Shown here: positions 1 to 64,000 of the stretch, piece after piece | Position numbering within the stretch: position 1 is the stretch's first letter | Layout of the letters: each line of letters starts with the position of its first letter | NCBI RefSeq assembly: GCF_900168015.1 | Contig: NZ_FUYR01000002.1 | Span: 516,932-580,931, forward strand | Length of the DNA: 64,000 nt | Direction of reading: 5' to 3' | From: Daejeonella lutea | GTDB taxonomy: Bacteria; Bacteroidota; Bacteroidia; Sphingobacteriales; Sphingobacteriaceae | Program-made: the position numbers and the translations under genes | Notes under the pieces: generated by a model | Seen by the model: the letters and a program-made list of their open reading frames with translations, nothing else | Databases searched by the model: none | What the model was told of the DNA's origin: nothing

Positions 1-260
1 GCTTAAATGTTCCCCCGTTAACCGAAGAGCGCCGGCGCGAGCTTGTAAAAAAAGTGAAAGAGGAAGCCGAAAGGGGAAGAATAGCCGTCCGGAATATTCG
101 TAAAGATGCTAACGAGAAGATAAAACGCACCAAATCTGAAGGTGTTTCAGACGACGAAATAAAAACTGGTGAGGGTGAAGTTCAAAAACTCACCGATGCG
201 AACATCGTGAGGATTGATAAGCTGATGGAAGCAAAAGAAAAAGACATCATGACGGTTTAA
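1..260 (+). CDS. frr: Ribosome recycling factor, C-terminal part (5' end outside window)
   Basis: The reading frame is open from base 3 and ends with TAA at 258-260. It gives about 85 residues starting [17 protein letters not shown], which is the characteristic conserved block in the second half of ribosome recycling factor. The remainder is a long charged helix ending in [14 protein letters not shown], matching the C-terminal helix of domain I. The family is about 185 residues long, so roughly the first 100 residues lie to the left of the window. RRF acts with EF-G to split post-termination ribosomes. A GTG at 54 is an internal codon, not the start. An intrinsic terminator follows directly. 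Confidence 0.96.
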
Positions 261-275
261 TATTAATCTGATTGT

Positions 276-318
276 AAAAAAGAAAGGGAATGAGGGTAAA
301 GCTTGTTCCCTTTTTTAA
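276..318 (+). terminator. Intrinsic terminator after frr
   Basis: An A-rich arm with AAAGGGAA pairs with TTCCCTTTT across a loop of about 15 nt and runs into a T tract at 308-316. It lies 16 bp after the frr stop and points the same way. Confidence 0.75.
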
Positions 319-336
319 TTTTGGGGAAACAAGCGC

Positions 337-463
337 CAGGAACCAAGAATCAGTACTTCCACCTCACGTGATACTACCGAGACCGTGTCATTTCAGCGAC
401 AGAAATGTCTTAGTTCTTGACTCTTGGTTCTTGGTTCCTGATTTTGATTCTTGATACTTGATA
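337..463. repeat. Intergenic inverted repeat with heptamer reiterations (element A)
   Basis: A perfect 13-bp inverted repeat pairs CAGGAACCAAGAA (337-349) with TTCTTGGTTCCTG (428-440). It encloses a small hairpin, CATTTC (389-394) with GAAATG (402-407). The right side is a degenerate tandem heptamer array: CTTGACT, CTTGGTT, CTTGGTT and CCTGATT, a 6-nt unit, then CTTGATA twice (416-463). The 268-bp gap between frr and the ABC transporter holds only this element and the frr terminator. No open frame is evident in it. Related elements recur elsewhere in the window. Confidence 0.8.
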
Positions 464-528
464 CTTTTTTCCCCACCTTTAACACCCTGAACTTTAACAA
501 CATATCCTCACGGATAAAAAATATATAA

Positions 529-2283
529 ATGAAACTACTACGCGAGTACTTAAAAAACTATAAAGGGCTACTGGTTCTGGCGCTCCTTCTGGCTGCTATT
601 AACCAAATATTTTCCCTCCTTGATCCATGGATCTTCCGTAAGATCATTGACACATATGTCACCCGGTACAAGGAATATACAACGCAGGAGTTCTTCCAGG
701 GTGCAGGTTTATTAATTCTTGCGGCAATGGGCGTTGCTATGGTATCGCGGATAGCAAAGAATTTCCAGGATTACTATGTTAATGTGATCACACAACGCCT
801 TGGGGCAAAAATTTACTCAGACGGGCTGGCACACTCTCTGGAGCTCCCTTACTCTGTATTCGAAGACCAGCGCAGTGGAGAAACCCTTGGGGTATTGCAA
901 AAAGTACGTACCGATACCGAAAAGCTAATCACAGCATTTATAAACATTGTCTTCACCTCATTAGTGGGAGTGACATTCGTTTTTATCTATGCTATAAATA
1001 TCCACTGGTCAATAGCTGTAGTTTACATGTCAGTGATCCCAATTCTAGGTTTTATAAGCTCCGTGTTAAGTAAGAAGATCAAGGTGGTACAAAAGCAGAT
1101 TGTCAGTGAAACGACTGCGCTGGCAGGATCTACTACAGAATCTTTACGGAACATTGAACTCGTTAAAAGTTTAGGCTTGTCAAATCAGGAGATCAACCGG
1201 TTGAATGGTGTTACAGACAGGATCCTTAAACTGGAGCTTAGAAAAGTTAAATACGTACGAAGTTTGAGCTTTGTTCAGGGAACACTCGTTAACCTTTTGC
1301 GTAATGGAATTTTGCTGCTGATGCTTTACCTCATCTTTGCAGGTCGTATTACTGTAGGCGAGTTTTTCTCCTTGTTTATCTATTCATTTTTCATTTTCGG
1401 CCCTTTACAGGAGCTCGGAAACATTATCAATATTTATCGTGAGACAGAAGTCTCCCTGGATAATTTCCGGGCAATATTAAACACTCCGAAAGAAAAGAAG
1501 CCTACCAATCCGGCTAAGCTAGGACGGATTGAGAATCTCAGGTTTGACTCTGTAAGCTTTAAGCACCAATCTGCAAACCGGAATGCGCTGGAAGATATTT
1601 CTTTCGAAACAAACACAGGAGAAACTATTGCGTTCGTTGGTCCTTCTGGGTCAGGTAAAACTACCCTTGTCAAGCTTCTTGTAGGATTGTACCACCCAAG
1701 TACAGGTGAAGTGCGTTACAATAATATCTCCGGTACAAATATAAACCTGGATGAGCTGCGTGAAAAAATAGGATTCGTAACCCAGGATACTCAGCTATTC
1801 TCCGGAACTATTCGAGAGAATTTATTATTCGTAAGACCCGATGCTACTGATGAAGATTGTATGCGTGTGCTGCATAAAGCTGCCTGTCAGAACTTACTAG
1901 CCCGCGCTGATAAAGGATTGGACACGATTATTGGGGAAGGCGGTGTAAAAGTCTCAGGTGGTGAAAAGCAGAGGTTATCTATTGCCCGGGCATTGCTTCG
2001 ACAGCCTAATATCCTGGTATTTGATGAAGCTACGTCGTCGCTGGATTCAATTACCGAGGAGGAAATAACGGAGACAATACGCGATGTGTCTGTCATCAGC
2101 GATCATATCACGATACTCATCGCCCACAGGCTATCTACCATCATGCATGCTGATAAGATTTTTGTGCTTGAAAAAGGGTACATCATTGAGTCCGGTAGAC
2201 ACGAAGAGCTCCTTGCTGAGAAGGGACTGTACTATGCAATGTGGCGCCAGCAGATTGGAGAAAAACATGAATTGGAATTATAA
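529..2283 (+). CDS. ABC transporter, fused permease and ATP-binding protein (exporter type)
   Basis: This 584-residue half-transporter has an N-terminal six-helix ABC exporter domain (about residues 15-315) and a C-terminal nucleotide-binding domain. Walker A is GPSGSGKTT near residue 371, the signature is VSGGEKQR near 475, and Walker B is ILVFDEATSSLD near 495, followed by the IAHRLSTI switch histidine. It should work as an inner-membrane homodimer or as half of a heterodimer. No second half-transporter is adjacent. The substrate cannot be read from sequence; lipids, peptides or drugs are all possible for this group. The ATG at 529 immediately precedes the first helix. Confidence 0.93.
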   Translation: MKLLREYLKNYKGLLVLALLLAAINQIFSLLDPWIFRKIIDTYVTRYKEYTTQEFFQGAGLLILAAMGVAMVSRIAKNFQDYYVNVITQRLGAKIYSDGLAHSLELPYSVFEDQRSGETLGVLQKVRTDTEKLITAFINIVFTSLVGVTFVFIYAINIHWSIAVVYMSVIPILGFISSVLSKKIKVVQKQIVSETTALAGSTTESLRNIELVKSLGLSNQEINRLNGVTDRILKLELRKVKYVRSLSFVQGTLVNLLRNGILLLMLYLIFAGRITVGEFFSLFIYSFFIFGPLQELGNIINIYRETEVSLDNFRAILNTPKEKKPTNPAKLGRIENLRFDSVSFKHQSANRNALEDISFETNTGETIAFVGPSGSGKTTLVKLLVGLYHPSTGEVRYNNISGTNINLDELREKIGFVTQDTQLFSGTIRENLLFVRPDATDEDCMRVLHKAACQNLLARADKGLDTIIGEGGVKVSGGEKQRLSIARALLRQPNILVFDEATSSLDSITEEEITETIRDVSVISDHITILIAHRLSTIMHADKIFVLEKGYIIESGRHEELLAEKGLYYAMWRQQIGEKHELEL

Positions 2284-2307
2284 ATTTTTTTATATTTATA
2301 ATAACCT

Positions 2308-2541
2308 ATGGAAAACTTGCTTTATTTAGGCCTTGGAGGCGCAGAGATCATCCTGATCCTTGTTGCAGGTGGAATACCCCTAATCCTTACACTTTATTGC
2401 CTGATCGATATCATGCGCTCAACTTTTAGTGATTCAGTCAATAAAATTCTCTGGGTCATTATTGTATTGCTGGCTCCTTTAATTGGATCAATACTCTATT
2501 TGGTTTGGGGACGCTCTCAAAAAGCGCGTCTCCAATCCTAA
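2308..2541 (+). CDS. PLDc_N-domain small membrane protein, copy 1
   Basis: This 77-residue protein has two predicted membrane helices and the PLDc_N signature: an aspartate and R/K-S after helix 1 (CLIDIMRSTF), then K..W and LAP..G...YL.WGR.QK at the end of helix 2. PLDc_N is the N-terminal membrane domain of cardiolipin synthases. Here it stands alone, with no phospholipase D catalytic domain. It is the first of three tandem paralogues and starts 24 bp after the ABC transporter, so co-transcription is likely. The function of stand-alone PLDc_N proteins is unknown. Confidence 0.85.
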   Translation: MENLLYLGLGGAEIILILVAGGIPLILTLYCLIDIMRSTFSDSVNKILWVIIVLLAPLIGSILYLVWGRSQKARLQS

Positions 2542-2586
2542 ACTGAAACTTAACTACACATTCTTGGTTTAATTTAAAAAGAATGT

Positions 2587-2811
2587 ATGCTCTGTCAAAT
2601 AAACTTCGATTTCGGGACATCGGAAATAATCATGGTGATTATTGCCCTAATCCCTCTGCTCATTTTAGTCCCGTTTACAATTATTGATAGTCTACGATCT
2701 CCACACCTTTCTGTCACTCAAAAATTTGCCTGGATCGTTTTTATCATAATTGCTCCGTACCTTGGAGCTATAGTTTATCTTTTGTGGGGTAGACGACAAA
2801 AAATGGTATGA
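2587..2811 (+). CDS. PLDc_N-domain small membrane protein, copy 2
   Basis: This 74-residue paralogue of the preceding gene has the same two-helix layout and the same landmarks: IIDSLRS, KFAWIV, IIAPYLGAIVYLLWGRRQK. The N-terminal segment before helix 1 (MLCQINFDFGTSE) diverges from copy 1. Its last four bases form an ATGA overlap with the start of copy 3, which suggests translational coupling. A different-frame ATG lies 4 bp upstream of the chosen ATG. The function is unknown beyond membrane insertion. Confidence 0.83.
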   Translation: MLCQINFDFGTSEIIMVIIALIPLLILVPFTIIDSLRSPHLSVTQKFAWIVFIIIAPYLGAIVYLLWGRRQKMV

Positions 2812-3023
2812 TAACTTTAGCAACACTCCTTTTTATTGGCGGACTTATCCGCGTTATTTTCGGAATCATCTGGTTCATCCTACTGATAATAACATTGATG
2901 GACCTGTTCAAAAGCAGTGTTCCTTTAAATACAAAGCTCCTCTGGCTGATTGTGATTTTGTTGGCACCGGTTATTGGTTGTTTGGTATATCTCCTTTGGG
3001 GGAAATATCAAAAGCTGATTTAA
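2808..3023 (+). CDS. PLDc_N-domain small membrane protein, copy 3
   Basis: This 71-residue protein is the third tandem copy, overlapping copy 2 by 4 bp. It keeps the D..KS, KLLWLIVILLAP..G and YLLWGKYQK landmarks. The three proteins differ most in their first 20 residues and in the loop after the aspartate, as expected for old duplicates whose partners or positions have diverged. It ends 38 bp before the stop codon of the convergent MFS gene. Confidence 0.83.
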   Translation: MITLATLLFIGGLIRVIFGIIWFILLIITLMDLFKSSVPLNTKLLWLIVILLAPVIGCLVYLLWGKYQKLI

Positions 3024-3061
3024 GAAAGTACTTACTTAGCGAGCGTTTTTATGCTTTTCCC

Positions 3062-4345
3062 CTACTGCGTCGGGGAAGAGTTAATTTCCTTCAAACCCAA
3101 TGGAACAAGTCGTTTCGTTTTTAACCAGGTAATAAATACGATGATAAGCGTCATTGATCCACCAAATAGAACGGAAGGAATGGTACCCATCAACTTAGCC
3201 GTCGCACCCGATTCAAAAGCACCAATTTCATTTGAAGAACCTATAAACATAGAATTAACAGCAGAAACACGTCCTCTCATTTCATCAGGTGTCAGTAATT
3301 GAAGTATTGTGGAACGGATGATCACACTGACACTATCGAATGCGCCTTCAAAAAACAAGATTAACAGTGAAAGGTAGAAATTCCGTGATAATCCGAAAGC
3401 GATAATACTTATTCCAAATCCGGCAACTGCAAACAACAAGTTTCTCCAGGGTTTATTCATTGGAGGGTACTTCGCCATGATAAACATTGTTACTACAGCA
3501 CCGATTGCAGGGGCCGCACGCATCAAACCCAAGCCCTCAGATCCCACTTTCAGGATGTCATGAGCAAAGATTGGCATCAATGCTACAGCTCCTCCAAAGA
3601 ATACCGAAAACATATCCAGGCTTAGGGCACCCAGTAGCATCCTGCTTTTAAAAACAAAGCGTATACCTTCTTCAAGACTTTTATAAATACTTTCTTTTGG
3701 GACAAACGTTGCTGGGTGGCTTTTGATAAAGAATATGATGCAACTCAAAGACATGCAAATGAACGATAAGATGACTACGAAACACGAGGTTATTCCACCG
3801 AAGCCATAAAGTAATCCGCCAGCTGCCGGTCCAACAATTGATCCCAGCTGGTATGCTCCACTATTCCAGGTTGAAGAATTTGGATAATGCTCCTTTGGTA
3901 CTATCTGACCCATCGTCGAGAAGGCCGTGGGGGAATAGAAACCACGTGCGAGCCCAATACAAAATATCATGAGGTACATCGTTGCGATTATCATTCCCTG
4001 CGACAATAAATCAGCAGCAGTTTGGGACGTGACGAAAGCGAGCGCGGACGAGCATATCAACATCGTACCCATTATACGAATGAGCATATTTTTTTTGTTT
4101 GATTTGTCGGCAATATAACCTCCGTAAAGGGTCACCGTGATAGAGGGTATGGCTTCCGCCAATCCTATAAGTCCAAGCGAAAGCGGGTCTTTGGTAAGCT
4201 GATAAATATACCATCCTACAACAACTGCCTGTATCTGGTAAGCAAACGTGAAAAGAAACCGCATCGCGACAAACGAGCGAAATTCAGGAAATCGGAGGGC
4301 AGCATATGGGTCAGCCTTGGTGCTAACGGGAGGAATATCGCTCAT
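3062..4345 (-). CDS. MFS transporter (EntS / MFS_3-like)
   Basis: This is a major facilitator superfamily protein of about 427 residues with 10-12 hydrophobic helices, resembling the EntS/transmembrane-effector branch. The MFS loop motif between helices 2 and 3 is visible as LYGGYIADKSNKK. Near the end, LLTPDEMRGRVSAV matches the equivalent conserved loop of the C-terminal half. A TTG 3 bp further upstream could also initiate, but the ATG at 4345 is preferred. The gene lies 6 bp after the M28 peptidase stop and is likely the last gene of a minus-strand operon. The substrate is unknown. Confidence 0.88.
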   Translation of the reverse strand: MSDIPPVSTKADPYAALRFPEFRSFVAMRFLFTFAYQIQAVVVGWYIYQLTKDPLSLGLIGLAEAIPSITVTLYGGYIADKSNKKNMLIRIMGTMLICSSALAFVTSQTAADLLSQGMIIATMYLMIFCIGLARGFYSPTAFSTMGQIVPKEHYPNSSTWNSGAYQLGSIVGPAAGGLLYGFGGITSCFVVILSFICMSLSCIIFFIKSHPATFVPKESIYKSLEEGIRFVFKSRMLLGALSLDMFSVFFGGAVALMPIFAHDILKVGSEGLGLMRAAPAIGAVVTMFIMAKYPPMNKPWRNLLFAVAGFGISIIAFGLSRNFYLSLLILFFEGAFDSVSVIIRSTILQLLTPDEMRGRVSAVNSMFIGSSNEIGAFESGATAKLMGTIPSVLFGGSMTLIIVFITWLKTKRLVPLGLKEINSSPTQ

Positions 4346-4351
4346 CAAAAT

Positions 4352-5728
4352 CTATTTTGTACCATATTTATCTATGAGATAAATCATGGAAGCGATTGAC
4401 GCTGCACCTAATTCAAGTTCCCTTTTATTTACATTTTCAAACACATCACTACTGGCATGGTGTATATCGAAATAACGCTGTGAATCTGGCTTAAAGCCGA
4501 TCAGAACAATTCCTGGAACCGCTGTTTTCAAAGGACCCAGATCAGAACCACTTCCGCCAGCTTCAATATCACTCACTTTGTAGGGTTCAAGCAAAGGTTT
4601 CCACTTTGAAAAATGCGCCAGTGCTGTCGGAGAGTCTTCGACGGTAAAGCCGCGGGGGGTAAATCCACCCTCATCCGACTCCAACGCAGCAATGTGTTTC
4701 TCATTATTTAGCTTAGCAAGTTCTGCATACTTCGCCCCGCCTCTCAAACCATTTTCCTCATTCATGAACATCACTGCACGGATCGTATTTTTTGGTTGGT
4801 AATTAAGCGATTTAAAGATTCTAAGAACTTCTATTGATTGAGTTATACCTGTTCCATCATCGTGAGCACCCTCAGCCAGGTCCCAGGAATCAAGATGCCC
4901 ACCAACTGTGATAATATTTTCGGGTTTTTCAGATCCCCGGATCTCGCCGATAACATTATAAGAAAGGGCATCTGGCAAAGTCCTGCAATATTGCTTGAAA
5001 TAAAATTTGACGGCTGTCCCTTTTTCCGATATTTTTTTGCTGAGTAGTTCAGCAGCTTTCGTACTTATTGCTGCAGCGGGTATTTTTGAGACCCCGTCCT
5101 GATATCGCATTCCACCGGTATGGGGATTATCATCAATAATATTCGTCATCGATCGTACAATCACCCCAAGGGCACCAAGTTTGGCAGCTTCGACAGCACC
5201 CTGTCCACGCTGATTCACTGCTCCGCTATATGCATCAAAAGTGTCGAACAGCCGGGGATCAAAAGGTCGGTTAAAAAACACGATCTTTCCCTTGACTGTC
5301 GCACCCAATGCTTTCAACTGTTCAAAATCCTTTACTTCGATAATCTGTGCAGTTACCCCTTCTGCCGATGTGGCAATTGATCCACCAAGCGCGGCAATTC
5401 GTACCGGAATTCTCGCCGTACCATCCACAATGAATGCAGTCTCTTTAGCACCTCTCTCCCAATGGGGCACCATTACTTCCTGAAGGTAGACTTTATCGAA
5501 GCCATAATCCTCCATAAGCCTTTTGCTCCAATCCACTGCTTTTTGTGCATTTTTCGATCCGCTTAGGCGGGGGCCAATCTGCTTGCATAGATGTTCGAGG
5601 TTCTTATACGTATGCCCTTCCATAAGTGCAACGTTATATATCTGTCTGATCACTCCCTCGTCTGAATTCTGGGCAAATAAACATGTCGAGAGAAATAAGG
5701 AGGCGATAAATGTGGTGATGAATTTCAT
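4352..5728 (-). CDS. Secreted M28-family zinc peptidase with PA domain
   Basis: This 458-residue protein has a signal peptide (about residues 1-19, ending CLFA-Q), a protease-associated insert at about 120-230, and an M28 peptidase domain resembling carboxypeptidase Q. Candidate zinc and catalytic residues are in order: H278 and D280 in GGHLDSW, D290 in HDDGTG, E324/E325 in NEENG, E350/D352 in ESDEGG, and H423/H424 in DIHHASSD. It likely trims dipeptides or peptide termini in the periplasm or outside the cell. It lies between recG and the MFS gene on the same strand. Confidence 0.93.
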   Translation of the reverse strand: MKFITTFIASLFLSTCLFAQNSDEGVIRQIYNVALMEGHTYKNLEHLCKQIGPRLSGSKNAQKAVDWSKRLMEDYGFDKVYLQEVMVPHWERGAKETAFIVDGTARIPVRIAALGGSIATSAEGVTAQIIEVKDFEQLKALGATVKGKIVFFNRPFDPRLFDTFDAYSGAVNQRGQGAVEAAKLGALGVIVRSMTNIIDDNPHTGGMRYQDGVSKIPAAAISTKAAELLSKKISEKGTAVKFYFKQYCRTLPDALSYNVIGEIRGSEKPENIITVGGHLDSWDLAEGAHDDGTGITQSIEVLRIFKSLNYQPKNTIRAVMFMNEENGLRGGAKYAELAKLNNEKHIAALESDEGGFTPRGFTVEDSPTALAHFSKWKPLLEPYKVSDIEAGGSGSDLGPLKTAVPGIVLIGFKPDSQRYFDIHHASSDVFENVNKRELELGAASIASMIYLIDKYGTK

Positions 5729-5777
5729 ATTACAAATTAAAGTATATTTTAATTAGGGCTTAGTTATTTAGGGAATT

Positions 5778-5791
5778 GTAATTCGTAATTC
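5778..5791. repeat. Two-unit heptamer repeat after recG (element F)
   Basis: GTAATTC occurs twice in exact tandem and is preceded by the related heptamer GGGAATT. The second unit touches the recG stop codon. On its own this is weak, but the 7-nt period matches the longer elements elsewhere in the window. Confidence 0.4.
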
Positions 5792-7895
5792 AAGATATCT
5801 TATCCCAGCTTATTCCGCCTGAACGTTTTTCGAAATACTTTCTGAGTATGGTGTTGTGTTCATCTTTCAGCTCAGGGTCGTCTTCCAAAATTTTTATAAC
5901 TGCCTTTCTTGCTTCGATCAATATCTGCTGATCCTGTGCCAGGTCTGCCAGCTTAAGGTCAAGTACACCGCTTTGCTGCGTCCCTTCTATGTTTCCCGGA
6001 CCACGAAGCTGCAGGTCAATCTCGGCGATCTCAAACCCATCGTTTGTCCTTACCATGGTGTCCAGGCGGATCTTAGCATCAGAGCTCAATTTATTGCCCG
6101 ACATCAGGATGCAGAACGATTGCTCGGCTCCCCTTCCTACTCGGCCCCGCAGCTGGTGCAGTTGGGAAAGACCGAAACGTTCAGCATTTTCAATGATCAT
6201 CACACTTGCATTAGGAACATTAACTCCGACCTCAATTACAGTAGTAGCCACCATGATCTGGGTCTGTTTCTTTACAAAACGTTCCATTTCGGAAGATTTC
6301 TCTTTTGCTGTTAGTTTACCATGAACGATACTAATATTAAACAATGGCGGAGGAAATTCATTCGAAATAGCTTCTATACCCGCCTCAAGATAAAGGAGAT
6401 CAAGTTTCTCGCTTTCCTTGATCAACGGGTATACAATGTAGACCTGTCTGCCCTTCTCAATCTCTTCTTTCATAAAACCGAACATTCTCAGACGCTGGCT
6501 ATGATACATATGAACTGTTTTAATCGGTTTTCTGCCTGCCGGCAACTCATCTATGACTGAGACATCTAAATCGCCGTAAACGGTCATTGCAAGCGTCCGG
6601 GGAATAGGTGTAGCTGTCATAACCAGAACATGGGGAGGTACGACATTTTTTCGCCAGAGTTTTGCACGTTGTTCCACACCGAATCGGTGTTGTTCATCAA
6701 TAACCACTAAGCCCAAATTCTGAAACTTTACGGCATCTTCAATAAGTGCATGCGTTCCAACTAGAATCTTTAAATGGCCGTTTTCCAGGTTTTCATGAAG
6801 AGTTTTACGGGATTTTTTGGGGGTTGAGCCGGTAAGTATTTCAACGTGCACAAAGTCATCTCCCAAAAGGGATTTTATCGAAATGAAATGTTGCTGTGCG
6901 AGTATTTCCGTAGGTGCCATTATACAGGCCTGAAAACCGTTATCAATAGCGAGAAGCATCATCATCAGGGCCACGACCGTCTTACCGCTGCCCACGTCAC
7001 CTTGCAGTAATCTGTTCATTTGAATTCCCTTTTGGGTATCCTGGCGAATCTCCTTAATAACTCTTTTCTGGGCGTTAGTTAAATCAAAAGGAAGTTTTCT
7101 TGTATAGAACGTGTTAAAGGAGGCCCCCACATTTGCAAACACCGAACCTTTGAATTTGTGGGTTCTAAGAAGTTTTGTCCGCAGCAGTTTAAGTTGTATA
7201 AAGAACAACTCATCGAATTTAAGACGTCTTTCTGCAGATCTGAGGAGTTCGGTATTGTCAGGAAAATGGATATTGAACAAAGCCTTCTGCCGGCTCATCA
7301 AGTGATGTTCTTTCAAGATATGGTCCGGCAATGTCTCTTCGATCTGACGAATGACCTGGTCGATAAGGTTCGCCTGAATACGCTGCAGACCACGACTGTC
7401 TAAACTAAATTGTTTAAGCTTTTCAGTAGAACTATAAACTGGCTGCAGGCTTAGATTTCCCCGGTTTTCAGCCTTGGGCTGGTAGAGCTCTATCTCAGGA
7501 TGGGTAATTGAAATCCGGCCGTTAAATACCGAAGGTTTGCCAAAGATCATGTAAACGGATCCTGGCTGCACAACCTTATCCATCCACCTGATACTCTGGA
7601 ACCAGACAAGTTCGATACTACCCGTTTCGTCTTTGAAGCTCGCTACGAGACGCTTTGCCTGCCTTTCACCTATTACGTCTTTTGTGACAATTCTCCCCAG
7701 AATCTGAACGGAAGGGAGCTCTGGATGTAATTCGTTGATTTTATAGAACCGCGTTCGGTCGATATAGCGAAAGGGATAATGCTGGAGAAGATCCTCGTAT
7801 GTAAATATGCCGAGGTCTTTCTTTAAAATGTCCGCACGCTGAGTCCCGACACCCTTTAAATATTCAATCGGTGTTTTCAGAATCTGTTCTGCCAA
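5790..7895 (-). CDS. recG: ATP-dependent DNA helicase RecG
   Basis: This 701-residue protein has full RecG length. It has the N-terminal wedge/OB region, a Walker A motif GDVGSGKT near residue 300, the DEQH box (VVIDEQHRFG) near 398, TATPIPRT, and the helicase C-terminal motifs TTVIEVGVNVPNA and QLRGRVGRG. RecG remodels stalled replication forks and Holliday junctions. It is 24 bp downstream of the DMT permease stop, in the same minus-strand run. Nothing looks altered or missing. Confidence 0.97.
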   Translation of the reverse strand: MAEQILKTPIEYLKGVGTQRADILKKDLGIFTYEDLLQHYPFRYIDRTRFYKINELHPELPSVQILGRIVTKDVIGERQAKRLVASFKDETGSIELVWFQSIRWMDKVVQPGSVYMIFGKPSVFNGRISITHPEIELYQPKAENRGNLSLQPVYSSTEKLKQFSLDSRGLQRIQANLIDQVIRQIEETLPDHILKEHHLMSRQKALFNIHFPDNTELLRSAERRLKFDELFFIQLKLLRTKLLRTHKFKGSVFANVGASFNTFYTRKLPFDLTNAQKRVIKEIRQDTQKGIQMNRLLQGDVGSGKTVVALMMMLLAIDNGFQACIMAPTEILAQQHFISIKSLLGDDFVHVEILTGSTPKKSRKTLHENLENGHLKILVGTHALIEDAVKFQNLGLVVIDEQHRFGVEQRAKLWRKNVVPPHVLVMTATPIPRTLAMTVYGDLDVSVIDELPAGRKPIKTVHMYHSQRLRMFGFMKEEIEKGRQVYIVYPLIKESEKLDLLYLEAGIEAISNEFPPPLFNISIVHGKLTAKEKSSEMERFVKKQTQIMVATTVIEVGVNVPNASVMIIENAERFGLSQLHQLRGRVGRGAEQSFCILMSGNKLSSDAKIRLDTMVRTNDGFEIAEIDLQLRGPGNIEGTQQSGVLDLKLADLAQDQQILIEARKAVIKILEDDPELKDEHNTILRKYFEKRSGGISWDKIS

Positions 7896-7919
7896 TGTAC
7901 GGATGATTTCCCCTGTTGT

Positions 7920-8825
7920 TTATTCAGCAGGCCGTTTGATTAATTCCCTAATGGTACCCCAGTTGAATATTATTACAGCTGCCAAAAGCATAGAGTACGC
8001 ATACAACTGGTGGGGGTCAATTCCTTCGTGAAAATAGAAAAATGCAACAGCAAAAGCAACGATCGGGTTTAGATAAATAATGATTCCCAGAGTCGAAGAA
8101 GGCATACCGATCAGCGCGTATAAACTAAGAAAAAGTGGTACCACAGTAAACATGACAGAAATGATTACGATGACGACCCAAAAATGTGGATCAAGCGGTA
8201 TTGCAACAAAGTTTGCAAAGAATATGGGCAGAGTAATAATTGTTGCAATAAGTAAATGTATACCCAGCATATTAAGCTTGTCAACCTTTCCCATTACCCG
8301 CTGTATGATGAGATAAAACGCGTAAAGCGCTGCAACTATGACAGACCATAATACATCACGAAAGGAGCCCTGACCAAGTATTACTATACTTATGACCGCA
8401 ATTGCTAATGCGATAATTTTTAGACGAGATAACGTTTCATTCAAAATGAGGAAGCCACCAATGGCAGTAATTAAAGGGCAAACCATATAAGCAAAGGCAG
8501 CGGACTTTAAGCTCACTTCGTTAACTGCATAGATGTATGTGAACCAATTTCCCGTGATTAGAAAACCGGCTAGAAGGGTAAGCCAAAATAGTCTCTTTCG
8601 TTCACCAGGAAGTTGTGATTTCAGATTAGTCAGTTCCTCGCTAAGTTTATTTCTCCTGAACAACAAGATCACTAGCCAGGTGATGATGAGAGAAGTGAAG
8701 ATTCTGTAGTGGAGGATGTCTTGTGGAGGGTATCCCTTTATTACTCTCAAAGGAATCGAGAAAAATCCCCAAACAATTACCGATGATAAAGCGGCTAGAA
8801 AATACTTTGCTCTGCCCCCTTTCAC
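7920..8825 (-). CDS. EamA/DMT-family permease (RarD-like)
   Basis: This 301-residue protein has about ten hydrophobic helices in two EamA halves. The start MKGGRAKYFLAALSSVIVWG and the following HYRIFTSLI are typical of the RarD-like branch of the drug/metabolite transporter superfamily. The start codon is GTG at 8825, directly adjoining the ridA stop (TGA then GTG), so translational coupling to ridA is likely. The substrate is unknown; family members export metabolites or amino acids. Confidence 0.87.
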   Translation of the reverse strand: MKGGRAKYFLAALSSVIVWGFFSIPLRVIKGYPPQDILHYRIFTSLIITWLVILLFRRNKLSEELTNLKSQLPGERKRLFWLTLLAGFLITGNWFTYIYAVNEVSLKSAAFAYMVCPLITAIGGFLILNETLSRLKIIALAIAVISIVILGQGSFRDVLWSVIVAALYAFYLIIQRVMGKVDKLNMLGIHLLIATIITLPIFFANFVAIPLDPHFWVVIVIISVMFTVVPLFLSLYALIGMPSSTLGIIIYLNPIVAFAVAFFYFHEGIDPHQLYAYSMLLAAVIIFNWGTIRELIKRPAE

Positions 8826-9206
8826 TCAGGGCTTGTAAGCGGTAAGGGAAATTTCTACGTTAACATCTTTAGGCAAACCAAGTACTGCTACGGTCTCACG
8901 TGCTGGAAATTCAGACTGGAAATATGAACCATAAATACGATTAACATGGCTGAAGTGCTTCATATCACTAAGAAATATACTTGTTTTAACGACGTCTGCA
9001 AATGAAAAACCGGATGCTTTCAACAGAGCGGCAATATTCTGCATTACCTGTTTAGTCTCGTCTTCTATCCCTCCTTCGATCAATTGATTAGTGGCTGGAT
9101 CAATCGCTATCTGGCCAGACACAAAAAGCATACATCCCGCTTTTACGGCCTGGCTGTAAGGACCGATTGGTAACGGTGCATTTTCAGTGTAGATGATTGA
9201 TTTCAT
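8826..9206 (-). CDS. ridA: RidA-family reactive intermediate deaminase
   Basis: This 126-residue protein is of standard RidA size. It shows the IGPYSQAVKAG and FVSGQIAIDP signatures, the substrate-binding Arg in EFPARETVAV, and a C-terminal VEISLTAYKP. RidA proteins hydrolyse 2-aminoacrylate and other enamines made by PLP enzymes. The ATG at 9206 gives the canonical MKSIIYTENAP start; an in-frame extension upstream adds 11 unlikely residues. The DMT permease begins at the next base after the stop. Confidence 0.95.
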   Translation of the reverse strand: MKSIIYTENAPLPIGPYSQAVKAGCMLFVSGQIAIDPATNQLIEGGIEDETKQVMQNIAALLKASGFSFADVVKTSIFLSDMKHFSHVNRIYGSYFQSEFPARETVAVLGLPKDVNVEISLTAYKP

Positions 9207-9242
9207 AATTACAGGTTTTCGTACTAAGGGACGATTCAATGA

Positions 9243-9386
9243 TTACTTGGAAAGTACAAACCAATCAAGCAGTTTGTATAGAATACCACCAACAAACATA
9301 ATAATGGCTAGTGCATTGATGTAATGCATGACCTTCAAATTAAAATTTGTGGGCCGATTTGGATCTGGCTTTCTAAAGAAGTACAT
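9243..9386 (-). CDS. 47-residue single-pass membrane micro-protein
   Basis: This frame was decoded by hand. It starts MYFFRKPDPNRPTNFNLKVM, continues with a hydrophobic segment (INALAIIMFVGGILYKLL) and ends DWFVLSK then TAA. It lies 36 bp upstream of ridA and just past the ompA terminator, so it probably heads the ridA-DMT-recG run. The basic, proline-rich N-terminus followed by one helix resembles a short Bacteroidota family that I believe is catalogued as DUF6728; that name is from memory and not verified. The function is unknown. Confidence 0.72.
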   Translation of the reverse strand: MYFFRKPDPNRPTNFNLKVMHYINALAIIMFVGGILYKLLDWFVLSK

Positions 9387-9401
9387 CTTGAACAAATCTA
9401 T

Positions 9402-9436
9402 AAAAAAAAATCCCGTTCCGAATAAACGGAACGGGA
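9402..9436 (-). terminator. Intrinsic terminator of ompA
   Basis: TCCCGTTCCG (9411-9420) pairs perfectly with CGGAACGGGA (9427-9436) across a 6-nt loop. On the minus strand it is followed by nine Ts. It lies 32 bp after the ompA stop. Confidence 0.88.
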
Positions 9437-9467
9437 CTCTTTACAATATGCTTTTTAACAATATTGA

Positions 9468-10868
9468 TTATTGCATTTTCGCTTCAACACGACGGTTAGC
9501 GATACGACCTGACTCAGTAGCATTTGATGCAACTGGACGGCTTTCACCAAACGCGCTTGTAGAAATTCTGCTTGCAGCTACACCAGAGTTAACAAGGTAA
9601 GTTTTAACTGAATTTGCTCTATCTCTAGACAAAGTCATGTTGTACTCATTTGTACCTTCTGAAGACGCGTGGCCATCTAATTGAACACGAGCTGAAGAGT
9701 TTGATCTAAGATCTGAAGAGATTCTATCCAAGATTGGGAAAGCATCTGTTCTCAAAACTGAAGAGTCAAACTCGAATTGGATAACATTTCCAGTAGCAGT
9801 AGCTGTCATTGGAGCTGGACATCCATTGTATTCAGCTGTACCTTTAACAGTAGGACAAGCATCTTTTGAATCTGGAATACCGTCAGCGTCAACATCTAAA
9901 GGACAACCTGAACCGTCAACTTTTACACCAGCTTCAGTTCCAGGACATTTGTCTAATTTATCAGCAACACCGTCACCATCTGAATCTTTTAACAGATCCT
10001 GAGCTTCAAGAGCTGCAACACGACCTTTTAATGCTTCAACTTCTTGACGTAATGTTGGATCTTTCAATTCATCATACATCAAAGCAACTGGATTAACCCA
10101 ATCCAAGTTTGGTTTAGCAGTAGAACCTAAAGAGAATTCTAAACCTGCATAACCGTAAGACCATTTATCTTGTGAACTTGGTCTTCCATAATATTGATCA
10201 ATGTTATCACCATCAAGGAAGTTCTGAGTGTAGCCAAGATCAAAATTAACACGCTCAGAAACTTTAAATTTAGCGCCAACACCTACAGGGAAGAAAGATT
10301 CCTGTACATATTTTTCCGAAGAACCATCACCATATCTACCCTTAAGGTCTATAGGACTACGTAGCGCGTAACCAGCGATACCCCATCCACCTTTAGCGTA
10401 AAAATTCAGGTTATTTTCTCTTCTGAGGAAATCTACTGTAGCTACGTTAGCAACACCTGAAAGAGATACTGCATAAGCGATATCAGTTTCGAAACTAGTT
10501 GGAGCTCCAGCAGGAACGAATTTTGGAATGCCGGCTTTTTCAGTAACATTTTCACCTGAAAGCTCACCACGCATTGCGTCTAACTGAAGACCGAATGCGT
10601 GTCCAAGTTGTTTACGCAAAGATAATCCGTAACCTAGCTCAAGATTAGATTTGTTGAAGTCGTTAGTACCACCAGTAAAAACTTGTGGGGCTAAAACGCC
10701 TGCATTAATTCCTAAACTCCATGTTCTGTACTGTCCTCGTCCACCAAACACTTTGGCAGAAGAGCTCGCCGAGCTCGAAGTAGCGTCTTGTGCTTCAGCC
10801 ACACCTGCGAGGCCTAACACTGCTACTACCGAAAACGCAACGGCTTTCTTAATTGTAGAATAATTCAT
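9468..10868 (-). CDS. OmpA-family outer membrane protein with thrombospondin type 3 repeats
   Basis: This 466-residue protein has a signal peptide (about 1-26, ending GVAEAQ), an N-terminal beta-barrel rich in alternating aromatic and polar strands (about 40-255), and a short coiled segment. A calcium-binding thrombospondin-3 stretch follows at about 290-350 (DSDGDGVADKLDKCPG, DVDADGIPDSKDACP). A C-terminal OmpA peptidoglycan-binding domain runs from about 365 to 466 (LDGHASSEGTNEYN, LSRDRANSV, NRRVEAKM). It anchors the outer membrane to peptidoglycan and is probably abundant: it has a consensus promoter, a short leader and a strong terminator. Confidence 0.94.
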   Translation of the reverse strand: MNYSTIKKAVAFSVVAVLGLAGVAEAQDATSSSASSSAKVFGGRGQYRTWSLGINAGVLAPQVFTGGTNDFNKSNLELGYGLSLRKQLGHAFGLQLDAMRGELSGENVTEKAGIPKFVPAGAPTSFETDIAYAVSLSGVANVATVDFLRRENNLNFYAKGGWGIAGYALRSPIDLKGRYGDGSSEKYVQESFFPVGVGAKFKVSERVNFDLGYTQNFLDGDNIDQYYGRPSSQDKWSYGYAGLEFSLGSTAKPNLDWVNPVALMYDELKDPTLRQEVEALKGRVAALEAQDLLKDSDGDGVADKLDKCPGTEAGVKVDGSGCPLDVDADGIPDSKDACPTVKGTAEYNGCPAPMTATATGNVIQFEFDSSVLRTDAFPILDRISSDLRSNSSARVQLDGHASSEGTNEYNMTLSRDRANSVKTYLVNSGVAASRISTSAFGESRPVASNATESGRIANRRVEAKMQ

Positions 10869-10915
10869 ACTTTGTTTTTTTAAAGGTTAACAATTGTTTA
10901 TTAATGTAATTTACA

Positions 10916-10946
10916 CAAAAATAGTCATAAGTTTGACATGTGCAAA
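10916..10946 (-). promoter_or_regulatory. Bacteroidota-type promoter of ompA
   Basis: On the minus strand TTTG (10943-10946), a 19-bp spacer and TATTTTTG (10916-10923) match the Bacteroidota consensus TTTG-N19-TAnnTTTG exactly. The inferred transcript start is about 10909, giving a 5' leader of about 40 nt. Confidence 0.75.
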
Positions 10947-11029
10947 TTAACAAATACTGTTCCAATTATTTTTCAACAACAATTGTTTTCTTTATGGGTT
11001 GTATTTCAACCTAATAATTTGTTGAACTA

Positions 11030-12325
11030 ATGAAATATTCTCCCGTACAAAACTCCCTGTTTAAGCTAAACCGGTTAAATTTCACTAAAAAATTAGCAAG
11101 TAATTCCATAGCGATATTCCAATCTCATGATGAGTTTCCTCGCAGCGGTGACCAAAATCATACATTTAAACAGAATCCAGACGTATTTTACCTTAGCGGC
11201 ATAGACCAAGAGCAGTCTGTTTTGCTGCTTTTTCCTGAGTGTCCTAATCCACTATACAGAGAAGTACTATTTTTAAGACAGACCAATGAGCATATTGCCA
11301 TTTGGGAGGGACATAAACTAACTATTAAGGAAGCTAAAAAAATATCGGGAATAGAAAATATATTTTGGCTGGAGGATTTATGGAAGATTTTGCCGTCAAT
11401 AATAAACTACGCAGACAAAATATACCTTAATACTAATGAGAACGACCGATATGCCCACGAGGTTCCGTATCGCGACATCCGTTTCATAGAAGAAATCCGA
11501 AAACTTTATCCCCTGCACCAGTACGAACGCGCAGCTCCATTGCTCAGGGATCTCAGGCCCATTAAATCTGAAATAGAGATAGAACTCACAAAAAAAGCCT
11601 GCGCTATTACCCGCGATGCTTTCATAAGGATTCTGAAATTTATAAAACCTGGAGTAGGTGAATATGAGATTGAAGCTGAAATAATCCATGAATTTATCCG
11701 GCAGCGCGCAACCGGACACGCATATGCACCAATAATCGCTTCAGGTAAAAACGCAAATATCCTGCACTACACTGACAATAATCAGATCTGCCAGGAAGGT
11801 GATGTAATTTTATTTGATTTTGGAGCTGAATACGCAAATTACAATGCTGATCTCAGCAGGTCTGTACCGGTCAATGGCAAATTTACTAAACGGCAAAAAG
11901 ATGTTTACAACGCCGTTTTAAGAATAATGCAGGAAGCGAAAAAAATGTTAGCCCCTGCAGTCATCTGGAACGAATACCACAATGAGGTTGGGAAATACGT
12001 GACTTCAGAATTGATTGGACTCGGACTTCTAGACAAGCATGATGTAGAAAAACAGGATCCGGCTATGCCCGCGTACAAGAAATATTTTATGCATGGCACA
12101 TCTCATCATTTGGGGCTGGATGTACACGATTTTGCAAGCCGATACCGTCCATTTGAAGCTGGGAATATATTAACATGTGAGCCCGGAATCTATATACCTA
12201 AGGAAGGTCTTGGGATTCGTCTTGAAAATGATATTCTTCTTACGCTAAACGGCAATATTGATTTAATGGCGGATATTCCAATCGAGGCAGAAGAAATTGA
12301 GGATCTGATGAATTCTAAAAGCTAA
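11030..12325 (+). CDS. Aminopeptidase P family (Xaa-Pro) metallopeptidase
   Basis: This 431-residue M24B peptidase has an N-terminal creatinase-like domain with NHTFKQNPDVFYLSG, then the pita-bread catalytic domain. The metal ligands are all visible: the two aspartates of FDFGAEYANYNADLSR, the histidine of MHGTSHHLGLDVHD, and the glutamates of CEPGIYIP and RLENDI. It removes N-terminal residues before proline and is probably cytoplasmic, since no signal peptide is seen. Its stop codon overlaps the meaB stop codon by 4 bp tail to tail. Confidence 0.94.
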   Translation: MKYSPVQNSLFKLNRLNFTKKLASNSIAIFQSHDEFPRSGDQNHTFKQNPDVFYLSGIDQEQSVLLLFPECPNPLYREVLFLRQTNEHIAIWEGHKLTIKEAKKISGIENIFWLEDLWKILPSIINYADKIYLNTNENDRYAHEVPYRDIRFIEEIRKLYPLHQYERAAPLLRDLRPIKSEIEIELTKKACAITRDAFIRILKFIKPGVGEYEIEAEIIHEFIRQRATGHAYAPIIASGKNANILHYTDNNQICQEGDVILFDFGAEYANYNADLSRSVPVNGKFTKRQKDVYNAVLRIMQEAKKMLAPAVIWNEYHNEVGKYVTSELIGLGLLDKHDVEKQDPAMPAYKKYFMHGTSHHLGLDVHDFASRYRPFEAGNILTCEPGIYIPKEGLGIRLENDILLTLNGNIDLMADIPIEAEEIEDLMNSKS

Positions 12326-13209
12326 ACCATTGATTCAACAAAACTGTACAGATTAAAATCTGGATTTGTAGACAATGATATTATGTCTTCTTGCAATTTG
12401 CGTTTATCAATGTTTTTCATTTTAGCTTGCTGCAGGAGTTTCCATGCTTTTTCCGCAAGTAAGTAAGGTTTCCGGCTATTTACTAAAAAGGTATGAGCCT
12501 CAATACTGCTTATTAGTTCATCGACTCCTTCGGCACGGTTGGCCGAAGTTTGTACGACCGGTATCGCCACAGACTTTTGATGAACAAGATTTCTTAAATT
12601 GTTGGTAAAGGTATCTGCACCTTCCCTGTCCGATTTATTGACCACAAAAATATCTGCAATTTCCATTAAACCGGATTTAATATTCTGAATTTCATCTCCA
12701 GATTCCGGCACAAGTACCACTATACTCAAGTCAGCTAATCCAGCAATCTCAACCTCCGACTGCCCGACACCAACAGTTTCCACCAAAATGTAGTCAAATC
12801 CGCACGCTCGCAAAACATCCGTCATCTCGATTGTCTTTGCCGACAGTCCACCTAAAGAGCCTCTTGTTGCAATAGACCTTATATATATATTGTCTTTTGT
12901 AAACTGCTCCGACATTCTTATTCTATCACCCAATAATGAGCCGAGGTTAAATGGAGATGTGGGATCTATTGCTAGTACTGCTATTTTTTTGCCTTTTCCG
13001 GACCAGTTATTTATCAGCGCATTAACTAAAGTACTTTTTCCAGCACCTGGAGGCCCGGTTATTCCGATAACTGGAGTCGACGATAACTTCAAAGTCTTTA
13101 ATAATTGCTCCGCGCCATCAAGCTCATTTTCAACTATTGTCAGAACCCGCGCCAATTCCCTGAAATTATTCGATTCTACCTGACTGACCAATTCCGGAAC
13201 TGTTATCAT
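12322..13209 (-). CDS. meaB: MeaB/ArgK-family GTPase (methylmalonyl-CoA mutase chaperone type)
   Basis: This 295-residue G3E GTPase has a P-loop GPPGAGKST (about 52-60), ETVGVGQSEVEIAG as switch and Walker B region, and NKSD as the base-specificity motif. MeaB guards methylmalonyl-CoA mutase and loads its adenosylcobalamin. No mutase gene is in the window, so the partner must lie elsewhere. It is convergent with the aminopeptidase P gene and divergent from the glycan island. Confidence 0.9.
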   Translation of the reverse strand: MITVPELVSQVESNNFRELARVLTIVENELDGAEQLLKTLKLSSTPVIGITGPPGAGKSTLVNALINNWSGKGKKIAVLAIDPTSPFNLGSLLGDRIRMSEQFTKDNIYIRSIATRGSLGGLSAKTIEMTDVLRACGFDYILVETVGVGQSEVEIAGLADLSIVVLVPESGDEIQNIKSGLMEIADIFVVNKSDREGADTFTNNLRNLVHQKSVAIPVVQTSANRAEGVDELISSIEAHTFLVNSRKPYLLAEKAWKLLQQAKMKNIDKRKLQEDIISLSTNPDFNLYSFVESMV

Positions 13210-13270
13210 TTTTAGATCTATATTTTATCTAAGTTTGCACAAATAAAAGAATTTTATTACACCTTCAGAT

Positions 13271-14263
13271 TTGAAAGATTTGAACATTTCCGTAGTCATT
13301 CCAAACTATAATGGTGTGCATCTTTTTCCTTATACCCTTCCAGCCTTATTCGATGCACTAACTGAGTCAGGAAATCTGTTTGAGGTTATAATAGTAGATG
13401 ACTGTTCGACGGATAATTCAGTTGAATTTCTTCAAGGCAATTTTCCGCAAGTCCGGCTCCTGATTAATTCAAGCAATTCTGGTTTTTCTAAAACTATCAA
13501 TACCGGAATCTTCGCTGCAAAGAATGATCTTGTACTTCTCTTAAATAGTGATGTCAAACTCACATCAAATTATTTTGCTGATCAGCTCAAATACTTTCTT
13601 AGTGATGATACATTCGGAGTGATGGGGAAGATTATTGGATGGGATGACGAAATCGTTCAGGATGGTGCAAAATACCCAAGGTTTGAAGGCTTCAAGCTTA
13701 AGACATCGTTCAATTATTTGATCAAAGACGAACACAAGCCGCTTCAATATAGTATGTACCTCTCAGGTGCCAATGCACTTGTTGACCGGCAGAAACTTTT
13801 GCAATTAGCTGGATTCGACGAAATCTTTACTCCCTTCTACATGGAAGATGTCGACCTTTCAGTACGTGCCTGGAGGGTTGGGTGGAAGTGTTATTTTGAA
13901 CCCCTGTCCATTTGCCGGCACCGAGTATCCACAAGTATAGCAACTAAAGAAAAAAAGCAATTCATTAAAACGGTCTACAATCGCAATAAGATGTATTTTC
14001 ATGCGATTCATTTGGACGGTTTATCGCTCTTGGGATGGTACTTGCAGACTATCTTCGAGTTGGTATTCAGGACAATATTATGTCAATTTTACTTTTTAAA
14101 GGCATTTATAGTCTTTCTTAAAAATGGCAAGCGGGTCAAGGATTCAAAATCAAAACTTGGGAATTTGACTAAACAAATCGGTGGCGACATTAGTCTTCAT
14201 GCCCTGTCCCGTGAGATACAAGGATCAGTTTTAAATCAGAATATTACCTTCTTTAAAAGATAG
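13271..14263 (+). CDS. Family 2 glycosyltransferase (rhamnosyltransferase-like)
   Basis: This 330-residue GT-A enzyme starts MKDLNISVVIPNYNG and carries VDDCSTDNS, NSDVKL (DxD-equivalent), LSGANALVDR and YMEDVDLSVRAW, the typical GT2 acceptor motif. The C-terminal end has a hydrophobic stretch (LVFRTILCQFYFLKAFIVFL), so it is probably membrane-attached. The start codon is TTG at 13271; no suitable ATG exists upstream. A TAAGTTTG -7-like element at 13230-13237 could drive it. It is the first gene of the glycan island. Confidence 0.88.
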   Translation: MKDLNISVVIPNYNGVHLFPYTLPALFDALTESGNLFEVIIVDDCSTDNSVEFLQGNFPQVRLLINSSNSGFSKTINTGIFAAKNDLVLLLNSDVKLTSNYFADQLKYFLSDDTFGVMGKIIGWDDEIVQDGAKYPRFEGFKLKTSFNYLIKDEHKPLQYSMYLSGANALVDRQKLLQLAGFDEIFTPFYMEDVDLSVRAWRVGWKCYFEPLSICRHRVSTSIATKEKKQFIKTVYNRNKMYFHAIHLDGLSLLGWYLQTIFELVFRTILCQFYFLKAFIVFLKNGKRVKDSKSKLGNLTKQIGGDISLHALSREIQGSVLNQNITFFKR

Positions 14264-14326
14264 GCCACAGCCCGTCGGTATCCTGTAATCGTCAAAATGA
14301 CTAACTTTGACTAATAATCTCATTTA

Positions 14327-16174
14327 ATGAAGACGTTTCTAAGACTTTTTTCATTTGCTGCCCCCGTACGAAATTTTGCTATTCCGTTTTTTATCACTTC
14401 CATATTGGGAGTCATCTTTGGCCTATTAAACTTCACGCTGCTTAAACCTGTTTTTGATTTACTTTTTAATCAAACAGCCGAAGTCGCCTCGCAAGCCCCT
14501 GCCACTGCTCCTGTGTTCGACTTTAACTTGTCATACTTCACTGAAATGTTTTATTTTCATTTCCAGTCAATTATAGAACAATCTGGCAAGCTGGAAGCTT
14601 TAAAATGGGTATGCATAGCGATCGTCATTTCAGTTATTCTCAGCAATTTATTCAAATATCTGTCAGCCAGAATTATTGAAGATTTCCGCTTAAGAATAGT
14701 AACCAATATTAGAAGCGCTATTTTCAAAAAACTTACTGAAATTGACCTTCAATACTTTAACACTCAACGGAAGGGCGATCTTATCTCACGTTTCATGACC
14801 GACGTGGTTACAATTCAGGATTCCATTATCCGATCATTGCAGGTTATTCTTCGGGAACCGATTGATATCACTCTGAAATTTGCCGTGCTCTTCATCATAT
14901 CATCTAAACTAACTGTCTTTGCGCTGATTTTAATACCTGTTTCGGGCTTGCTCATCACGACCATTGTTAAAAGGTTGAAAAAGCATGCGAAGGCCGCGCA
15001 GGAATCCCTGGGAATTTTGGTATCAACAATTGACGAGGGCATAGGTGGGGTGAAAGTCATAAAATCTTTCAATGCGGAAGGATATATGCAGGAGAAGTTT
15101 AATAATATTAATATGTGGACGAGTAAAATCCACAGAAGGCTCGCCCGACGTGTATTATTGGCATCGCCGGTTTCAGAAATGATGGGTGTAATAACAGTTG
15201 CCTGTCTCTTGTTTTACGGCGGCACTTTGATACTGGAAGAAGGAGCCGATCTGAGTGGGTCTGAATTTATCGTTTACATTATACTTTTTTCACAGATCAT
15301 CCCTCCCGCAAAGGCCATATCAGAAGCCTTTGGAAACATTACGCAGGGTGTATCAGCAGGGGAACGTATTTATCAATTACTGGATGCTCCTGAAAATATT
15401 ACTGACAAGCCAGATACGCTTTCCAAAAGCTCTTTTGAGGATGAAATAGATGTGAAGAACGTTTCATTTTATTACGACAAAAAAGCTATCCTAAAGAATA
15501 TCAATGTCACTATCAAAAAAGGTGAGACCCTGGCACTTGTTGGACCTTCTGGGGGAGGAAAATCAACTCTGTTGGATCTTTTTCCACGGTTTATGGACCC
15601 TAAATCAGGAAAGATAACTATAGATGGTACTGATATTAAGAATATCAGGATGAGCGACGTGAGGGCATTGATGGGAATTGTAAACCAGGAGGCACTGTTG
15701 TTTAACGACACTATTTTTAATAATATAGCCTTTGGAAGGGCCGTTACTGAAGAGGAAGTGATAGCAGCTGCGAAAATCGCCAATGCTCACGAATTCATTA
15801 TAAACACCGAAGAGGCTTACCAAACAAATATTGGCGACAGGGGAATGAAACTTTCTGGCGGACAAAAACAACGTATATGCATCGCGAGGGCAGTTATTGC
15901 CAATCCTTCTATTCTTCTTCTTGATGAAGCCACTTCAGCATTGGATACTAAATCTGAGAAGTTAGTTCAGGAGGCGCTAAGTAAATTGATGAAAAACAGA
16001 ACAACGATCGTTATTGCTCATCGCCTTAGTACGATTAAGAATGCGGATAAAATACTCGTCTTGGATCAGGGAGAGATAGCCGAATCTGGTTCACATAAAG
16101 ATTTGGTTAAGCTTGATGGTTTATATAGTAAACTTATCGCAATGCAAGGCATAATAAAATCTGATGACGAATAG
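14327..16174 (+). CDS. ABC exporter, MsbA-like lipid/glycolipid flippase
   Basis: This 615-residue half-transporter has six N-terminal membrane helices and a nucleotide-binding domain. Walker A is GPSGGGKST near 406, the signature LSGGQKQR near 509, Walker B ILLLDEATSALD, and the switch is IAHRLSTI. Its resemblance to MsbA and its position between glycosyltransferases suggest that it flips lipid-linked glycan or lipid A. A TAACTTTG element at 14302-14309 gives a likely start site near 14316 and so an independent promoter. Its end overlaps an alternative start of the next gene. Confidence 0.9.
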   Translation: MKTFLRLFSFAAPVRNFAIPFFITSILGVIFGLLNFTLLKPVFDLLFNQTAEVASQAPATAPVFDFNLSYFTEMFYFHFQSIIEQSGKLEALKWVCIAIVISVILSNLFKYLSARIIEDFRLRIVTNIRSAIFKKLTEIDLQYFNTQRKGDLISRFMTDVVTIQDSIIRSLQVILREPIDITLKFAVLFIISSKLTVFALILIPVSGLLITTIVKRLKKHAKAAQESLGILVSTIDEGIGGVKVIKSFNAEGYMQEKFNNINMWTSKIHRRLARRVLLASPVSEMMGVITVACLLFYGGTLILEEGADLSGSEFIVYIILFSQIIPPAKAISEAFGNITQGVSAGERIYQLLDAPENITDKPDTLSKSSFEDEIDVKNVSFYYDKKAILKNINVTIKKGETLALVGPSGGGKSTLLDLFPRFMDPKSGKITIDGTDIKNIRMSDVRALMGIVNQEALLFNDTIFNNIAFGRAVTEEEVIAAAKIANAHEFIINTEEAYQTNIGDRGMKLSGGQKQRICIARAVIANPSILLLDEATSALDTKSEKLVQEALSKLMKNRTTIVIAHRLSTIKNADKILVLDQGEIAESGSHKDLVKLDGLYSKLIAMQGIIKSDDE

Positions 16175-16175
16175 C

Positions 16176-17234
16176 ATGAAAGTGAATATTATCCTACCCT
16201 TTGTAGCTACCAAGCCTATTGGAGGAATAAAGATAATGTACCAATATGCTAATGAACTTGCTAAGCGCAATCATTTGGTTACTATCTACCACTCTGCGAC
16301 CAGGTATGAAAGACCCAATTTTTTACCCGTCGCTTTGAGAGTACTTCTTTTTAAACTAAAAAATCAGGAAAAGCCATCCTGGTTTCAGTTTCATGAATCT
16401 GTTGAAAGCAGGATTGTTGCGGATGTGACTAACAGTACTATTAAAGATGGAGATGTAGTATTTTCTACATGGTGGGGACTTGCTTTTATGGTTGACAAGC
16501 TATCGCCTTCCAAGGGTAATAAATTTAATCTCATACAGGATTACGAAATCTGGAAAGGAAATACTGAATTAGTACATCAGTCATACCATCTACCTTCGGT
16601 GCACCTGGTGATAGCCAGGTATCTTTCAAAATTATTAGAAGATGTTTCGGGTAAGAGGCCTCTTTATTTGCCGAACGCTATCGATCTTGACAAATTTAAA
16701 ATTGAAATTGATCCTGAAAAGAGGAGTGATGCGACGATCTGTATGCTTTACTCTGAGGAACCGCGTAAAGGAACTTCATTTGGTATGGATGCTTTATATA
16801 AGTTGAAGAAGCTAAGATCAGATCTTAAAATCGAATTATTCAGCATTTTTAAAAATCCGGGAAACCTGCCGGAATGGATTACTTTTAACTATAAGCCAAC
16901 AGATCTTAGAGCTTTGTATAATCGGAATGCAATATTTTTTTCCCCCAGCCTTGGCGAAGGCTGGGCTCTTCCGCCCGCGGAGGCTATGGCCTGTGGATGT
17001 GCGGTGGTCTGTACTGATATTGGGGGACACCATGATTACTCAATTGATGGTGAGACTGTACTTTTGGTGCAAGTGAAAAATCCGGAAGACATGACAGAGA
17101 AGCTTTTGAAGCTGATTGAAGACCGTGAGAGAAGATTAAGTATTTCACGGAATGGGACAAACTTCCTGTTAGATAATTTTAACTGGCAACTATCTGTTAA
17201 TTTACTCGAGGAATATTTTGAAAAGTATTCATAA
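16176..17234 (+). CDS. Family 4 glycosyltransferase
   Basis: This protein has about 352 residues from the ATG at 16176 (MKVNIILPFVATKPIGG); an ATG at 16164 would add four residues and overlap the ABC gene by 11 bp. The C-terminal GT-B half carries FFSPSLGEGWALPPAEAMACGCAVVCTD, broken here by no gap, in which the E-x7-E type nucleotide-sugar motif is evident. The N-terminal GGIK segment after IG is the acceptor-side loop. It probably adds a hexose to the island's surface glycan. Confidence 0.86.
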   Translation: MKVNIILPFVATKPIGGIKIMYQYANELAKRNHLVTIYHSATRYERPNFLPVALRVLLFKLKNQEKPSWFQFHESVESRIVADVTNSTIKDGDVVFSTWWGLAFMVDKLSPSKGNKFNLIQDYEIWKGNTELVHQSYHLPSVHLVIARYLSKLLEDVSGKRPLYLPNAIDLDKFKIEIDPEKRSDATICMLYSEEPRKGTSFGMDALYKLKKLRSDLKIELFSIFKNPGNLPEWITFNYKPTDLRALYNRNAIFFSPSLGEGWALPPAEAMACGCAVVCTDIGGHHDYSIDGETVLLVQVKNPEDMTEKLLKLIEDRERRLSISRNGTNFLLDNFNWQLSVNLLEEYFEKYS

Positions 17235-18186
17235 AAGTCAACCCCTCGTCTCAATAGCGATGTGCACCTATAATGGTGAAAGATTTCTCACTGAACAATT
17301 GCGTTCGATATTAGAACAAACCTATCCAAATTTGGAATTAGTAATCGTGGATGATAACTCCACAGACAATACAATCCAAATAATCAACTCTTTCTTACCC
17401 AATCCGATAATACGTTTTCATCGCAACGAAAAAAATTTAGGTTATGCCGCTAACTTCGGAAATGCAATTGCTCTATGTAAAGGCGAATACATTTCATTGG
17501 CAGATCAGGACGATATTTGGTTACCCGAGAAAATAGAAATCCTGGTCGCTGGGATAAGGGGCTTATCGGGGATTTATCACAATTCCGCTTTTATGAATGA
17601 TGACGGTATACTTACCGGCATTAAATTGTCGGATAAAGTTCATTTCGTTTCCGGAAAAATTCCCGAAAGCCTAATACTATACAATTATCTTGCTGGTCAT
17701 ACCCTTATGATCAACCGTGAAGTTTTAACACAGGCCTTACCCATCCCCAAAGGCATTTACCATGACTGGTGGCTTGCATTTGTGTGTATGAATCTGAAGG
17801 GACTAAATTATATTGAACAGCCTTTGGTTTACTATCGGATTCATGAATCAAACCAAACAGTACTCGAAGAGCAAAATCGCAAGTTTAACAAGACCGACAC
17901 CAAATCGGTCAGGCGTTATAAAAAATTAAGGAAACTGGCCGGCTCTATCCAGGTGTTGAAGATTTTTGGTAGTGCACCTTTCATCTCCCCAAAGCTTGGG
18001 AAACTAATTGAGCAATTAATCATTTTAGAAAGAGGCCGGGTTGGACAATTCTTTTCCTTTGAATTGCTCACTTTCCTGATAAGGAATATTTCAATCTATA
18101 AAAGTGGTCACAGAGGTTATCTGGGTAAGTTGAATGCCATGAGGAAAGATAGTTTTGGGATTTATAAATGCCGGCAGCTATCTTGA
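17218..18186 (+). CDS. Family 2 glycosyltransferase
   Basis: This 322-residue GT-A protein has VSIAMCTYNGERFL, VDDNSTDNT, LADQDDIW (DxD region) and a mid-protein HDWWLAFV acceptor motif. That arrangement is typical of rhamnosyl- and galactosyl-adding GT2 enzymes of O-antigen clusters. The start is a TTG at 17218, overlapping the preceding gene by 17 bp; no ATG lies upstream of the catalytic start, so coupled translation is likely. Its 3' end overlaps the convergent glycosyltransferase gene by 9 bp. Confidence 0.87.
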   Translation: MKSIHKSQPLVSIAMCTYNGERFLTEQLRSILEQTYPNLELVIVDDNSTDNTIQIINSFLPNPIIRFHRNEKNLGYAANFGNAIALCKGEYISLADQDDIWLPEKIEILVAGIRGLSGIYHNSAFMNDDGILTGIKLSDKVHFVSGKIPESLILYNYLAGHTLMINREVLTQALPIPKGIYHDWWLAFVCMNLKGLNYIEQPLVYYRIHESNQTVLEEQNRKFNKTDTKSVRRYKKLRKLAGSIQVLKIFGSAPFISPKLGKLIEQLIILERGRVGQFFSFELLTFLIRNISIYKSGHRGYLGKLNAMRKDSFGIYKCRQLS

Positions 18187-19050
18187 TAAACATTTAAGAT
18201 ATAACCTCGCGTAGATACCCCAACCGAATTTTCGCCTAACACCACTCCGATTCAAAACCTGAATACAACCTAACGAGCTGATTCCCGATTTACGCATAGT
18301 CGTAATGAATGACTTGAATGCTTGTTGCTCACATTTTATGATTTCAGAACGCTCTAGCGCGGCTACATTCACAGGGAGTTGAGGTTTCCATTTCTCATGC
18401 AGCAGGAGCATTTCCTCTATCCATTCTTTGTTGAAGTTTCCTTCTGAGTAATGAGTCAATAAAACATCGGAGGTTACTGCAACGTCAAACCTTTGTCCGA
18501 TTGCTAAGGAAATATCAATGTCATAACCATGGAACTTCCGGAGAAGTTGCTGGTCAAATTTAATTTCCAAAAGTATGTCCTTCCTGCTGCAGAACCAAAC
18601 CCCATCAACTACAGCTACCAAAGTTGTGCTCTTGGCTGACTTATTTATTAGGGCATCATCTTTTCTTGACGCGGAATATTTATACTTCTGGAGGAGATTT
18701 GAAAAGTTAATCCTCTCTCTCATACAAGTGCTATCCCAGCCCGACGGAGAATAAGATTTAAAACTGCTTCCTGCTATGCCTAAAAGTCCTAACCGCTCAT
18801 TCTCGCCGAACGCTTCCAGGACCCGGGCGCCCCATTCTGGCGTGTTCAGTTCAACATCTTCATGCATGAAGCAAAGTATACTATATTTTGCGTCACGTGC
18901 TCCTTCATTATAGACTTCGCTTATACCTCGCTGAGCATCTGAATTATCATAAGCAATAATCTCATGCTCTACACCAATAGTCTTTTCTATATTGCTTTTT
19001 AGAGTCTTTAAGAGTTCAGAATTTGCAGAGCAGATTATTATAGAAATCAT
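18178..19050 (-). CDS. Glycosyltransferase-like protein (Glyco_tranf_2_5 type)
   Basis: This 290-residue protein begins MISIIICSANSELLKTL, has IAYDNSDAQRGISEVYNEG and CFMHEDVELN (the DxD-equivalent HEDV), and a FHGYDIDISLAIG acceptor block. These fit the Pfam GT2-like group often found next to FkbM methyltransferases. It lies 9 bp downstream of the FkbM gene, with which it forms a two-gene minus-strand unit. It runs head-on into the plus-strand glycan genes. Confidence 0.78.
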   Translation of the reverse strand: MISIIICSANSELLKTLKSNIEKTIGVEHEIIAYDNSDAQRGISEVYNEGARDAKYSILCFMHEDVELNTPEWGARVLEAFGENERLGLLGIAGSSFKSYSPSGWDSTCMRERINFSNLLQKYKYSASRKDDALINKSAKSTTLVAVVDGVWFCSRKDILLEIKFDQQLLRKFHGYDIDISLAIGQRFDVAVTSDVLLTHYSEGNFNKEWIEEMLLLHEKWKPQLPVNVAALERSEIIKCEQQAFKSFITTMRKSGISSLGCIQVLNRSGVRRKFGWGIYARLYLKCLSR

Positions 19051-19059
19051 GATAGGTAC

Positions 19060-19863
19060 CTACCGGACATTTTTATAACAGAAGACATTAATGGCCATGT
19101 CAAACACTTCACAAATAAGCTCCGTGTCTATAAACGGCCGCTTCCTTGTATAAGAATCCTTAATGTAGTAATGAAAGCCTTGTTCTTTAACGATGTCAAG
19201 CAATTGATGTAAGGTTTGTTCCTTATTGAGATCATTGTGATATTCGAAGAATATGTTATTTACAGTCGCAAGCTTTTCCGCACAATCCCGTATTACAGTA
19301 TCCTCAGCTCCTTCTATGTCAATTTTTAAAAGATCTACATCAGTGCTAAGTATGTCTTTCAACCGAATAGTTTCTACCATCATTGGCTTCTGATCGGGAT
19401 AAGGGTTCTCCACCCGGCCTCCCATTCCATTGTCAGTAAAGAACGTTAGAGTCTCTTCTTTATCCCAAACAGCTTTGTTATGAATGACGACATTAGTAAG
19501 CTGAAATGTTTTTACATTCTCCTCAAGGATCTGGAAAATTGACGGATCCGGTTCAAATGCAATAATCTTATGCTTTGGGTAGTTTAAAGCGAAATACAAT
19601 ACACTCAAGCCCATATTGGCCCCGCAGTCTATGATCACATTACAGTCCGGATTTGGAATAAACTGATATATATTGTTCTGAAAAATCTCCTGGTATGTAG
19701 CGTGAAACCCTTTTCCGTCATTGTATAGGAATGGCTTATGAAAAACACGAGCATATCCTTGCTTGAATCTCGGCTGATTGTTTACGCGGCTGAGCTCCCT
19801 TTGGATACTGGATAAGCTCAGATTACCGAAATATCTTTTAAATTTTCTTCCTATGCCGTACAT
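19060..19863 (-). CDS. FkbM-family SAM-dependent methyltransferase
   Basis: This 267-residue protein has a Rossmann SAM-binding motif (NVIIDCGANMGLSVLYFA), the acidic residue in AFEPDPSIF, and the FkbM landmark LLKIDIEGAED. Members of this family O-methylate sugars or polyketides. Together with the adjacent glycosyltransferases, it likely caps or modifies a surface glycan. No signal peptide is present. The infB terminator separates it from the translation operon upstream. Confidence 0.86.
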   Translation of the reverse strand: MYGIGRKFKRYFGNLSLSSIQRELSRVNNQPRFKQGYARVFHKPFLYNDGKGFHATYQEIFQNNIYQFIPNPDCNVIIDCGANMGLSVLYFALNYPKHKIIAFEPDPSIFQILEENVKTFQLTNVVIHNKAVWDKEETLTFFTDNGMGGRVENPYPDQKPMMVETIRLKDILSTDVDLLKIDIEGAEDTVIRDCAEKLATVNNIFFEYHNDLNKEQTLHQLLDIVKEQGFHYYIKDSYTRKRPFIDTELICEVFDMAINVFCYKNVR

Positions 19864-19907
19864 AATCTATGTCCTTAAGGCGAATTGATAGATAGGCCTT
19901 TATTAAA

Positions 19908-19936
19908 ACAAAAAAAGCGATCAAAAGATCGCTTTT
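19908..19936 (-). terminator. Intrinsic terminator of the rimP-nusA-infB operon
   Basis: AAAAGCGATC (19913-19922) pairs with GATCGCTTTT (19927-19936) across an AAAA loop. The minus-strand transcript then runs into a T tract. It lies 19 bp after the infB stop. Confidence 0.88.
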
Positions 19937-19955
19937 CTAATATATAGAAACAATA

Positions 19956-22955
19956 CTATAATTTTCTCTTCACTTCAACCTGCTCATACGACTCAACGAT
20001 ATCTCCAACCTCAATATTGTTGAAATTATAGATGTTCAAACCGCATTCGTATCCTGTAGCAACTTCTTTAACATCGTCTTTGAAACGCTTAAGCGATGCC
20101 AGTTCACCTGTATGGATCACTACACCATCGCGGATGATCCGGATCTTGCTGTTACGGGTAATCTTACCATCAAGGACCATACAACCGGCGATTGTACCAA
20201 CTTTAGTAATCTTGAACACTTCGCGAATCTCTACGTTTGAAGTGATTTTCTCTTCAAATTCAGGATCAAGCATACCTTCCATCGCAGCTTTAACTTCATT
20301 GATTGCATCGTAGATAATGGAGTATAAACGGATATCGATCTGCTCAGCTTCAGCAAGCTTACGCGCACTTTGCGAAGGACGAACCTGGAAACCAATGATA
20401 ATTGCATCAGAAGCTGAAGCCAGCAATACATCCGACTCCGATATCTGTCCAACTGATTTATGAATAATATTAACCTGGATCTGCTCAGTAGAAAGCTTCA
20501 GCAATGAATCGGACAATGCTTCAATCGATCCATCCACGTCACCTTTTACAATCACGTTAAGTTCCTTGAAGTTACCGATCGCTAAACGACGGCCGATTTC
20601 ATCAAGTGTAATGTGTTTCTGAGTACGTAATCCCTGTTCGCGTTGTAATTGTAGTCTCTTGTTTGCAACCTGACGAGCCTCAACTTCACTTTCCATCACG
20701 TTAAACTTATCACCTGATGTTGGTGCTCCCTGCATACCCAAAACCTGTACAGGTGTTGACGGTCCGGCATGGTCTACCTTAACTCCACGCTCATTGTGCA
20801 AAGCTTTTACTCTTCCTGAATAACCTCCGGCAAGAATCGGATCTCCGACCCTTAGCGTGCCTGCCTGAATTAGAACTGTTGTAACTATACCGCGACCTTT
20901 GTCAAGTGCTGCTTCGATCACAGTACCGACTGCACGTTTATCAGGGTTTGCAGTAAGCTCAAGAAGATCAGCTTCAAGCAATACTTTCTCTAAAAGAAGG
21001 TCGATACCCGCTCCGGTTTTACCAGAGATTTCCTGACTTTGATATTTACCGCCCCAGTCTTCAACCAGAATGTTCATAGCTGAAAGCTGTTCGCGGATCT
21101 TATCAGAATTGGCACCGGGTTTATCCACCTTACTAAATGCAAATACGATTGGAACGTTTGCTGCCTGAGCGTGATTAATAGCTTCCCGTGTTTGTGGCAT
21201 CACACTATCATCCGCCGCAATTACGATAATTGCAATATCGGTTACCTTAGCACCACGCGCCCGCATCGCCGTAAAGGCTTCGTGACCCGGTGTATCTAAG
21301 AATGTAATTTTGCGTTCGTTTTCGAGGGTTACTTCGTAAGCACCAATGTGCTGGGTAATTCCCCCCGCCTCTCCGGCAATAACGTTTGTCTTACGTACAA
21401 AATCCAGGAGTGAAGTTTTACCATGATCGACGTGTCCCATTACAGTAACAATCGGCGCTCTTGGAATTAATGAGCCTTCCTCGTCAGCTTCTTCAAGCAG
21501 ACCAATTTCTTCATCTTCTGGTTTAACAAACTCTACTTCATAGCCAAACTCATCGGCAACGATAGTAAGAGTTTCTGCATCTAATCTTTGATTGATAGAA
21601 ACGAACATTCCAAGACTCATACAGGTCGAGATGATCTGTGTAACAGGAACGTCAAGCATTAATGCTAACTCATTTGCCGTAACAAACTCCGTAACCTTAA
21701 TGGTCTTGGATTGCATTTCCAGCTCCATCGCTGCTTCTTCCGCAGTTTGGGCTACATCATCACGCTTCTGGCGACGAAGTTTAGCACGCTGTGCAAATTT
21801 CCCCGATTTACCCGCACCGCTCAAACGAGCAAGTGTAGCTTTAATCTGGTCTTGTATTTCTTTATCGGTTGGTTCAGCTTTAGGGCCGCTGTCAGTACGT
21901 GGCTTGTTCCTGAAATCGGGACGTACGCCACCTCCGGCTGTGCCCTGCCCGGGACGTGTATTTCTGAAATCCGGGCGGTTACCCTGATAGCCACCACCTG
22001 CTCCGGGAGCTGAGGCTGGACGAGCACCAGGCTGTTGACCTGGCTGAGTAGCCTGACCTGGCTGACCAGGAGCATTATCTTTACGTTTGCGTTTGCGTTT
22101 ATGATCGGCACCTGCTGCACTGGATGAAGAAGCTACCGGTTGGCCACGACGTGCAGGACTAACTGGCAACTCAATCCTTCCAATAACATTCGGACCGGTT
22201 AATCGCTCAGCCTTTGCACGTATTACCGTTGCATCGGGGTTTCCCTCCTGAGTATTGGGTCTGTTTTCTTGTTTGTCTTCTGCTGGTGCTGTTACTGATT
22301 CCGCAGCTGGCTGAGCTTTTTCAACTTCTGCAGCAGGCTGTACAGCTTCTGCAGGTTTCTCAACTTCTTTAACTGGCTCAGCAGCGGGCTGCGCTTTAGG
22401 TTCTTCAGACTTTACCGGCTCGGCAGCTTTTGGGGCTGCAGGAACTTCAGGCTTAATTTCCGCAGCTGGTTTGTCTGCCTCTGAAGGTTTTTTATCAGGG
22501 CGTGTCTTTGAATTCAGATCATCTAAATTGATCTTTCCAACAATCTTGACCCCTGGCAATGCACCATCATCCGCCTTTGGTTTCTCAGCCGCCGCTTCTG
22601 CCGGAGCAGGCTTTGGCTTTTCAACTATCGGCGGAGTATAAGAACTTACATTTTTGATCAGGATCTCCTCTTGTTCAAAATCCTTTGAACGTGTCGGTTG
22701 CTCAACTCTTTCGGGTGTAACAGGCAGATCATCGCGACGGATCTTACCAATCACAATTTGTTTGGCCTCTTCCTTTACGATCTTATCACCCTGATACTCC
22801 TTTAAAAGAACTTCATACATCTCATCGGTGAGCTTAGTATTCGGACGGGCTTCGACTTTGAAGCCCTTTTTCCCTAAAAACTCAACCGCTGTAGATAAAC
22901 CGATATTCAGCTCCTTCGCAGTTTTAAGTAAATTTGTGCTTTTACCTTCTGACAT
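19956..22955 (-). CDS. infB: Translation initiation factor IF-2
   Basis: This 999-residue protein has an N-terminal IF2_N segment, a long Ala/Pro/Glu- and then Gly/Arg-rich linker (about 100-390), a second IF2_N helix bundle, the G domain, and domains II-IV. G1 is GHVDHGKTS near 505 and G3 is DTPGHEAF near 555. The G4 motif reads SKVD at residues 608-611 instead of the usual NKxD. IF-2 delivers initiator tRNA to the 30S subunit. It is the last gene of the rimP-nusA-infB operon. A TACTTTTG element at 22984-22991 may give it an extra promoter. Confidence 0.97.
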
Positions 22956-23011
22956 TTATTATTTAACCTCGCTTATTTTAGTACAAAAGTACGGTTTTTT
23001 CTTTGTTTCAG

Positions 23012-23039
23012 TATCAAGAATCAAGTATCATGTATCAAG
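23012..23039. repeat. Degenerate heptamer array upstream of infB (element B1)
   Basis: Four units sit in exact register: TATCAAG, AATCAAG, TATCATG, TATCAAG. The reverse complement of this word (CTTGATA) is also the unit in element A at 450-463. It lies in the 159-bp gap between nusA and infB. Confidence 0.75.
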
Positions 23040-23077
23040 ATTCGTTCCTACGTACTCTCGACATCTTATTATACTAA

Positions 23078-23112
23078 GTTAACGTATTACGTATAACGCA
23101 ATACGTAAAACT
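23078..23112. repeat. Degenerate heptamer array with hairpin just after nusA (element B2)
   Basis: Five units sit in register: GTTAACG, TATTACG, TATAACG, CAATACG, TAAAACT. Within it TTACGTAT (23087-23094) and ATACGTAA (23101-23108) form an 8-bp inverted repeat around 6 nt. It starts 2 bp after the nusA stop codon in transcript order. Confidence 0.7.
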
Positions 23113-23114
23113 TT

Positions 23115-24350
23115 TTACTCAAATTCAGATCTTAGGATTTCCATTACATCCTTCACTGTGTTATCTTCCAGATCAGTACGTTTTACCAGCTCATCAACTG
23201 TTAATGCTAAAACTGACTTCGCTGTATCCAGCCCAACACGCTTGAACTCGTCGATGATCCAACCTTCGATTTCGTCTGAGAATTCTTCGATATCCACATC
23301 TTCATCGTCTTCATGTGCTTCACGGTATACATCAATCTCGTATCCTGTTAATTTACCAGCTAGCTTGATGTTGTGTCCACCACGGCCGATAGCCAGGGAA
23401 ACCTGATCTGGTTTTAAGTAAACAGCTGCCCGCTTTTCCTCATCATCAAGCTTGATACTTGTGATCTTCGCAGGACTTAAAGCACGCTGGATATACAAGG
23501 AAATATTATTAGTGTAGTTTATAACGTCAATATTTTCATTCTTCAATTCACGCACAATTCCATGGATCCTTGAACCCTTCATACCCACACACGCGCCAAC
23601 CGGATCGATCCTGTCATCATATGATTCAACTGCAACTTTAGCGCGCTCTCCTGGCTCGCGGACAATCTTCTTGATGGTTATTAATCCGTCAAAGATCTCA
23701 GGAACTTCCATCTCGAACAGGCGTTGCAAGAACTCTGGTGCAGTACGTGAAATAATGATCTTAGGGTTGCCGTTCAACATCTCAACTTTGTCGATTATCG
23801 CGCGTACAGAATCTCCTTTTTTGAAGTAATCGGCAGGAATCTGTTCGGTTTTAGGGAGTAAAAGCTCATTGCCTTCATCATCCAAAACAAGAGTTTCTTT
23901 CTTCCAAACCTGGTAAACCTCTCCGGTAACAATCTCGCCTACGCGATCCTTGTACTTCTTAAAAATCTCATCCTTTTCAAGCTCAAGAATTTTTGAAACA
24001 AGAGTCTGGCGTGCAGCAAGTATCGCCCTGCGGCCAAAGCTCTCCAGCGTAATCTGCTCAATATAATCATCGCCTACTTCCAGGTCAGGATCAATTGCCT
24101 GTGCTTCTGCCAATTCAATCTCCAGATCATCGTCTTCAGAAAATCCATCTTCCATTACAGTACGCGTACGCCAGATTTCCAAATCCCCGTTATCCGGATT
24201 AACGATTATGTCACAATTCTCATCGTTGCCGTATCGCTTACGCAACATGCTGCGGAATACTTCTTCCAACACACTAATAACCGTAGGACGGTCAATATTC
24301 TTGAAGTCCTTGAACTCCTGGAATGAATCGATTAAATTAATATTGCTCAT
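23115..24350 (-). CDS. nusA: Transcription termination/antitermination factor NusA
   Basis: This 411-residue protein has the RNA polymerase-binding N-terminal domain, S1 domain (about 135-200), KH1 (GMKGSRIHGIVRELKNENIDV) and KH2 (AIGRGGHNIKLAGKLTGYEI), then a short acidic linker and helical tail. The length and lack of the duplicated acidic repeats of E. coli NusA are usual for Bacteroidota. It modulates RNA polymerase pausing and intrinsic termination, which matters because its own operon carries a leader hairpin. It starts 31 bp after rimP. Confidence 0.97.
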   Translation of the reverse strand: MSNINLIDSFQEFKDFKNIDRPTVISVLEEVFRSMLRKRYGNDENCDIIVNPDNGDLEIWRTRTVMEDGFSEDDDLEIELAEAQAIDPDLEVGDDYIEQITLESFGRRAILAARQTLVSKILELEKDEIFKKYKDRVGEIVTGEVYQVWKKETLVLDDEGNELLLPKTEQIPADYFKKGDSVRAIIDKVEMLNGNPKIIISRTAPEFLQRLFEMEVPEIFDGLITIKKIVREPGERAKVAVESYDDRIDPVGACVGMKGSRIHGIVRELKNENIDVINYTNNISLYIQRALSPAKITSIKLDDEEKRAAVYLKPDQVSLAIGRGGHNIKLAGKLTGYEIDVYREAHEDDEDVDIEEFSDEIEGWIIDEFKRVGLDTAKSVLALTVDELVKRTDLEDNTVKDVMEILRSEFE

Positions 24351-24381
24351 TTTTATTGAATTGGTCAGTCCGAGACTGACA

Positions 24382-24846
24382 TTATTTAAAACTCACTAAA
24401 ACTTTTGTTTCTGTTATATCATTAAAAGGAATTGCATTCTGAACCAAAACTGCTTTCTTCCCTTTTTCTTTAATGTTTTCTTCTATCGTAATGCCTGAAT
24501 CGTCGGCTGAGATCAGCTTACCCTCACGCTTTGTTCCGTCAGAGAGCTTCACACTCAACGAACGGTTTATATTTTTCTGATACTGCCTTAAAGATTTTAA
24601 AGGTGTGTCCAGACCCGGAGAAGAAACTTCCAAATTGTAGGCTTGCTCAATGGTATTCTCTTCTTCCAGATGAAAACCAACATGGCGGCTTATTGCCACG
24701 CAATCTGTAATCGCTACCCCCTTATCACCATCTACCAGTATAGAAAGAACTCCCCCGCCGCTCATCTGAACGTCGACCAGGAACAGATCCGGACGATCCG
24801 CAATCTTTTCTTCTACCAGTTCAATAACCCTCTTCTCTATGTTCAT
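24382..24846 (-). CDS. rimP: Ribosome maturation factor RimP
   Basis: This 154-residue protein has the RimP N-terminal domain (LVDVQMSGGGVLSILVDGDKGVAITDC, here with the V-D-K pattern of the family) and the conserved YNLEVSSPGLDTPL motif. An SH3-like C-terminal domain follows. RimP aids 30S assembly. It is the first gene of rimP-nusA-infB, the standard bacterial order. The leader between its promoter and start codon contains a strong terminator-like hairpin. Confidence 0.95.
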   Translation of the reverse strand: MNIEKRVIELVEEKIADRPDLFLVDVQMSGGGVLSILVDGDKGVAITDCVAISRHVGFHLEEENTIEQAYNLEVSSPGLDTPLKSLRQYQKNINRSLSVKLSDGTKREGKLISADDSGITIEENIKEKGKKAVLVQNAIPFNDITETKVLVSFK

Positions 24847-24882
24847 AACCCCTTTTTTGTCGCCGCCCGAAAACGGTAAGGT

Positions 24883-24914
24883 AAAAAAAGAGCCCCGATA
24901 ATGTCGGGGCTCTT
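24883..24914 (-). terminator. Terminator-like hairpin in the rimP-nusA-infB leader
   Basis: On the minus strand GAGCCCCGA pairs with TCGGGGCTC (24904-24912 and 24890-24898) across a 5-nt loop and is followed by a run of seven Ts. It lies between the operon promoter and rimP, so it would stop most transcripts after about 40 nt unless it is bypassed. No gene precedes it that it could serve. Confidence 0.8.
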
Positions 24915-24927
24915 CTCAGATCGGATG

Positions 24928-24958
24928 CAAATATAATAAAACAATTTGTGTTTACAAA
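24928..24958 (-). promoter_or_regulatory. Promoter of rimP-nusA-infB
   Basis: Minus-strand TTTG (24955-24958), a 19-bp spacer and TATATTTG (24928-24935) match the Bacteroidota promoter consensus exactly. The inferred transcript start is about 24922, only about 8 nt before the leader hairpin. Confidence 0.78.
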
Positions 24959-25020
24959 TTGATGTTTTGCTTATCGCGATAGTAACATCCTTATTTACAC
25001 CTGTTAGAGAATGCCAAAGG

Positions 25021-25070
25021 TATTTCATTTGCCGTTCATTAACCGTTCATTTGCCGTTCATTTGCCGTTG
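25021..25070. repeat. 11-bp direct tandem repeat
   Basis: Units CCGTTCATTAA, CCGTTCATTTG, CCGTTCATTTG and a partial CCGTTG stand in exact register at 25032-25070, preceded by a degenerate unit (25021-25031). This is the most structured part of the roughly 340-bp stretch between the rimP promoter and the lipoprotein gene at 25297. The rest of that stretch shows only a weak TCCGGT/ACCGGA inverted repeat around 25150-25180 and no convincing frame. Confidence 0.7.
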
Positions 25071-25296
25071 AAATTACCTTAATAAAAATACAATATTTAA
25101 CTGCTCCTTTGTTTATGGGACAGGTTCGGAAACAGGAATCATTTAATCTCCGGTTAACCGAATTTTACCGGACACAAAATACTGGCGTTTTACAAATAGA
25201 TTAAACAGCTCTTCGCGATATTATCTGCCTAGAACGTGAGCATCGGTGATAATTACAGACAAAATGAAGTACGTTGGAGTTAGCTGATGGTAAGGA

Positions 25297-25749
25297 TCAC
25301 TTAATTTTGAATGTGAACTCGAGAAAACCGCCTGTGGGAGAAAGGTCTCGCTTTGAAATTATATCTTCAGGCTCTTCCAGCAGGTCTTTGGTATAACAGC
25401 GCGAAAAGTACGCCTTGCCTTTTGTGAAGCCGCCCGCAGGAATAAATTCCACCAGGCTATCGGTTACGTTATATGATCCGTCTATTGCGGGTTGAAAATC
25501 CCTCATTTCCTTGTCCGCGATTTCTTCATAAACTGCAAAGAAGTCTTTCCACTGCTCAGATCCCAGGGAATCTGCACGCAATTCCTCGGTAATATTTAAG
25601 GGAATGTTAAAAAGTTCAACTGCTGAACTGTCCGCTGATAGCCTCAGCTTTATCCCAGAATTAGCTGTTTTGGGTGTTTCGGTCCCGCCGCAACCGATTA
25701 GTGTTAGAAAAATAATTGCCTTAATGTAAAACAGATGTTTCAACTTCAT
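25297..25749 (-). CDS. Hypothetical lipoprotein
   Basis: This 150-residue protein has a lipoprotein signal ending LIGCGGTETP, so it should be acylated at the cysteine and sit in the outer membrane or periplasm. The mature part is acidic, with no family I recognise; a DSLVEFIPAGGF stretch suggests a beta-rich fold. It is divergent from the holin-like gene, with a 32-bp gap. Nothing in the context fixes its role. Confidence 0.75.
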   Translation of the reverse strand: MKLKHLFYIKAIIFLTLIGCGGTETPKTANSGIKLRLSADSSAVELFNIPLNITEELRADSLGSEQWKDFFAVYEEIADKEMRDFQPAIDGSYNVTDSLVEFIPAGGFTKGKAYFSRCYTKDLLEEPEDIISKRDLSPTGGFLEFTFKIK

Positions 25750-25781
25750 GGTTACATGATTTTAAACCTAAGCTAATAATT

Positions 25782-26126
25782 ATGAGACTTATCATTGAAA
25801 TTTTATTAATGGGCTTGGCAGTTGCCCTTGCCGCTTATTTGCTCCCTGGAGTAAATGTAGATGGCTTTTGGAGTGCCATTATCGCTGGAGTTCTTATCGC
25901 TTTGGCAAATGCGACTATCGGAACCATTCTTCGTATTCTAACATTTCCTATCAATTTTCTGACACTGGGACTAATGTCTTTCATCATTACAGTACTGATG
26001 GTCCTATTGGTGGATAACCTGATGGATAGCTTTAATACTACCGGGTTTTTCTCAGCACTGCTTTTTGCGATCCTCTTATCATTGCTGAATATGGTATTCT
26101 CAGCGGTAGGTTCGGATAGAAACTAA
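25782..26126 (+). CDS. Phage-holin-4 / YvlD-like four-helix membrane protein
   Basis: This 114-residue protein consists of four hydrophobic helices. It carries the family pattern LPGVNVDGFWSAIIAG and ILRILTFPINFLTLGL. The family (PF04020 type) is named for phage holins but is mostly chromosomal and of unknown function; YvlD belongs to the sigma-W envelope-stress regulon in Bacillus. There are no phage genes nearby, so a lysis role is not supported. It ends just before a long hairpin repeat facing the M1 peptidase gene. Confidence 0.88.
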   Translation: MRLIIEILLMGLAVALAAYLLPGVNVDGFWSAIIAGVLIALANATIGTILRILTFPINFLTLGLMSFIITVLMVLLVDNLMDSFNTTGFFSALLFAILLSLLNMVFSAVGSDRN

Positions 26127-26132
26127 AGAAGA

Positions 26133-26176
26133 GTAATCGGTAATCAGTAATCAGTGCTGACTGATTATTGATTACC
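26133..26176. repeat. Heptamer-built hairpin between convergent genes (element C)
   Basis: Heptamers GTAATCG, GTAATCA, GTAATCA, GTGCTGA, CTGATTA, TTGATTA run in register (26133-26174). They form a 17-bp stem (26139-26155 with 26160-26176) closed by a GCTG loop, with only one G-U pair. Outer arms with AAGAGTAATC and GATTACCTCTT extend it to about 26129-26196. It fills the gap between two convergent stop codons and lacks a terminator-type T tract. Confidence 0.85.
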
Positions 26177-26201
26177 TCACTAATAGATTACCTCTTAAAC
26201 A

Positions 26202-28325
26202 TTACTGCTTTCCAATAATATCCTCAGTAGCCTTAACTACGCTTGGAGCTTTGTCCTTTTTCGTGATATCATAAATATCACGGTTGTTTTGTGAACTGTA
26301 AAACTTGCCTAAAATATTAACGGCGGCTGCCCGTACAAGCGATACCTCATCTTTCAATGCAATCCCTCTAATCTGTTCATAAACAGACTTCTGTTCGTCG
26401 GTGGTCAGTTTATCAAAAACAGACAATGCAGCAGTTCTTATAAACCAGTTTTTATCCTTAAAAGCTTCAATGAGGGTTGCTCGTGCTGGTGCTTCGTTTT
26501 TCATTTGAAGCATATTCCGTACTGCTTCAAAACGATCCATAAATAATGGTGCATTGCGATACTGGAAGATATTCTGATTTAATGTTTTATTGTCCACCTT
26601 CTCCCCAAGAATATATTTCTCTGCATCGGTATTAATAAGATCGGGCATTATAGCCGAAGGAAATATAAAGGTCTGATCCTTTTTGTCTAAGACAATCTCC
26701 TTGCGTTCTACCTTACCTCCCGAGTAAACATCAACGGCTATCGGGATGCGGTAGAGAGGGAATTTAGAAAGATCCTGCTTTTGGTTGATTGTGACTGACA
26801 CTTCCTTTTTTTCAGGGTTGTAATTACTTTGAATATTGAGTGATGGATGGCCCGATGCCAGGAACCATTGATTGAAGAACCAATTTAAATCCATTCCGCT
26901 GACTTCCTCAAAAGCCAGGCGTAGGTCATGAATCTCTACACTTTTATAGGCGTGTCTCGTTAAATATAGATTAAGGGCTTTAAAAAACACGTCGTCACCA
27001 ACTGTCTTTCGCAACATATGGATAATTCGCCCACCCTTTTGGTAGCTTATCTCATCGAACATCTGCTCACGGTCGGCATAGTCAAAGCGGATAACATCTG
27101 GGTTAACTTTCCGGTCGCCGCCCAGATATGCCGAAAGATCTTCCAGTCCTTTTAGGTCCGCTGTCTCTCTTCCATACTTGTGTTCATCCCACAAATACTC
27201 GCCGTAAGTCGCAAACGACTCGTTCAATGGAAGATTCGACCATGATTCAGCTGTAACCAGGTCGCCAAACCAATGATGAAATAGTTCGTGAGAAATAATG
27301 TCTTCGTGATTTTCGTCAAGGTATTCGCCAGGCGACATATTCATCCTGTCAAAGAATACAGTGGCGGTGGTATTTTCCATTGCCCCGCTGACAAAATCCC
27401 GGACAACGATCTGTGAGTATTTATCCCATGGATAATCCACACCAAGCTTTTTCGAGAAGAATTCGATCATCTCGGGTGTCTTACCGAAAACAAGTCTTGC
27501 AGTTGATGCGAAGGCGGGCTCTGTATAATAGCTAACTTCCTTATCCCGCCATTTATCTTTCGTTATCACAAAGTTTCCGACGGCAATCATGGTCAGGTAA
27601 GTGGCGTGCGGCTGCTCTTGTCTCCAGCTGTCAGTGCGAGTTCCATTTCCATTGAGCGTACTATATTCAAGAGAGCCATTCGATAGGCTGACATATTCAT
27701 TTGGAACAGTGATGTTGATCTCCTGGGTCATCTTTTCCTGCGGACCATTTATCGTAGGGAACCAATTAGAATTACATTCGGTTTCTCCCTGAGTCCAAAT
27801 TTGTCTGGGCTTATCCTTGTCTTTACCGTCTTTGTTAATGAAGTAAAAGCCGCGATCTCCGGCTGATGCAATATCTTCACCAATCTTTAACTTGTTGGGC
27901 ATGGCAACATAATCTATAAAGATTGTGTAGTCCTGGTCCCTTGTATAACTTTTATCCAGCTTAATGCTGAGTTTCTTGCCATTATAGGTGTAACGTAAGG
28001 GCTGGCGATCATCCTTTTTAACCAAGGCAATGGAATTGATACGAAATCCGTTGGCATCCAGTATGATCTCATCGGACGGGTAGAAATACGGCTTAGCATG
28101 TATTGTAGCTTTACCATAAACGTAGGCACTGTCCCAGCTAAAGCTCAAATCAAGCTTTGTATTAATAATGTCAGTGAGCTTAGTATAGCTGCCGCGATAG
28201 ATATTAACACCCGCAGCGTTCTCACTAACTGTTATGGGATCTAGATTTACCAACTTGGGTGTTGAACATCCCATTAGAAAAAATGCCGCCACGAGGTGGC
28301 AGCATATCATATATTTTGTTCTCAT
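26202..28325 (-). CDS. M1-family zinc aminopeptidase, lipoprotein
   Basis: This 707-residue protein has a lipoprotein signal (FFLMGCSTPK), the exopeptidase motif GAMEN, the zinc site HELFHHWFGDLVT with the downstream glutamate in NESFATY, and an ARM/HEAT-like C-terminal helical region (APARATLIEAFKDKNWFIRTAAL). It probably cleaves N-terminal residues from peptides at the cell surface or in the periplasm. It is followed upstream in the same direction by the TlpA-like gene, with a 3-bp gap, so the two are co-transcribed. Confidence 0.94.
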   Translation of the reverse strand: MRTKYMICCHLVAAFFLMGCSTPKLVNLDPITVSENAAGVNIYRGSYTKLTDIINTKLDLSFSWDSAYVYGKATIHAKPYFYPSDEIILDANGFRINSIALVKKDDRQPLRYTYNGKKLSIKLDKSYTRDQDYTIFIDYVAMPNKLKIGEDIASAGDRGFYFINKDGKDKDKPRQIWTQGETECNSNWFPTINGPQEKMTQEINITVPNEYVSLSNGSLEYSTLNGNGTRTDSWRQEQPHATYLTMIAVGNFVITKDKWRDKEVSYYTEPAFASTARLVFGKTPEMIEFFSKKLGVDYPWDKYSQIVVRDFVSGAMENTTATVFFDRMNMSPGEYLDENHEDIISHELFHHWFGDLVTAESWSNLPLNESFATYGEYLWDEHKYGRETADLKGLEDLSAYLGGDRKVNPDVIRFDYADREQMFDEISYQKGGRIIHMLRKTVGDDVFFKALNLYLTRHAYKSVEIHDLRLAFEEVSGMDLNWFFNQWFLASGHPSLNIQSNYNPEKKEVSVTINQKQDLSKFPLYRIPIAVDVYSGGKVERKEIVLDKKDQTFIFPSAIMPDLINTDAEKYILGEKVDNKTLNQNIFQYRNAPLFMDRFEAVRNMLQMKNEAPARATLIEAFKDKNWFIRTAALSVFDKLTTDEQKSVYEQIRGIALKDEVSLVRAAAVNILGKFYSSQNNRDIYDITKKDKAPSVVKATEDIIGKQ

Positions 28326-28328
28326 AAC

Positions 28329-29573
28329 TTACTTTTCGGCAAGCAGGTCATCTATAGTCTGCTCAAACTCCTGCACAAATTTTGTGTAATATTCACCTGT
28401 TCCCGGACCGCTAAAGCCAGTATGAATCTTTCTAACCACCCCTTTTTTGTCGATGATCATGAGAGTGGGAAAAGCTTCAAAGTTATTCAGCATCGGTATG
28501 CTTGTCGCCACTTCGGCTTTGTCATTTGTATAACCGGTTATGAGCATCTCATAGGGTACATTAAACCTGTCACGTAAACGACTTACGTTCTTCCTTGAAC
28601 GTTCAAAGTCTTTAGTTCGCTCATAAGCAAGCCCAATGATTTCCACCCCTTTATCCTTGTACTTATTATAAAAGGGGACGAGGTAAGCTGTTTCATCCAT
28701 ACAATTCGGGCACCAGGATCCGAGGAACTGAACAAGCACTATTTTGTTTTTATACTTCTCGTCTAGAATTGAAACCTTGCGGCCGTCTAAGGCGGGAAAG
28801 GTGAAGTCAATCTTGTTATATCCCTTCTTCAATGCGGTTAGCGAGTACGCATCAGGAAGTATGGCATTCTCGTCTTTCCTGGCATTCCAGTTCTCTACAC
28901 CGGCATATCCGGAGTAGAATTTACCATCAGTAATGGTACTATCATTCAATACATTAGCAGTAAATAGATATGCATGTCCCCCGTCAAAGCAGGATAGATA
29001 CAGTTTATTGTCAGACACGGTTCCTTCAAGGAAACGGTAATCGCCGGTACTGGTTAAAAAAGTCCCTAACAAACGTCCGTTATCGTTTCTGAATTCTCCT
29101 ACCGCAATAGTTGTATCAGCTGAATCGAGACTTGTAAATGTAGTTGACCAGCGGCCACTAATATTTGCTTCCTGACTTTTACTCGCCTTGAAGAAACGCC
29201 AGTCATCGCCAGCTCTGGCATCAAAGGCCATAACCGCATCACTGTCTGCCAGATGTTTGATCCACTGGCCAGATAATACGCTGCCTTTGTTTTTAGCTTT
29301 GATCTCAGAATCGAAAAGGGGCATTTTAATGAAGACTGAGTCAGATGTGAATGAAATCTCATCCACACGGAATCTTTCTTCTCCATTAATTATATTGATG
29401 TACTTGGCGCCTGCAGAATCGATTACTTCGAAATTAAAAGGGATCTCTGCTGCCGAATTCGTTTTGAGTACCGCCCGCCAAATCCCGCTTTTCATTTCCT
29501 GATCAGATGATTTACAAGATGCAAATGCAATAAGTACAAGGAATACTGAGCTTATGTTCAGGGTAAACTTCAT
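28329..29573 (-). CDS. TlpA-type thioredoxin-like lipoprotein
   Basis: This 414-residue protein has a lipoprotein signal (LIAFASCKSS), a beta-rich N-terminal region of about 240 residues with no family name I can give, and a C-terminal thioredoxin domain. The active site is GSWCPNCMDE, with a later cis-proline region (FEAFPTLMIIDKKG). Such proteins are periplasmic disulfide reductases in Bacteroidota. It lies 13 bp after the acyl-CoA dehydrogenase stop and 3 bp before the M1 peptidase start. Confidence 0.88.
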   Translation of the reverse strand: MKFTLNISSVFLVLIAFASCKSSDQEMKSGIWRAVLKTNSAAEIPFNFEVIDSAGAKYINIINGEERFRVDEISFTSDSVFIKMPLFDSEIKAKNKGSVLSGQWIKHLADSDAVMAFDARAGDDWRFFKASKSQEANISGRWSTTFTSLDSADTTIAVGEFRNDNGRLLGTFLTSTGDYRFLEGTVSDNKLYLSCFDGGHAYLFTANVLNDSTITDGKFYSGYAGVENWNARKDENAILPDAYSLTALKKGYNKIDFTFPALDGRKVSILDEKYKNKIVLVQFLGSWCPNCMDETAYLVPFYNKYKDKGVEIIGLAYERTKDFERSRKNVSRLRDRFNVPYEMLITGYTNDKAEVATSIPMLNNFEAFPTLMIIDKKGVVRKIHTGFSGPGTGEYYTKFVQEFEQTIDDLLAEK

Positions 29574-29586
29574 CTTACAATTTTTA

Positions 29587-30726
29587 CTATTTCAATATTT
29601 CACGGGCAATAATGATACGCTGGATCTCCGATGTTCCTTCATAGATCTGAGTGATCTTTGCGTCGCGCATTAAACGTTCAACGTGATATTCTTTCACAAA
29701 ACCATAACCGCCGTGTATCTGTACAGCTTCAACCGTGACTTTCATTGCAACCTGCGATGCATAGAGCTTAGCCATCGAGCTTGCCTGTGCATAGGGCAAT
29801 CCCTGGTCTTTTAACCATGCAGCTTTAAGACAAAGCATGCGGGCAGCTTCAATTTCTGTTGCCATATCGGCAAGTTTAAACTGGATAGCCTGATGACCAG
29901 AAATAGGTTTACCAAATGCCTTACGTTCCTGGGAATACCCGAGGGCAAGTTCATAAGCACCAGAAGCAATTCCCAAAGCCTGCGAGGCGATTCCAATACG
30001 CCCGCCTTCAAGAGTCTTCATAGCAAATTTAAATCCAAATCCTTCTTCGCCTATCCGGTTTTCTTTAGGCACTTTGACGTCCGAGAACATCAGTGAATGA
30101 GTGTCTGAACCACGTATCCCAAGTTTATTTTCCTTCGGCCCAATGGTGAATCCTTCCATTCCCCTTTCAACTATAAGTGCATTAATGCCCTGATGTCTTT
30201 TTGCCGGATTTGTTTGTGCTATTACAAGATAGGTGGATGCCGAGCTTCCATTTGTTATCCAATTCTTTGTTCCGTTTAATAGATAATGGTCGCCCATATC
30301 TATTGCACTTGTCTGTTGAGAGGTTGCGTCAGAACCGGCTTCAGGCTCCGACAAACAAAACGCCCCAATCTTTTCGCCTGATGCCAGAGGTTTTAAATAT
30401 TTTTCCTTTTGCTCTTCAGAACCATATTTTTCAAGTCCGAAACATACCAGGGAATTATTAACTGATACTACAACGGATGCGGATGCGTCTATTTTTGAAA
30501 GCTCTTCCATAGCAAGCACGTAAGAAACCGTATCAAGTCCGGAACCATTATATTTCGGGTCTACCATCATGCCCAAAAAACCAAGTTCGCCCAGCTTCTT
30601 CACCTGCTCAGCTGGAAACTTTTGATGTTCGTCGCGCTCGATCACACCGGGTTTCAATTCCGTATTTGCGAAATCCCGTGCCGCATCCCGGATCATTAGC
30701 TGTTCCTCTGAAAATTCGAAATACAT
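29587..30726 (-). CDS. Acyl-CoA dehydrogenase (short/branched-chain type)
   Basis: This 379-residue flavoprotein has the signatures [11 protein letters not shown] and WITNGSSAS for the FAD/acyl site, [22 protein letters not shown], and [10 protein letters not shown] with the catalytic-base glutamate. Its full length matches butyryl/isovaleryl-type dehydrogenases. It makes the 2,3-double bond in beta-oxidation or branched-chain amino acid breakdown. A TATTTTTG -7-like element (minus strand, 30746-30753) lies just upstream of the ATG. Confidence 0.95.
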
Positions 30727-30811
30727 AAATAATTGGTTAAGTCAACAAAAATAATCTTTACCAGCTATATAATACTGTAAATGAAAATTAAGAATGTTAA
30801 TTACGCCTAAA

Positions 30812-31306
30812 TTATTGTAGAGACTTGATTTTTTTCTCAATCAGTGTAGTAGAATAACCGGGAAGATACTCGAGTGTTTGAACATTGCCGCCATTTTGAA
30901 TCACAATATCGGAACCTACTATCTGGTCTATCGTATAGTCGGCACCTTTAACAAGGACATCGGGATTAACAAGCCTGATCAGGTTTATGGGAGTTTCTTC
31001 GTCGAATAAAATTACTGCATCTATAAAAGACATGGACGCTAGAATGTACGCTCTCGAGCGCTCATCGGTTATCGGTCTGTTAGGACCTTTAATGTCGCTG
31101 GTTGATTTGTCAGAGTTGAGCCCTACAATTAGCTTGTCTCCTAAATCGGCCGCTTTGGCGAGATAATCAATATGCCCCAGATGAATTAGATCGAAGCATC
31201 CGTTGGTGAATACTATCTTCTTTTCCAGCAGCCGCCACACATTAAGGCGTGCCTTCAGCTGCTCCTGATTAAAGATCTTTTCCGAAATATTATTAAGCTT
31301 TGCCAT
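30812..31306 (-). CDS. rfaE2: D-glycero-beta-D-manno-heptose 1-phosphate adenylyltransferase (RfaE2)
   Basis: This 164-residue nucleotidyltransferase has FTNGCFDLIHLGHIDYLAKA (the HxGH motif), GLNSDKS and DEETPINLI. It corresponds to the second domain of HldE on its own, as usual in Bacteroidota. It makes ADP-heptose for LPS core. It begins immediately after the flippase-like gene, consistent with an envelope operon panC - flippase - rfaE2. Confidence 0.92.
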   Translation of the reverse strand: MAKLNNISEKIFNQEQLKARLNVWRLLEKKIVFTNGCFDLIHLGHIDYLAKAADLGDKLIVGLNSDKSTSDIKGPNRPITDERSRAYILASMSFIDAVILFDEETPINLIRLVNPDVLVKGADYTIDQIVGSDIVIQNGGNVQTLEYLPGYSTTLIEKKIKSLQ

Positions 31307-31307
31307 T

Positions 31308-32294
31308 TTACGAACGTTTGGATGATTTAATCATCAGCAAAATTACACTAATAGCTCCTATGACGAGGACTAAAAGTGTTTGTGATGAATGGATAAGCAA
31401 GGCGTAGGCAAGTCCTTCGGCCTTCGGGATGTCATAGACCAGAAGACCTTCTGATACCATATAATGAAATGCACCGATCCCGCCCTGCACGGGTACGATC
31501 ATTCCCAGGCTGCTAAATACCAACACAGAAAGTGAAGCGAGAACACCAAGTCCGGATGTAGTATCGAGGGCAAAGAAGCAGAGATAAGTTGAAAAGCCAT
31601 ACAGAAACCAGATCAGGACTGAGCTTAGCACAAAGCTTCCCTTGTTTTCGAGATCCTTAACTGATAAAATTCCGCTTTTAACATCCATGAAGAAATTGTA
31701 AATCCGGTTCCTGATACCCAGTTTTTTCTTTTTCATCAGTAGGTAAAGAAAAAATACTGCTAAGACTAAGATGATACCCGCAAATACAAGTACTGTAAGA
31801 TTTCCGGCACTACCATTTAGTTTGACCAGGACATTTTCGTATAGGAATTCTGACAGCAGGTCAAACTGAAGTATGATACCCAATGCCATGACTATTGCAA
31901 GCATAAGTAAATCAACAATTCGTTCGACTATAACAGTTCCGATAAGCTTGACTATCGGAATATTATCCGTTTTTGTAATTACTCCACAACGGGAAACCTC
32001 ACCCATTCTTGGAAATGCTACATTAGCCATATAGCCGATCATCACCGCATAGAATGTGTTCAATAGCGAGGGTGTTCCATGACCCAGGGAGGCGATCATC
32101 ATCCGCCAACGGAAAACCCTTAAAATGTGTGCTACAAAGCAGGCTATTAGTGATGCAACAACCCATTTATAGTCTGCCTGCTTTAAATCCGAAATAAGTT
32201 GGTCAACATCCTGACCTTTAAAAGCAATGATCAGCAAGGTGACGCCGACGACCAGCAACAGTATATACTTAATGACTGGTATAAGTTGTTTCAA
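31308..32294 (-). CDS. Flippase-like / lysylphosphatidylglycerol synthase TM-region protein
   Basis: This 328-residue integral membrane protein has about eight helices. It carries the UPF0104/LPG_synthase_TM motifs FRWRMMIASLG, NVAFPRMGEVSRCGV, VERIVDLLML and VPVQGGIGAFHYMV. It lacks the soluble transferase domain of MprF. It is commonly found between pantothenate and envelope genes in this phylum. A role in lipid or glycolipid flipping is suggested by the family name but is not demonstrated. Confidence 0.85.
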   Translation of the reverse strand: MKQLIPVIKYILLLVVGVTLLIIAFKGQDVDQLISDLKQADYKWVVASLIACFVAHILRVFRWRMMIASLGHGTPSLLNTFYAVMIGYMANVAFPRMGEVSRCGVITKTDNIPIVKLIGTVIVERIVDLLMLAIVMALGIILQFDLLSEFLYENVLVKLNGSAGNLTVLVFAGIILVLAVFFLYLLMKKKKLGIRNRIYNFFMDVKSGILSVKDLENKGSFVLSSVLIWFLYGFSTYLCFFALDTTSGLGVLASLSVLVFSSLGMIVPVQGGIGAFHYMVSEGLLVYDIPKAEGLAYALLIHSSQTLLVLVIGAISVILLMIKSSKRS

Positions 32295-32297
32295 TGC

Positions 32298-33143
32298 TTA
32301 GTTTTTATTTAAAATCATGTTGTCGATGATGCGAATCTTACCAACCCGGGCTGCAACCAGAGCAATAACCTTTTCTGTCGCTTTAGAAGTTGTTGGTTCA
32401 AATGTATCAGCATTATAAATTTCAAAATACTCAGTTTTAATTCCCGGGGCGTTTGAGAGATAGTCCATTGCGTTCCGGTTGAGTTCTGAAATGCTCATAG
32501 TATCAAAGTCAGCCTTCGCCTTGCTTAATGACTTGAATAAAGCAAGGGCATGCTGCCGGTCCTCTTGAGACAGATAAACATTCCTAGAGCTCATTGCCAG
32601 ACCGTCCTTCTCCCGAACAATAGGACACATTATTAATTTAACCTTTAGGCCGAGCTTTTTTACCATAAATGAGATCACCACAAATTGCTGAAAATCCTTT
32701 TGCCCGAAAAACGCATAGTCGGGACTTATTATATCAAATAGCTTTTTTACAATCTGCGTGACACCATGATAGTGTCCAGGCCGGATCTCGCCTTCAAGAA
32801 TATTGTCGAGGTTTTCAAGCTCTATATTCCATTTGTCTGCGCTATTGTACATTTCACCCACCTCAGGAAGGAAGAGAACGTCACAGTGTGCTTCCCTAAG
32901 CTTATGAATATCGTCCTCGATAGGCCTTGGATAGTTCGCCAAGTCATTTTTATCGTTAAACTGAGTCGGATTAACAAAAATGCTGCACACAACAAGATCA
33001 GTTTTATTCCTTGCCGCCTCTATCAATGATAAATGCCCCTGGTGCAAGGCGCCCATCGTTGGTACAAAACCAACTGAATGACCCTCAGGCTTCACTTGTT
33101 CCAAATAATTGCGAACCTCAGCCCGAGTCCTGAAAATTTCCAA
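32298..33143 (-). CDS. panC: Pantothenate synthetase
   Basis: This 281-residue enzyme has VPTMGALHQGHLSLIEAA (HIGH-type), FVNPTQFN, the RPGHYHGVTQIVKKLF segment, GQKDFQQ and MSSRNVYLS (KMSKS-type loop). It condenses pantoate and beta-alanine to pantothenate. The next gene downstream is the flippase-like gene, 3 bp away; panD is not between them. It is divergent from the starch-synthase-like gene. Confidence 0.96.
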   Translation of the reverse strand: MEIFRTRAEVRNYLEQVKPEGHSVGFVPTMGALHQGHLSLIEAARNKTDLVVCSIFVNPTQFNDKNDLANYPRPIEDDIHKLREAHCDVLFLPEVGEMYNSADKWNIELENLDNILEGEIRPGHYHGVTQIVKKLFDIISPDYAFFGQKDFQQFVVISFMVKKLGLKVKLIMCPIVREKDGLAMSSRNVYLSQEDRQHALALFKSLSKAKADFDTMSISELNRNAMDYLSNAPGIKTEYFEIYNADTFEPTTSKATEKVIALVAARVGKIRIIDNMILNKN

Positions 33144-33215
33144 AATATATATCTCTTAATTGAGTCCAAAAATGGTTAAATACTTAAATACCACCAAAAC
33201 AACTTGCGTAAATCG

Positions 33216-33246
33216 TTGATAATTCATAACATTTTGCTTACCTTTG
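33216..33246 (+). promoter_or_regulatory. Promoter of the starch-synthase-like gene
   Basis: TTG (33216-33218), a 20-bp spacer and TACCTTTG (33239-33246) match the Bacteroidota consensus. The transcript would start about 33253, 38 nt before the ATG at 33291. It lies inside the longest possible frame, which argues against a start at 33204. Confidence 0.7.
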
Positions 33247-33290
33247 CTGTTCGAAAACTTTTCTTAACCCTTAATTTAATCAAATTGGAG

Positions 33291-34115
33291 ATGGCAAAAA
33301 CGAAGATTCTTTTTATTACGCATGAGATGTCGCCTTTCCTTGAACTAACCAAAATTTCTGAGATCACACGCCAACTTCCACAGGCTATGCAGGACAAGGG
33401 ATTTGAGATCCGTATCCTAATGCCCCGGTTTGGTAATATCAATGAGCGACGTAACAGGCTGCATGAAGTAATTCGTCTGTCAGGGATGAATATTATTATT
33501 AATGATAACGACAACCCATTGATAATTAAGGTTGCATCTATTCCTTCAGCCCGCATGCAGGTGTATTTCCTTGATAATGAAGAATACTTCCAGAGGAAGC
33601 ATGTTTTTGCTGACGGTAGCAACAAATTTTACGAGGATAACGATGAGCGCACCATATTTTTTTGCAAAGGGGCGTTAGAAACAGTTAAGAAATTGGGATG
33701 GTCCCCTGATGTTGTTCACTGCCATGGTTGGATGAGCTCTTTAGTTCCTGCTTACTTGAAAACTATTTATAAAGACGATCCTACATTTAAGAATTCAAAG
33801 GTAGTGTACTCTGTATATGATGACGGATTTACAAGTAACCTGAATCCGGCTTTTGCAACTAAAGCAATCATGAGCGGAATGGATGCTGAAAACACCGAGA
33901 TTTATACTGCTGCTACTAATACAGCATTAAACCTGGGTGCTATTTCTTATTCAGATGCAGTGGTTTATGCGAGTGAAACCATTAATGATGAAGTGTTAAA
34001 GTTTGTTAAAAAAGGCAATAAACCGACTCTGGAGTTCAATCTGACATCAGATTTCGAAAATTATTACAACCTTTACGAAGAAATAGCTAACGAAGAGCTT
34101 GTCTCATTAGCTTAA
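33291..34115 (+). CDS. Starch/glycogen synthase N-terminal-domain protein (single domain)
   Basis: From the ATG at 33291 this 274-residue protein starts MAKTKILFITHEMSPFLE. It follows the N-terminal GT5 domain of glycogen synthase (IRILMPRFGNINERR, DDGFTSNLNP). It stops where the second Rossmann domain should begin. The GT5 KTGG motif for ADP-glucose is replaced by LTKISE. It is therefore unlikely to be an active glycogen synthase. Similar short proteins sit next to panC in related genomes. The role is unknown. Confidence 0.82.
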   Translation: MAKTKILFITHEMSPFLELTKISEITRQLPQAMQDKGFEIRILMPRFGNINERRNRLHEVIRLSGMNIIINDNDNPLIIKVASIPSARMQVYFLDNEEYFQRKHVFADGSNKFYEDNDERTIFFCKGALETVKKLGWSPDVVHCHGWMSSLVPAYLKTIYKDDPTFKNSKVVYSVYDDGFTSNLNPAFATKAIMSGMDAENTEIYTAATNTALNLGAISYSDAVVYASETINDEVLKFVKKGNKPTLEFNLTSDFENYYNLYEEIANEELVSLA

Positions 34116-34202
34116 GGGTGTATCGCCATTGAACGTTGGACAGTCGCGTGAAGCGTGATTGTTATTTTTCGTTCCTAAGGCTTTTAAAACAAATTATCAC
34201 AG

Positions 34203-35585
34203 ATGAAATTATACAAACTGGACTTATTAACGCTGTTGATAAGTCTTTTTATTTTAAGTGCCTGTCAAAACACGGATTCGATAGGTCTTGATGTTGATCC
34301 GTCGACCGGAATTAGTGGGACATTCATCGACACCGTTACTGTAAGGTCATCAACAGTACGTGAAGATTCGATTCTTACGAATACGCTGACTCAATACCCG
34401 CTCGGCTATTTTAATGATCCCATTTTTGGAAAAACAGCAGCTAACATTGCCCTGTCATTGACAATGGTTAATAGCAACACAACATTTGGAACGGCACCAG
34501 TGTTAGATTCGGCAGTTCTTGTGTTGCATTACGGTGATGAATTTTATGGTGATAGTACATCCAAATTCCAAATAGAAGTACGCCAACTTGCTGATCAGTT
34601 AAACAAAAGTAAAGCTTACTATAACAACTCTATATTTAACGTAAACTCTGCTGTTATTGGCAGTAAGCTGGTAACAATACGTCGAAGAGATAGTGTTAAG
34701 GTCAATGAGATCATCACAGGCAAACCAGACGTAATTAAAACTAAAGCACCTCAAATCAGGATTCCGTTAAGTCCATCTTTTATTAATAGCAATTTCATAA
34801 ATGCTGCACCTGCGAATTTCAGCACTCAGGCTTTATTCATGAAATTTATAAAAGGTCTTCATTTGAAGGTTAATGAGGCCCAGAGTTCGGGCCCAGGGGG
34901 AATAGCATTCTTAAATCTTACGGATTCTAGCAGACTAGACGTTTATTACAAAAATACAAACGGAACAGCTATTGACACTACGCTATTATCATTCCCGATT
35001 TTGAATGGCAGCGAGCCAGTGGCAGCTAACTTTACACATGATTACACAGGCACTCCTGTTCAAACGCAACTAAACAATCCTACTACTCAATATGATGTTA
35101 CCTATGTCCAAGGACTTGGTGGTCTGCGTACAAAAATCAGGTTTCCGAATCTTGATAAACTGAAAGCACTCGGGAATATTACTATAAATAAAGCAGAACT
35201 CGTTGTAACTGTAGTTGACGGAACTGATAATTATAAACCATCTCCGCGTTTGTTATTGTATACTACCGATATCGCTAGCCAGCGCCAGTTTATTCCTGAT
35301 TTTGGAACTAACCCGTTGGTAGGACTGACAGATTTCGACTTCGGTGGCTTTTACGACACTACGAATAAACGTTACAAGTTTGTTGTCACTACTTTCCTAC
35401 AGGACATCCTCAAGGGAACTTCTAAACAATACGATACGTTTATCGCTCCTGTAAGTGTCAATTACAGTCGTCAATCCGGTCCGGTTGCTTCTGGTACCAC
35501 AGCTTCCAGAGCTGTTATTGGGAGTGGAAAAAGCGGGGTAACGTACAAAATGAAGCTTAATATTTTCTACAGCAAAATAAATTAG
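34203..35585 (+). CDS. DUF4270-family lipoprotein
   Basis: This 460-residue protein has a lipobox (LFILSACQNTDS) and a DUF4270-type beta-rich body: an IGLDVDPSTG start, and GIAFLNLTDSSRLDVYYK in the middle. The family is confined to Bacteroidota and is probably surface-exposed. It sits between the starch-synthase-like gene and glmS, an order seen in many members of the phylum. The function is unknown. Confidence 0.85.
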   Translation: MKLYKLDLLTLLISLFILSACQNTDSIGLDVDPSTGISGTFIDTVTVRSSTVREDSILTNTLTQYPLGYFNDPIFGKTAANIALSLTMVNSNTTFGTAPVLDSAVLVLHYGDEFYGDSTSKFQIEVRQLADQLNKSKAYYNNSIFNVNSAVIGSKLVTIRRRDSVKVNEIITGKPDVIKTKAPQIRIPLSPSFINSNFINAAPANFSTQALFMKFIKGLHLKVNEAQSSGPGGIAFLNLTDSSRLDVYYKNTNGTAIDTTLLSFPILNGSEPVAANFTHDYTGTPVQTQLNNPTTQYDVTYVQGLGGLRTKIRFPNLDKLKALGNITINKAELVVTVVDGTDNYKPSPRLLLYTTDIASQRQFIPDFGTNPLVGLTDFDFGGFYDTTNKRYKFVVTTFLQDILKGTSKQYDTFIAPVSVNYSRQSGPVASGTTASRAVIGSGKSGVTYKMKLNIFYSKIN

Positions 35586-35654
35586 GCACTAAAAACAAAG
35601 AGCTCTTCTTTTTTGTTCGATTTTCAGTAGTTTCGGCATTTAACCCCTAAAAAA

Positions 35655-37490
35655 ATGTGTGGAATTGTTGGATACATCGGCTTTCGTGAAGCCTGGCCTA
35701 TTGTTATTAAAGGACTGCACAGACTGGAATATCGAGGATATGACAGTGCTGGAGTAGCTGTGATAGATAATGGTCTTAAAATCTATAAAAAAGCTGGTAA
35801 AGTAAGCGATCTCGAAGAATCTGTTGAGGGGAAAGACCTTAGCGGCAAAATTGGGATGGGACACACCCGATGGGCAACTCACGGTGAACCATCAGATAGA
35901 AATTCCCATCCTCATACCTCGGGTGATGAGCGCCTCGCAATAATCCATAACGGCATCATTGAAAACTATTCAACGCTGAAAGAGACATTAGTATCACGTG
36001 GGCACACTTTCCGCAGCGACACCGATACTGAAGTGCTTATTCATCTTATTGAAGATATCCAGAATCAAACGGGTCTTGATCTTAGAGAAGCCGTCCGCAT
36101 TGCACTAAATGAAGTAATTGGGGCTTATGCTATCGTTATAATGGATAAGAACGACCCTGATGAACTTATCGCAGCGCGGAAAGGAAGTCCCATGGTGCTT
36201 GGTGTTGGCAAAAACGAATATTTCATTGCATCAGATGCATCCCCAATAATTGAATACACGAAAGAGGTAATATATCTTAAAGATAATGAGATCGCTTATA
36301 TTCGTCGGGACGATCTTCTTATCAAAACAATTGACAATAAGGTTCGAATCCCTTATGTTCAGGAACTCGAGTTGAAGCTGGAAATGCTTGAAAAGGGAGG
36401 CTTTGATCATTTCATGCTTAAAGAGATTTATGAGCAGCCGAGATCAATCAAAGACTGTATGCGCGGCCGGATCTATCCTACAAAGGGGCTTGTGCAACTC
36501 GGGGGAATTAAAGAGTATGCCGACAAATTAAAAAACGTTGACCGCATTATTATTGTAGCGTGTGGGACGTCCTGGCATGCAGGACTAGTTGGTGAATATT
36601 TAATAGAAGAATGTGCACGGATACCTGTGGAAGTGGAATATGCTTCCGAGTTTCGTTACCGAAATCCGATAATTTCAGAAAAGGATATTGTAATTGCCGT
36701 TTCTCAATCGGGTGAAACCGCTGATACGATGGCAGCAATTGAACTAGCAAAGGAAAAAGGGGCTACTATTTTCGGTATCTGTAATGTAGTAGGTGCTTCA
36801 ATTCCGAGATTGAGTCATGCTGGTGTTTATACACACGCAGGACCTGAAATTGGGGTAGCATCAACTAAAGCGTTTACAGCTCAGGTTACAGTTCTAACTT
36901 TGATGGCTTTATACATGGCTCAACAAAGGGGTACAATATCAAACAGCAAGTTAGTACATCTGTTGACAGAACTTGACAATATCCCTTCCCTAGTGGAGCA
37001 GTGCCTCAAATCGAATGATACTATCCGGGTGATGTCTGAACAATTTAAAGACGCCCGAAATTTCTTGTTCCTGGGAAGAGGAAGTGGCTTTCCTGTAGCA
37101 CTGGAAGGTGCATTGAAGCTCAAAGAAATCTCCTATATTCATGCCGAAGGTTATCCAGCTGCGGAGATGAAACACGGTCCTATAGCCTTGATCGATGAAG
37201 AAATGCCGGTGGTATTCATCGCCACTAAAAATTCGTCGTATGAAAAAGTTATCAGTAATATTCAGGAGGTGAAAGCGAGAAAAGGAAAGGTGATAGCAAT
37301 AGTAACTGAGGGAGATACCACAGTTAAAAACATGGCGGATTACACGATTGAGATTCCTGATGCTGACGAAATTTTCTTACCTCTGCTTGCAACTATCCCG
37401 CTTCAGCTACTTTCATATCATATTGCTGTGCTGCGTGGATGTAATGTTGATCAGCCTAGAAATCTTGCAAAGTCTGTGACGGTAGAATAA
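35655..37490 (+). CDS. glmS: Glutamine-fructose-6-phosphate aminotransferase (isomerizing)
   Basis: This 611-residue enzyme starts MCGIVGYIG, with Cys2 as the glutaminase nucleophile. It has GHTRWATHG, HNGIIEN, two SIS domains (ACGTSWHAG, VSQSGETADT, GRGSGFPVALEGALKLKE) and the C-terminal LAKSVTVE. It makes glucosamine-6-phosphate for peptidoglycan and LPS. No glmS ribozyme is apparent in the 69-bp gap upstream; a TAGTTTCG near 35627 is only a near-match to a -7 element. Confidence 0.97.
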   Translation: MCGIVGYIGFREAWPIVIKGLHRLEYRGYDSAGVAVIDNGLKIYKKAGKVSDLEESVEGKDLSGKIGMGHTRWATHGEPSDRNSHPHTSGDERLAIIHNGIIENYSTLKETLVSRGHTFRSDTDTEVLIHLIEDIQNQTGLDLREAVRIALNEVIGAYAIVIMDKNDPDELIAARKGSPMVLGVGKNEYFIASDASPIIEYTKEVIYLKDNEIAYIRRDDLLIKTIDNKVRIPYVQELELKLEMLEKGGFDHFMLKEIYEQPRSIKDCMRGRIYPTKGLVQLGGIKEYADKLKNVDRIIIVACGTSWHAGLVGEYLIEECARIPVEVEYASEFRYRNPIISEKDIVIAVSQSGETADTMAAIELAKEKGATIFGICNVVGASIPRLSHAGVYTHAGPEIGVASTKAFTAQVTVLTLMALYMAQQRGTISNSKLVHLLTELDNIPSLVEQCLKSNDTIRVMSEQFKDARNFLFLGRGSGFPVALEGALKLKEISYIHAEGYPAAEMKHGPIALIDEEMPVVFIATKNSSYEKVISNIQEVKARKGKVIAIVTEGDTTVKNMADYTIEIPDADEIFLPLLATIPLQLLSYHIAVLRGCNVDQPRNLAKSVTVE

Positions 37491-37500
37491 AATTGAATTG

Positions 37501-37536
37501 GAGGTCTGAGGTCTTAACCGAGGCTTCAGCCCTCAG
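37501..37536. repeat. Short heptamer pair with hairpin between convergent genes (element E)
   Basis: GAGGTCT occurs twice in tandem (37501-37514), and CTGAGG (37506-37511) pairs with CCTCAG (37531-37536). It fills the gap between the glmS and rluF stop codons. The evidence is weaker than for the other elements. Confidence 0.45.
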
Positions 37537-37541
37537 TTCAT

Positions 37542-38297
37542 TTATTCCGAGAAATCTTCTACATCAAAATGAGTTTTAGACGATGTTGCGATCAACCGGT
37601 TAATTTCAGTCATTTCCACATCGCTCAAGTATCTCCATTTTCCCAATGGCAGATCCAAACGAACGTTCATAATACGAACTCTTTTCAATTTTACTACTTT
37701 ATAATCAAGGTAGTCGCACATACGACGAATCTGACGATTCAACCCTTGTGTAAGAGTAATTTTAAAACTGTTCTTGTCAAGCTGTTCCACTTTGCACTCT
37801 CTTGTCACCGTATCAAGAATTGGAACTCCACTTCGCATCGTCTTTAAAAATTGCTCTGTGATAGGCTTATTGACAATCACGACATATTCCTTCTCGTGAT
37901 TATTTCGAGCCCTCAGGATTTTATTGACGATGTCCCCATCACTGGTAAGAAGAATTAAGCCTTCGCTCGGCTTATCCAGTCTACCAATAGGGAATATCCT
38001 TTTGGGATATTTAATGTAGTCGATAATATTATTCTTCTCGACTTTTGTATCTGTAGTACAAACAACTCCAATAGGCTTATTAAAAGCGATATAGACGTGT
38101 TTTTCATCCGGAGCAGTTACTAGTTTTCCATCAACTTTAACAATATCGCCAGGTACTATTTTAGTCCCCATCTCTGGAACCGAACCATTAATGGTCACTC
38201 TTTTCTGGAGGATTAAAGCGTCTGCGGCTCTTCTTGAACAGTATCCAATCTCACTTAAATATTTGTTAATCCTGGTAGATTTTATTTCCTCCATCAT
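37542..38297 (-). CDS. rluF: 23S rRNA pseudouridine synthase, RluF/RsuA type
   Basis: This 251-residue protein has an N-terminal S4 RNA-binding domain (INKYLSEIGYCSRRAAD) and the RsuA catalytic motif GRLDKPSEGLILLTSDG with the active aspartate. LNRQIRRMCDYLDYKV is the RluF-like C-terminal signature. It isomerises one or two uridines of 23S rRNA. Two adjacent ATGs (38297 and 38294) could both start it. It is convergent with glmS and divergent from oxyR. Confidence 0.9.
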   Translation of the reverse strand: MMEEIKSTRINKYLSEIGYCSRRAADALILQKRVTINGSVPEMGTKIVPGDIVKVDGKLVTAPDEKHVYIAFNKPIGVVCTTDTKVEKNNIIDYIKYPKRIFPIGRLDKPSEGLILLTSDGDIVNKILRARNNHEKEYVVIVNKPITEQFLKTMRSGVPILDTVTRECKVEQLDKNSFKITLTQGLNRQIRRMCDYLDYKVVKLKRVRIMNVRLDLPLGKWRYLSDVEMTEINRLIATSSKTHFDVEDFSE

Positions 38298-38415
38298 TTC
38301 TCGACAAGACCATACGATTTTAAATACAAAGGTATGATGATTTTATAATACCAGAGGCACTCGTCCTATTGCTGAAATCAATAATGTATATCTTTGCATA
38401 GATAAAATCTATGGT

Positions 38416-39351
38416 ATGACCTTAGTCCAATTAGAATACATCGTAGCTGTTGATACTTACAGAAGTTTCGGGGCAGCTGCTGAAAAATGCTTTGTTACCC
38501 AGCCAACCTTGAGTATGCAGGTTCAAAAATTGGAAGAAGCTTTAGGAGTGATTCTTTTTGATCGAAGCAAACAACCTGTAATGCCAACCGAAATCGGTAT
38601 CGAAATTTTAGAGCAAGCGAGGATAGTTTTAAAAGAAAGCTATAAGGTGAAGGAACTTATCAATAATCGAAAAGGAGGTGTGGAAGGGGAATTAAAAATA
38701 GGGATAATTCCAACGATGGCTCCCTACTTAATGCCAAAAGTTATATCTGCATTTATGGATAAATATCCTATGGTTCAATTGATCGTTTGGGAATATACAA
38801 CCGAACAAATCATCCATGAGCTTAAGAATGGCTTGCTGGACTGCGGAATACTTTCAACTCCTATTAAAGATAAAAGTATAAATGAAAATCCCCTTTTCTA
38901 CGAGTCGTTCGTTGCGTATATATCAAAATCCAGTCCTCTTATTTCGAAGAAAAACCTTGACCCGAAAGATATTGACCTGGATGATTTATGGCTGCTCAAT
39001 GAAGGTCATTGCATGCGAAGCCAGATCTTGAATATTTGTAATCGGGAACGTTCTGATGAGGCAAAGCCATTTGAATATAACACAGACAGTATCGAAACAT
39101 TAAAGAGAATGGTCGATATGGACAAAGGTATTACGCTACTTCCGGAGCTTTCAATGTCCGATTTTTCTGTAAAGCAGCTAGACCGGGTTCGCTATTTTAA
39201 ATCCCCAGAACCAACCCGCGAAATCAGTATCGTGACTCACAGGAATTTTCTCAAGAAAAAACTAATCTCCATACTGGAACAAGAAATTCTCCATGCAATA
39301 CCCAAACGAATGCAGAGTAAAAAGAAAAAGGAAATTCTGGATATCTTTTAA
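38416..39351 (+). CDS. oxyR: LysR-family peroxide regulator OxyR
   Basis: This 311-residue LysR protein has an N-terminal winged helix (FGAAAEKCFVTQPTLSMQVQKLE, the family's HTH pattern) and a substrate/sensor domain. The redox pair of OxyR is intact: GHCMRSQILNIC places two cysteines with eight residues between them, as Cys199 and Cys208 in E. coli. It should activate antioxidant genes upon peroxide. A TATCTTTG element at 38389-38396 suggests a transcript starting near 38403. Superoxide dismutase and peroxide genes lie within 4 kb. Confidence 0.9.
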   Translation: MTLVQLEYIVAVDTYRSFGAAAEKCFVTQPTLSMQVQKLEEALGVILFDRSKQPVMPTEIGIEILEQARIVLKESYKVKELINNRKGGVEGELKIGIIPTMAPYLMPKVISAFMDKYPMVQLIVWEYTTEQIIHELKNGLLDCGILSTPIKDKSINENPLFYESFVAYISKSSPLISKKNLDPKDIDLDDLWLLNEGHCMRSQILNICNRERSDEAKPFEYNTDSIETLKRMVDMDKGITLLPELSMSDFSVKQLDRVRYFKSPEPTREISIVTHRNFLKKKLISILEQEILHAIPKRMQSKKKKEILDIF

Positions 39352-39519
39352 TTAGCTTCTTCCTCTGAACTTGGACAATAGCCAAAGTACTAAAGCGACA
39401 AAGATTACTACAATGAATATTCCAACATAAACCCCGCCTTCAAAAATATCACCTGCAAGTTCACAGCTGCTTAGCAATGTGATAGCAAGTAGAGCAACTA
39501 CTGAATATAATTTTCTCAT
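39352..39519 (-). CDS. 55-residue lipoprotein micro-protein
   Basis: This frame was decoded by hand. It starts MRKLYSVVALLAITLLSSCE, a lipobox with Cys19, followed by LAGDIFEGGVYVGIF, a second hydrophobic stretch, and KFRGRS then TAA. The protein would be acylated at Cys19 and carry one further membrane helix. Its stop codon directly adjoins the oxyR stop on the other strand. I do not recognise the family. It is upstream of the bidirectional terminator shared with the superoxide dismutase gene. Confidence 0.68.
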   Translation of the reverse strand: MRKLYSVVALLAITLLSSCELAGDIFEGGVYVGIFIVVIFVALVLWLLSKFRGRS

Positions 39520-39530
39520 GATCTGAAATT

Positions 39531-39566
39531 AAAAAAGTGATGTACTTCTTTAATACATCACTTTTT
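39531..39566 (-). terminator. Intrinsic terminator of the superoxide dismutase gene
   Basis: AAAAAAGTGATGTA pairs with TACATCACTTTTTT across about 8 nt. The A and T runs on both sides make it usable in both directions. It sits 25 bp after the dismutase stop. Confidence 0.85.
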
Positions 39567-39590
39567 TAATAAAGTTTTATACTGTTGTTT

Positions 39591-40199
39591 TTATTTTGCT
39601 TTAGCGTACCGATCAGAAACAGCATTCCAATCTATAACATTCCAGAAAGCAGCGATATAATCTGGACGCTTATTCTGATATTTCAGGTAGTATGCATGTT
39701 CCCAAACATCCATGCCAAGTATTGGTGTTCCTTTCACTTCGGCAACGTCCATTAATGGATTATCCTGGTTCGGCGTAGAGCTAACCTGCACTTTTCCGTC
39801 ACTCCCAACACTCAACCAGGCCCATCCTGAACCAAATCTAGTTGTGCCGGCTTCCGCAAATTTCTTTTTGAACTCATCGAAAGATCCAAAGGCATCATCT
39901 ATGGCTTTCGCCAGCTCGCCTGTAGGAGAGCCTCCAGCATTTGGAGCCATAACAGACCAGTAAAGACTATGATTAAAGTGACCGCCTCCATTATTTCTTA
40001 CTGCAGCCGGATACTTCGACACATTCTTCTGTATATCTTCGATACTTTGATTTTCACCATCCGTACCAGCCAATGCTTTGTTTAAATTGTCAACATATGC
40101 CTGGTGGTGTTTACCATGGTGGATTTCCATAGTTGCTTTATCAATATGTGGTTCTAAAGCGTCCGTCGCATACGACAACGCAGGTAGTTCAAATGCCAT
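39591..40199 (-). CDS. sodA: Superoxide dismutase, Fe/Mn type
   Basis: This 202-residue enzyme starts [20 protein letters not shown]. The metal ligands are visible: H of [13 protein letters not shown] in [10 protein letters not shown], and D and H in [20 protein letters not shown]. The choice between Mn and Fe cannot be settled by eye. It is cytoplasmic. The ATG at 40199 is chosen over one eight codons upstream. A TATATTTG -7 element (40235-40242, minus strand) fits a short leader. It forms part of a redox region with oxyR. Confidence 0.95.
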
Positions 40200-40275
40200 G
40201 TGATTTAATTTTAAGTTTAACAATATTAATTAAACAAATATAAGTCTGGAATGTTGGAAATTCTTCAATTCCATG

Positions 40276-40752
40276 TCACGATTTATTGCGCTTTGCAAGA
40301 AAGAACTCTTTCATCAGCTGCGCTGCCTTATCGGCCATAATGCCACTTGTTAACTCCGTTCTCGGATGAATTATGCGCTGCTTTATCCTGGTAAAACCTC
40401 GTTTTTCGTCATGGGCGGCAAAAACAATTTTACTGATCTGGGTCCAATAGGAAGCACCAGCACACATTACACACGGCTCAATGGTGACATATAAAGTGCA
40501 ATCCTTTAAATATTTTCCACCGGTATAGTTAGCGGCTGCAGTAAATGCCTGCATCTCGGCATGAGCCGTAACGTCATTAAGCTGTTCAGTAAGGTTGTGC
40601 CCCCGACCAATGATTCGTCCATTATGAACAATTACGGCACCGATAGGAACTTCGTCGAACTCCAATGCTTTCTCAGCCTCCTTGAATGCCTCTCGCATAA
40701 AGAACTCATCCGGTGCTATCCCGGGCTCGTCAGTAAAACTGATGTATTTCAT
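40276..40752 (-). CDS. tadA: tRNA adenosine(34) deaminase TadA / nucleoside deaminase
   Basis: This 158-residue deaminase has the zinc motifs HAEMQAF and EPCVMCAGAS with the catalytic glutamate, and a FFLAKRNKS tail typical of TadA. It converts A34 to inosine in tRNA-Arg. Two starts are possible. The first ATG (40752) adds 18 residues before MREAFKEAEKALEF. The promoter just upstream would make the first start leaderless, while the second (40698) leaves a leader of about 52 nt. Confidence 0.9.
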   Translation of the reverse strand: MKYISFTDEPGIAPDEFFMREAFKEAEKALEFDEVPIGAVIVHNGRIIGRGHNLTEQLNDVTAHAEMQAFTAAANYTGGKYLKDCTLYVTIEPCVMCAGASYWTQISKIVFAAHDEKRGFTRIKQRIIHPRTELTSGIMADKAAQLMKEFFLAKRNKS

Positions 40753-40756
40753 GTTT

Positions 40757-40787
40757 CAAAGCTAGGCTAGTTTTTTTTAGTAATCAA
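40757..40787 (-). promoter_or_regulatory. Promoter immediately upstream of tadA
   Basis: Minus-strand TTG (40785-40787), a 20-bp spacer and TAGCTTTG (40757-40764) match the Bacteroidota consensus. The predicted start near 40750 coincides with the first tadA ATG. Confidence 0.6.
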
Positions 40788-40852
40788 GCCATGAAATTAA
40801 CACACGCGAGGAAAGAATTCGCTCCAATATTTCATTGTGCAACAAACCTAAA

Positions 40853-41293
40853 CTACCTTGGAACTTCTGTTTGAGAACTTATAGAAATTCTATTCCATGC
40901 ATTAATCGTTACAATTGCCATGATTAATTGTGCTATATAGTTTTCGTCAAAAAGCTCGATTGCTTGCTGGTATGTTTTATCAGATAAACCGTGCTTATTA
41001 ATTAAGGTAACTTCTTCTGTGATTGCCAATACCACTTTTTCTTCGTCGGTGAACAGGCTTGTTTCCTTCCACGCATTCAGCAAAAAAATTCGTTGATTGC
41101 TTTCTCCATTTTTCAATGCTTCCTTAGTGTGCATATCCAAACAATAGGCACACCCGTTAATTTGCGAGGCCCGGATTTTCAAGAGATTGATATGTGATTT
41201 AGAAACTTTAGTTGTAGCTAAATAGTTGACTAAAGCGTACATCGCTTTGAAAGCTTCAGGTTCAATTTCTGCAATACTTAATCTTTTGTTCAT
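40853..41293 (-). CDS. Carboxymuconolactone decarboxylase / AhpD-like family protein
   Basis: This 146-residue helical protein has the AhpD-type motif INGCAYCLDMHTKEA: a CxxC pair and a histidine five residues later. AhpD-like proteins are alkyl hydroperoxidase partners or general thiol-disulfide enzymes. No ahpC is adjacent. The gene lies between tadA and the Crp-like regulator on the same strand, separated from the latter by about 100 bp, so the two may be linked. Confidence 0.88.
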   Translation of the reverse strand: MNKRLSIAEIEPEAFKAMYALVNYLATTKVSKSHINLLKIRASQINGCAYCLDMHTKEALKNGESNQRIFLLNAWKETSLFTDEEKVVLAITEEVTLINKHGLSDKTYQQAIELFDENYIAQLIMAIVTINAWNRISISSQTEVPR

Positions 41294-41397
41294 GATATTT
41301 CGTTATTACTCGTTTATTTTTCGGGACAATAGAAATTTGCCCTGTGAATTATTAATTCAAAAATGGGGAAAGGTAAATTGAAAAAACTTAAACTGGT

Positions 41398-41973
41398 TTA
41401 AGAAGTGATTTTTGCTCTTAACTCACTTAGGTATTCAGGGGTCATATTCAAGTAAGAGGCGAGTAGATATTGAGGAACGCGCTGTATAAACTCTGGAAAA
41501 TTATTGCTGAAATAACGATACAATTCTTCTTTTGACAAGTCATAGACATACCTTAGCCTAACCTGTGACGCCGCATGTGCAGTTTGATGCACGAGGCGAA
41601 AATATCGCTCCATTTGAGGAAAATCACTCAACAATTGTTCTTGAGCATGAAAGTTCAGAGCCCAAACCTCGGAGTTTTCTACAGCCTGAATATTAAAGTG
41701 CGATTTTTGTTGTTTTTGAAACGAAAAATAATCAGCCAGCCACCAATGCTCTAGTGCAAACTGAGTTGTTTTTTCAATGCCTTGTTCATCTATGAAAAAC
41801 ATACGCAAACAACCCCTGGCCACGAAAAAATTTGATCTGCACACCTCCCCCTCGGTTAAAAGGTTCTCTTTCTTTTTGAAATGGAGTATTCTAAAGTACT
41901 TAAGAACAGACGAAAAATCTCCATCATCAAGCGCAACGAATTTTTTAAGATGTTGTCTAAGGATTTCTGACAT
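41398..41973 (-). CDS. Crp/Fnr-family transcriptional regulator
   Basis: This 191-residue protein has a cyclic-nucleotide-binding-type jelly roll (LLTEGEVCRSNFFVARGCLRM, FFID) and a C-terminal helix-turn-helix (VPQYLLASYLNMTPEYLSEL). The phosphate-binding arginine cassette of CAP is not evident. It has no Fe-S cysteines, so it is not an Fnr. Proteins of this type in Bacteroidota usually respond to unknown ligands. It is divergent from the peroxiredoxin gene across 154 bp, where it may bind. Confidence 0.87.
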   Translation of the reverse strand: MSEILRQHLKKFVALDDGDFSSVLKYFRILHFKKKENLLTEGEVCRSNFFVARGCLRMFFIDEQGIEKTTQFALEHWWLADYFSFQKQQKSHFNIQAVENSEVWALNFHAQEQLLSDFPQMERYFRLVHQTAHAASQVRLRYVYDLSKEELYRYFSNNFPEFIQRVPQYLLASYLNMTPEYLSELRAKITS

Positions 41974-42127
41974 GGCAAGTTTGAAATGAAGCTAATGTAA
42001 CACCTTATGTGACCAGCATCAAAACAATTTTGCCTTTCTGCGACCTTTCCTCAATAAATAGAAAAATATTTTGGTGGATGACAATATCCTATACTCAAAA
42101 ACCTTAACTTGAAGTACAATAAAAAAC

Positions 42128-42589
42128 ATGCTAGCAACAGGAACACAAGCACCCGATTTCAGTTTATTTGCTACCCCAGATCAAAAAGTCAGCCTGAGCG
42201 ATTTTAAAGGAAAACGGGTTATCCTTGCATTCTATCCGGCCGATTGGAGCCCGGTATGTGGGGACCAGATGGCTCTATACAATGAAATGCTTAGTCATTT
42301 TTCAAAACTTAATGCCCAATTGATTGGAATTTCGGTTGATGGAAAATGGTGTCATCTATCATTCAGTTCAGACCGGAAACTTCATTTTCCTCTGTTATCC
42401 GATTTTGAGCCAAAAGGAGAAGTCTCAAGGCTTTATGAAGTCTATGACGACAACAACGGCGAAAGTAGGAGGGGATTGTATGTAATTGATGAAGAAGGAA
42501 TTATCAGATGGGCTTACTTGTCGCCAATAGGCGTTAACCCTGGAGCCGATGGTATTATGGACGCGTTGGAGGCAATGAATAATAATTAA
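42128..42589 (+). CDS. Peroxiredoxin (AhpC/TSA-type)
   Basis: This 153-residue thioredoxin-fold protein has the active-site sequence FYPADWSPVCGDQM. The peroxidatic cysteine sits in a motif equivalent to PxxxTxxC, but with Ser in place of Thr. A second cysteine (DGKWCHLSF) may be the resolving residue. The protein is cytoplasmic, with no signal peptide. The start is an ATG at 42128. It is followed after 3 bp by a DsbA-like gene, so the two are very probably co-expressed. Confidence 0.87.
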   Translation: MLATGTQAPDFSLFATPDQKVSLSDFKGKRVILAFYPADWSPVCGDQMALYNEMLSHFSKLNAQLIGISVDGKWCHLSFSSDRKLHFPLLSDFEPKGEVSRLYEVYDDNNGESRRGLYVIDEEGIIRWAYLSPIGVNPGADGIMDALEAMNNN

Positions 42590-42592
42590 AAA

Positions 42593-43108
42593 ATGGCATT
42601 AAGACAAGCTGTATCCGAGAATGACCATATTCAGGGAAATTCTCAGGCCCCAATCGAATTAGTTGAATATGGCGATTACGAATGTCCTCATTGTGGACGG
42701 GCATATCCCATTTTGAAAGAGATGCAAAATCAACTCGGCTCAAACCTGAAGTTTGTCTTCCGTAATTTTCCACTTTCGAAGATCCACCCTCATGCTAAAA
42801 GTGCAGCGATTGCAGCAGAAGCAGCTTCGCATCAAAATAAGTTTTGGGAAATGCATGATATCCTTTTCGAAAACCAGAGGCGTCTGACTTCGACTGCAGT
42901 CCGGGAATATGCTCAGAAAATCCAGCTCGATATGTCTAAGTTTGAAAACGATATTTTGGATTCATCAATAGCTGAGAAAATTGATGCTGAGTTCTATAGC
43001 GGAATGCGAAGTGGAGTCAATGCAACACCAACTTTTTTCATAAATGGTGAAAAATATGACGGTACTCCGGCCGATCTGCAGGTTTTCATCGAGACAACTT
43101 TTCTTTAA
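42593..43108 (+). CDS. DsbA-family thioredoxin-like protein
   Basis: This 171-residue protein has the active site YGDYECPHCGRAYP (CPHC, as in DsbA) and a cis-proline loop VNATPTFFING. It has no signal peptide, so it should be cytoplasmic, unlike E. coli DsbA. It resembles the bacterial Thioredoxin_4 group that may reduce or isomerise disulfides. Its stop codon overlaps the csaA stop codon by 4 bp. It pairs with the peroxiredoxin just upstream. Confidence 0.87.
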   Translation: MALRQAVSENDHIQGNSQAPIELVEYGDYECPHCGRAYPILKEMQNQLGSNLKFVFRNFPLSKIHPHAKSAAIAAEAASHQNKFWEMHDILFENQRRLTSTAVREYAQKIQLDMSKFENDILDSSIAEKIDAEFYSGMRSGVNATPTFFINGEKYDGTPADLQVFIETTFL

Positions 43109-43440
43109 ATCAAGGCCGAGCCATTTGGGACTTTTCGTTCTACGGCTGCCAAAACTATATCACCATTCTCATCAGCAAAACCGGTAACTAAAAACTGTGA
43201 TTTAAAATTAGCAATCTGTTTCTCCGGAAAATTAACAACACCGATAATCTGACGACCCACCAGTTCCTCTTTTGTATAATGCTTGGTAATTTGTGCACTG
43301 CTCCATTTAATACCAAGGTCTCCAAAATCAACTTTTACCTGGTATGCTGGTTTTCGTGCCTTTGCAAAATCAAGGACCTCCAAAACTGTACCTACTCGCA
43401 ACGCTACCCTTTCAAAATCTGACCATTGTATTTCTTCCAT
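43105..43440 (-). CDS. csaA: CsaA-like tRNA-binding domain protein
   Basis: This 111-residue protein starts MEEIQWSDFERVALRVGTV. It is a single EMAP-II/tRNA-binding OB fold with KPAYQVKVDFGDLGIKWSSAQIT and GVVNFPEKQIANF. CsaA binds tRNA or acts as a secretion chaperone in Bacillus. The ATG at 43440 is chosen; further upstream the frame is open but unlike the family. Its convergent neighbour is the DsbA-like gene, and its divergent neighbour is the methyltransferase gene. Confidence 0.9.
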   Translation of the reverse strand: MEEIQWSDFERVALRVGTVLEVLDFAKARKPAYQVKVDFGDLGIKWSSAQITKHYTKEELVGRQIIGVVNFPEKQIANFKSQFLVTGFADENGDIVLAAVERKVPNGSALI

Positions 43441-43495
43441 CGGATAAAGGTAGGGATGAAATAGGAAATAGGGAACAGTTTGGTAAATTGCGCCC

Positions 43496-44683
43496 ATGTA
43501 TTCAGTCACGTTAAAAAAAGGAAAAGAGAAAGCTGTCCGGCAATTGCACCCCTGGGTGTTTTCTGGAGCGATAGATCGCGTTAAAGGTTCCCCCGAAAAC
43601 GGTGACATCGTCATGGTAACTGACAGCAGTGACAATTTTCTGGCATACGGATTTTTTAATGATAAATCCCGTGTAGCCGTCAGGCTTCTCGAATGGAATC
43701 TGGAAACAGAGATCAATGAAGATTGGTGGAGAAAAAAGATAGCAAAAGCGGTTAAAAGCCGGGAACATCTCTATACTGAAGAGACGAATACCTATCGCTT
43801 AATCTTTAGCGAAGCTGACTTTATTCCCGGGCTAATTGTAGACCGTTATGCTGATTTTCTTTCTGTTCAGATCCTGACAAGTGGTATTGAACGGATAAAA
43901 AACATAATTATTGATGAGCTTCAAAAGCTGTTAGATCCAAAAGGGATATTTGATAGAAGTGATGCTTCAGCACGTGCACATGAAGGTTTGGAAGCCTCCT
44001 CGGGAGGAATTCTTTCCGGCCTTCAGCCACCCGAGTATGTCAGCGTTAAAGAGAATGGTATCTTCTATCACGTGAATATCGCCGAAGGGCAAAAATCAGG
44101 TTTTTATTGCGATCAAAGGGACAATCGAAAAATGGTTGCTGAGCACTCTGCAGGAAAAAAAATTCTTGACTGCTTTTCCTATTCAGGTGGATTTAGTTTA
44201 AATTCTTTCAGGGCTGGTGCATCAGAAGTTGTCAGCGTGGATAGCTCAGCTTTGGCAATTGAAACCCTAAAAAGAAATATAGAGATAAACAGCTTCAGTA
44301 AAATTCCGCACCGGCTAATTCAATCTGACGTAAATAAACAACTGCGTGCTTTTAGGGAAGATGATGAAAAGTTTGATCTGATTATTCTGGACCCGCCTAA
44401 GTATGCACCATCACGTTCTGCATTAACTAAAGCCTCCAGAGCCTACAAAGATCTGAACCGGCTTGCGATGCTGCTGCTGAATGACGGCGGCCTGCTGGCG
44501 ACATTTTCTTGTTCAGGAGCAGTCGATATAACAACTTTTAAACAAATCCTCGCATGGGCAGCACTAGACGCTGGAAAGAAAGTACAGTTTATCGAACAAT
44601 TTGCGCAACCCTCCGATCATCCGGTCAGATCTTCCTTCCCTGAGGGAGAATATTTAAAAGGATTATTGTGTAGGATGAGCTAG
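43496..44683 (+). CDS. Class I SAM-dependent rRNA (cytosine-C5) methyltransferase, RlmI-like
   Basis: This 395-residue protein has an N-terminal PUA domain (AVRQLHPWVFSGAI) and a Rossmann methyltransferase domain. The RlmI/YccW family signatures SGFYCDQRDNR, LDCFSYSGGFSLNSF and LDPPKYAPSR (catalytic motif) are present, with ATFSCSGAV near the end. E. coli RlmI methylates C1962 of 23S rRNA. It is divergent from csaA. Confidence 0.9.
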   Translation: MYSVTLKKGKEKAVRQLHPWVFSGAIDRVKGSPENGDIVMVTDSSDNFLAYGFFNDKSRVAVRLLEWNLETEINEDWWRKKIAKAVKSREHLYTEETNTYRLIFSEADFIPGLIVDRYADFLSVQILTSGIERIKNIIIDELQKLLDPKGIFDRSDASARAHEGLEASSGGILSGLQPPEYVSVKENGIFYHVNIAEGQKSGFYCDQRDNRKMVAEHSAGKKILDCFSYSGGFSLNSFRAGASEVVSVDSSALAIETLKRNIEINSFSKIPHRLIQSDVNKQLRAFREDDEKFDLIILDPPKYAPSRSALTKASRAYKDLNRLAMLLLNDGGLLATFSCSGAVDITTFKQILAWAALDAGKKVQFIEQFAQPSDHPVRSSFPEGEYLKGLLCRMS

Positions 44684-44691
44684 GTCTGATC

Positions 44692-44781
44692 AAGGAGTAA
44701 AGAGCAAGGAACAAAGACTTTCGACAAAACGAACCATATCGATGTTTCGGTGTGATTGTACCTTGTTCTATGTTCCTTATT
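44692..44781. repeat. Heptamer-built inverted repeat between convergent genes (element D)
   Basis: The left block has heptamers AAGGAGT, AAAGAGC, AAGGAAC, AAAGACT in register (44692-44719). The right block has CCTTGTT, CTATGTT, CCTTATT (44761-44781). AAGGAACAAAG (44706-44716) pairs with CTATGTTCCTT (44768-44778) with one mismatch. The right end overlaps the last codons of the TerC gene by a few bases. Confidence 0.8.
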
Positions 44782-45556
44782 TTTCCTCCCGGACATTTTT
44801 CAGCTTAACAGGCTTCGCAGCACCTTTCTTCATTTTAAGATTGAGCATCTCAACTAACACGGAGAAAGCCATTGCGAAGTAGATATACCCCTTCGGGATA
44901 TGTTGCTCGAACCCTTCGGCAAGTAAGGAAACACCAATCAGAAGCAGAAATGATAAGGCAAGCATTTTAACAGTTGGATGCTTATTCACAAAATCACTAA
45001 TCCCACCAGCTGATACCATCATAACGGCTACAGCAATAATAACGGCAGCAATCATCACACCGATATGATCGGCCATACCTACAGCTGTGATCACCGAATC
45101 TAGTGAAAATACAATATCAAGCAGGAGGATCTGGAATATAACGCCATTGAACGTGACCACCGATTTGGCTTGTACAGCATGCTCATCACCCTCCAATTTC
45201 TCATGAATCTCACGGGTACTTTTATAAATAAGAAACAACCCGCCTATAATTAGGATCAAGTCACGACCAGAAATTGCAAGCTTTTCAAACCATTCACCAG
45301 AAGTTAAGCCAATCCAATCTCCCATATTAAACAGTGGAGCAGTGAGACGCATTATCCAGGTCAGCGAAAGCAGCAGCAGTACGCGGGTAATCATTGCAAG
45401 CGCTAATCCAACCCTGCGGGCCTTCTTTTGCTTGTTTGCCGGAAGCTTGGAAGCCATGATTGAAATAAATATGATATTATCTATTCCGAGCACAATTTCG
45501 AGTACTGTCAAGGTTACAAGTGATATCCAGATTTCAGGATTCGAAAGCCATTCCAT
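44777..45556 (-). CDS. TerC-family integral membrane protein
   Basis: This 259-residue protein has seven to nine helices. It carries the family signature VLGIDNIIFISIMASKLP and the second aspartate motif LDIVFSLDSVITAVGM. TerC/Alx-type proteins are linked to tellurite resistance and to manganese export or metalation of secreted proteins. The window does not fix which applies. There is no obvious riboswitch ahead of it. Its stop codon lies within the right arm of a heptamer repeat. Confidence 0.92.
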   Translation of the reverse strand: MEWLSNPEIWISLVTLTVLEIVLGIDNIIFISIMASKLPANKQKKARRVGLALAMITRVLLLLSLTWIMRLTAPLFNMGDWIGLTSGEWFEKLAISGRDLILIIGGLFLIYKSTREIHEKLEGDEHAVQAKSVVTFNGVIFQILLLDIVFSLDSVITAVGMADHIGVMIAAVIIAVAVMMVSAGGISDFVNKHPTVKMLALSFLLLIGVSLLAEGFEQHIPKGYIYFAMAFSVLVEMLNLKMKKGAAKPVKLKNVREEK

Positions 45557-45601
45557 AGTTCAGAGTTTGAGCAAAAGTAAATATTTACGCTAACTATCAA
45601 C

Positions 45602-45632
45602 AAAAAAACCTCCCGGAAGTTCCGGAAGGTTT
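45602..45632 (-). terminator. Intrinsic terminator of the sigma/anti-sigma/DUF4097 operon
   Basis: AACCTCCCGGAA pairs with TTCCGGAAGGTT (one mismatch) around a short loop. The minus-strand transcript ends in seven Ts. It lies 24 bp after the DUF4097 gene. Confidence 0.82.
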
Positions 45633-45655
45633 AATATAAATTTCAAACTTAATGC

Positions 45656-46915
45656 TTACTGGAATTTCACAGCCCCGTAAGAAGATTTAATAATAATTCG
45701 TGAATCTGCTCCTTTACCGATACTACCTTTATAATTTTTTGTTGGGCTCCACGATTTATCTTTACCATCTCCTGTCAGTTGATTTACAAGTGTTGCTTTC
45801 TGATTGTTGTAGTTGAACCCACCATAACTCACCGTAACATCAAAGTCAATATTGGCACTCTCGTCAATACCCAGTGTAACCCCAGAGTAAGTCGAATTAA
45901 TCACTAGGTTCTTGACATTCTTATTCACTTCATTAATTCTGAGGCCACCACTATAGTTTAAGTCAAATGTTCCACCGTTGGTTAAGCTGGCAATGTTAGC
46001 ACCAGCATATTTGATTGTAGCATTAACCTTATCCGCATTGGCAAGCTTCAAACTGCCGTAGCTAACAATTAAGTTGCCATTTGAATAGTCACCCATATTT
46101 GCGGCACCGTAAGAAACCTTAACCTGATTGGCCGGATTGTCTAATTTACCTGAAGAAAAAGCGCCATAAGTACTGTTGATGTTTACCGGACCATCAAAAT
46201 CCGGCACAATAGTGCTGCCATAGCGATTAGTTATATCAAGAGCATTTTTGGCAGGCATGTATACATCATAATTCACCTGAACTCCACGGCGTTCTTCTTT
46301 ACCATTTTTAATTTTTGACCAAAAATTCATCGACGTTTTCTCAAATGTTGTTTTAAAGCTTATAACGTCATTCTGCCGGCTATCGCTAATTGTAACCGTT
46401 TCCAGCAAACTTGCTGCATCGCCATCAGTCGCTTCATATGCTTTTACCTGAACATCAACCTTAATTTCGTTTTTTGCCCAAGTATGAATAATAACCTTTC
46501 CATACTGATTATTGATAGATAGTTTGTCCTTTTTTCCCACAGAATAGGTTTTACTGATGATCTTAGATTTTTCTGCTGTTCCAACATATCCGTTCTGAGG
46601 TTCTGGATTGTCCGAATCATGTCTGTCACCGATAATTATTTCTACATCGCCTACTTCGCGCTCAATATTTTCTACTTCGCGGCCAACTTCTTCCGCTACT
46701 GTACCGATAGCTGCACCAACTTTTTCAAAATCTATCTTTCGAATTTCAAATGCAACTGTTCTGAACAGGTTCGTAATTTCATTCGAGATATTCCTGGTAT
46801 CGATCTTAATGGTATTAGCCTTTTCCGACTTGACCTCGGTTTGTCCATATGCCACGTTTGCAACAAGAAAGCAAAAAGCGAGCAACGTTGCGTTCTTAGA
46901 TCTGTTGTGTTTCAT
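45656..46915 (-). CDS. DUF4097-type exported beta-strand-repeat protein
   Basis: This protein has about 419 residues from the ATG at 46915 (MKHNRSKNATLLAFCFL), with a signal peptide ending VAYGQ. The body is a series of short beta-strand turns typical of DUF4097/adhesin proteins (INNQYGKVIIHTW, NRYGSTIVPDF, YGAFSSG, STYSGVTLGI). It is thought to form a beta-helix; the function is unknown. It overlaps the anti-sigma gene by 20 bp, so it is coupled to the envelope-stress sigma operon. An ATG 7 codons upstream would overlap more. Confidence 0.83.
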   Translation of the reverse strand: MKHNRSKNATLLAFCFLVANVAYGQTEVKSEKANTIKIDTRNISNEITNLFRTVAFEIRKIDFEKVGAAIGTVAEEVGREVENIEREVGDVEIIIGDRHDSDNPEPQNGYVGTAEKSKIISKTYSVGKKDKLSINNQYGKVIIHTWAKNEIKVDVQVKAYEATDGDAASLLETVTISDSRQNDVISFKTTFEKTSMNFWSKIKNGKEERRGVQVNYDVYMPAKNALDITNRYGSTIVPDFDGPVNINSTYGAFSSGKLDNPANQVKVSYGAANMGDYSNGNLIVSYGSLKLANADKVNATIKYAGANIASLTNGGTFDLNYSGGLRINEVNKNVKNLVINSTYSGVTLGIDESANIDFDVTVSYGGFNYNNQKATLVNQLTGDGKDKSWSPTKNYKGSIGKGADSRIIIKSSYGAVKFQ

Positions 46916-47465
46916 GTTTTTGTTCCTTTTTAACATTGTTAATTTGTTGAATAATATTGAGCTGCTGATTTAACAATTCGGTCTGGATCTGAAGATTCCT
47001 GATCATTGCCTTTACAGTTTCCTCCTGATTCGGGCTGGCTGGTAAATCACTCTTTAATTTTTGGTAGCTCGCATCCATCTTTCTTATCTCTGATGAAAAT
47101 TCGCTGTAAAGCTGCGGCTCTTCTTTCTCAATTTGTTTCAGCTCGGTTTGCTTAGCCTCAATCAGGCTGGTATAGTGAACCTGCTGTTTTGCAAGCTTCG
47201 GATCGATATTGCTCAGATCTGCCGATTCTTTCTTTTGATATTGATATCCCCACAAACCAACACCCAATACAACCACGATAGTCGCTGCCATTTTCAGCAA
47301 AAAGCTCAAGCGCACTACCTTTTCCTTTTTTATACCAGTAGCTGAAGAATTGATTCGCTTTTCTTCCAATTGCTGCTCTATCTTATCCCATAAAGCCGCA
47401 GGAGGATCGAACTGGTCAAATTCCTTTTTATTATCCCTGATAAAATTTTCCAATCTGTCTTTCAT
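46896..47465 (-). CDS. Anti-sigma factor-like single-pass membrane protein
   Basis: This 189-residue protein has a cytoplasmic N-terminal domain of about 60 residues, a membrane helix (LLKMAATIVVVLGVGLWGYQ at about 69-88) and a periplasmic coiled-coil-rich tail. The order sigma factor - membrane protein - exported protein is typical of ECF modules, so it is called an anti-sigma factor by context. No ZAS zinc motif (HxxxCxxC) is seen. The next gene overlaps its 3' end. Confidence 0.75.
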   Translation of the reverse strand: MKDRLENFIRDNKKEFDQFDPPAALWDKIEQQLEEKRINSSATGIKKEKVVRLSFLLKMAATIVVVLGVGLWGYQYQKKESADLSNIDPKLAKQQVHYTSLIEAKQTELKQIEKEEPQLYSEFSSEIRKMDASYQKLKSDLPASPNQEETVKAMIRNLQIQTELLNQQLNIIQQINNVKKEQKHETQQI

Positions 47466-47518
47466 CTTTAATCTCTCCCTACCTCTCGTGTGAGAGGCCC
47501 TTTTATTAAACTTTATTG

Positions 47519-48082
47519 TTAATTGTAACTTATTCCCCTAGTCCTCAAAATCTCAGCAAGTTTCCTCCTTGCTCTCATAAACTGCGTCCTGGAAGTATTC
47601 TCACTGATCCGCAAAATGTGTGAGATCTCTTCATGATCATATCCTTCTAACAGGTACAGCGTCAGTACTACGCGATAACCATCCGGAAGCTGTTGGATGG
47701 CTGCTCGTACCTGCCGCACCTGTAATTCCATTTCCTCATAATCAGGAATTTCTGTATCCGGAATGGCTTCTACATCGGTGTCATCAATTGAAATCAGCTC
47801 CATCCTGCGTTTGCGAAGCTGGCTAATCGATTTATTGATCACTATCTGTTTCATCCACAACCCAAAAGTTGTTTCCTGCCTAAAGTCTCCAATGCGTCCG
47901 AATGCGTCAATAAATGCTTCCTGCAAAACATCTGCCGCCTCATCCTCATTATTTAGTATGCGCATAGCAATATTAAACATGGCCCTAGAATAGAGCTTGT
48001 ATAAATCATTATGTGCCTTCCTACTACCGTTCCTGCACTCGACGACAAGGTCGTAGTGCTGATCTACGTAAACAGCTTCCAA
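47519..48082 (-). CDS. ECF RNA polymerase sigma factor (sigma-70 family)
   Basis: This 187-residue protein has sigma region 2 (ILNNEDEAADVLQEAFIDAFGRIGDFRQETTFGLWMKQIVIN, in pieces) and region 4 (LPDGYRVVLTLYLLEGYDHEEISHILRISENTSRTQF). It lies 53 bp upstream of the membrane anti-sigma gene. A CCTCTC/GAGAGG hairpin (47482-47497) sits in that gap. It probably drives its own operon and other envelope-stress genes. Confidence 0.93.
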   Translation of the reverse strand: MEAVYVDQHYDLVVECRNGSRKAHNDLYKLYSRAMFNIAMRILNNEDEAADVLQEAFIDAFGRIGDFRQETTFGLWMKQIVINKSISQLRKRRMELISIDDTDVEAIPDTEIPDYEEMELQVRQVRAAIQQLPDGYRVVLTLYLLEGYDHEEISHILRISENTSRTQFMRARRKLAEILRTRGISYN

Positions 48083-48298
48083 ATTTTTACGCTTTTCTTA
48101 TTCAATAGACGCGGGTAATTTGCTTGCGTTGCATGAGAGGTGGAAAAATATTGCGACGATATGTACATTTTAAATCAATTGGTGATTTTCACATACATAA
48201 AGTTTGATTTCGCATGGGAATGCGACTGTTCGTTGTTATAAGCATGGGTCATATCGAACAATATTTAATTATAAATGGAGTCATAATTACAAAGCGAG

Positions 48299-48832
48299 TT
48301 ATACATTTAAAAAGGAATCCACCCTCCTAATCGCATTTCTCAACCTCTCCTCATTTGTTCCTGATATAACATGATAGGCAGCATCAAGGGCTTTTAACTC
48401 ATTATGCCAAACCTCCATAAAATGCTCCCGCATGTGCGGAAAATCGCGAAGGGGATCCTCTTCCCAGGCTAGATCGATATCCATCAGCAGGTAGAGGTCG
48501 TACGGATGTTTATGGAGATGGTCAGTAACTTCTTTAGGTGATTCTCCAAACATATGATCACTCCAGATCTTAACAGTGATAAATGTGGTGTCACAGATGA
48601 GGATCTTGTTTGCTAAGGGAATATATTTGCTTTCCAGTTCGAGCTGTCCCCGAAACATATTAATCTCATCCTGCCAGGTACAAGGTTCTGAAAGGGCAGA
48701 GCAGTATTCTCTGGCATACTCCGGGACCCAAACTGTGTGATAATGATCAGCAAGCTGTGCTGAGATGGTAGATTTGCCGGTCGACTCGGGCCCTACAATG
48801 GCTATTTTCTTAATGGTGCTATCACTTATCAT
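48299..48832 (-). CDS. NadR-like nicotinamide-riboside kinase domain protein (AAA ATPase)
   Basis: From the ATG at 48832 (MISDSTIKKIAIVGPESTGKST) this protein is 177 residues. It has a Walker A motif GPESTGKST, EYAREYCSAL and DTTFITVKIW, which match the kinase domain of NadR. The gene overlaps pnuC by an ATGA, so the two form one unit: PnuC imports nicotinamide riboside and this kinase traps it as NMN. A thiamine-related role is also possible for PnuC partners. Confidence 0.85.
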   Translation of the reverse strand: MISDSTIKKIAIVGPESTGKSTISAQLADHYHTVWVPEYAREYCSALSEPCTWQDEINMFRGQLELESKYIPLANKILICDTTFITVKIWSDHMFGESPKEVTDHLHKHPYDLYLLMDIDLAWEEDPLRDFPHMREHFMEVWHNELKALDAAYHVISGTNEERLRNAIRRVDSFLNV

Positions 48833-49443
48833 TTCTCCACCTGTAAAGATTTTGAGATCCGGTATTGTCGGCGCCATTCAAGATATCCCATAACTGCAAT
48901 ATAAATGTATAAAGCATACATTCCTGCAGTTAAATGGAGGTCTTTTACAATGTAAACCCCAACGTAGATTATGTCTACAAAAATCCAGATCAGCCAGTTT
49001 TCCATCACTTTCCGCGCCAGGAATATTTGAGCAACCAGACTGCATGCTGTGCAAAAACTGTCAATAAAGGGAAATGAAGCATCTGTGCCTTTATATAGAA
49101 AAAATCCAAGGCCAGCAGTAAAAACCACAATACCAAAAATGGATAGCACAATTTCTCGAAGTGTAATGGAAGAAACGGGGACTGTTTGACTAGCGTCTTT
49201 ACGGCTCCAGAAATACCATCCATAAAAATTCATGACCAGGAAATAGACCTGCAAGCCCATGTCTGCATATAACTTTGCATCCCAGAAAATAAAAATATAG
49301 ATGATGACGCTTATAATGGCGAAGGGCCAGTTCCAAATCTTGTTCTTAGCTGCAAGATATACGCACAGAATTCCGGTTATTACACCTGCAGTTTCGAGAA
49401 GGTTCTGACTTTTAATCCAATCGGCAATTGTAAGGAAGATCAT
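48829..49443 (-). CDS. pnuC: Nicotinamide riboside transporter PnuC
   Basis: This 204-residue membrane protein has about seven helices. It has the PnuC signatures WNWPFAIISVIIYIFIFWDAKLYADMGLQ (in pieces), VYFLVMNFYGWYFWSR and NWLIWIFVDIIYVGVYI. It facilitates uptake of nicotinamide riboside or, in some clades, thiamine. No TPP riboswitch is visible in the 55-bp gap upstream, which favours the nicotinamide reading. It is coupled with the NadR-like kinase by a 4-bp overlap. Confidence 0.92.
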   Translation of the reverse strand: MIFLTIADWIKSQNLLETAGVITGILCVYLAAKNKIWNWPFAIISVIIYIFIFWDAKLYADMGLQVYFLVMNFYGWYFWSRKDASQTVPVSSITLREIVLSIFGIVVFTAGLGFFLYKGTDASFPFIDSFCTACSLVAQIFLARKVMENWLIWIFVDIIYVGVYIVKDLHLTAGMYALYIYIAVMGYLEWRRQYRISKSLQVEK

Positions 49444-49498
49444 TGATCAAATATACACCTTTACCGGAAATCAGATTTTGATATGCTAACCAGATCAA

Positions 49499-50266
49499 CT
49501 AATGGGTACTTGTATAATATTCAAGTGGTAAAACAAATAGGCAATTTTCACTCTTTAGAAAGTCTATAATCTTACGGAATTGGGCCATATTTGATTCATC
49601 CCAGAGATTTGGATGTCCCTGTAGCACCATGTAGTCTGTGTATATGCCCGCAAATTTATCATATTCTTTTAGGAAGTGTTCGTAGTCAACCTTACCTGTC
49701 GCAATTTCCATGTTCACCCGGTTATTGTACGATACTATCCCGCCTGGATTTGGGGCATTGCTGCCACTAAAAAAGATGACCTTATACTTCCCGTTTTTGG
49801 CAAGAACGTCAAAGGTCGTATGATCCACTGCGTTATAAGGAGCGCCAAAAGTCTGCATTTGCAAACCCAGCAAGGTTTTCATCTTTAGATCAGCCGCTTC
49901 AAGATGTTTGAATTGAAAGTCGAATGAGGTCCCTTTAAATTCCTGAAAATTTCCTGGCTGGATACTATTAGAATGATCATAGCCATGGTTCCATATTTCA
50001 AAAAGTGTTTCACCCGTGCTGGATTTTGCCTCGAGATATTTCCGGAACGCAGACGCAGAAGTTTCATCCAAACGAGTTGCAATAACACCTAGGCTTGCCT
50101 TTATCCGACGCTCTTTTAAATAGTCTAATGCGGCTGGCGCACTGAATTTGCCGTCTATGGCTCCAATATCGTCCAGCTTGAGCATAATCTTAGTTTGCGC
50201 CATCATAGTTATTGAAGTTGCAAAGAATATAAGCGTAGCTAGACTTTTGCGGAGAAAATTAGACAT
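49499..50266 (-). CDS. Secreted polysaccharide-deacetylase-like protein
   Basis: This 255-residue protein has a signal peptide (ending MMAQ). It is a NodB/DUF2334-like barrel with the metal-site LDDIGAIDG, NHGYDHSNSI (HxxxH-type), GAPYNAVD and LQGHPNLWD motifs. It may remove N-acetyl groups from extracellular glycan, but the family includes inactive members and the substrate is unknown. It lies about 55 bp upstream of pnuC on the same strand. Confidence 0.8.
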   Translation of the reverse strand: MSNFLRKSLATLIFFATSITMMAQTKIMLKLDDIGAIDGKFSAPAALDYLKERRIKASLGVIATRLDETSASAFRKYLEAKSSTGETLFEIWNHGYDHSNSIQPGNFQEFKGTSFDFQFKHLEAADLKMKTLLGLQMQTFGAPYNAVDHTTFDVLAKNGKYKVIFFSGSNAPNPGGIVSYNNRVNMEIATGKVDYEHFLKEYDKFAGIYTDYMVLQGHPNLWDESNMAQFRKIIDFLKSENCLFVLPLEYYTSTH

Positions 50267-50278
50267 AAGTAAACATAC

Positions 50279-50308
50279 GAAAGCCGGGACTAATCGTCCC
50301 GGCTTTTA
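50279..50308 (-). terminator. Bidirectional terminator hairpin after the lipoprotein gene
   Basis: AAAGCCGGGAC (50280-50290) pairs perfectly with GTCCCGGCTTT (50296-50306) across TAATC. Following T runs are short, so its efficiency is uncertain. It lies 25 bp after the stop codon of the gene at 50333. Confidence 0.65.
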
Positions 50309-50332
50309 AAGATATACAAACTTTATACAGAA

Positions 50333-50863
50333 TTAGCGTGCAGTATTCGGCGCGACGCTAAAACCCAAACTGGTTTTTAAACTTACATCGGCAGTAAGCG
50401 GACTTCTTAGTACGTATTCCATACGCACCCGAACAGTTGATCCTTTGATGTAGTCGTCAAGTAAACGTGAGTTGTCTATATCCAGCATTATACTGCTCCC
50501 CACTGATGTTCCAATGTCTTCTCTGGACGCAACCATTATTTCTGACGAGCTATCACCACGGGAAATATACATCCTGATAGTTTTGAAAGCGCCCATATTC
50601 TGTCCTGAAGGACTAGTTGCATCGATCCTTGCAGAAGAAATTCTTACATCCTTTATTGCATCTGTATTGGAGCCCTGGCCCGTAAAAATCTGATCAAAGC
50701 TGCTGGCCTGGCTTGTCGCAGATAAAGTAGTGTTCGTCCGGCTTGAGGCAGGTACAAGTAATGTTGCGGTATAGGGGAACGAAGAACGTACGATGGATTG
50801 TACAGTTGCACACCCTGTCATTATGGTTGCAATGACGATGAATGATAATAGTGATCTTTTCAT
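50333..50863 (-). CDS. Hypothetical lipoprotein
   Basis: This 176-residue protein has a lipobox (IATIMTGCATVQ) and a beta-rich mature part. It alternates basic and acidic strands (IKDVRISSARIDATS, MFYISR-type strand, SSIMLDIDNSRLLDDY). No family is recognised. The 333-bp gap upstream of it leads to carB; that gap holds the carB -7 element and a small palindrome, but no gene. Confidence 0.72.
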   Translation of the reverse strand: MKRSLLSFIVIATIMTGCATVQSIVRSSFPYTATLLVPASSRTNTTLSATSQASSFDQIFTGQGSNTDAIKDVRISSARIDATSPSGQNMGAFKTIRMYISRGDSSSEIMVASREDIGTSVGSSIMLDIDNSRLLDDYIKGSTVRVRMEYVLRSPLTADVSLKTSLGFSVAPNTAR

Positions 50864-51100
50864 TTGGTTTTAGTTTGATGTTATGGATTCAACCTTTTTT
50901 TGCATGATAATGTAAGCATTTAGCATGCTCATACAAATTGTGATGTAGCTTATACAAAATACGTTCCAATTAGTCTGAAATGTTTGTTGATTTTAACCTA
51001 TAGTTGACGAATAAATAATTTTACAAGACTTTTAATGACGATTGATCATTTAAAACCCCCGTTTTTTTATAAAATCTCCCAATAAATCTATAAAAATATC

Positions 51101-51138
51101 TAACTTTGCATCCCGACAAAACAGCCGGGATTTCTGTT
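51101..51138 (+). promoter_or_regulatory. carB -7 element and start-site palindromes
   Basis: TAACTTTG (51101-51108) matches the Bacteroidota -7 element, with no good -33 partner. The inferred start is about 51113-51115. Around it TCCCG (51111-51115) and CGGGA (51126-51130) form a palindrome, and AAACAG (51119-51124) can pair with CTGTTT (51133-51138). The rest of the 50864-51196 gap shows no gene. Confidence 0.5.
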
Positions 51139-51196
51139 TACAACAGCATAGTAATCTCGTAATGTTGAGTCGCTTAGAAGCACCCAAACTCGCATT

Positions 51197-54013
51197 ATGC
51201 CATTAGATACCTCCATCAAATCAGTCCTAATTATCGGTTCCGGTCCTATCATAATTGGTCAGGCGTGTGAATTCGATTATGCTGGTTCACAAGCTGCACT
51301 TTCACTAAAAGACGAAGGAATTAAGGTTTCCATTATCAACTCTAACCCCGCCACAATTATGACGGATAAGGTTATAGCTGATCATGTGTATTTACTCCCT
51401 TTAACCTGTGAGAGCATTGAACAAATTCTGACTGAACAAAAAATCGATGCTGTTTTACCCACAATGGGAGGTCAAACAGCTTTGAATCTGTGTATTGAAG
51501 CAGAGGAGCGTGGAATTTGGGAAAAACATAATGTTCGCATTGTTGGAGTAGACACCGCTGCGATCGAGAAGACGGAAAACAGAGAGGAGTTCAGAAAGCT
51601 GATGGTGGAAATTGGTGTTGGAGTAGCTAAGTCGAAAATCGCCAACTCTTTTCTTGAAGGTAAAGAGGCTGCTCAGGAAATTGGATATCCGCTGGTTATC
51701 CGCCCTTCATATACCCTTGGAGGATCAGGGGGTGGATTTGTTCACAGAAAAGAAGATTTCGATCATGCTCTAAGTCGCGGACTGCAGGCTTCTCCAACCC
51801 ACGAAGTATTGGTAGAGAAGGCAGTATTGGGCTGGAAAGAATACGAGCTTGAGCTTCTTCGTGATGGAAATGACAATGTGATCATAATCTGTTCGATTGA
51901 AAATTTTGATCCGATGGGCATCCATACTGGTGACTCAATAACTGTTGCTCCAGCTATGACCTTAAGCGACAGGTGCTACCAGGAAATGCGTAATCAGGCG
52001 ATCAAAATGATGCGTGCAATTGGAAATTTTGCTGGAGGATGTAATGTCCAGTTCTCGGTCGACCCTGCCACAGAAGATATCATAGCAATTGAGATAAACC
52101 CACGGGTGTCACGTTCATCAGCCCTTGCTTCCAAAGCGACTGGTTATCCTATCGCAAAAATCGCAGCCAAACTTGCTGTTGGTTATAACCTAGATGAAAT
52201 AGAGAACCAGATCACTAAAACAACATCTGCCTATTTTGAGCCTACGCTGGACTATGTTATCGTAAAGGTTCCAAGATGGAATTTTGATAAGTTTAAAGGT
52301 GCAAATACTGAATTAGGCCTCCAGATGAAATCTGTAGGTGAGGTTATGGCTATCGGACGTACATTTATAGAAGCGCTCCAAAAAGCTTGTCAGAGTTTAG
52401 AAACAAATCGTTTGGGTCTTGGCGCGGATGGTCGTCAGAGCCGCAACCTTGAAGAGATCATGCACAGCCTGGAGCACCCGAGCTGGGACAGGCTGTTCCA
52501 CATTAAAGATGCGATGAGCCTTGGTGTTCCACTTGAATCTATTCGTAAGATAACACATATTGATAAATGGTTCCTGACACAGATCATGGAACTTGTCAGC
52601 CTTGAAACTGAATTAAAACGTTATTCACTTAATAATATTCCTACGGATTTCTTTACCAATTTGAAGCAGAAAGGTTATGCTGATGCGCAGATTGCATGGC
52701 TTCTTGGCAATGTTACCGAGGATGAAGTTTACAATCGCCGTAAGGAGCTTGGTATCAAACGTGTGTACAAAATGGTGGATACTTGTGCCGCTGAATTTCC
52801 TGCAAAAACTCCTTACTATTACTCAACATTTGAAGATGAAAACGAGTCGATTGTAAGTGAGAAGAAAAAAATAATTGTACTGGGATCGGGTCCAAATCGT
52901 ATTGGACAAGGGATAGAATTCGACTATTCGTGTGTCCATGGATTACTCGCTGCAAAAGAATCCGGATACGAAGCAATCATGATTAATTGTAATCCGGAAA
53001 CTGTATCGACGGATTTTAATATGGCTGATAAGCTTTATTTCGAGCCAGTCTTCTGGGAACATGTTAGAGAGATTATCGAACTTGAAAAACCTGAAGGTGT
53101 GATTGTACAGCTTGGAGGCCAAACAGCCTTAAAGATGGCTCAGAAACTTCATGAAAATGGAATAAAAATCATCGGAACTTCATTTGATGATATGGATATC
53201 GCTGAAGATAGAGGACGTTTCTCTGATCTCCTAAAGCAAATGGATATTCCATACCCGCTATACGGTGTCGCCGAAAGTGCTGAAGAAGCGCTTGAAGTTG
53301 CACACAAGGTAGGATATCCTGTACTTGTGCGCCCAAGCTACGTGCTCGGCGGACAAGGAATGAGCATTGTTATTAACGATGAAGATCTGGAGAAAGCGGT
53401 AGTTAAACTGTTAAGAAACCTGCCGGGGAATCGCGTACTGATCGACCATTTTCTTGATCGTGCAGAAGAAACTGAATCGGATTCAATTTGTGATGGGGAT
53501 GAAGTACATATTATTGGCTTAATGGAACATATTGAGCCTGCCGGTATTCACTCAGGTGATTCCTTTGCCGTGCTACCCCCATTCAGCCTGCCAGAGAGTG
53601 TGATCAACGATATGACGGAATACAGTAAGCGTATTGCTAAAGCATTGAATGTTCGCGGGTTGTTAAACATACAGTTTGCAGTGAAGGATAATAAGGTTTA
53701 TGTAATTGAAGCGAATCCACGCGCATCAAGAACAGTTCCTTTTATTGCAAAAGCATATGATGTTCCATACATTAATATTGCTGCAAAGATTATGTTAGGT
53801 GTTAGTAAATTAAAGGATTTTAAAATTGAAAGGAAGTTAAAGGGGTATGCGATAAAAGAGCCTGTGTTCTCTTTTGATAAATTCCCGGAAGTCGAAAAGC
53901 AATTAGGCCCTGAGATGAAATCAACAGGAGAATCTATACGGTTTATAAAAGATTTGGAAGATCCTTATTTCAGACACCTGTACAAAGAGAAATCGATGTA
54001 TCTGTCTAAATAG
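51197..54013 (+). CDS. carB: Carbamoyl-phosphate synthase large chain (no allosteric domain)
   Basis: This 938-residue protein has the GSGPIIIGQACEFDYAGSQ start, a first ATP-grasp (about 130-330), an oligomerisation segment, the second Rossmann start VLGSGPNRIGQGIEFDYSC, and a second ATP-grasp (about 670-860, RPSYVLGGQGM). It ends at KSMYLSK. E. coli CarB is 1073 residues; the missing part is the MGS-like domain that senses UMP and IMP. It makes carbamoyl phosphate for arginine and pyrimidines. carA is not in the window. Confidence 0.96.
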   Translation: MPLDTSIKSVLIIGSGPIIIGQACEFDYAGSQAALSLKDEGIKVSIINSNPATIMTDKVIADHVYLLPLTCESIEQILTEQKIDAVLPTMGGQTALNLCIEAEERGIWEKHNVRIVGVDTAAIEKTENREEFRKLMVEIGVGVAKSKIANSFLEGKEAAQEIGYPLVIRPSYTLGGSGGGFVHRKEDFDHALSRGLQASPTHEVLVEKAVLGWKEYELELLRDGNDNVIIICSIENFDPMGIHTGDSITVAPAMTLSDRCYQEMRNQAIKMMRAIGNFAGGCNVQFSVDPATEDIIAIEINPRVSRSSALASKATGYPIAKIAAKLAVGYNLDEIENQITKTTSAYFEPTLDYVIVKVPRWNFDKFKGANTELGLQMKSVGEVMAIGRTFIEALQKACQSLETNRLGLGADGRQSRNLEEIMHSLEHPSWDRLFHIKDAMSLGVPLESIRKITHIDKWFLTQIMELVSLETELKRYSLNNIPTDFFTNLKQKGYADAQIAWLLGNVTEDEVYNRRKELGIKRVYKMVDTCAAEFPAKTPYYYSTFEDENESIVSEKKKIIVLGSGPNRIGQGIEFDYSCVHGLLAAKESGYEAIMINCNPETVSTDFNMADKLYFEPVFWEHVREIIELEKPEGVIVQLGGQTALKMAQKLHENGIKIIGTSFDDMDIAEDRGRFSDLLKQMDIPYPLYGVAESAEEALEVAHKVGYPVLVRPSYVLGGQGMSIVINDEDLEKAVVKLLRNLPGNRVLIDHFLDRAEETESDSICDGDEVHIIGLMEHIEPAGIHSGDSFAVLPPFSLPESVINDMTEYSKRIAKALNVRGLLNIQFAVKDNKVYVIEANPRASRTVPFIAKAYDVPYINIAAKIMLGVSKLKDFKIERKLKGYAIKEPVFSFDKFPEVEKQLGPEMKSTGESIRFIKDLEDPYFRHLYKEKSMYLSK

Positions 54014-54037
54014 AAAAAAGGGTAGATAATCAAAATT

Positions 54038-54067
54038 ATGGCCACCAGAATAAATTCTGGTGGCCAT
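54038..54067. terminator. Bidirectional terminator between carB and the DUF4920 gene
   Basis: ATGGCCACCAGAA (54038-54050) pairs perfectly with TTCTGGTGGCCAT (54055-54067) across TAAA. It lies between convergent stop codons. T tracts on either side are weak. Confidence 0.78.
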
Positions 54068-54078
54068 CTTTATAAGAA

Positions 54079-54567
54079 TTAATTCATAACGGCTACACCC
54101 TTGGCCTCGAAGGCTAGCTCAGTCTTCGGGCTAACAATTGCAGCAATTTCTGCGTCGCTTTTACCACCATCTTTAGCATAATGCTGAAGTTGTTTTACCG
54201 AAGTGGTGTCAAGATATGCATACCCCTCCATCACAACTTCTTTTCCGGCAAGATCTTTTGGAACAAAGAATTTGTAATCCTTGAACGTAATTCTCATGTC
54301 TTCACCGTTTCCGAGTTTCATCACCATCCAACATCCCTTTTTCTGGCAAACTTCTTCTACTTTGCCTCTGATTTTGAGATCCTTTTTTTCCTCGCCCTTC
54401 ATGGCGGTCGTAAGCGCGGCAAGTTCTATAACATTATTTTCCTTTACAGAATCTCCGTAGACTGCCGCCACTTTGAAATTCTCTGTAGAGTCGAGCTCAG
54501 TTTTTGGTTTTGAGTTACATGCAGTGAGGAGTGCTAAAGCAATAACGGGAAGTAGTATCCTTTTCAT
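54079..54567 (-). CDS. DUF4920-family lipoprotein
   Basis: This 162-residue protein has a lipobox (ALALLTACNSKP) and an OB-like DUF4920 domain, with IRGKVEEVCQKKGCWMVMKLG carrying two conserved cysteines, and MRITFKDYKFFVPKDLAGK. The family is typical of Bacteroidota. The cysteine pair might bind metal or form a disulfide, but the role is unknown. It is convergent with carB. Confidence 0.85.
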   Translation of the reverse strand: MKRILLPVIALALLTACNSKPKTELDSTENFKVAAVYGDSVKENNVIELAALTTAMKGEEKKDLKIRGKVEEVCQKKGCWMVMKLGNGEDMRITFKDYKFFVPKDLAGKEVVMEGYAYLDTTSVKQLQHYAKDGGKSDAEIAAIVSPKTELAFEAKGVAVMN

Positions 54568-54697
54568 ATCTATAATCAGTTTCTACAAAATTGATAAAAA
54601 TTATCGTGAAAACGCTAAGTAATTGAAGATTAGTGGTATCGGAACGGGAATGTGTTAGGCAAGCTTAACCTCTCCCCAACTCATTGGCATAACCATT

Positions 54698-56125
54698 TCA
54701 ACCGAACAGAGCATTAAAAACTTCTTCGACCTTAGCTACCGTATTTATCTCAATTTTATATTTCTTCCAGTTCTGACCGTCCTGAACTTTTTTACCTGCG
54801 GGCAGATTGTACTTGGAAATAAATATCTTCTCGAAGCCAAGTTTTTCGGCTTCAGCGATACGTTGTTCGATCCGATTCACCGCTCTGATCTCCCCGGATA
54901 ATCCAACTTCGGCGGCGAAACAAACTTTCGAATCTACCGGCATGTCTTCATGTGAAGAAATTATGGCCACCACAACAGCAAGGTCTATTGCCGGGTCTTC
55001 TACTCTCAGTCCACCGGCAATATTCAAAAAAACATCCTGAGTACTCAATTTAAACCCACATTTTTTCTCGAGCACGGCTAGGAGCATATTCATTCTCTTG
55101 GTGTCAAACCCGGTACCCGACCGCTGAGGAGTTCCATAAGCTGAAACACTCACCAATGCCTGAGTTTCTATGAGCATAGGCCTAAGCCCCTCCAAAATCA
55201 CCGAAATGGTGATCCCGCTCAATGGCTCATCACGTTGAGAAAGCAAAATTTCCGACGGGTTAGAAACCTCGCGCAGTCCGCTGCCAAGCATCTCATAGAT
55301 CCCAAGCTCAGATGCTGAGCCGAAACGATTCTTAACCGCTCTTAAAATCCGGTATACATGATGTCTGTCGCCTTCAAACTGCAGAACAGTATCGACCATA
55401 TGCTCAAGGATCTTAGGGCCAGCGATCATCCCGTCTTTGGTAATATGGCCAATGAGGAAAACCGGGGTTCCACTTTCCTTTGCAAACCGCAAAAGCTCTG
55501 CTGTACATTCCCTAACCTGGGAAACACTACCAGGTGTGGATTCAATGTGGGCAGAATATAAAGTTTGAATCGAATCAACCACCACCAGGTCGGGTTCAAG
55601 TATTTCTATCTGTTTAAAAATATTTTGGGTTGAGGTTTCTGTAAGAATATAAGTGTCAGCTACACCCGGCACATTACTGCTTTCCTTATCAGGTACCTTC
55701 ACTAGTCGCTCAGCACGCATTTTTATTTGCTGTTCGCTTTCCTCTCCTGAAATATACAGAACTTTTAAACCGGGAAGGTTTAATGCAACCTGAAGCATTA
55801 GAGTCGACTTGCCTATACCTGGTTCACCACCGATAAGTACCATTGACCCGCTAACGATCCCCCCGCCTAAAACCCGGTTCAATTCATTATCAGGGGTAAT
55901 CAGCCGATTCTCCTCAGAATAAATGATGTCATGAATTGCAGCTGGTTTATTTGATCGCTGCGTGCTGGTAGATCCATTCTTCCAGTCAGGGATTGATACA
56001 TTCCCCTTTTCAATAATCTCTTCAACAAATGTATTCCACTGGCTGCAAGATGGACATTTCCCAAGCCACTTGGCGGATTCATGTCCGCAGCTTTGACAGA
56101 AATAGGCAGTACGGGTTTTAGCCAT
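54698..56125 (-). CDS. radA: DNA repair protein RadA
   Basis: This 475-residue protein has an N-terminal C4 zinc finger (CQSCGHESAKWLGKCPSC). It has a RecA-like ATPase with Walker A GGEPGIGKST, the RadA KNRFG motif (KNRFGSASELGIYEM), and a C-terminal Lon-like domain (VQDVFLNIAGGLRVEDPAIDLA, in pieces). RadA promotes branch migration during recombination. A comparable genomic position next to rng and mutY is common in the phylum. The start is an ATG at 56125. Confidence 0.96.
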   Translation of the reverse strand: MAKTRTAYFCQSCGHESAKWLGKCPSCSQWNTFVEEIIEKGNVSIPDWKNGSTSTQRSNKPAAIHDIIYSEENRLITPDNELNRVLGGGIVSGSMVLIGGEPGIGKSTLMLQVALNLPGLKVLYISGEESEQQIKMRAERLVKVPDKESSNVPGVADTYILTETSTQNIFKQIEILEPDLVVVDSIQTLYSAHIESTPGSVSQVRECTAELLRFAKESGTPVFLIGHITKDGMIAGPKILEHMVDTVLQFEGDRHHVYRILRAVKNRFGSASELGIYEMLGSGLREVSNPSEILLSQRDEPLSGITISVILEGLRPMLIETQALVSVSAYGTPQRSGTGFDTKRMNMLLAVLEKKCGFKLSTQDVFLNIAGGLRVEDPAIDLAVVVAIISSHEDMPVDSKVCFAAEVGLSGEIRAVNRIEQRIAEAEKLGFEKIFISKYNLPAGKKVQDGQNWKKYKIEINTVAKVEEVFNALFG

Positions 56126-56200
56126 TAATAAATAAGTTGGTAACTTTTGCAGTCAAATATAACTAAAAATATTAGTATCGCAGTGGCAGTATATCAGGCA

Positions 56201-56234
56201 AAAAAAATGCGCACTGACGAATCAAGTGCGCATT
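56201..56234 (-). terminator. Intrinsic terminator of rng
   Basis: AATGCGCACT pairs with AGTGCGCATT across a 9-nt loop. Minus-strand transcription then enters seven Ts. It lies 21 bp after the rng stop codon. Confidence 0.85.
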
Positions 56235-56254
56235 TATTGATCTACAATTGGTTA

Positions 56255-57805
56255 TTATAGTTTTATTTCTTCCTCTTTTGAGTTAAGGAAGTGGAACTCT
56301 GTTAAGTAATACGAAGGCGACTGCTTAACGGTTATCCATTTATTGTATTTAAAGAACCATTTCCACTGACGGGAAAACAAGCCTTTTTTAATATAAGCTT
56401 CAATATAAGGGTGAACGCAGAGTGTTACATGTTTCTCATTTTGTTCATTAAGAATATAATTCAGATTGTTCTCGATATCATCCATCAGAATGATGCTTGC
56501 CTTGATCTCGCCAGTTCCGTCACATGCCGGGCACTTCTCATTGGTAACAATGTTCATTTCCGGCCTTACACGCTGGCGCGTCAGCTGTACTAGACCGAAC
56601 TTGCTTGGAGGTAAAATAGTGTGCTTGGCGCGATCAAGAAGCATTTGCTCCTTTAGATAGTCGAAAAGTTCCTTCCTGTTCTGAGGCTTGTGCATATCGA
56701 TAAAATCGATAACTACAATACCGCCCATGTCTCTGAGTCGCAGCTGACGTGCAATTTCCTTTGCCGCCTCCATATTGATCATCAGAGCATTTTGATCCTG
56801 ATTTTCCGTGTTAGCAGTCCGGTTTCCGCTATTAACATCAATAACATGCAGGGCTTCGGTATGTTCAATAACAAGGTATGCACCACCAGGTAGATTAACT
56901 GTTCGGCCAAAGGCAGCTTTGATCTGTTTTTCTATGCCGAAATGCTCAAATATGGGTTCTTTTCCGCGATAATGCTTAACAATCTTATCCATTTCAGGTG
57001 AGATCTCGTGCACATACGATCTAACCTCCTCATAAAGTGAAGGATCCTGGATGTGAATATTTGTAAAATCAGCATTCAGAATGTCTCTTAGGATTGTAGA
57101 TGTACGACCCATCTCACCAAGAATTTTTTTGGATGGCTCTGTATGGGGAAGTCTCTTTGAGAACTTTTCCCATTTATCTATAAGGTCGAGAAGATCTTTT
57201 TGGAGTTCAGCAACACCTTTGCCTTCCGAAACTGTTCGAATAATTACTCCAAAGTTCTTAGGCTTAATGCTTTCGACGATCTTCTTAAGTCGGGTCCGCT
57301 CGGTATTGCTCTTTATCTTTTTCGAAATTGAAATTACATCCGAAAAAGGTACTAAAACTGAGAAACGGCCAGCTATCGAAATGTCGGAACTCAATCTCGG
57401 CCCTTTGGTTGAGATCGGCTCTTTTGCAATTTGTACCGGAAGCAACATGTTCCGGTTTAATATTTCTGAAATTTTGCCAGACTTATTAATGTCGGCTTCC
57501 AGTCTGAAACTATTTAGCAGTTTATCTCTATAACTGCCATTCTTTACAATCTTGGTTAACTTTAAAAGCGACTGGACTTGTGGTCCAAGATCAAGATAGT
57601 GCAGAAAAGCATCCTTTTCATAGCCTACGTCTACAAATGCAGCGTTCAATCCAGGCATGATCTTCTTGATCTTACCCATATATATATCGCCAACAGCATA
57701 ATTGTTGTTGACCTGCTCTGTATTAAGTTCTACAAGTTGCTTGTCCTGCAGTAAAGCAATAGTAACCCCGCTAGGGGATGAATTGATAATTAATTCCTTT
57801 ACCAA
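56255..57805 (-). CDS. rng: Ribonuclease E/G family protein
   Basis: This 516-residue protein has an S1 domain (VGDIYMGKIKKIMPGLNAAFVDVGYEKDAFLHY, in pieces). It has the RNase E/G catalytic aspartates in LHVIDVNSG and IVVIDFIDM, and the zinc-link CPACDGTG. Its size suits RNase G rather than RNase E, which carries a long degradosome tail. It cleaves rRNA precursors and mRNAs. A perfect ATGCCGC-GAAT-GCGGCAT hairpin (57821-57838) lies just 16 bp upstream of the start codon. Confidence 0.95.
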   Translation of the reverse strand: MVKELIINSSPSGVTIALLQDKQLVELNTEQVNNNYAVGDIYMGKIKKIMPGLNAAFVDVGYEKDAFLHYLDLGPQVQSLLKLTKIVKNGSYRDKLLNSFRLEADINKSGKISEILNRNMLLPVQIAKEPISTKGPRLSSDISIAGRFSVLVPFSDVISISKKIKSNTERTRLKKIVESIKPKNFGVIIRTVSEGKGVAELQKDLLDLIDKWEKFSKRLPHTEPSKKILGEMGRTSTILRDILNADFTNIHIQDPSLYEEVRSYVHEISPEMDKIVKHYRGKEPIFEHFGIEKQIKAAFGRTVNLPGGAYLVIEHTEALHVIDVNSGNRTANTENQDQNALMINMEAAKEIARQLRLRDMGGIVVIDFIDMHKPQNRKELFDYLKEQMLLDRAKHTILPPSKFGLVQLTRQRVRPEMNIVTNEKCPACDGTGEIKASIILMDDIENNLNYILNEQNEKHVTLCVHPYIEAYIKKGLFSRQWKWFFKYNKWITVKQSPSYYLTEFHFLNSKEEEIKL

Positions 57806-57820
57806 TAGCTACTGTTTAAG

Positions 57821-57838
57821 ATGCCGCGAATGCGGCAT
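57821..57838 (-). promoter_or_regulatory. Leader hairpin directly upstream of rng
   Basis: ATGCCGC (57821-57827) pairs with GCGGCAT (57832-57838) across a GAAT loop (ATTC in the minus-strand RNA), 15 bp before the rng start. RNase E autoregulates through its leader in E. coli; whether this hairpin acts so here is unknown. Confidence 0.4.
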
Positions 57839-57881
57839 ACGTTTATACAAGGACTAAATTGAAAACAAACAGAAAACAGAC

Positions 57882-57909
57882 AACCTCCCGCGCGAGGTGC
57901 GGGGAGGTT
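57882..57909 (-). terminator. Terminator-like hairpin between the COX24-like gene and rng
   Basis: AACCTCCCGC (57882-57891) pairs with GCGGGGAGGTT (57899-57909) with one bulged G. A pyrimidine-rich but not uniform T stretch follows on the minus strand. It may partly separate the upstream operon from rng. Confidence 0.6.
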
Positions 57910-57967
57910 AGCTGTTAACTTTTGTCATGAATAATCATATGAGTTGAAGCTCAGATAATTATCTAGA

Positions 57968-58057
57968 CTATTTTTTCTTATGTCTGTTTTTTCTTAAACG
58001 CTTTTTGCGTTTGTGGGTAGCCATTTTATGTCTTTTTCTTTTCTTACCGCTTGGCAT
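57968..58057 (-). CDS. 29-residue highly basic protein (COX24/bS22-like)
   Basis: This frame was decoded by hand. It starts MPSGKKRKRHKMATHKRKKR and ends LRKNRHKKK before TAG; almost two thirds of its residues are Lys, Arg or His. The pattern KRKRHKMxxHKRKKRLRKxR resembles the AURKAIP1/COX24 domain of mitochondrial mS38 and mycobacterial bS22. A ribosome-associated role is likely, but is inferred from similarity. It lies between a TPR protein and rng. Confidence 0.85.
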   Translation of the reverse strand: MPSGKKRKRHKMATHKRKKRLRKNRHKKK

Positions 58058-58085
58058 AATGTTGTTTTTTAAAATGTTTTATAAT

Positions 58086-58931
58086 CTAATTACTTAATTC
58101 GTTGACTTTGCGATCAACAAACTGACTCATGTTTGGGTCAGCTGCAATCTCTTTAGTTTTTAAATACGCCGCAATCGCATCTGATTTCATTCCCATGTTC
58201 TCGTAGCTGGAAGCGAGGTAAAACCAAGCTTCTGCACTTGGTGCAATTGAAACCACAGTTTTGAAACGCTCCACAGCTTTCTCATACTGTCCGGACTTCA
58301 TGGAGAATAAACCCAGATTAAGATTAGCCTTTAAATTTTTGGGATCGTTCTTAACAACTTCCAGCAGAAGCTGTATCCCCTGCATTGGATTTGGTGTACC
58401 GCTAACGTATGCGATACCCAAGCCCGTTTTAACTTCCGGTGTATTTGGCTGTAACTTATCTGCCTGCTGGTAGGCATAAATTGCCTTTTGTACAAGAGCA
58501 GGCTGCATCAAAGTATCAGTAGTTTGCTGGTAGGCGTCAGTGAATTTGTCGCCAGCTTTTAACCAGGGCGTAAAACCAGGTTCCTTTTCTGCAACAAGTT
58601 CGTAATAAAATGCTGCCGGTGCTGCCTGATTAAGATCATCCCATTTCTGAGCTAACTTTTTCTGCAGTTCCACCTTTTCATTTTCCGAAGCACTTTTTAG
58701 AGCCGCTTCAAGATCAGTTACCTGCTTGTTGAGATTGGCTGTCAGACCTTGCTTCGAAAGTTCAGAAACTTCCGTTAAACTGAACGTTTTTGCCGGAGCT
58801 GCTGGAGCACTTGCCGGCGCTTGCTCCGAACCTTCTTTTGGTTTAACAAGTCCCTGAATATCCATAGAAAGCATAAGGCCCATCAAAACAACTGCCGAAC
58901 CTACTACTACTATTTGCTTCCTATTGAACAT
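58086..58931 (-). CDS. Tetratricopeptide-repeat membrane-anchored protein
   Basis: This 281-residue protein has an N-terminal membrane helix (IVVVGSAVVLMGLMLSM), a linker rich in Ala and Pro, and then TPR-like helices (AIYAYQQADKLQPNTPEVKTGLGIAYV, NLGLFSMKSGQYEKAVERFKTVVSIAPSAEAWFYLASSY, in pieces). The C-terminal part faces the periplasm if the N-terminus is cytoplasmic. It is probably a scaffold. The partners are unknown. It lies between the HU and COX24-like genes. Confidence 0.85.
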   Translation of the reverse strand: MFNRKQIVVVGSAVVLMGLMLSMDIQGLVKPKEGSEQAPASAPAAPAKTFSLTEVSELSKQGLTANLNKQVTDLEAALKSASENEKVELQKKLAQKWDDLNQAAPAAFYYELVAEKEPGFTPWLKAGDKFTDAYQQTTDTLMQPALVQKAIYAYQQADKLQPNTPEVKTGLGIAYVSGTPNPMQGIQLLLEVVKNDPKNLKANLNLGLFSMKSGQYEKAVERFKTVVSIAPSAEAWFYLASSYENMGMKSDAIAAYLKTKEIAADPNMSQFVDRKVNELSN

Positions 58932-58945
58932 CTATTGGAAATAAA

Positions 58946-59230
58946 TTATTTGTTGCCGCTTTTTACTTTTTCAACAAATACTTTGGCAGGCTTGAAACTT
59001 GGAACAAAATGTTCAGGAATAATAATAGCTGTGTTTTTTGAAATATTACGTGCAGTTTTTTTCGCTCTCTTTTTAACAACAAAACTTCCAAATCCTCTCA
59101 CATATACATTCTCACCACTTACCATGGAATTTTTTACCACCTTAAAAAACGCTTCTACCGCTTCCTGTACATCTACTTTTTCGATTCCTGTTTTATTAGC
59201 GATTTCTGTAATGATTTCTGCCTTGGTCAT
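58946..59230 (-). CDS. HU-family DNA-binding protein
   Basis: This 94-residue protein has the HU/IHF pattern MTKAEIITEIANKTGIEKVDV, VRGFGSFVVKKRAKKTARNI and a C-terminal VPSFKPAKVFVEKV. It bends and coats DNA. It is the first gene of a run with the TPR and COX24-like genes; the gap to the next gene is 14 bp. Its -7 element TACTTTTG (minus strand, 59281-59288) mirrors that of mutY. Confidence 0.94.
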   Translation of the reverse strand: MTKAEIITEIANKTGIEKVDVQEAVEAFFKVVKNSMVSGENVYVRGFGSFVVKKRAKKTARNISKNTAIIIPEHFVPSFKPAKVFVEKVKSGNK

Positions 59231-59280
59231 GTCTGTATTCTTTATAAATTTATCGTAAAAACTTAACTGTTTTGGGGTTG

Positions 59281-59368
59281 CAAAAGTATTGGTTTAAATT
59301 GTAAATGGGAAATAAATCTGCTTTTTTTTAAACCAATGACCTATAAAACAAATAGTAAGATACTTTTG
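59281..59368. promoter_or_regulatory. Divergent -7 elements of the HU gene and mutY
   Basis: Minus-strand TACTTTTG (59281-59288) faces the HU gene; plus-strand TACTTTTG (59361-59368) faces mutY. Both match TAnnTTTG and lie within a longer inverted pair, TGCAAAAGTAT and ATACTTTTGCA. No good -33 boxes are seen. Confidence 0.5.
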
Positions 59369-59400
59369 CAAGCGTAAAATTGTTAATACTTTACTAGGAT

Positions 59401-60459
59401 ATGGATTTTGCCGGGGTAATTATCAATTGGTATCAACGACATAAGCGCGATCTACCATGGAGGCACACAACTGACCCGTATATCATATGGCTTTCAGAAA
59501 TCATCATGCAGCAAACACGGGTAGAACAAGGTACGCCATATTTCAACAGGTTTGCAGCCAGGTACCCGACAGTATCCGATTTTGCTTCGGCCAGTGAAGA
59601 TGAAATCCTTAAGCTCTGGCAAGGCTTAGGGTATTATTCCCGTGGACGGAATATGCACCATACTGCTCAAATGGTAATGGAATCACACGGTGGATATTTT
59701 CCCAGCAATTACAATTCACTTTTAAAACTCAAAGGTATAGGCGAATATACTGCGGCGGCTATTTCATCATTTTCGTCTAACGAAGCCCGGGCTGTAGTAG
59801 ATGGAAACGTGTTCAGACTTCTGTCCCGGTATTTCGGTTTAGATATCCCGATCAATTCTGGACAAGGAAAAAAGGTTTTTACTGAGCTAGCAAATAATCT
59901 TATCGACAAAAATCAGGCTGGAACTTACAATCAGGCCGTAATGGAATTTGGATCACTTGTGTGCAGGCCTAAAAATCCTGATTGCCCGGAATGCCCACTC
60001 CAATCCGGATGCGAAGCATATCGTACCAATCGCATTAAGGAACTGCCAGTTAAAATTAAATCTCAGAAGATTCGCGAACGATATTTCAATTATATAATCG
60101 CAATCAAAGGAGATTCTGTATTAATGAATAAAAGGGGGCCAAACGATATCTGGGAAAACCTGTACGAGCTGCCGCTAATTGAAACTGATGTACCAACTGA
60201 TCCGGGTGAATTGATGCTCAATGAAGCTTTTATTAAAGCATTTGGCAACAGCGTTATTATTAAATCTGTCTCCGGTCCTGTCAAACATATTTTGAGCCAT
60301 CAGAAGCTATATGCAACATTTATTCAAATAGAAAATTATTCAGAACAATTTGCCAACAACAATGGTTGGATGTATGTGAAATTGCAAGACCTTGAGGGGA
60401 TTGCACAACCAAAACTAATTTTCCACTTCTTCAAAAATTTCTTTAAATTGAAAGATTGA
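59401..60459 (+). CDS. mutY: A/G-specific adenine glycosylase MutY
   Basis: This 352-residue enzyme has the helix-hairpin-helix motif (LKGIGEYTAAAI), the catalytic aspartate in VVDGNVFRLLSRYFG, and the iron-sulfur cluster cysteines CRPKNPDCPECPLQSGC. A C-terminal MutT-like domain (residues about 230-350) is present. It removes adenine opposite 8-oxoguanine. It starts at ATG 59401 and is followed after 19 bp by ssb, as often seen in Bacteroidota. Confidence 0.96.
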   Translation: MDFAGVIINWYQRHKRDLPWRHTTDPYIIWLSEIIMQQTRVEQGTPYFNRFAARYPTVSDFASASEDEILKLWQGLGYYSRGRNMHHTAQMVMESHGGYFPSNYNSLLKLKGIGEYTAAAISSFSSNEARAVVDGNVFRLLSRYFGLDIPINSGQGKKVFTELANNLIDKNQAGTYNQAVMEFGSLVCRPKNPDCPECPLQSGCEAYRTNRIKELPVKIKSQKIRERYFNYIIAIKGDSVLMNKRGPNDIWENLYELPLIETDVPTDPGELMLNEAFIKAFGNSVIIKSVSGPVKHILSHQKLYATFIQIENYSEQFANNNGWMYVKLQDLEGIAQPKLIFHFFKNFFKLKD

Positions 60460-60478
60460 ATACTAACCAAAGAAGAAT

Positions 60479-60943
60479 ATGTCGGGTATAAACAAAGTTA
60501 TTCTGGTCGGACATTTGGGCAAGGATCCGGAAGTCCGTCATCTGGAAGGAAATGTAAGTGTAGCGAGTTTTCCACTAGCAACTTCTGAAACTTACAATAA
60601 GGATGGAAGAAAAATTGAACAGACCGAATGGCATAATATAGTTATGTGGAGAGGTCTTGCCGACGTCGCTTCGAAGTATCTTCAAAAAGGAAAACTTGTT
60701 TACATCGAAGGTAAGCTCCGGACCCGCTCATTCGAAGATAAAGAAGGGCATAAAAAATATACAACGGAAATTGTTGCCGAGAATTTCACAATGCTCGGCC
60801 GTAAGAGCGACTTTGACAACGGACATGGGGAAAACTCTCACGGACAGACAGAACATAATAATAATGCAGCTTCTAAGCCTGCAGATGATCAGCCAATGGA
60901 CTATACGAGACCTACAAATGCTGCAGATGATCTACCGTTTTAA
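60479..60943 (+). CDS. ssb: Single-stranded DNA-binding protein
   Basis: This 154-residue protein has an OB fold (MSGINKVILVGHLGKDPEVRH, in pieces), EWHNIVMWRGLADVA and VYIEGKLRTRSF. It has a disordered Asn/His/Pro-rich linker and the acidic tail AADDLPF, which binds partner proteins. It coats ssDNA and may act with MutY, encoded 19 bp upstream. Confidence 0.95.
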   Translation: MSGINKVILVGHLGKDPEVRHLEGNVSVASFPLATSETYNKDGRKIEQTEWHNIVMWRGLADVASKYLQKGKLVYIEGKLRTRSFEDKEGHKKYTTEIVAENFTMLGRKSDFDNGHGENSHGQTEHNNNAASKPADDQPMDYTRPTNAADDLPF

Positions 60944-60961
60944 TGGATTATTTTTATCGGC

Positions 60962-62266
60962 CTATTTATTAAGATCCATGTAGTCGACAGTCAGGCCAGA
61001 TAAAACTTTGACACCCAATTTAAATGAGCTCTCATCAATAAAGAAATCGGGAGTGTGGTGCGATGGTGCAGTTTTAGGATCTTTTCCTTTAGGCATTCCC
61101 CCAAGGAAGAAAAATAACCCGGGCACTTTTTCCTGAAAGAATGAAAAATCTTCGGCACCTGTTATTGGAGGAATCAGCTTTACATTGCTAGCTCCGGCAA
61201 TTCTTTGCAGTGATGGAACCATTTTTTCCGTAAGCGATATATCATTAAATGTTACAGGATATTGAGAACTATAGGGCAGTTTAATCTCAGCAACAGCACC
61301 GTTAGCTTCAGCGGTTTTAGTTACGATCTGTCTGATTCTTTCCTCTATCATTTTGCCGTCGGAAACACTTAAATAACGCATTGTACCCAGCATTTCTGCC
61401 TGTTCAGGAATTATATTTGATCTGACACCAGCATGGAGAGATCCAATGGTAACTACTCCCGCATTTTCGGTAACATTGAGATTCCGGCTAACAATAGTTT
61501 GTAAATTATTCACGATTTGTGCAGAAACGACGATCGGATCAATTGATGCCCATGGTGATGCACCATGCGCCTGCGTGCCCTTAATTGTGATCTTCATATC
61601 ATTCGCCCCTGCCATCATTCCACCAGGTTTATACGTAATCTGGCCAACTTCAGTCTGAGCCCAGATGTGCAAACCGAAGACAACATCTACTTTGGGATTT
61701 TCCAACACTCCCTCCTGGACCATTAATTTGGCTCCTCCTTCTTCACCCGCTGGAGGACCTTCTTCAGCCGGCTGGAAAATAAATTTCACAGTACCTTTAA
61801 GGTCGGCTTTCATACCGGCCAAAACTTCCGCCACGCCCATAAGGATAGCTGTGTGTGAGTCGTGGCCGCAGGCATGCATAACTCCGACTTCCTGGCCGTT
61901 GTATTGGGCTTTAGCGGTCGACTTAAAAGGAAGGTCTCCTCGCTCGGTAACCGGAAGGCCATCCATGTCCGCCCGCAAGGCAACTACCGGACCAGGCTTA
62001 CCACCTTTCAAAACCCCAACCACACCTGTTTTAGCAACGCCAGTCTTAACCTCGATTCCAAGACTTTGCAAATGCTTCGCTACGATATCTGCAGTTCTCT
62101 TTTCATTGTTTCCCAGTTCAGGATGCTGATGAAAATCCCGACGCCACGCGATAACCTTTGATTCGATCTTATCTGCAGCCAGGCTCAGCTTGTCCTTTGA
62201 AAATACCGTTTGTGCCCGTCCCGGCAGTGAAATTATCAACAAGCTTATAATGAACAAGTATTTCAT
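60962..62266 (-). CDS. Secreted M20-family amidohydrolase
   Basis: This 434-residue protein has a signal peptide (ending LPGRAQ) and M20D motifs: MHACGHDSHTAILMG with metal-binding Cys and His residues, EEGPPAGEEGGAKL, and a later AHGASPWASID. Such enzymes hydrolyse N-acyl amino acids. The signal peptide makes the site periplasmic, unusual for hippurate-type hydrolases but common in Bacteroidota. It is convergent with ssb. Confidence 0.92.
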   Translation of the reverse strand: MKYLFIISLLIISLPGRAQTVFSKDKLSLAADKIESKVIAWRRDFHQHPELGNNEKRTADIVAKHLQSLGIEVKTGVAKTGVVGVLKGGKPGPVVALRADMDGLPVTERGDLPFKSTAKAQYNGQEVGVMHACGHDSHTAILMGVAEVLAGMKADLKGTVKFIFQPAEEGPPAGEEGGAKLMVQEGVLENPKVDVVFGLHIWAQTEVGQITYKPGGMMAGANDMKITIKGTQAHGASPWASIDPIVVSAQIVNNLQTIVSRNLNVTENAGVVTIGSLHAGVRSNIIPEQAEMLGTMRYLSVSDGKMIEERIRQIVTKTAEANGAVAEIKLPYSSQYPVTFNDISLTEKMVPSLQRIAGASNVKLIPPITGAEDFSFFQEKVPGLFFFLGGMPKGKDPKTAPSHHTPDFFIDESSFKLGVKVLSGLTVDYMDLNK

Positions 62267-62336
62267 GACAATAATGGAGATTAGTGATCTCTAAAGTAAG
62301 AAAAATCTCTAATACCGATGATTGTAGAACTGCAGA

Positions 62337-64000
62337 CTAAAACAAGGTTATACCAGCACTCCAGCCGATCCAGTTCCTTACATATTGGTTTGCTTTAAAT
62401 GATTTAGCCGGTCCAATTCTTTTCTGAAATCCATCAGCACTGGAAACTGCAGGATCCGTACGATATACAGAATATGATGGACCAGCAAATACGCTCACCC
62501 CTTTTACAATACTTAGCTGCAGGTTCAGCTGGGCTTTGCTTAGGATATTTGCCGAATCAAAATTTCCAAGATATAAACCCTGGGAAGATATCTCAGCTGA
62601 TGTTGAAAATCGATCGTTAAAAATGAAGTCATGTCCGAAACCCAACCCGGCTGAAAATACCTTTTCACCATCCTTAAATGTGGCTGCACCGATTAAAATC
62701 GAATACAATTTTGAATTTCCCGTCTTGATACCTGCCTGATAATTAAGCACTTCGTTTGATGATAAACTTAACTTGTGATAGCCCTTATTTATCCAATTTA
62801 TCAGACCAACGCTGACACCGGAGGAAGTATCAGCAAAATTGATTAAGCCAATCTGCATCCCACGCATATCGTGAGCAAAATTAAAAATCCCACCAATCTG
62901 CATGCCCCGCATTTCTTTCCCGGCGATATTGGCTATGCCGCTGATCTGCATGCCTTCTATTCTTTTAGAAATGTTTGAAATTCCACTGATCTGAACTCCA
63001 TTCATATTATTTGAAACCAAACTTGTAATTCCAGCAACCTGAATACCTTTGAGATCTTTACGAACATGATTCAGTATTCCAGCAGCCTGCCATCCATCCA
63101 CATTCTTACGAACATCATTTGCTATTCCAGCTGTCTGCACACCATGCACACTATCCAATACCGAATTTAGCAGCCCCCCAACCTGAAATCCCTGAACTGA
63201 GCCTCCTACAAGGTTTGTTAGGCCAGCAACCTGCAGGTGTTTCACATCTCCTTTGTTAATATTGAATAAACCTCCCACTTCGACTCCACCCACTCCCGCA
63301 GTATAACCGCCTAAAAGATTTAGGGATGCTTTATTAATCACCTGTGAGCTGAACATACCATGGGAGCTCATTCCTGGTATTAGCGAAGCTTGAAAAGGAC
63401 TGTTGGTAAGGAATCCGGAAATGTTCAAGCTTTGCACCCGCTGTTTAGTGGAAACTAAAAATCGTCCAATACCCAAACGCTCGACTATATTCGAGGCATA
63501 ACTTAAATAATTTCCATCCGTATATACATATCCTTCTGGCTTTACTGTAACAGTAGAAAGGAACATGATGCTTGTATCACGGTAAGCTTCTTTACTAGCC
63601 GTTAAGATTACAGACTGATAATCGCCGCGAATCCGCATCCTGAAATACCCGGCATTATCTGTTAGTGTGGATTCGAGTAAACGCTTTTCGTAGACACTAG
63701 CTTGAGGCACAGTTTTGCCCGTGAAAATGTCCACCACCTTCCCAGTTATCATGTAATGTCGTGAATCCGTTTTGATCATATCAGGCTCAATCGAAAAATG
63801 AAGTAGTGTCGATCGCAAAATGACATATCTATTGCTCTCCTTGTAGTCAACTTTTCCAAGAAATATCTTATCTAAAACATCTCGGACTGTTTGACTTTTC
63901 ACGTTTATAGTAACCAGGCTATCCCTGTTAAAAGCGTTTCCACTATAGGAAAAGTAAAAATCTCCTTTTCTCGCAATCTGGTCGAGAACTTCGCCAACTG
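62337..64000 (-). CDS. STN + carboxypeptidase-regulatory-like + 16-residue-repeat outer membrane protein (5' end outside window)
   Basis: The frame is open to the right edge. Upstream of the GTG at 63902 the frame continues, and FYFSYSGN and the RDSLVTIN segment show an STN (secretin/TonB short N-terminal) domain. After it come a carboxypeptidase-regulatory-like domain (ITGKVVDIFTGKTVP) and then about eleven 15-16-residue repeats of the form GxQxxGIxN (62781-63293). A C-terminal part ends with GWSAGITLF, likely a beta-barrel. It is probably surface-exposed; the function is unknown. Confidence 0.82.
   Translation of the reverse strand, partial: VGEVLDQIARKGDFYFSYSGNAFNRDSLVTINVKSQTVRDVLDKIFLGKVDYKESNRYVILRSTLLHFSIEPDMIKTDSRHYMITGKVVDIFTGKTVPQASVYEKRLLESTLTDNAGYFRMRIRGDYQSVILTASKEAYRDTSIMFLSTVTVKPEGYVYTDGNYLSYASNIVERLGIGRFLVSTKQRVQSLNISGFLTNSPFQASLIPGMSSHGMFSSQVINKASLNLLGGYTAGVGGVEVGGLFNINKGDVKHLQVAGLTNLVGGSVQGFQVGGLLNSVLDSVHGVQTAGIANDVRKNVDGWQAAGILNHVRKDLKGIQVAGITSLVSNNMNGVQISGISNISKRIEGMQISGIANIAGKEMRGMQIGGIFNFAHDMRGMQIGLINFADTSSGVSVGLINWINKGYHKLSLSSNEVLNYQAGIKTGNSKLYSILIGAATFKDGEKVFSAGLGFGHDFIFNDRFSTSAEISSQGLYLGNFDSANILSKAQLNLQLSIVKGVSVFAGPSYSVYRTDPAVSSADGFQKRIGPAKSFKANQYVRNWIGWSAGITLF
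62781..63293 (-). repeat. Sixteen-residue protein repeats (about 11 units)
   Basis: Units such as VQGFQVGGLLNSVLDS, VHGVQTAGIANDVRKN, VDGWQAAGILNHVRKD, LKGIQVAGITSLVSNN and IEGMQISGIANIAGKE follow each other with no gap. Period 15-16 with a fixed GxQ-G-(I/L)-x-N core suggests a beta-solenoid or barrel-strand array. Confidence 0.8.

Follow-up and report, generated by a model that had tools for sequence, protein, structure and literature searches.

The closest described system is the rimP-leader. Naville and Gautheret (PMC2965389), who left its controller open in 2010, presented it as the most ubiquitous attenuator. As described there, the rimP-leader has the motif GGGc...gCCC, no antiterminator and a terminator-to-gene distance of 4-130. 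NusA is proposed in that paper as the best candidate for the controller, RimP is also named as a possible regulator, and the rimP leader of Bacillus subtilis is given as 180 nt long. In B. subtilis, NusA reportedly autoregulates its synthesis by stimulating termination in its own leader (Mondal et al. 2016, as cited in PMC12288461), and Nus-dependent terminators are described as having weak base pairs or distal U tracts with interruptions (PMC8060035). For Escherichia coli, terminators t1 and t2 are described before rimP (PMC6511841), the title of a reference in the same paper places NusA feedback at the polymerase beta flap, and a rimP 5' UTR fusion is described as lower in a Rho mutant (PMC7815308).

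For the Bacteroidota, a -7 promoter consensus TAnnTTTG is given in PMC9723704. The same paper reports an expressed structured 5' element before rimP of Flavobacterium psychrophilum that is conserved in other Flavobacteriaceae and has no Rfam hit; this is very probably the same element as the one analyzed here. Compact leaders are normal in the phylum, as the median 5' UTRs listed in that paper are 24 nt in F. psychrophilum and 32 nt in B. thetaiotaomicron. Words beginning with 'Bacteroid' are absent from the main text of PMC2965389, and words beginning with 'nusA' are absent from the accessible text of the B. thetaiotaomicron transcriptome paper PMC7366714. Our literature search, with supplements and most subscription papers outside its reach, yielded no Bacteroidota rimP or nusA attenuator beyond the mention in F. 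psychrophilum.

Here, we describe the leader of rimP-nusA-infB in Daejeonella lutea, a variant of the known rimP-leader attenuator. In both, the 5' UTR of the operon contains an intrinsic terminator and no antiterminator is visible, and the terminator-to-gene distance in D. lutea, 36 nt, falls within the published range (PMC2965389). In B. subtilis, too, the NusA-encoding operon has a 5' leader with an intrinsic terminator (PMC12288461). Unlike the rimP-leader as described in PMC2965389, the hairpin in Bacteroidia sits close to the promoter; in contrast to the 180-nt leader of B. subtilis, the D. lutea hairpin follows the likely transcript start by some 10 nt, and its dependence on NusA is putative. 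The element holds the same operon position as the gammaproteobacterial rimP leader of Rfam, RF01770, but is not a member of that family (19.0 bits vs a gathering score of 47), and Rfam models gave only weak matches, none at gathering level, in the window, i.e., the whole stretch of 64,000 nt of D. lutea DNA that was analyzed.

Leader anatomy in the Daejeonella lutea window

The minus strand of the window encodes rimP (24382-24846; NF002531, 139.6 bits vs a cut-off of 123), nusA (23115-24350; TIGR01953, 387.2 bits vs 253.4) and infB for IF-2 (19956-22955; TIGR00487, 790.6 bits vs 424.4), with all three identities based on passing curated NCBIfam cut-offs. Upstream of rimP on the same strand, a -33 promoter element TTTG (24955-24958) can be read from the sequence, followed after 19 nt by the -7 box TATATTTG (24928-24935), which fits the Bacteroidota consensus TAnnTTTG. 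From promoter spacing only, we infer a transcript start at 24920-24924 of the minus strand. The terminator hairpin GAGCCCCGA-CATTA-TCGGGGCTC (24890-24912, minus strand; sequence and RNAfold) has a perfect, GC-rich stem of 9 bp that begins 15 nt past TATATTTG. It is composed of the 5' arm GAGCCCCGA (24904-24912), the 5-nt loop CATTA (24899-24903) and the 3' arm TCGGGGCTC (24890-24898), and a T7 tract (24883-24889) lies directly 3' of the stem. The promoter TTTG-N19-TATATTTG, the strong hairpin and the T7 tract that an earlier note on this DNA had recognized at 24883-24958 are thereby confirmed, and placed on the minus strand. The same note had put rimP about 40 nt beyond the hairpin and T tract; the ATG, at 24846, follows 36 nt downstream of the T tract.

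The next upstream ORF of at least 70 aa on the same strand ends at 25297, so that no ORF of this size lies between promoter and hairpin, in agreement with the earlier note, in which no gene precedes the hairpin. From the box to the last base of the T tract, the window leader contains neither ATG nor GTG nor TTG, and there is no second promoter box between hairpin and rimP ATG in the window. According to RNAfold, the 82-nt window leader folds at -28.7 kcal/mol (z -2.39, with 4/200 shuffles folding equally well) and the hairpin alone at -17.0 kcal/mol with a mean stem probability of 0.9995. Direct repeats with an 11-nt unit (CCGTTCATTTG-like) are located at 25030-25070, between the rimP promoter and the next gene upstream. 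The latter, ORF 25297-25749, encodes a lipoprotein-like sequence of 150 aa with no NCBIfam match.

This ORF runs in the same direction as rimP, and the hairpin could be the terminator of such an upstream gene, located downstream of the rimP promoter by accident. We regard this as hardly probable at all, because the distance between hairpin and promoter is steady (SD 3.9 nt vs 12.6 nt on the gene side, 110 family leaders), opposite-strand ORFs adjoin the hairpin in several rimP-less genomes, and transcripts from the rimP promoter must meet the hairpin regardless.

The frequency of such arrangements was determined in the window together with 400 kb from elsewhere on its contig, with a hairpin-T tract sought within 35 nt of a box. 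These sequences contain 421 TAnnTTTG boxes, 41 of them with TTG at -33 spacing, and four of the 421 are followed by a hairpin-T tract within 35 nt. Among these four pairs, a -33 TTG is combined with a score of at least 18 in the rimP leader only. Four random 400-kb sequences contained 1, 0, 1, and 0 box-hairpin pairs, and the window hairpin sequence occurs at a single place in the genome. A first terminator scan of the 400 kb (16 hits) was discarded as too strict and replaced by a looser rescan. Elsewhere in the window, another TAAGTTTG box (minus strand, around 45651) is followed after 14 nt by the hairpin CCTTCCGGA-ACT-TCCGGGAGG and T7, without a -33 TTG.

Conservation of the layout and variation of the stem

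The layout is neither due to chance nor peculiar to the D. lutea genome. Its presence in relatives, which the earlier note had suggested as a check, is evident from all 119 family leaders and from 62 of the 71 class leaders outside the family, each with box, hairpin, and T tract. The family sample comprised 121 genomes searched for RimP, of which the two without a match were dropped and the 119 with a match were all read; the class sample comprised 80 genomes, 74 with a RimP match and 71 of these outside the family. Five class genomes from the phylum search, with unread leaders, and G229, whose locus was not counted, were left out. The layout was absent from control regions 400-600 nt further upstream (0/118 in the family and 0/69 in the class, 0/187 together) and from shuffled leaders (0/119 and 0/71, respectively). 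A weaker or imperfect hairpin is in place in five of the 71 class genomes (G133, G140, G151, G173, G188), and four lack the hairpin while keeping rimP-nusA (G145, G160, G177, G196). G145 (L313) has a hairpin AAACGGG-ATTAAAA-CCCGTTT with a poor T tract between rimP and nusA. In the g8 genus, the RimP match contains one in-frame TGA in both sampled members (G007, G032; L108, L110). The layout test was passed by 43 of 49 named loci, which partly repeat the genomes above; the six failing loci belong to Prevotellaceae and display, by eye, a shorter AAAGGGAC...GTCCCTTT stem.

A TAnnTTTG box is located upstream of the hairpin in 110/110 family leaders of one set, and TTG at -33 spacing is found in 81/119 family and 43/62 class leaders. 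The distance from box to GC stem has a median of 15 nt and a range of 8-26 nt in the family, and is 10-30 nt in the 62 class leaders outside it. The combined range of 8-30 nt over 181 leaders comes from a search restricted to 35 nt; with no distance limit set, 63/71 class leaders have 10-31 nt. The short promoter-terminator distance, which the earlier note considered unusual, is hence a rule of the class. The commonest family hairpin has the exact form GAGGGGAC-N3-9-GTCCCCTC-TTTT and occurs in 32/121 genomes at one place each, always within ~100 nt upstream of rimP as judged by eye from the positions. Joint conservation of promoter, hairpin, and T tract throughout the class lends weight to the earlier note's reading of an attenuator, as do the single copy of the window hairpin in its genome and the occurrence of the commonest family form only beside rimP.

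Two other roles of the hairpin have to be weighed against this pattern. With its own promoter and terminator, the leader could release an RNA of ~40 nt that acts in trans as a small RNA, an alternative also raised in the earlier note. This is very improbable, given that loop length, loop sequence and hairpin flanks differ between genera, in contrast to a conserved stem, T tract, and position, and that no conserved single-stranded seed-like stretch was seen in the leaders. In the family, the hairpin lies within ~10 nt of the likely 5' end and might instead guard the operon mRNA against decay, with termination being incidental or absent. We give this explanation little credence, as protection requires no T tract and yet, of the 8 bases that follow the stem, 6-8 are T in 110/119 family leaders.

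Outside the class, 40/46 phylum genomes contain a hairpin-T tract no more than 200 nt from the RimP match, vs 3/46 shuffles and four upstream controls. A loose TAnnTTT box within 35 nt accompanies only 15 of these 40 hairpins. The complete layout is thus typical of the class, while terminators upstream of rimP are common throughout the phylum.

The 5' arm of the stem is G-rich in 106/106 family leaders outside the window's genus and in 59/62 class leaders, and most leaders of family and class (GAGGGGAC...GTCCCCTC) fit the motif GGGc...gCCC of the rimP-leader (PMC2965389). In contrast, the window and 11 of the 13 genomes of its genus reverse the arms (CCCCG...CGGGG), with a C-type or mixed 5' arm (GAGCCCCGA, GAGTCCCG, GAGCTCCG) in place of the G-rich arm; the exceptions, G042 and G056, carry GAGGGAAC. 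Arm reversal is not unique to this genus within the phylum, as the 46 leaders outside the class have a C-rich (7), G-rich (24) or balanced (9) 5' arm or no hairpin above threshold (6). Among 32 further strong terminators, found in 400 kb of the D. lutea genome, G-rich, C-rich, and balanced 5' arms occur in 12, 10, and 10 cases, respectively. In a RimP tree of 64 rows, all 21 C-type rows fall within one clade of 24 rows (support 99/95); of the three others in this clade, one is G-type (G042) and two are unscored, and at least two changes are needed. Named members of this clade are labelled Daejeonella, and some records bear other names. Counted from the base, stem positions 3-7 include G-C, C-G, and A-T types among the 33 different arm pairs of the family; the arms were chosen by pairing and percent paired is therefore not independent evidence. 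An alignment of 48 leaders at the DNA level with MAFFT failed to match C-type to G-type arms correctly and was rejected in favour of counting pairs per stem position.

Leaders before nusA in genomes without rimP

Six of the 80 class genomes have no RimP_N match. Four of them (G135, G143, G162, G175) were used to examine nusA and have promoter box and hairpin directly before this gene; G144 is an exception and G142 has no nusA match. The nusA loci of their families were then read, comprising seven genomes of f16, one of f24 and nine of the eleven of f43 (two f43 genomes had no nusA match); the family of G143 contains G143 alone. According to the RimP profile, rimP precedes nusA in only four of the genomes read, all from f43, and is missing there in the remaining thirteen; a whole-genome search with a RimP alignment including the f43 RimPs likewise found rimP in the four f43 genomes and none in the thirteen. 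A RimP match in G264 (13.2 bits, E 0.135, containing a stop) was taken as noise, and the sequence fetched for a weak match to the RimP C-domain in G135 (18.8 bits, cut-off 26.3) was not recognized by the RimP profile.

The thirteen rimP-less, nusA-bearing loci belong to three families (L311, L312, L314, L315, L320-L325, L327, L331, L332). All members of f16 (7/7) and f24 (1/1) have box and hairpin 16-25 nt apart before nusA. Five rimP-less f43 genomes have GGAGG...CCTCC-T before nusA at 51-60 nt behind the box, and in G263 this hairpin is located 319 nt before the nusA match, near a contig end. The four rimP-bearing f43 genomes have GGAGG...CCTCC-T before rimP, 26-32 nt behind the box. A short box-hairpin spacing is not obligatory, given the 51-60 nt in five f43 genomes. 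Completeness of the thirteen genomes is 61-100%, with three below 90% (G253, G255, G258; 61-84%).

Altogether, the leader precedes nusA, with no rimP between them, in 13/14 rimP-less class genomes with nusA; in the remaining one, G144 (0.5 Mb), neither rimP nor a hairpin before nusA was detected. The leader therefore seems to serve nusA-infB, tracking these genes rather than rimP, and probably controls nusA, the gene on which the earlier note had already focused. Its retention before nusA favours feedback by NusA of the kind known from B. subtilis. A promoter may, however, stay by inertia after loss of the first gene, with no selection needed, and only the kept stem and T tract argue for a function.

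Read-through of the terminator and the role of NusA

In folds of the leaders that extended 60 nt beyond the rimP start, or less far where the available sequence was shorter, stem probability of the terminator was at least 0.9 in 117/119 family and 61/62 class leaders (the exception being G185 with 0.02). Accordingly, no antiterminator was seen in these 119 family and 62 class leaders. The lack of a competing antiterminator and of a start codon before the T tract suggests that read-through is most likely set by a protein. We propose with moderate confidence that the element is a promoter-proximal attenuator of rimP-nusA-infB, in which read-through is most plausibly set by NusA and feeds back on nusA and infB. 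Briefly, polymerase would initiate a few nt upstream of the hairpin, and a fraction would halt in the T tract, thereby freeing an RNA of ~40 nt, while the remainder would continue into rimP-nusA-infB. The fraction reading through would depend on a polymerase-bound protein, most plausibly NusA, and the outcome would be negative feedback on nusA and infB. In five of the 110 family leaders, a further box lies downstream of the hairpin and ahead of the ATG, and transcription might there start beyond the hairpin.

The chief point against NusA feedback is the strength of the window terminator. Its stem is paired at 9/9 positions and its U7 tract is uninterrupted, different from the weak pairs or broken distal U tracts of Nus-dependent terminators, and by the B. 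subtilis rules it looks factor-independent (PMC8060035). This misfit is in accordance with an attenuator that responds to a controller other than NusA, i.e., NusG, IF2, RimP, sigma retention or nucleotide levels, and RimP was named as a possible regulator before NusA was preferred (PMC2965389). Such a controller is possible but unlikely. In the 13 genomes that have the leader without rimP, RimP is impossible as controller, and NusA feedback on the operon is known from B. subtilis (PMC12288461) and, by a title cited in PMC6511841, from E. coli. The B. subtilis case bears out the earlier note's statement that this operon is self-regulated in other bacteria.

It is conceivable that the terminator senses nothing and merely acts at fixed efficiency to lower or shield operon output. 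No antiterminator or sensing structure was seen in the folded leaders, and hairpin strength varies widely in the class, from -5.8 to -21.1 kcal/mol. Yet a weaker promoter would suffice for this purpose, whereas the hairpin is kept in 119/119 family and 62/71 class leaders and outlasts the loss of rimP, which makes a static terminator distinctly improbable.

A specific version of NusA feedback could follow from the position of the terminator within ~40 nt of the start. It would be reached while sigma may still occupy the beta flap that NusA needs; read-through would then hinge on timely loading of NusA, and the leader would sense free NusA without an RNA switch. We consider this gate rather unlikely as formulated. 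It fits a spacing that is fixed on the promoter side in most of the class, a leader that survives the loss of rimP, and a hairpin kept despite reversed arms in the window's genus. However, the spacing of 51-60 nt in the five f43 genomes speaks against a strict sigma-to-NusA gate. Feedback by NusA in its general form is the most likely function of the leader, and the interpretation of the earlier note is, overall, partly supported.

What is new here is the evidence for the target of the leader, provided by rimP-less genomes with the leader before nusA. Three families have lost rimP but retained the leader before nusA, which suggests nusA-infB as the target of the rimP-leader. The reversed stem arms of one genus represent a natural test of stem sequence versus structure alone. 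Together, rimP loss and arm reversal make the question of the controller of the rimP-leader directly testable.
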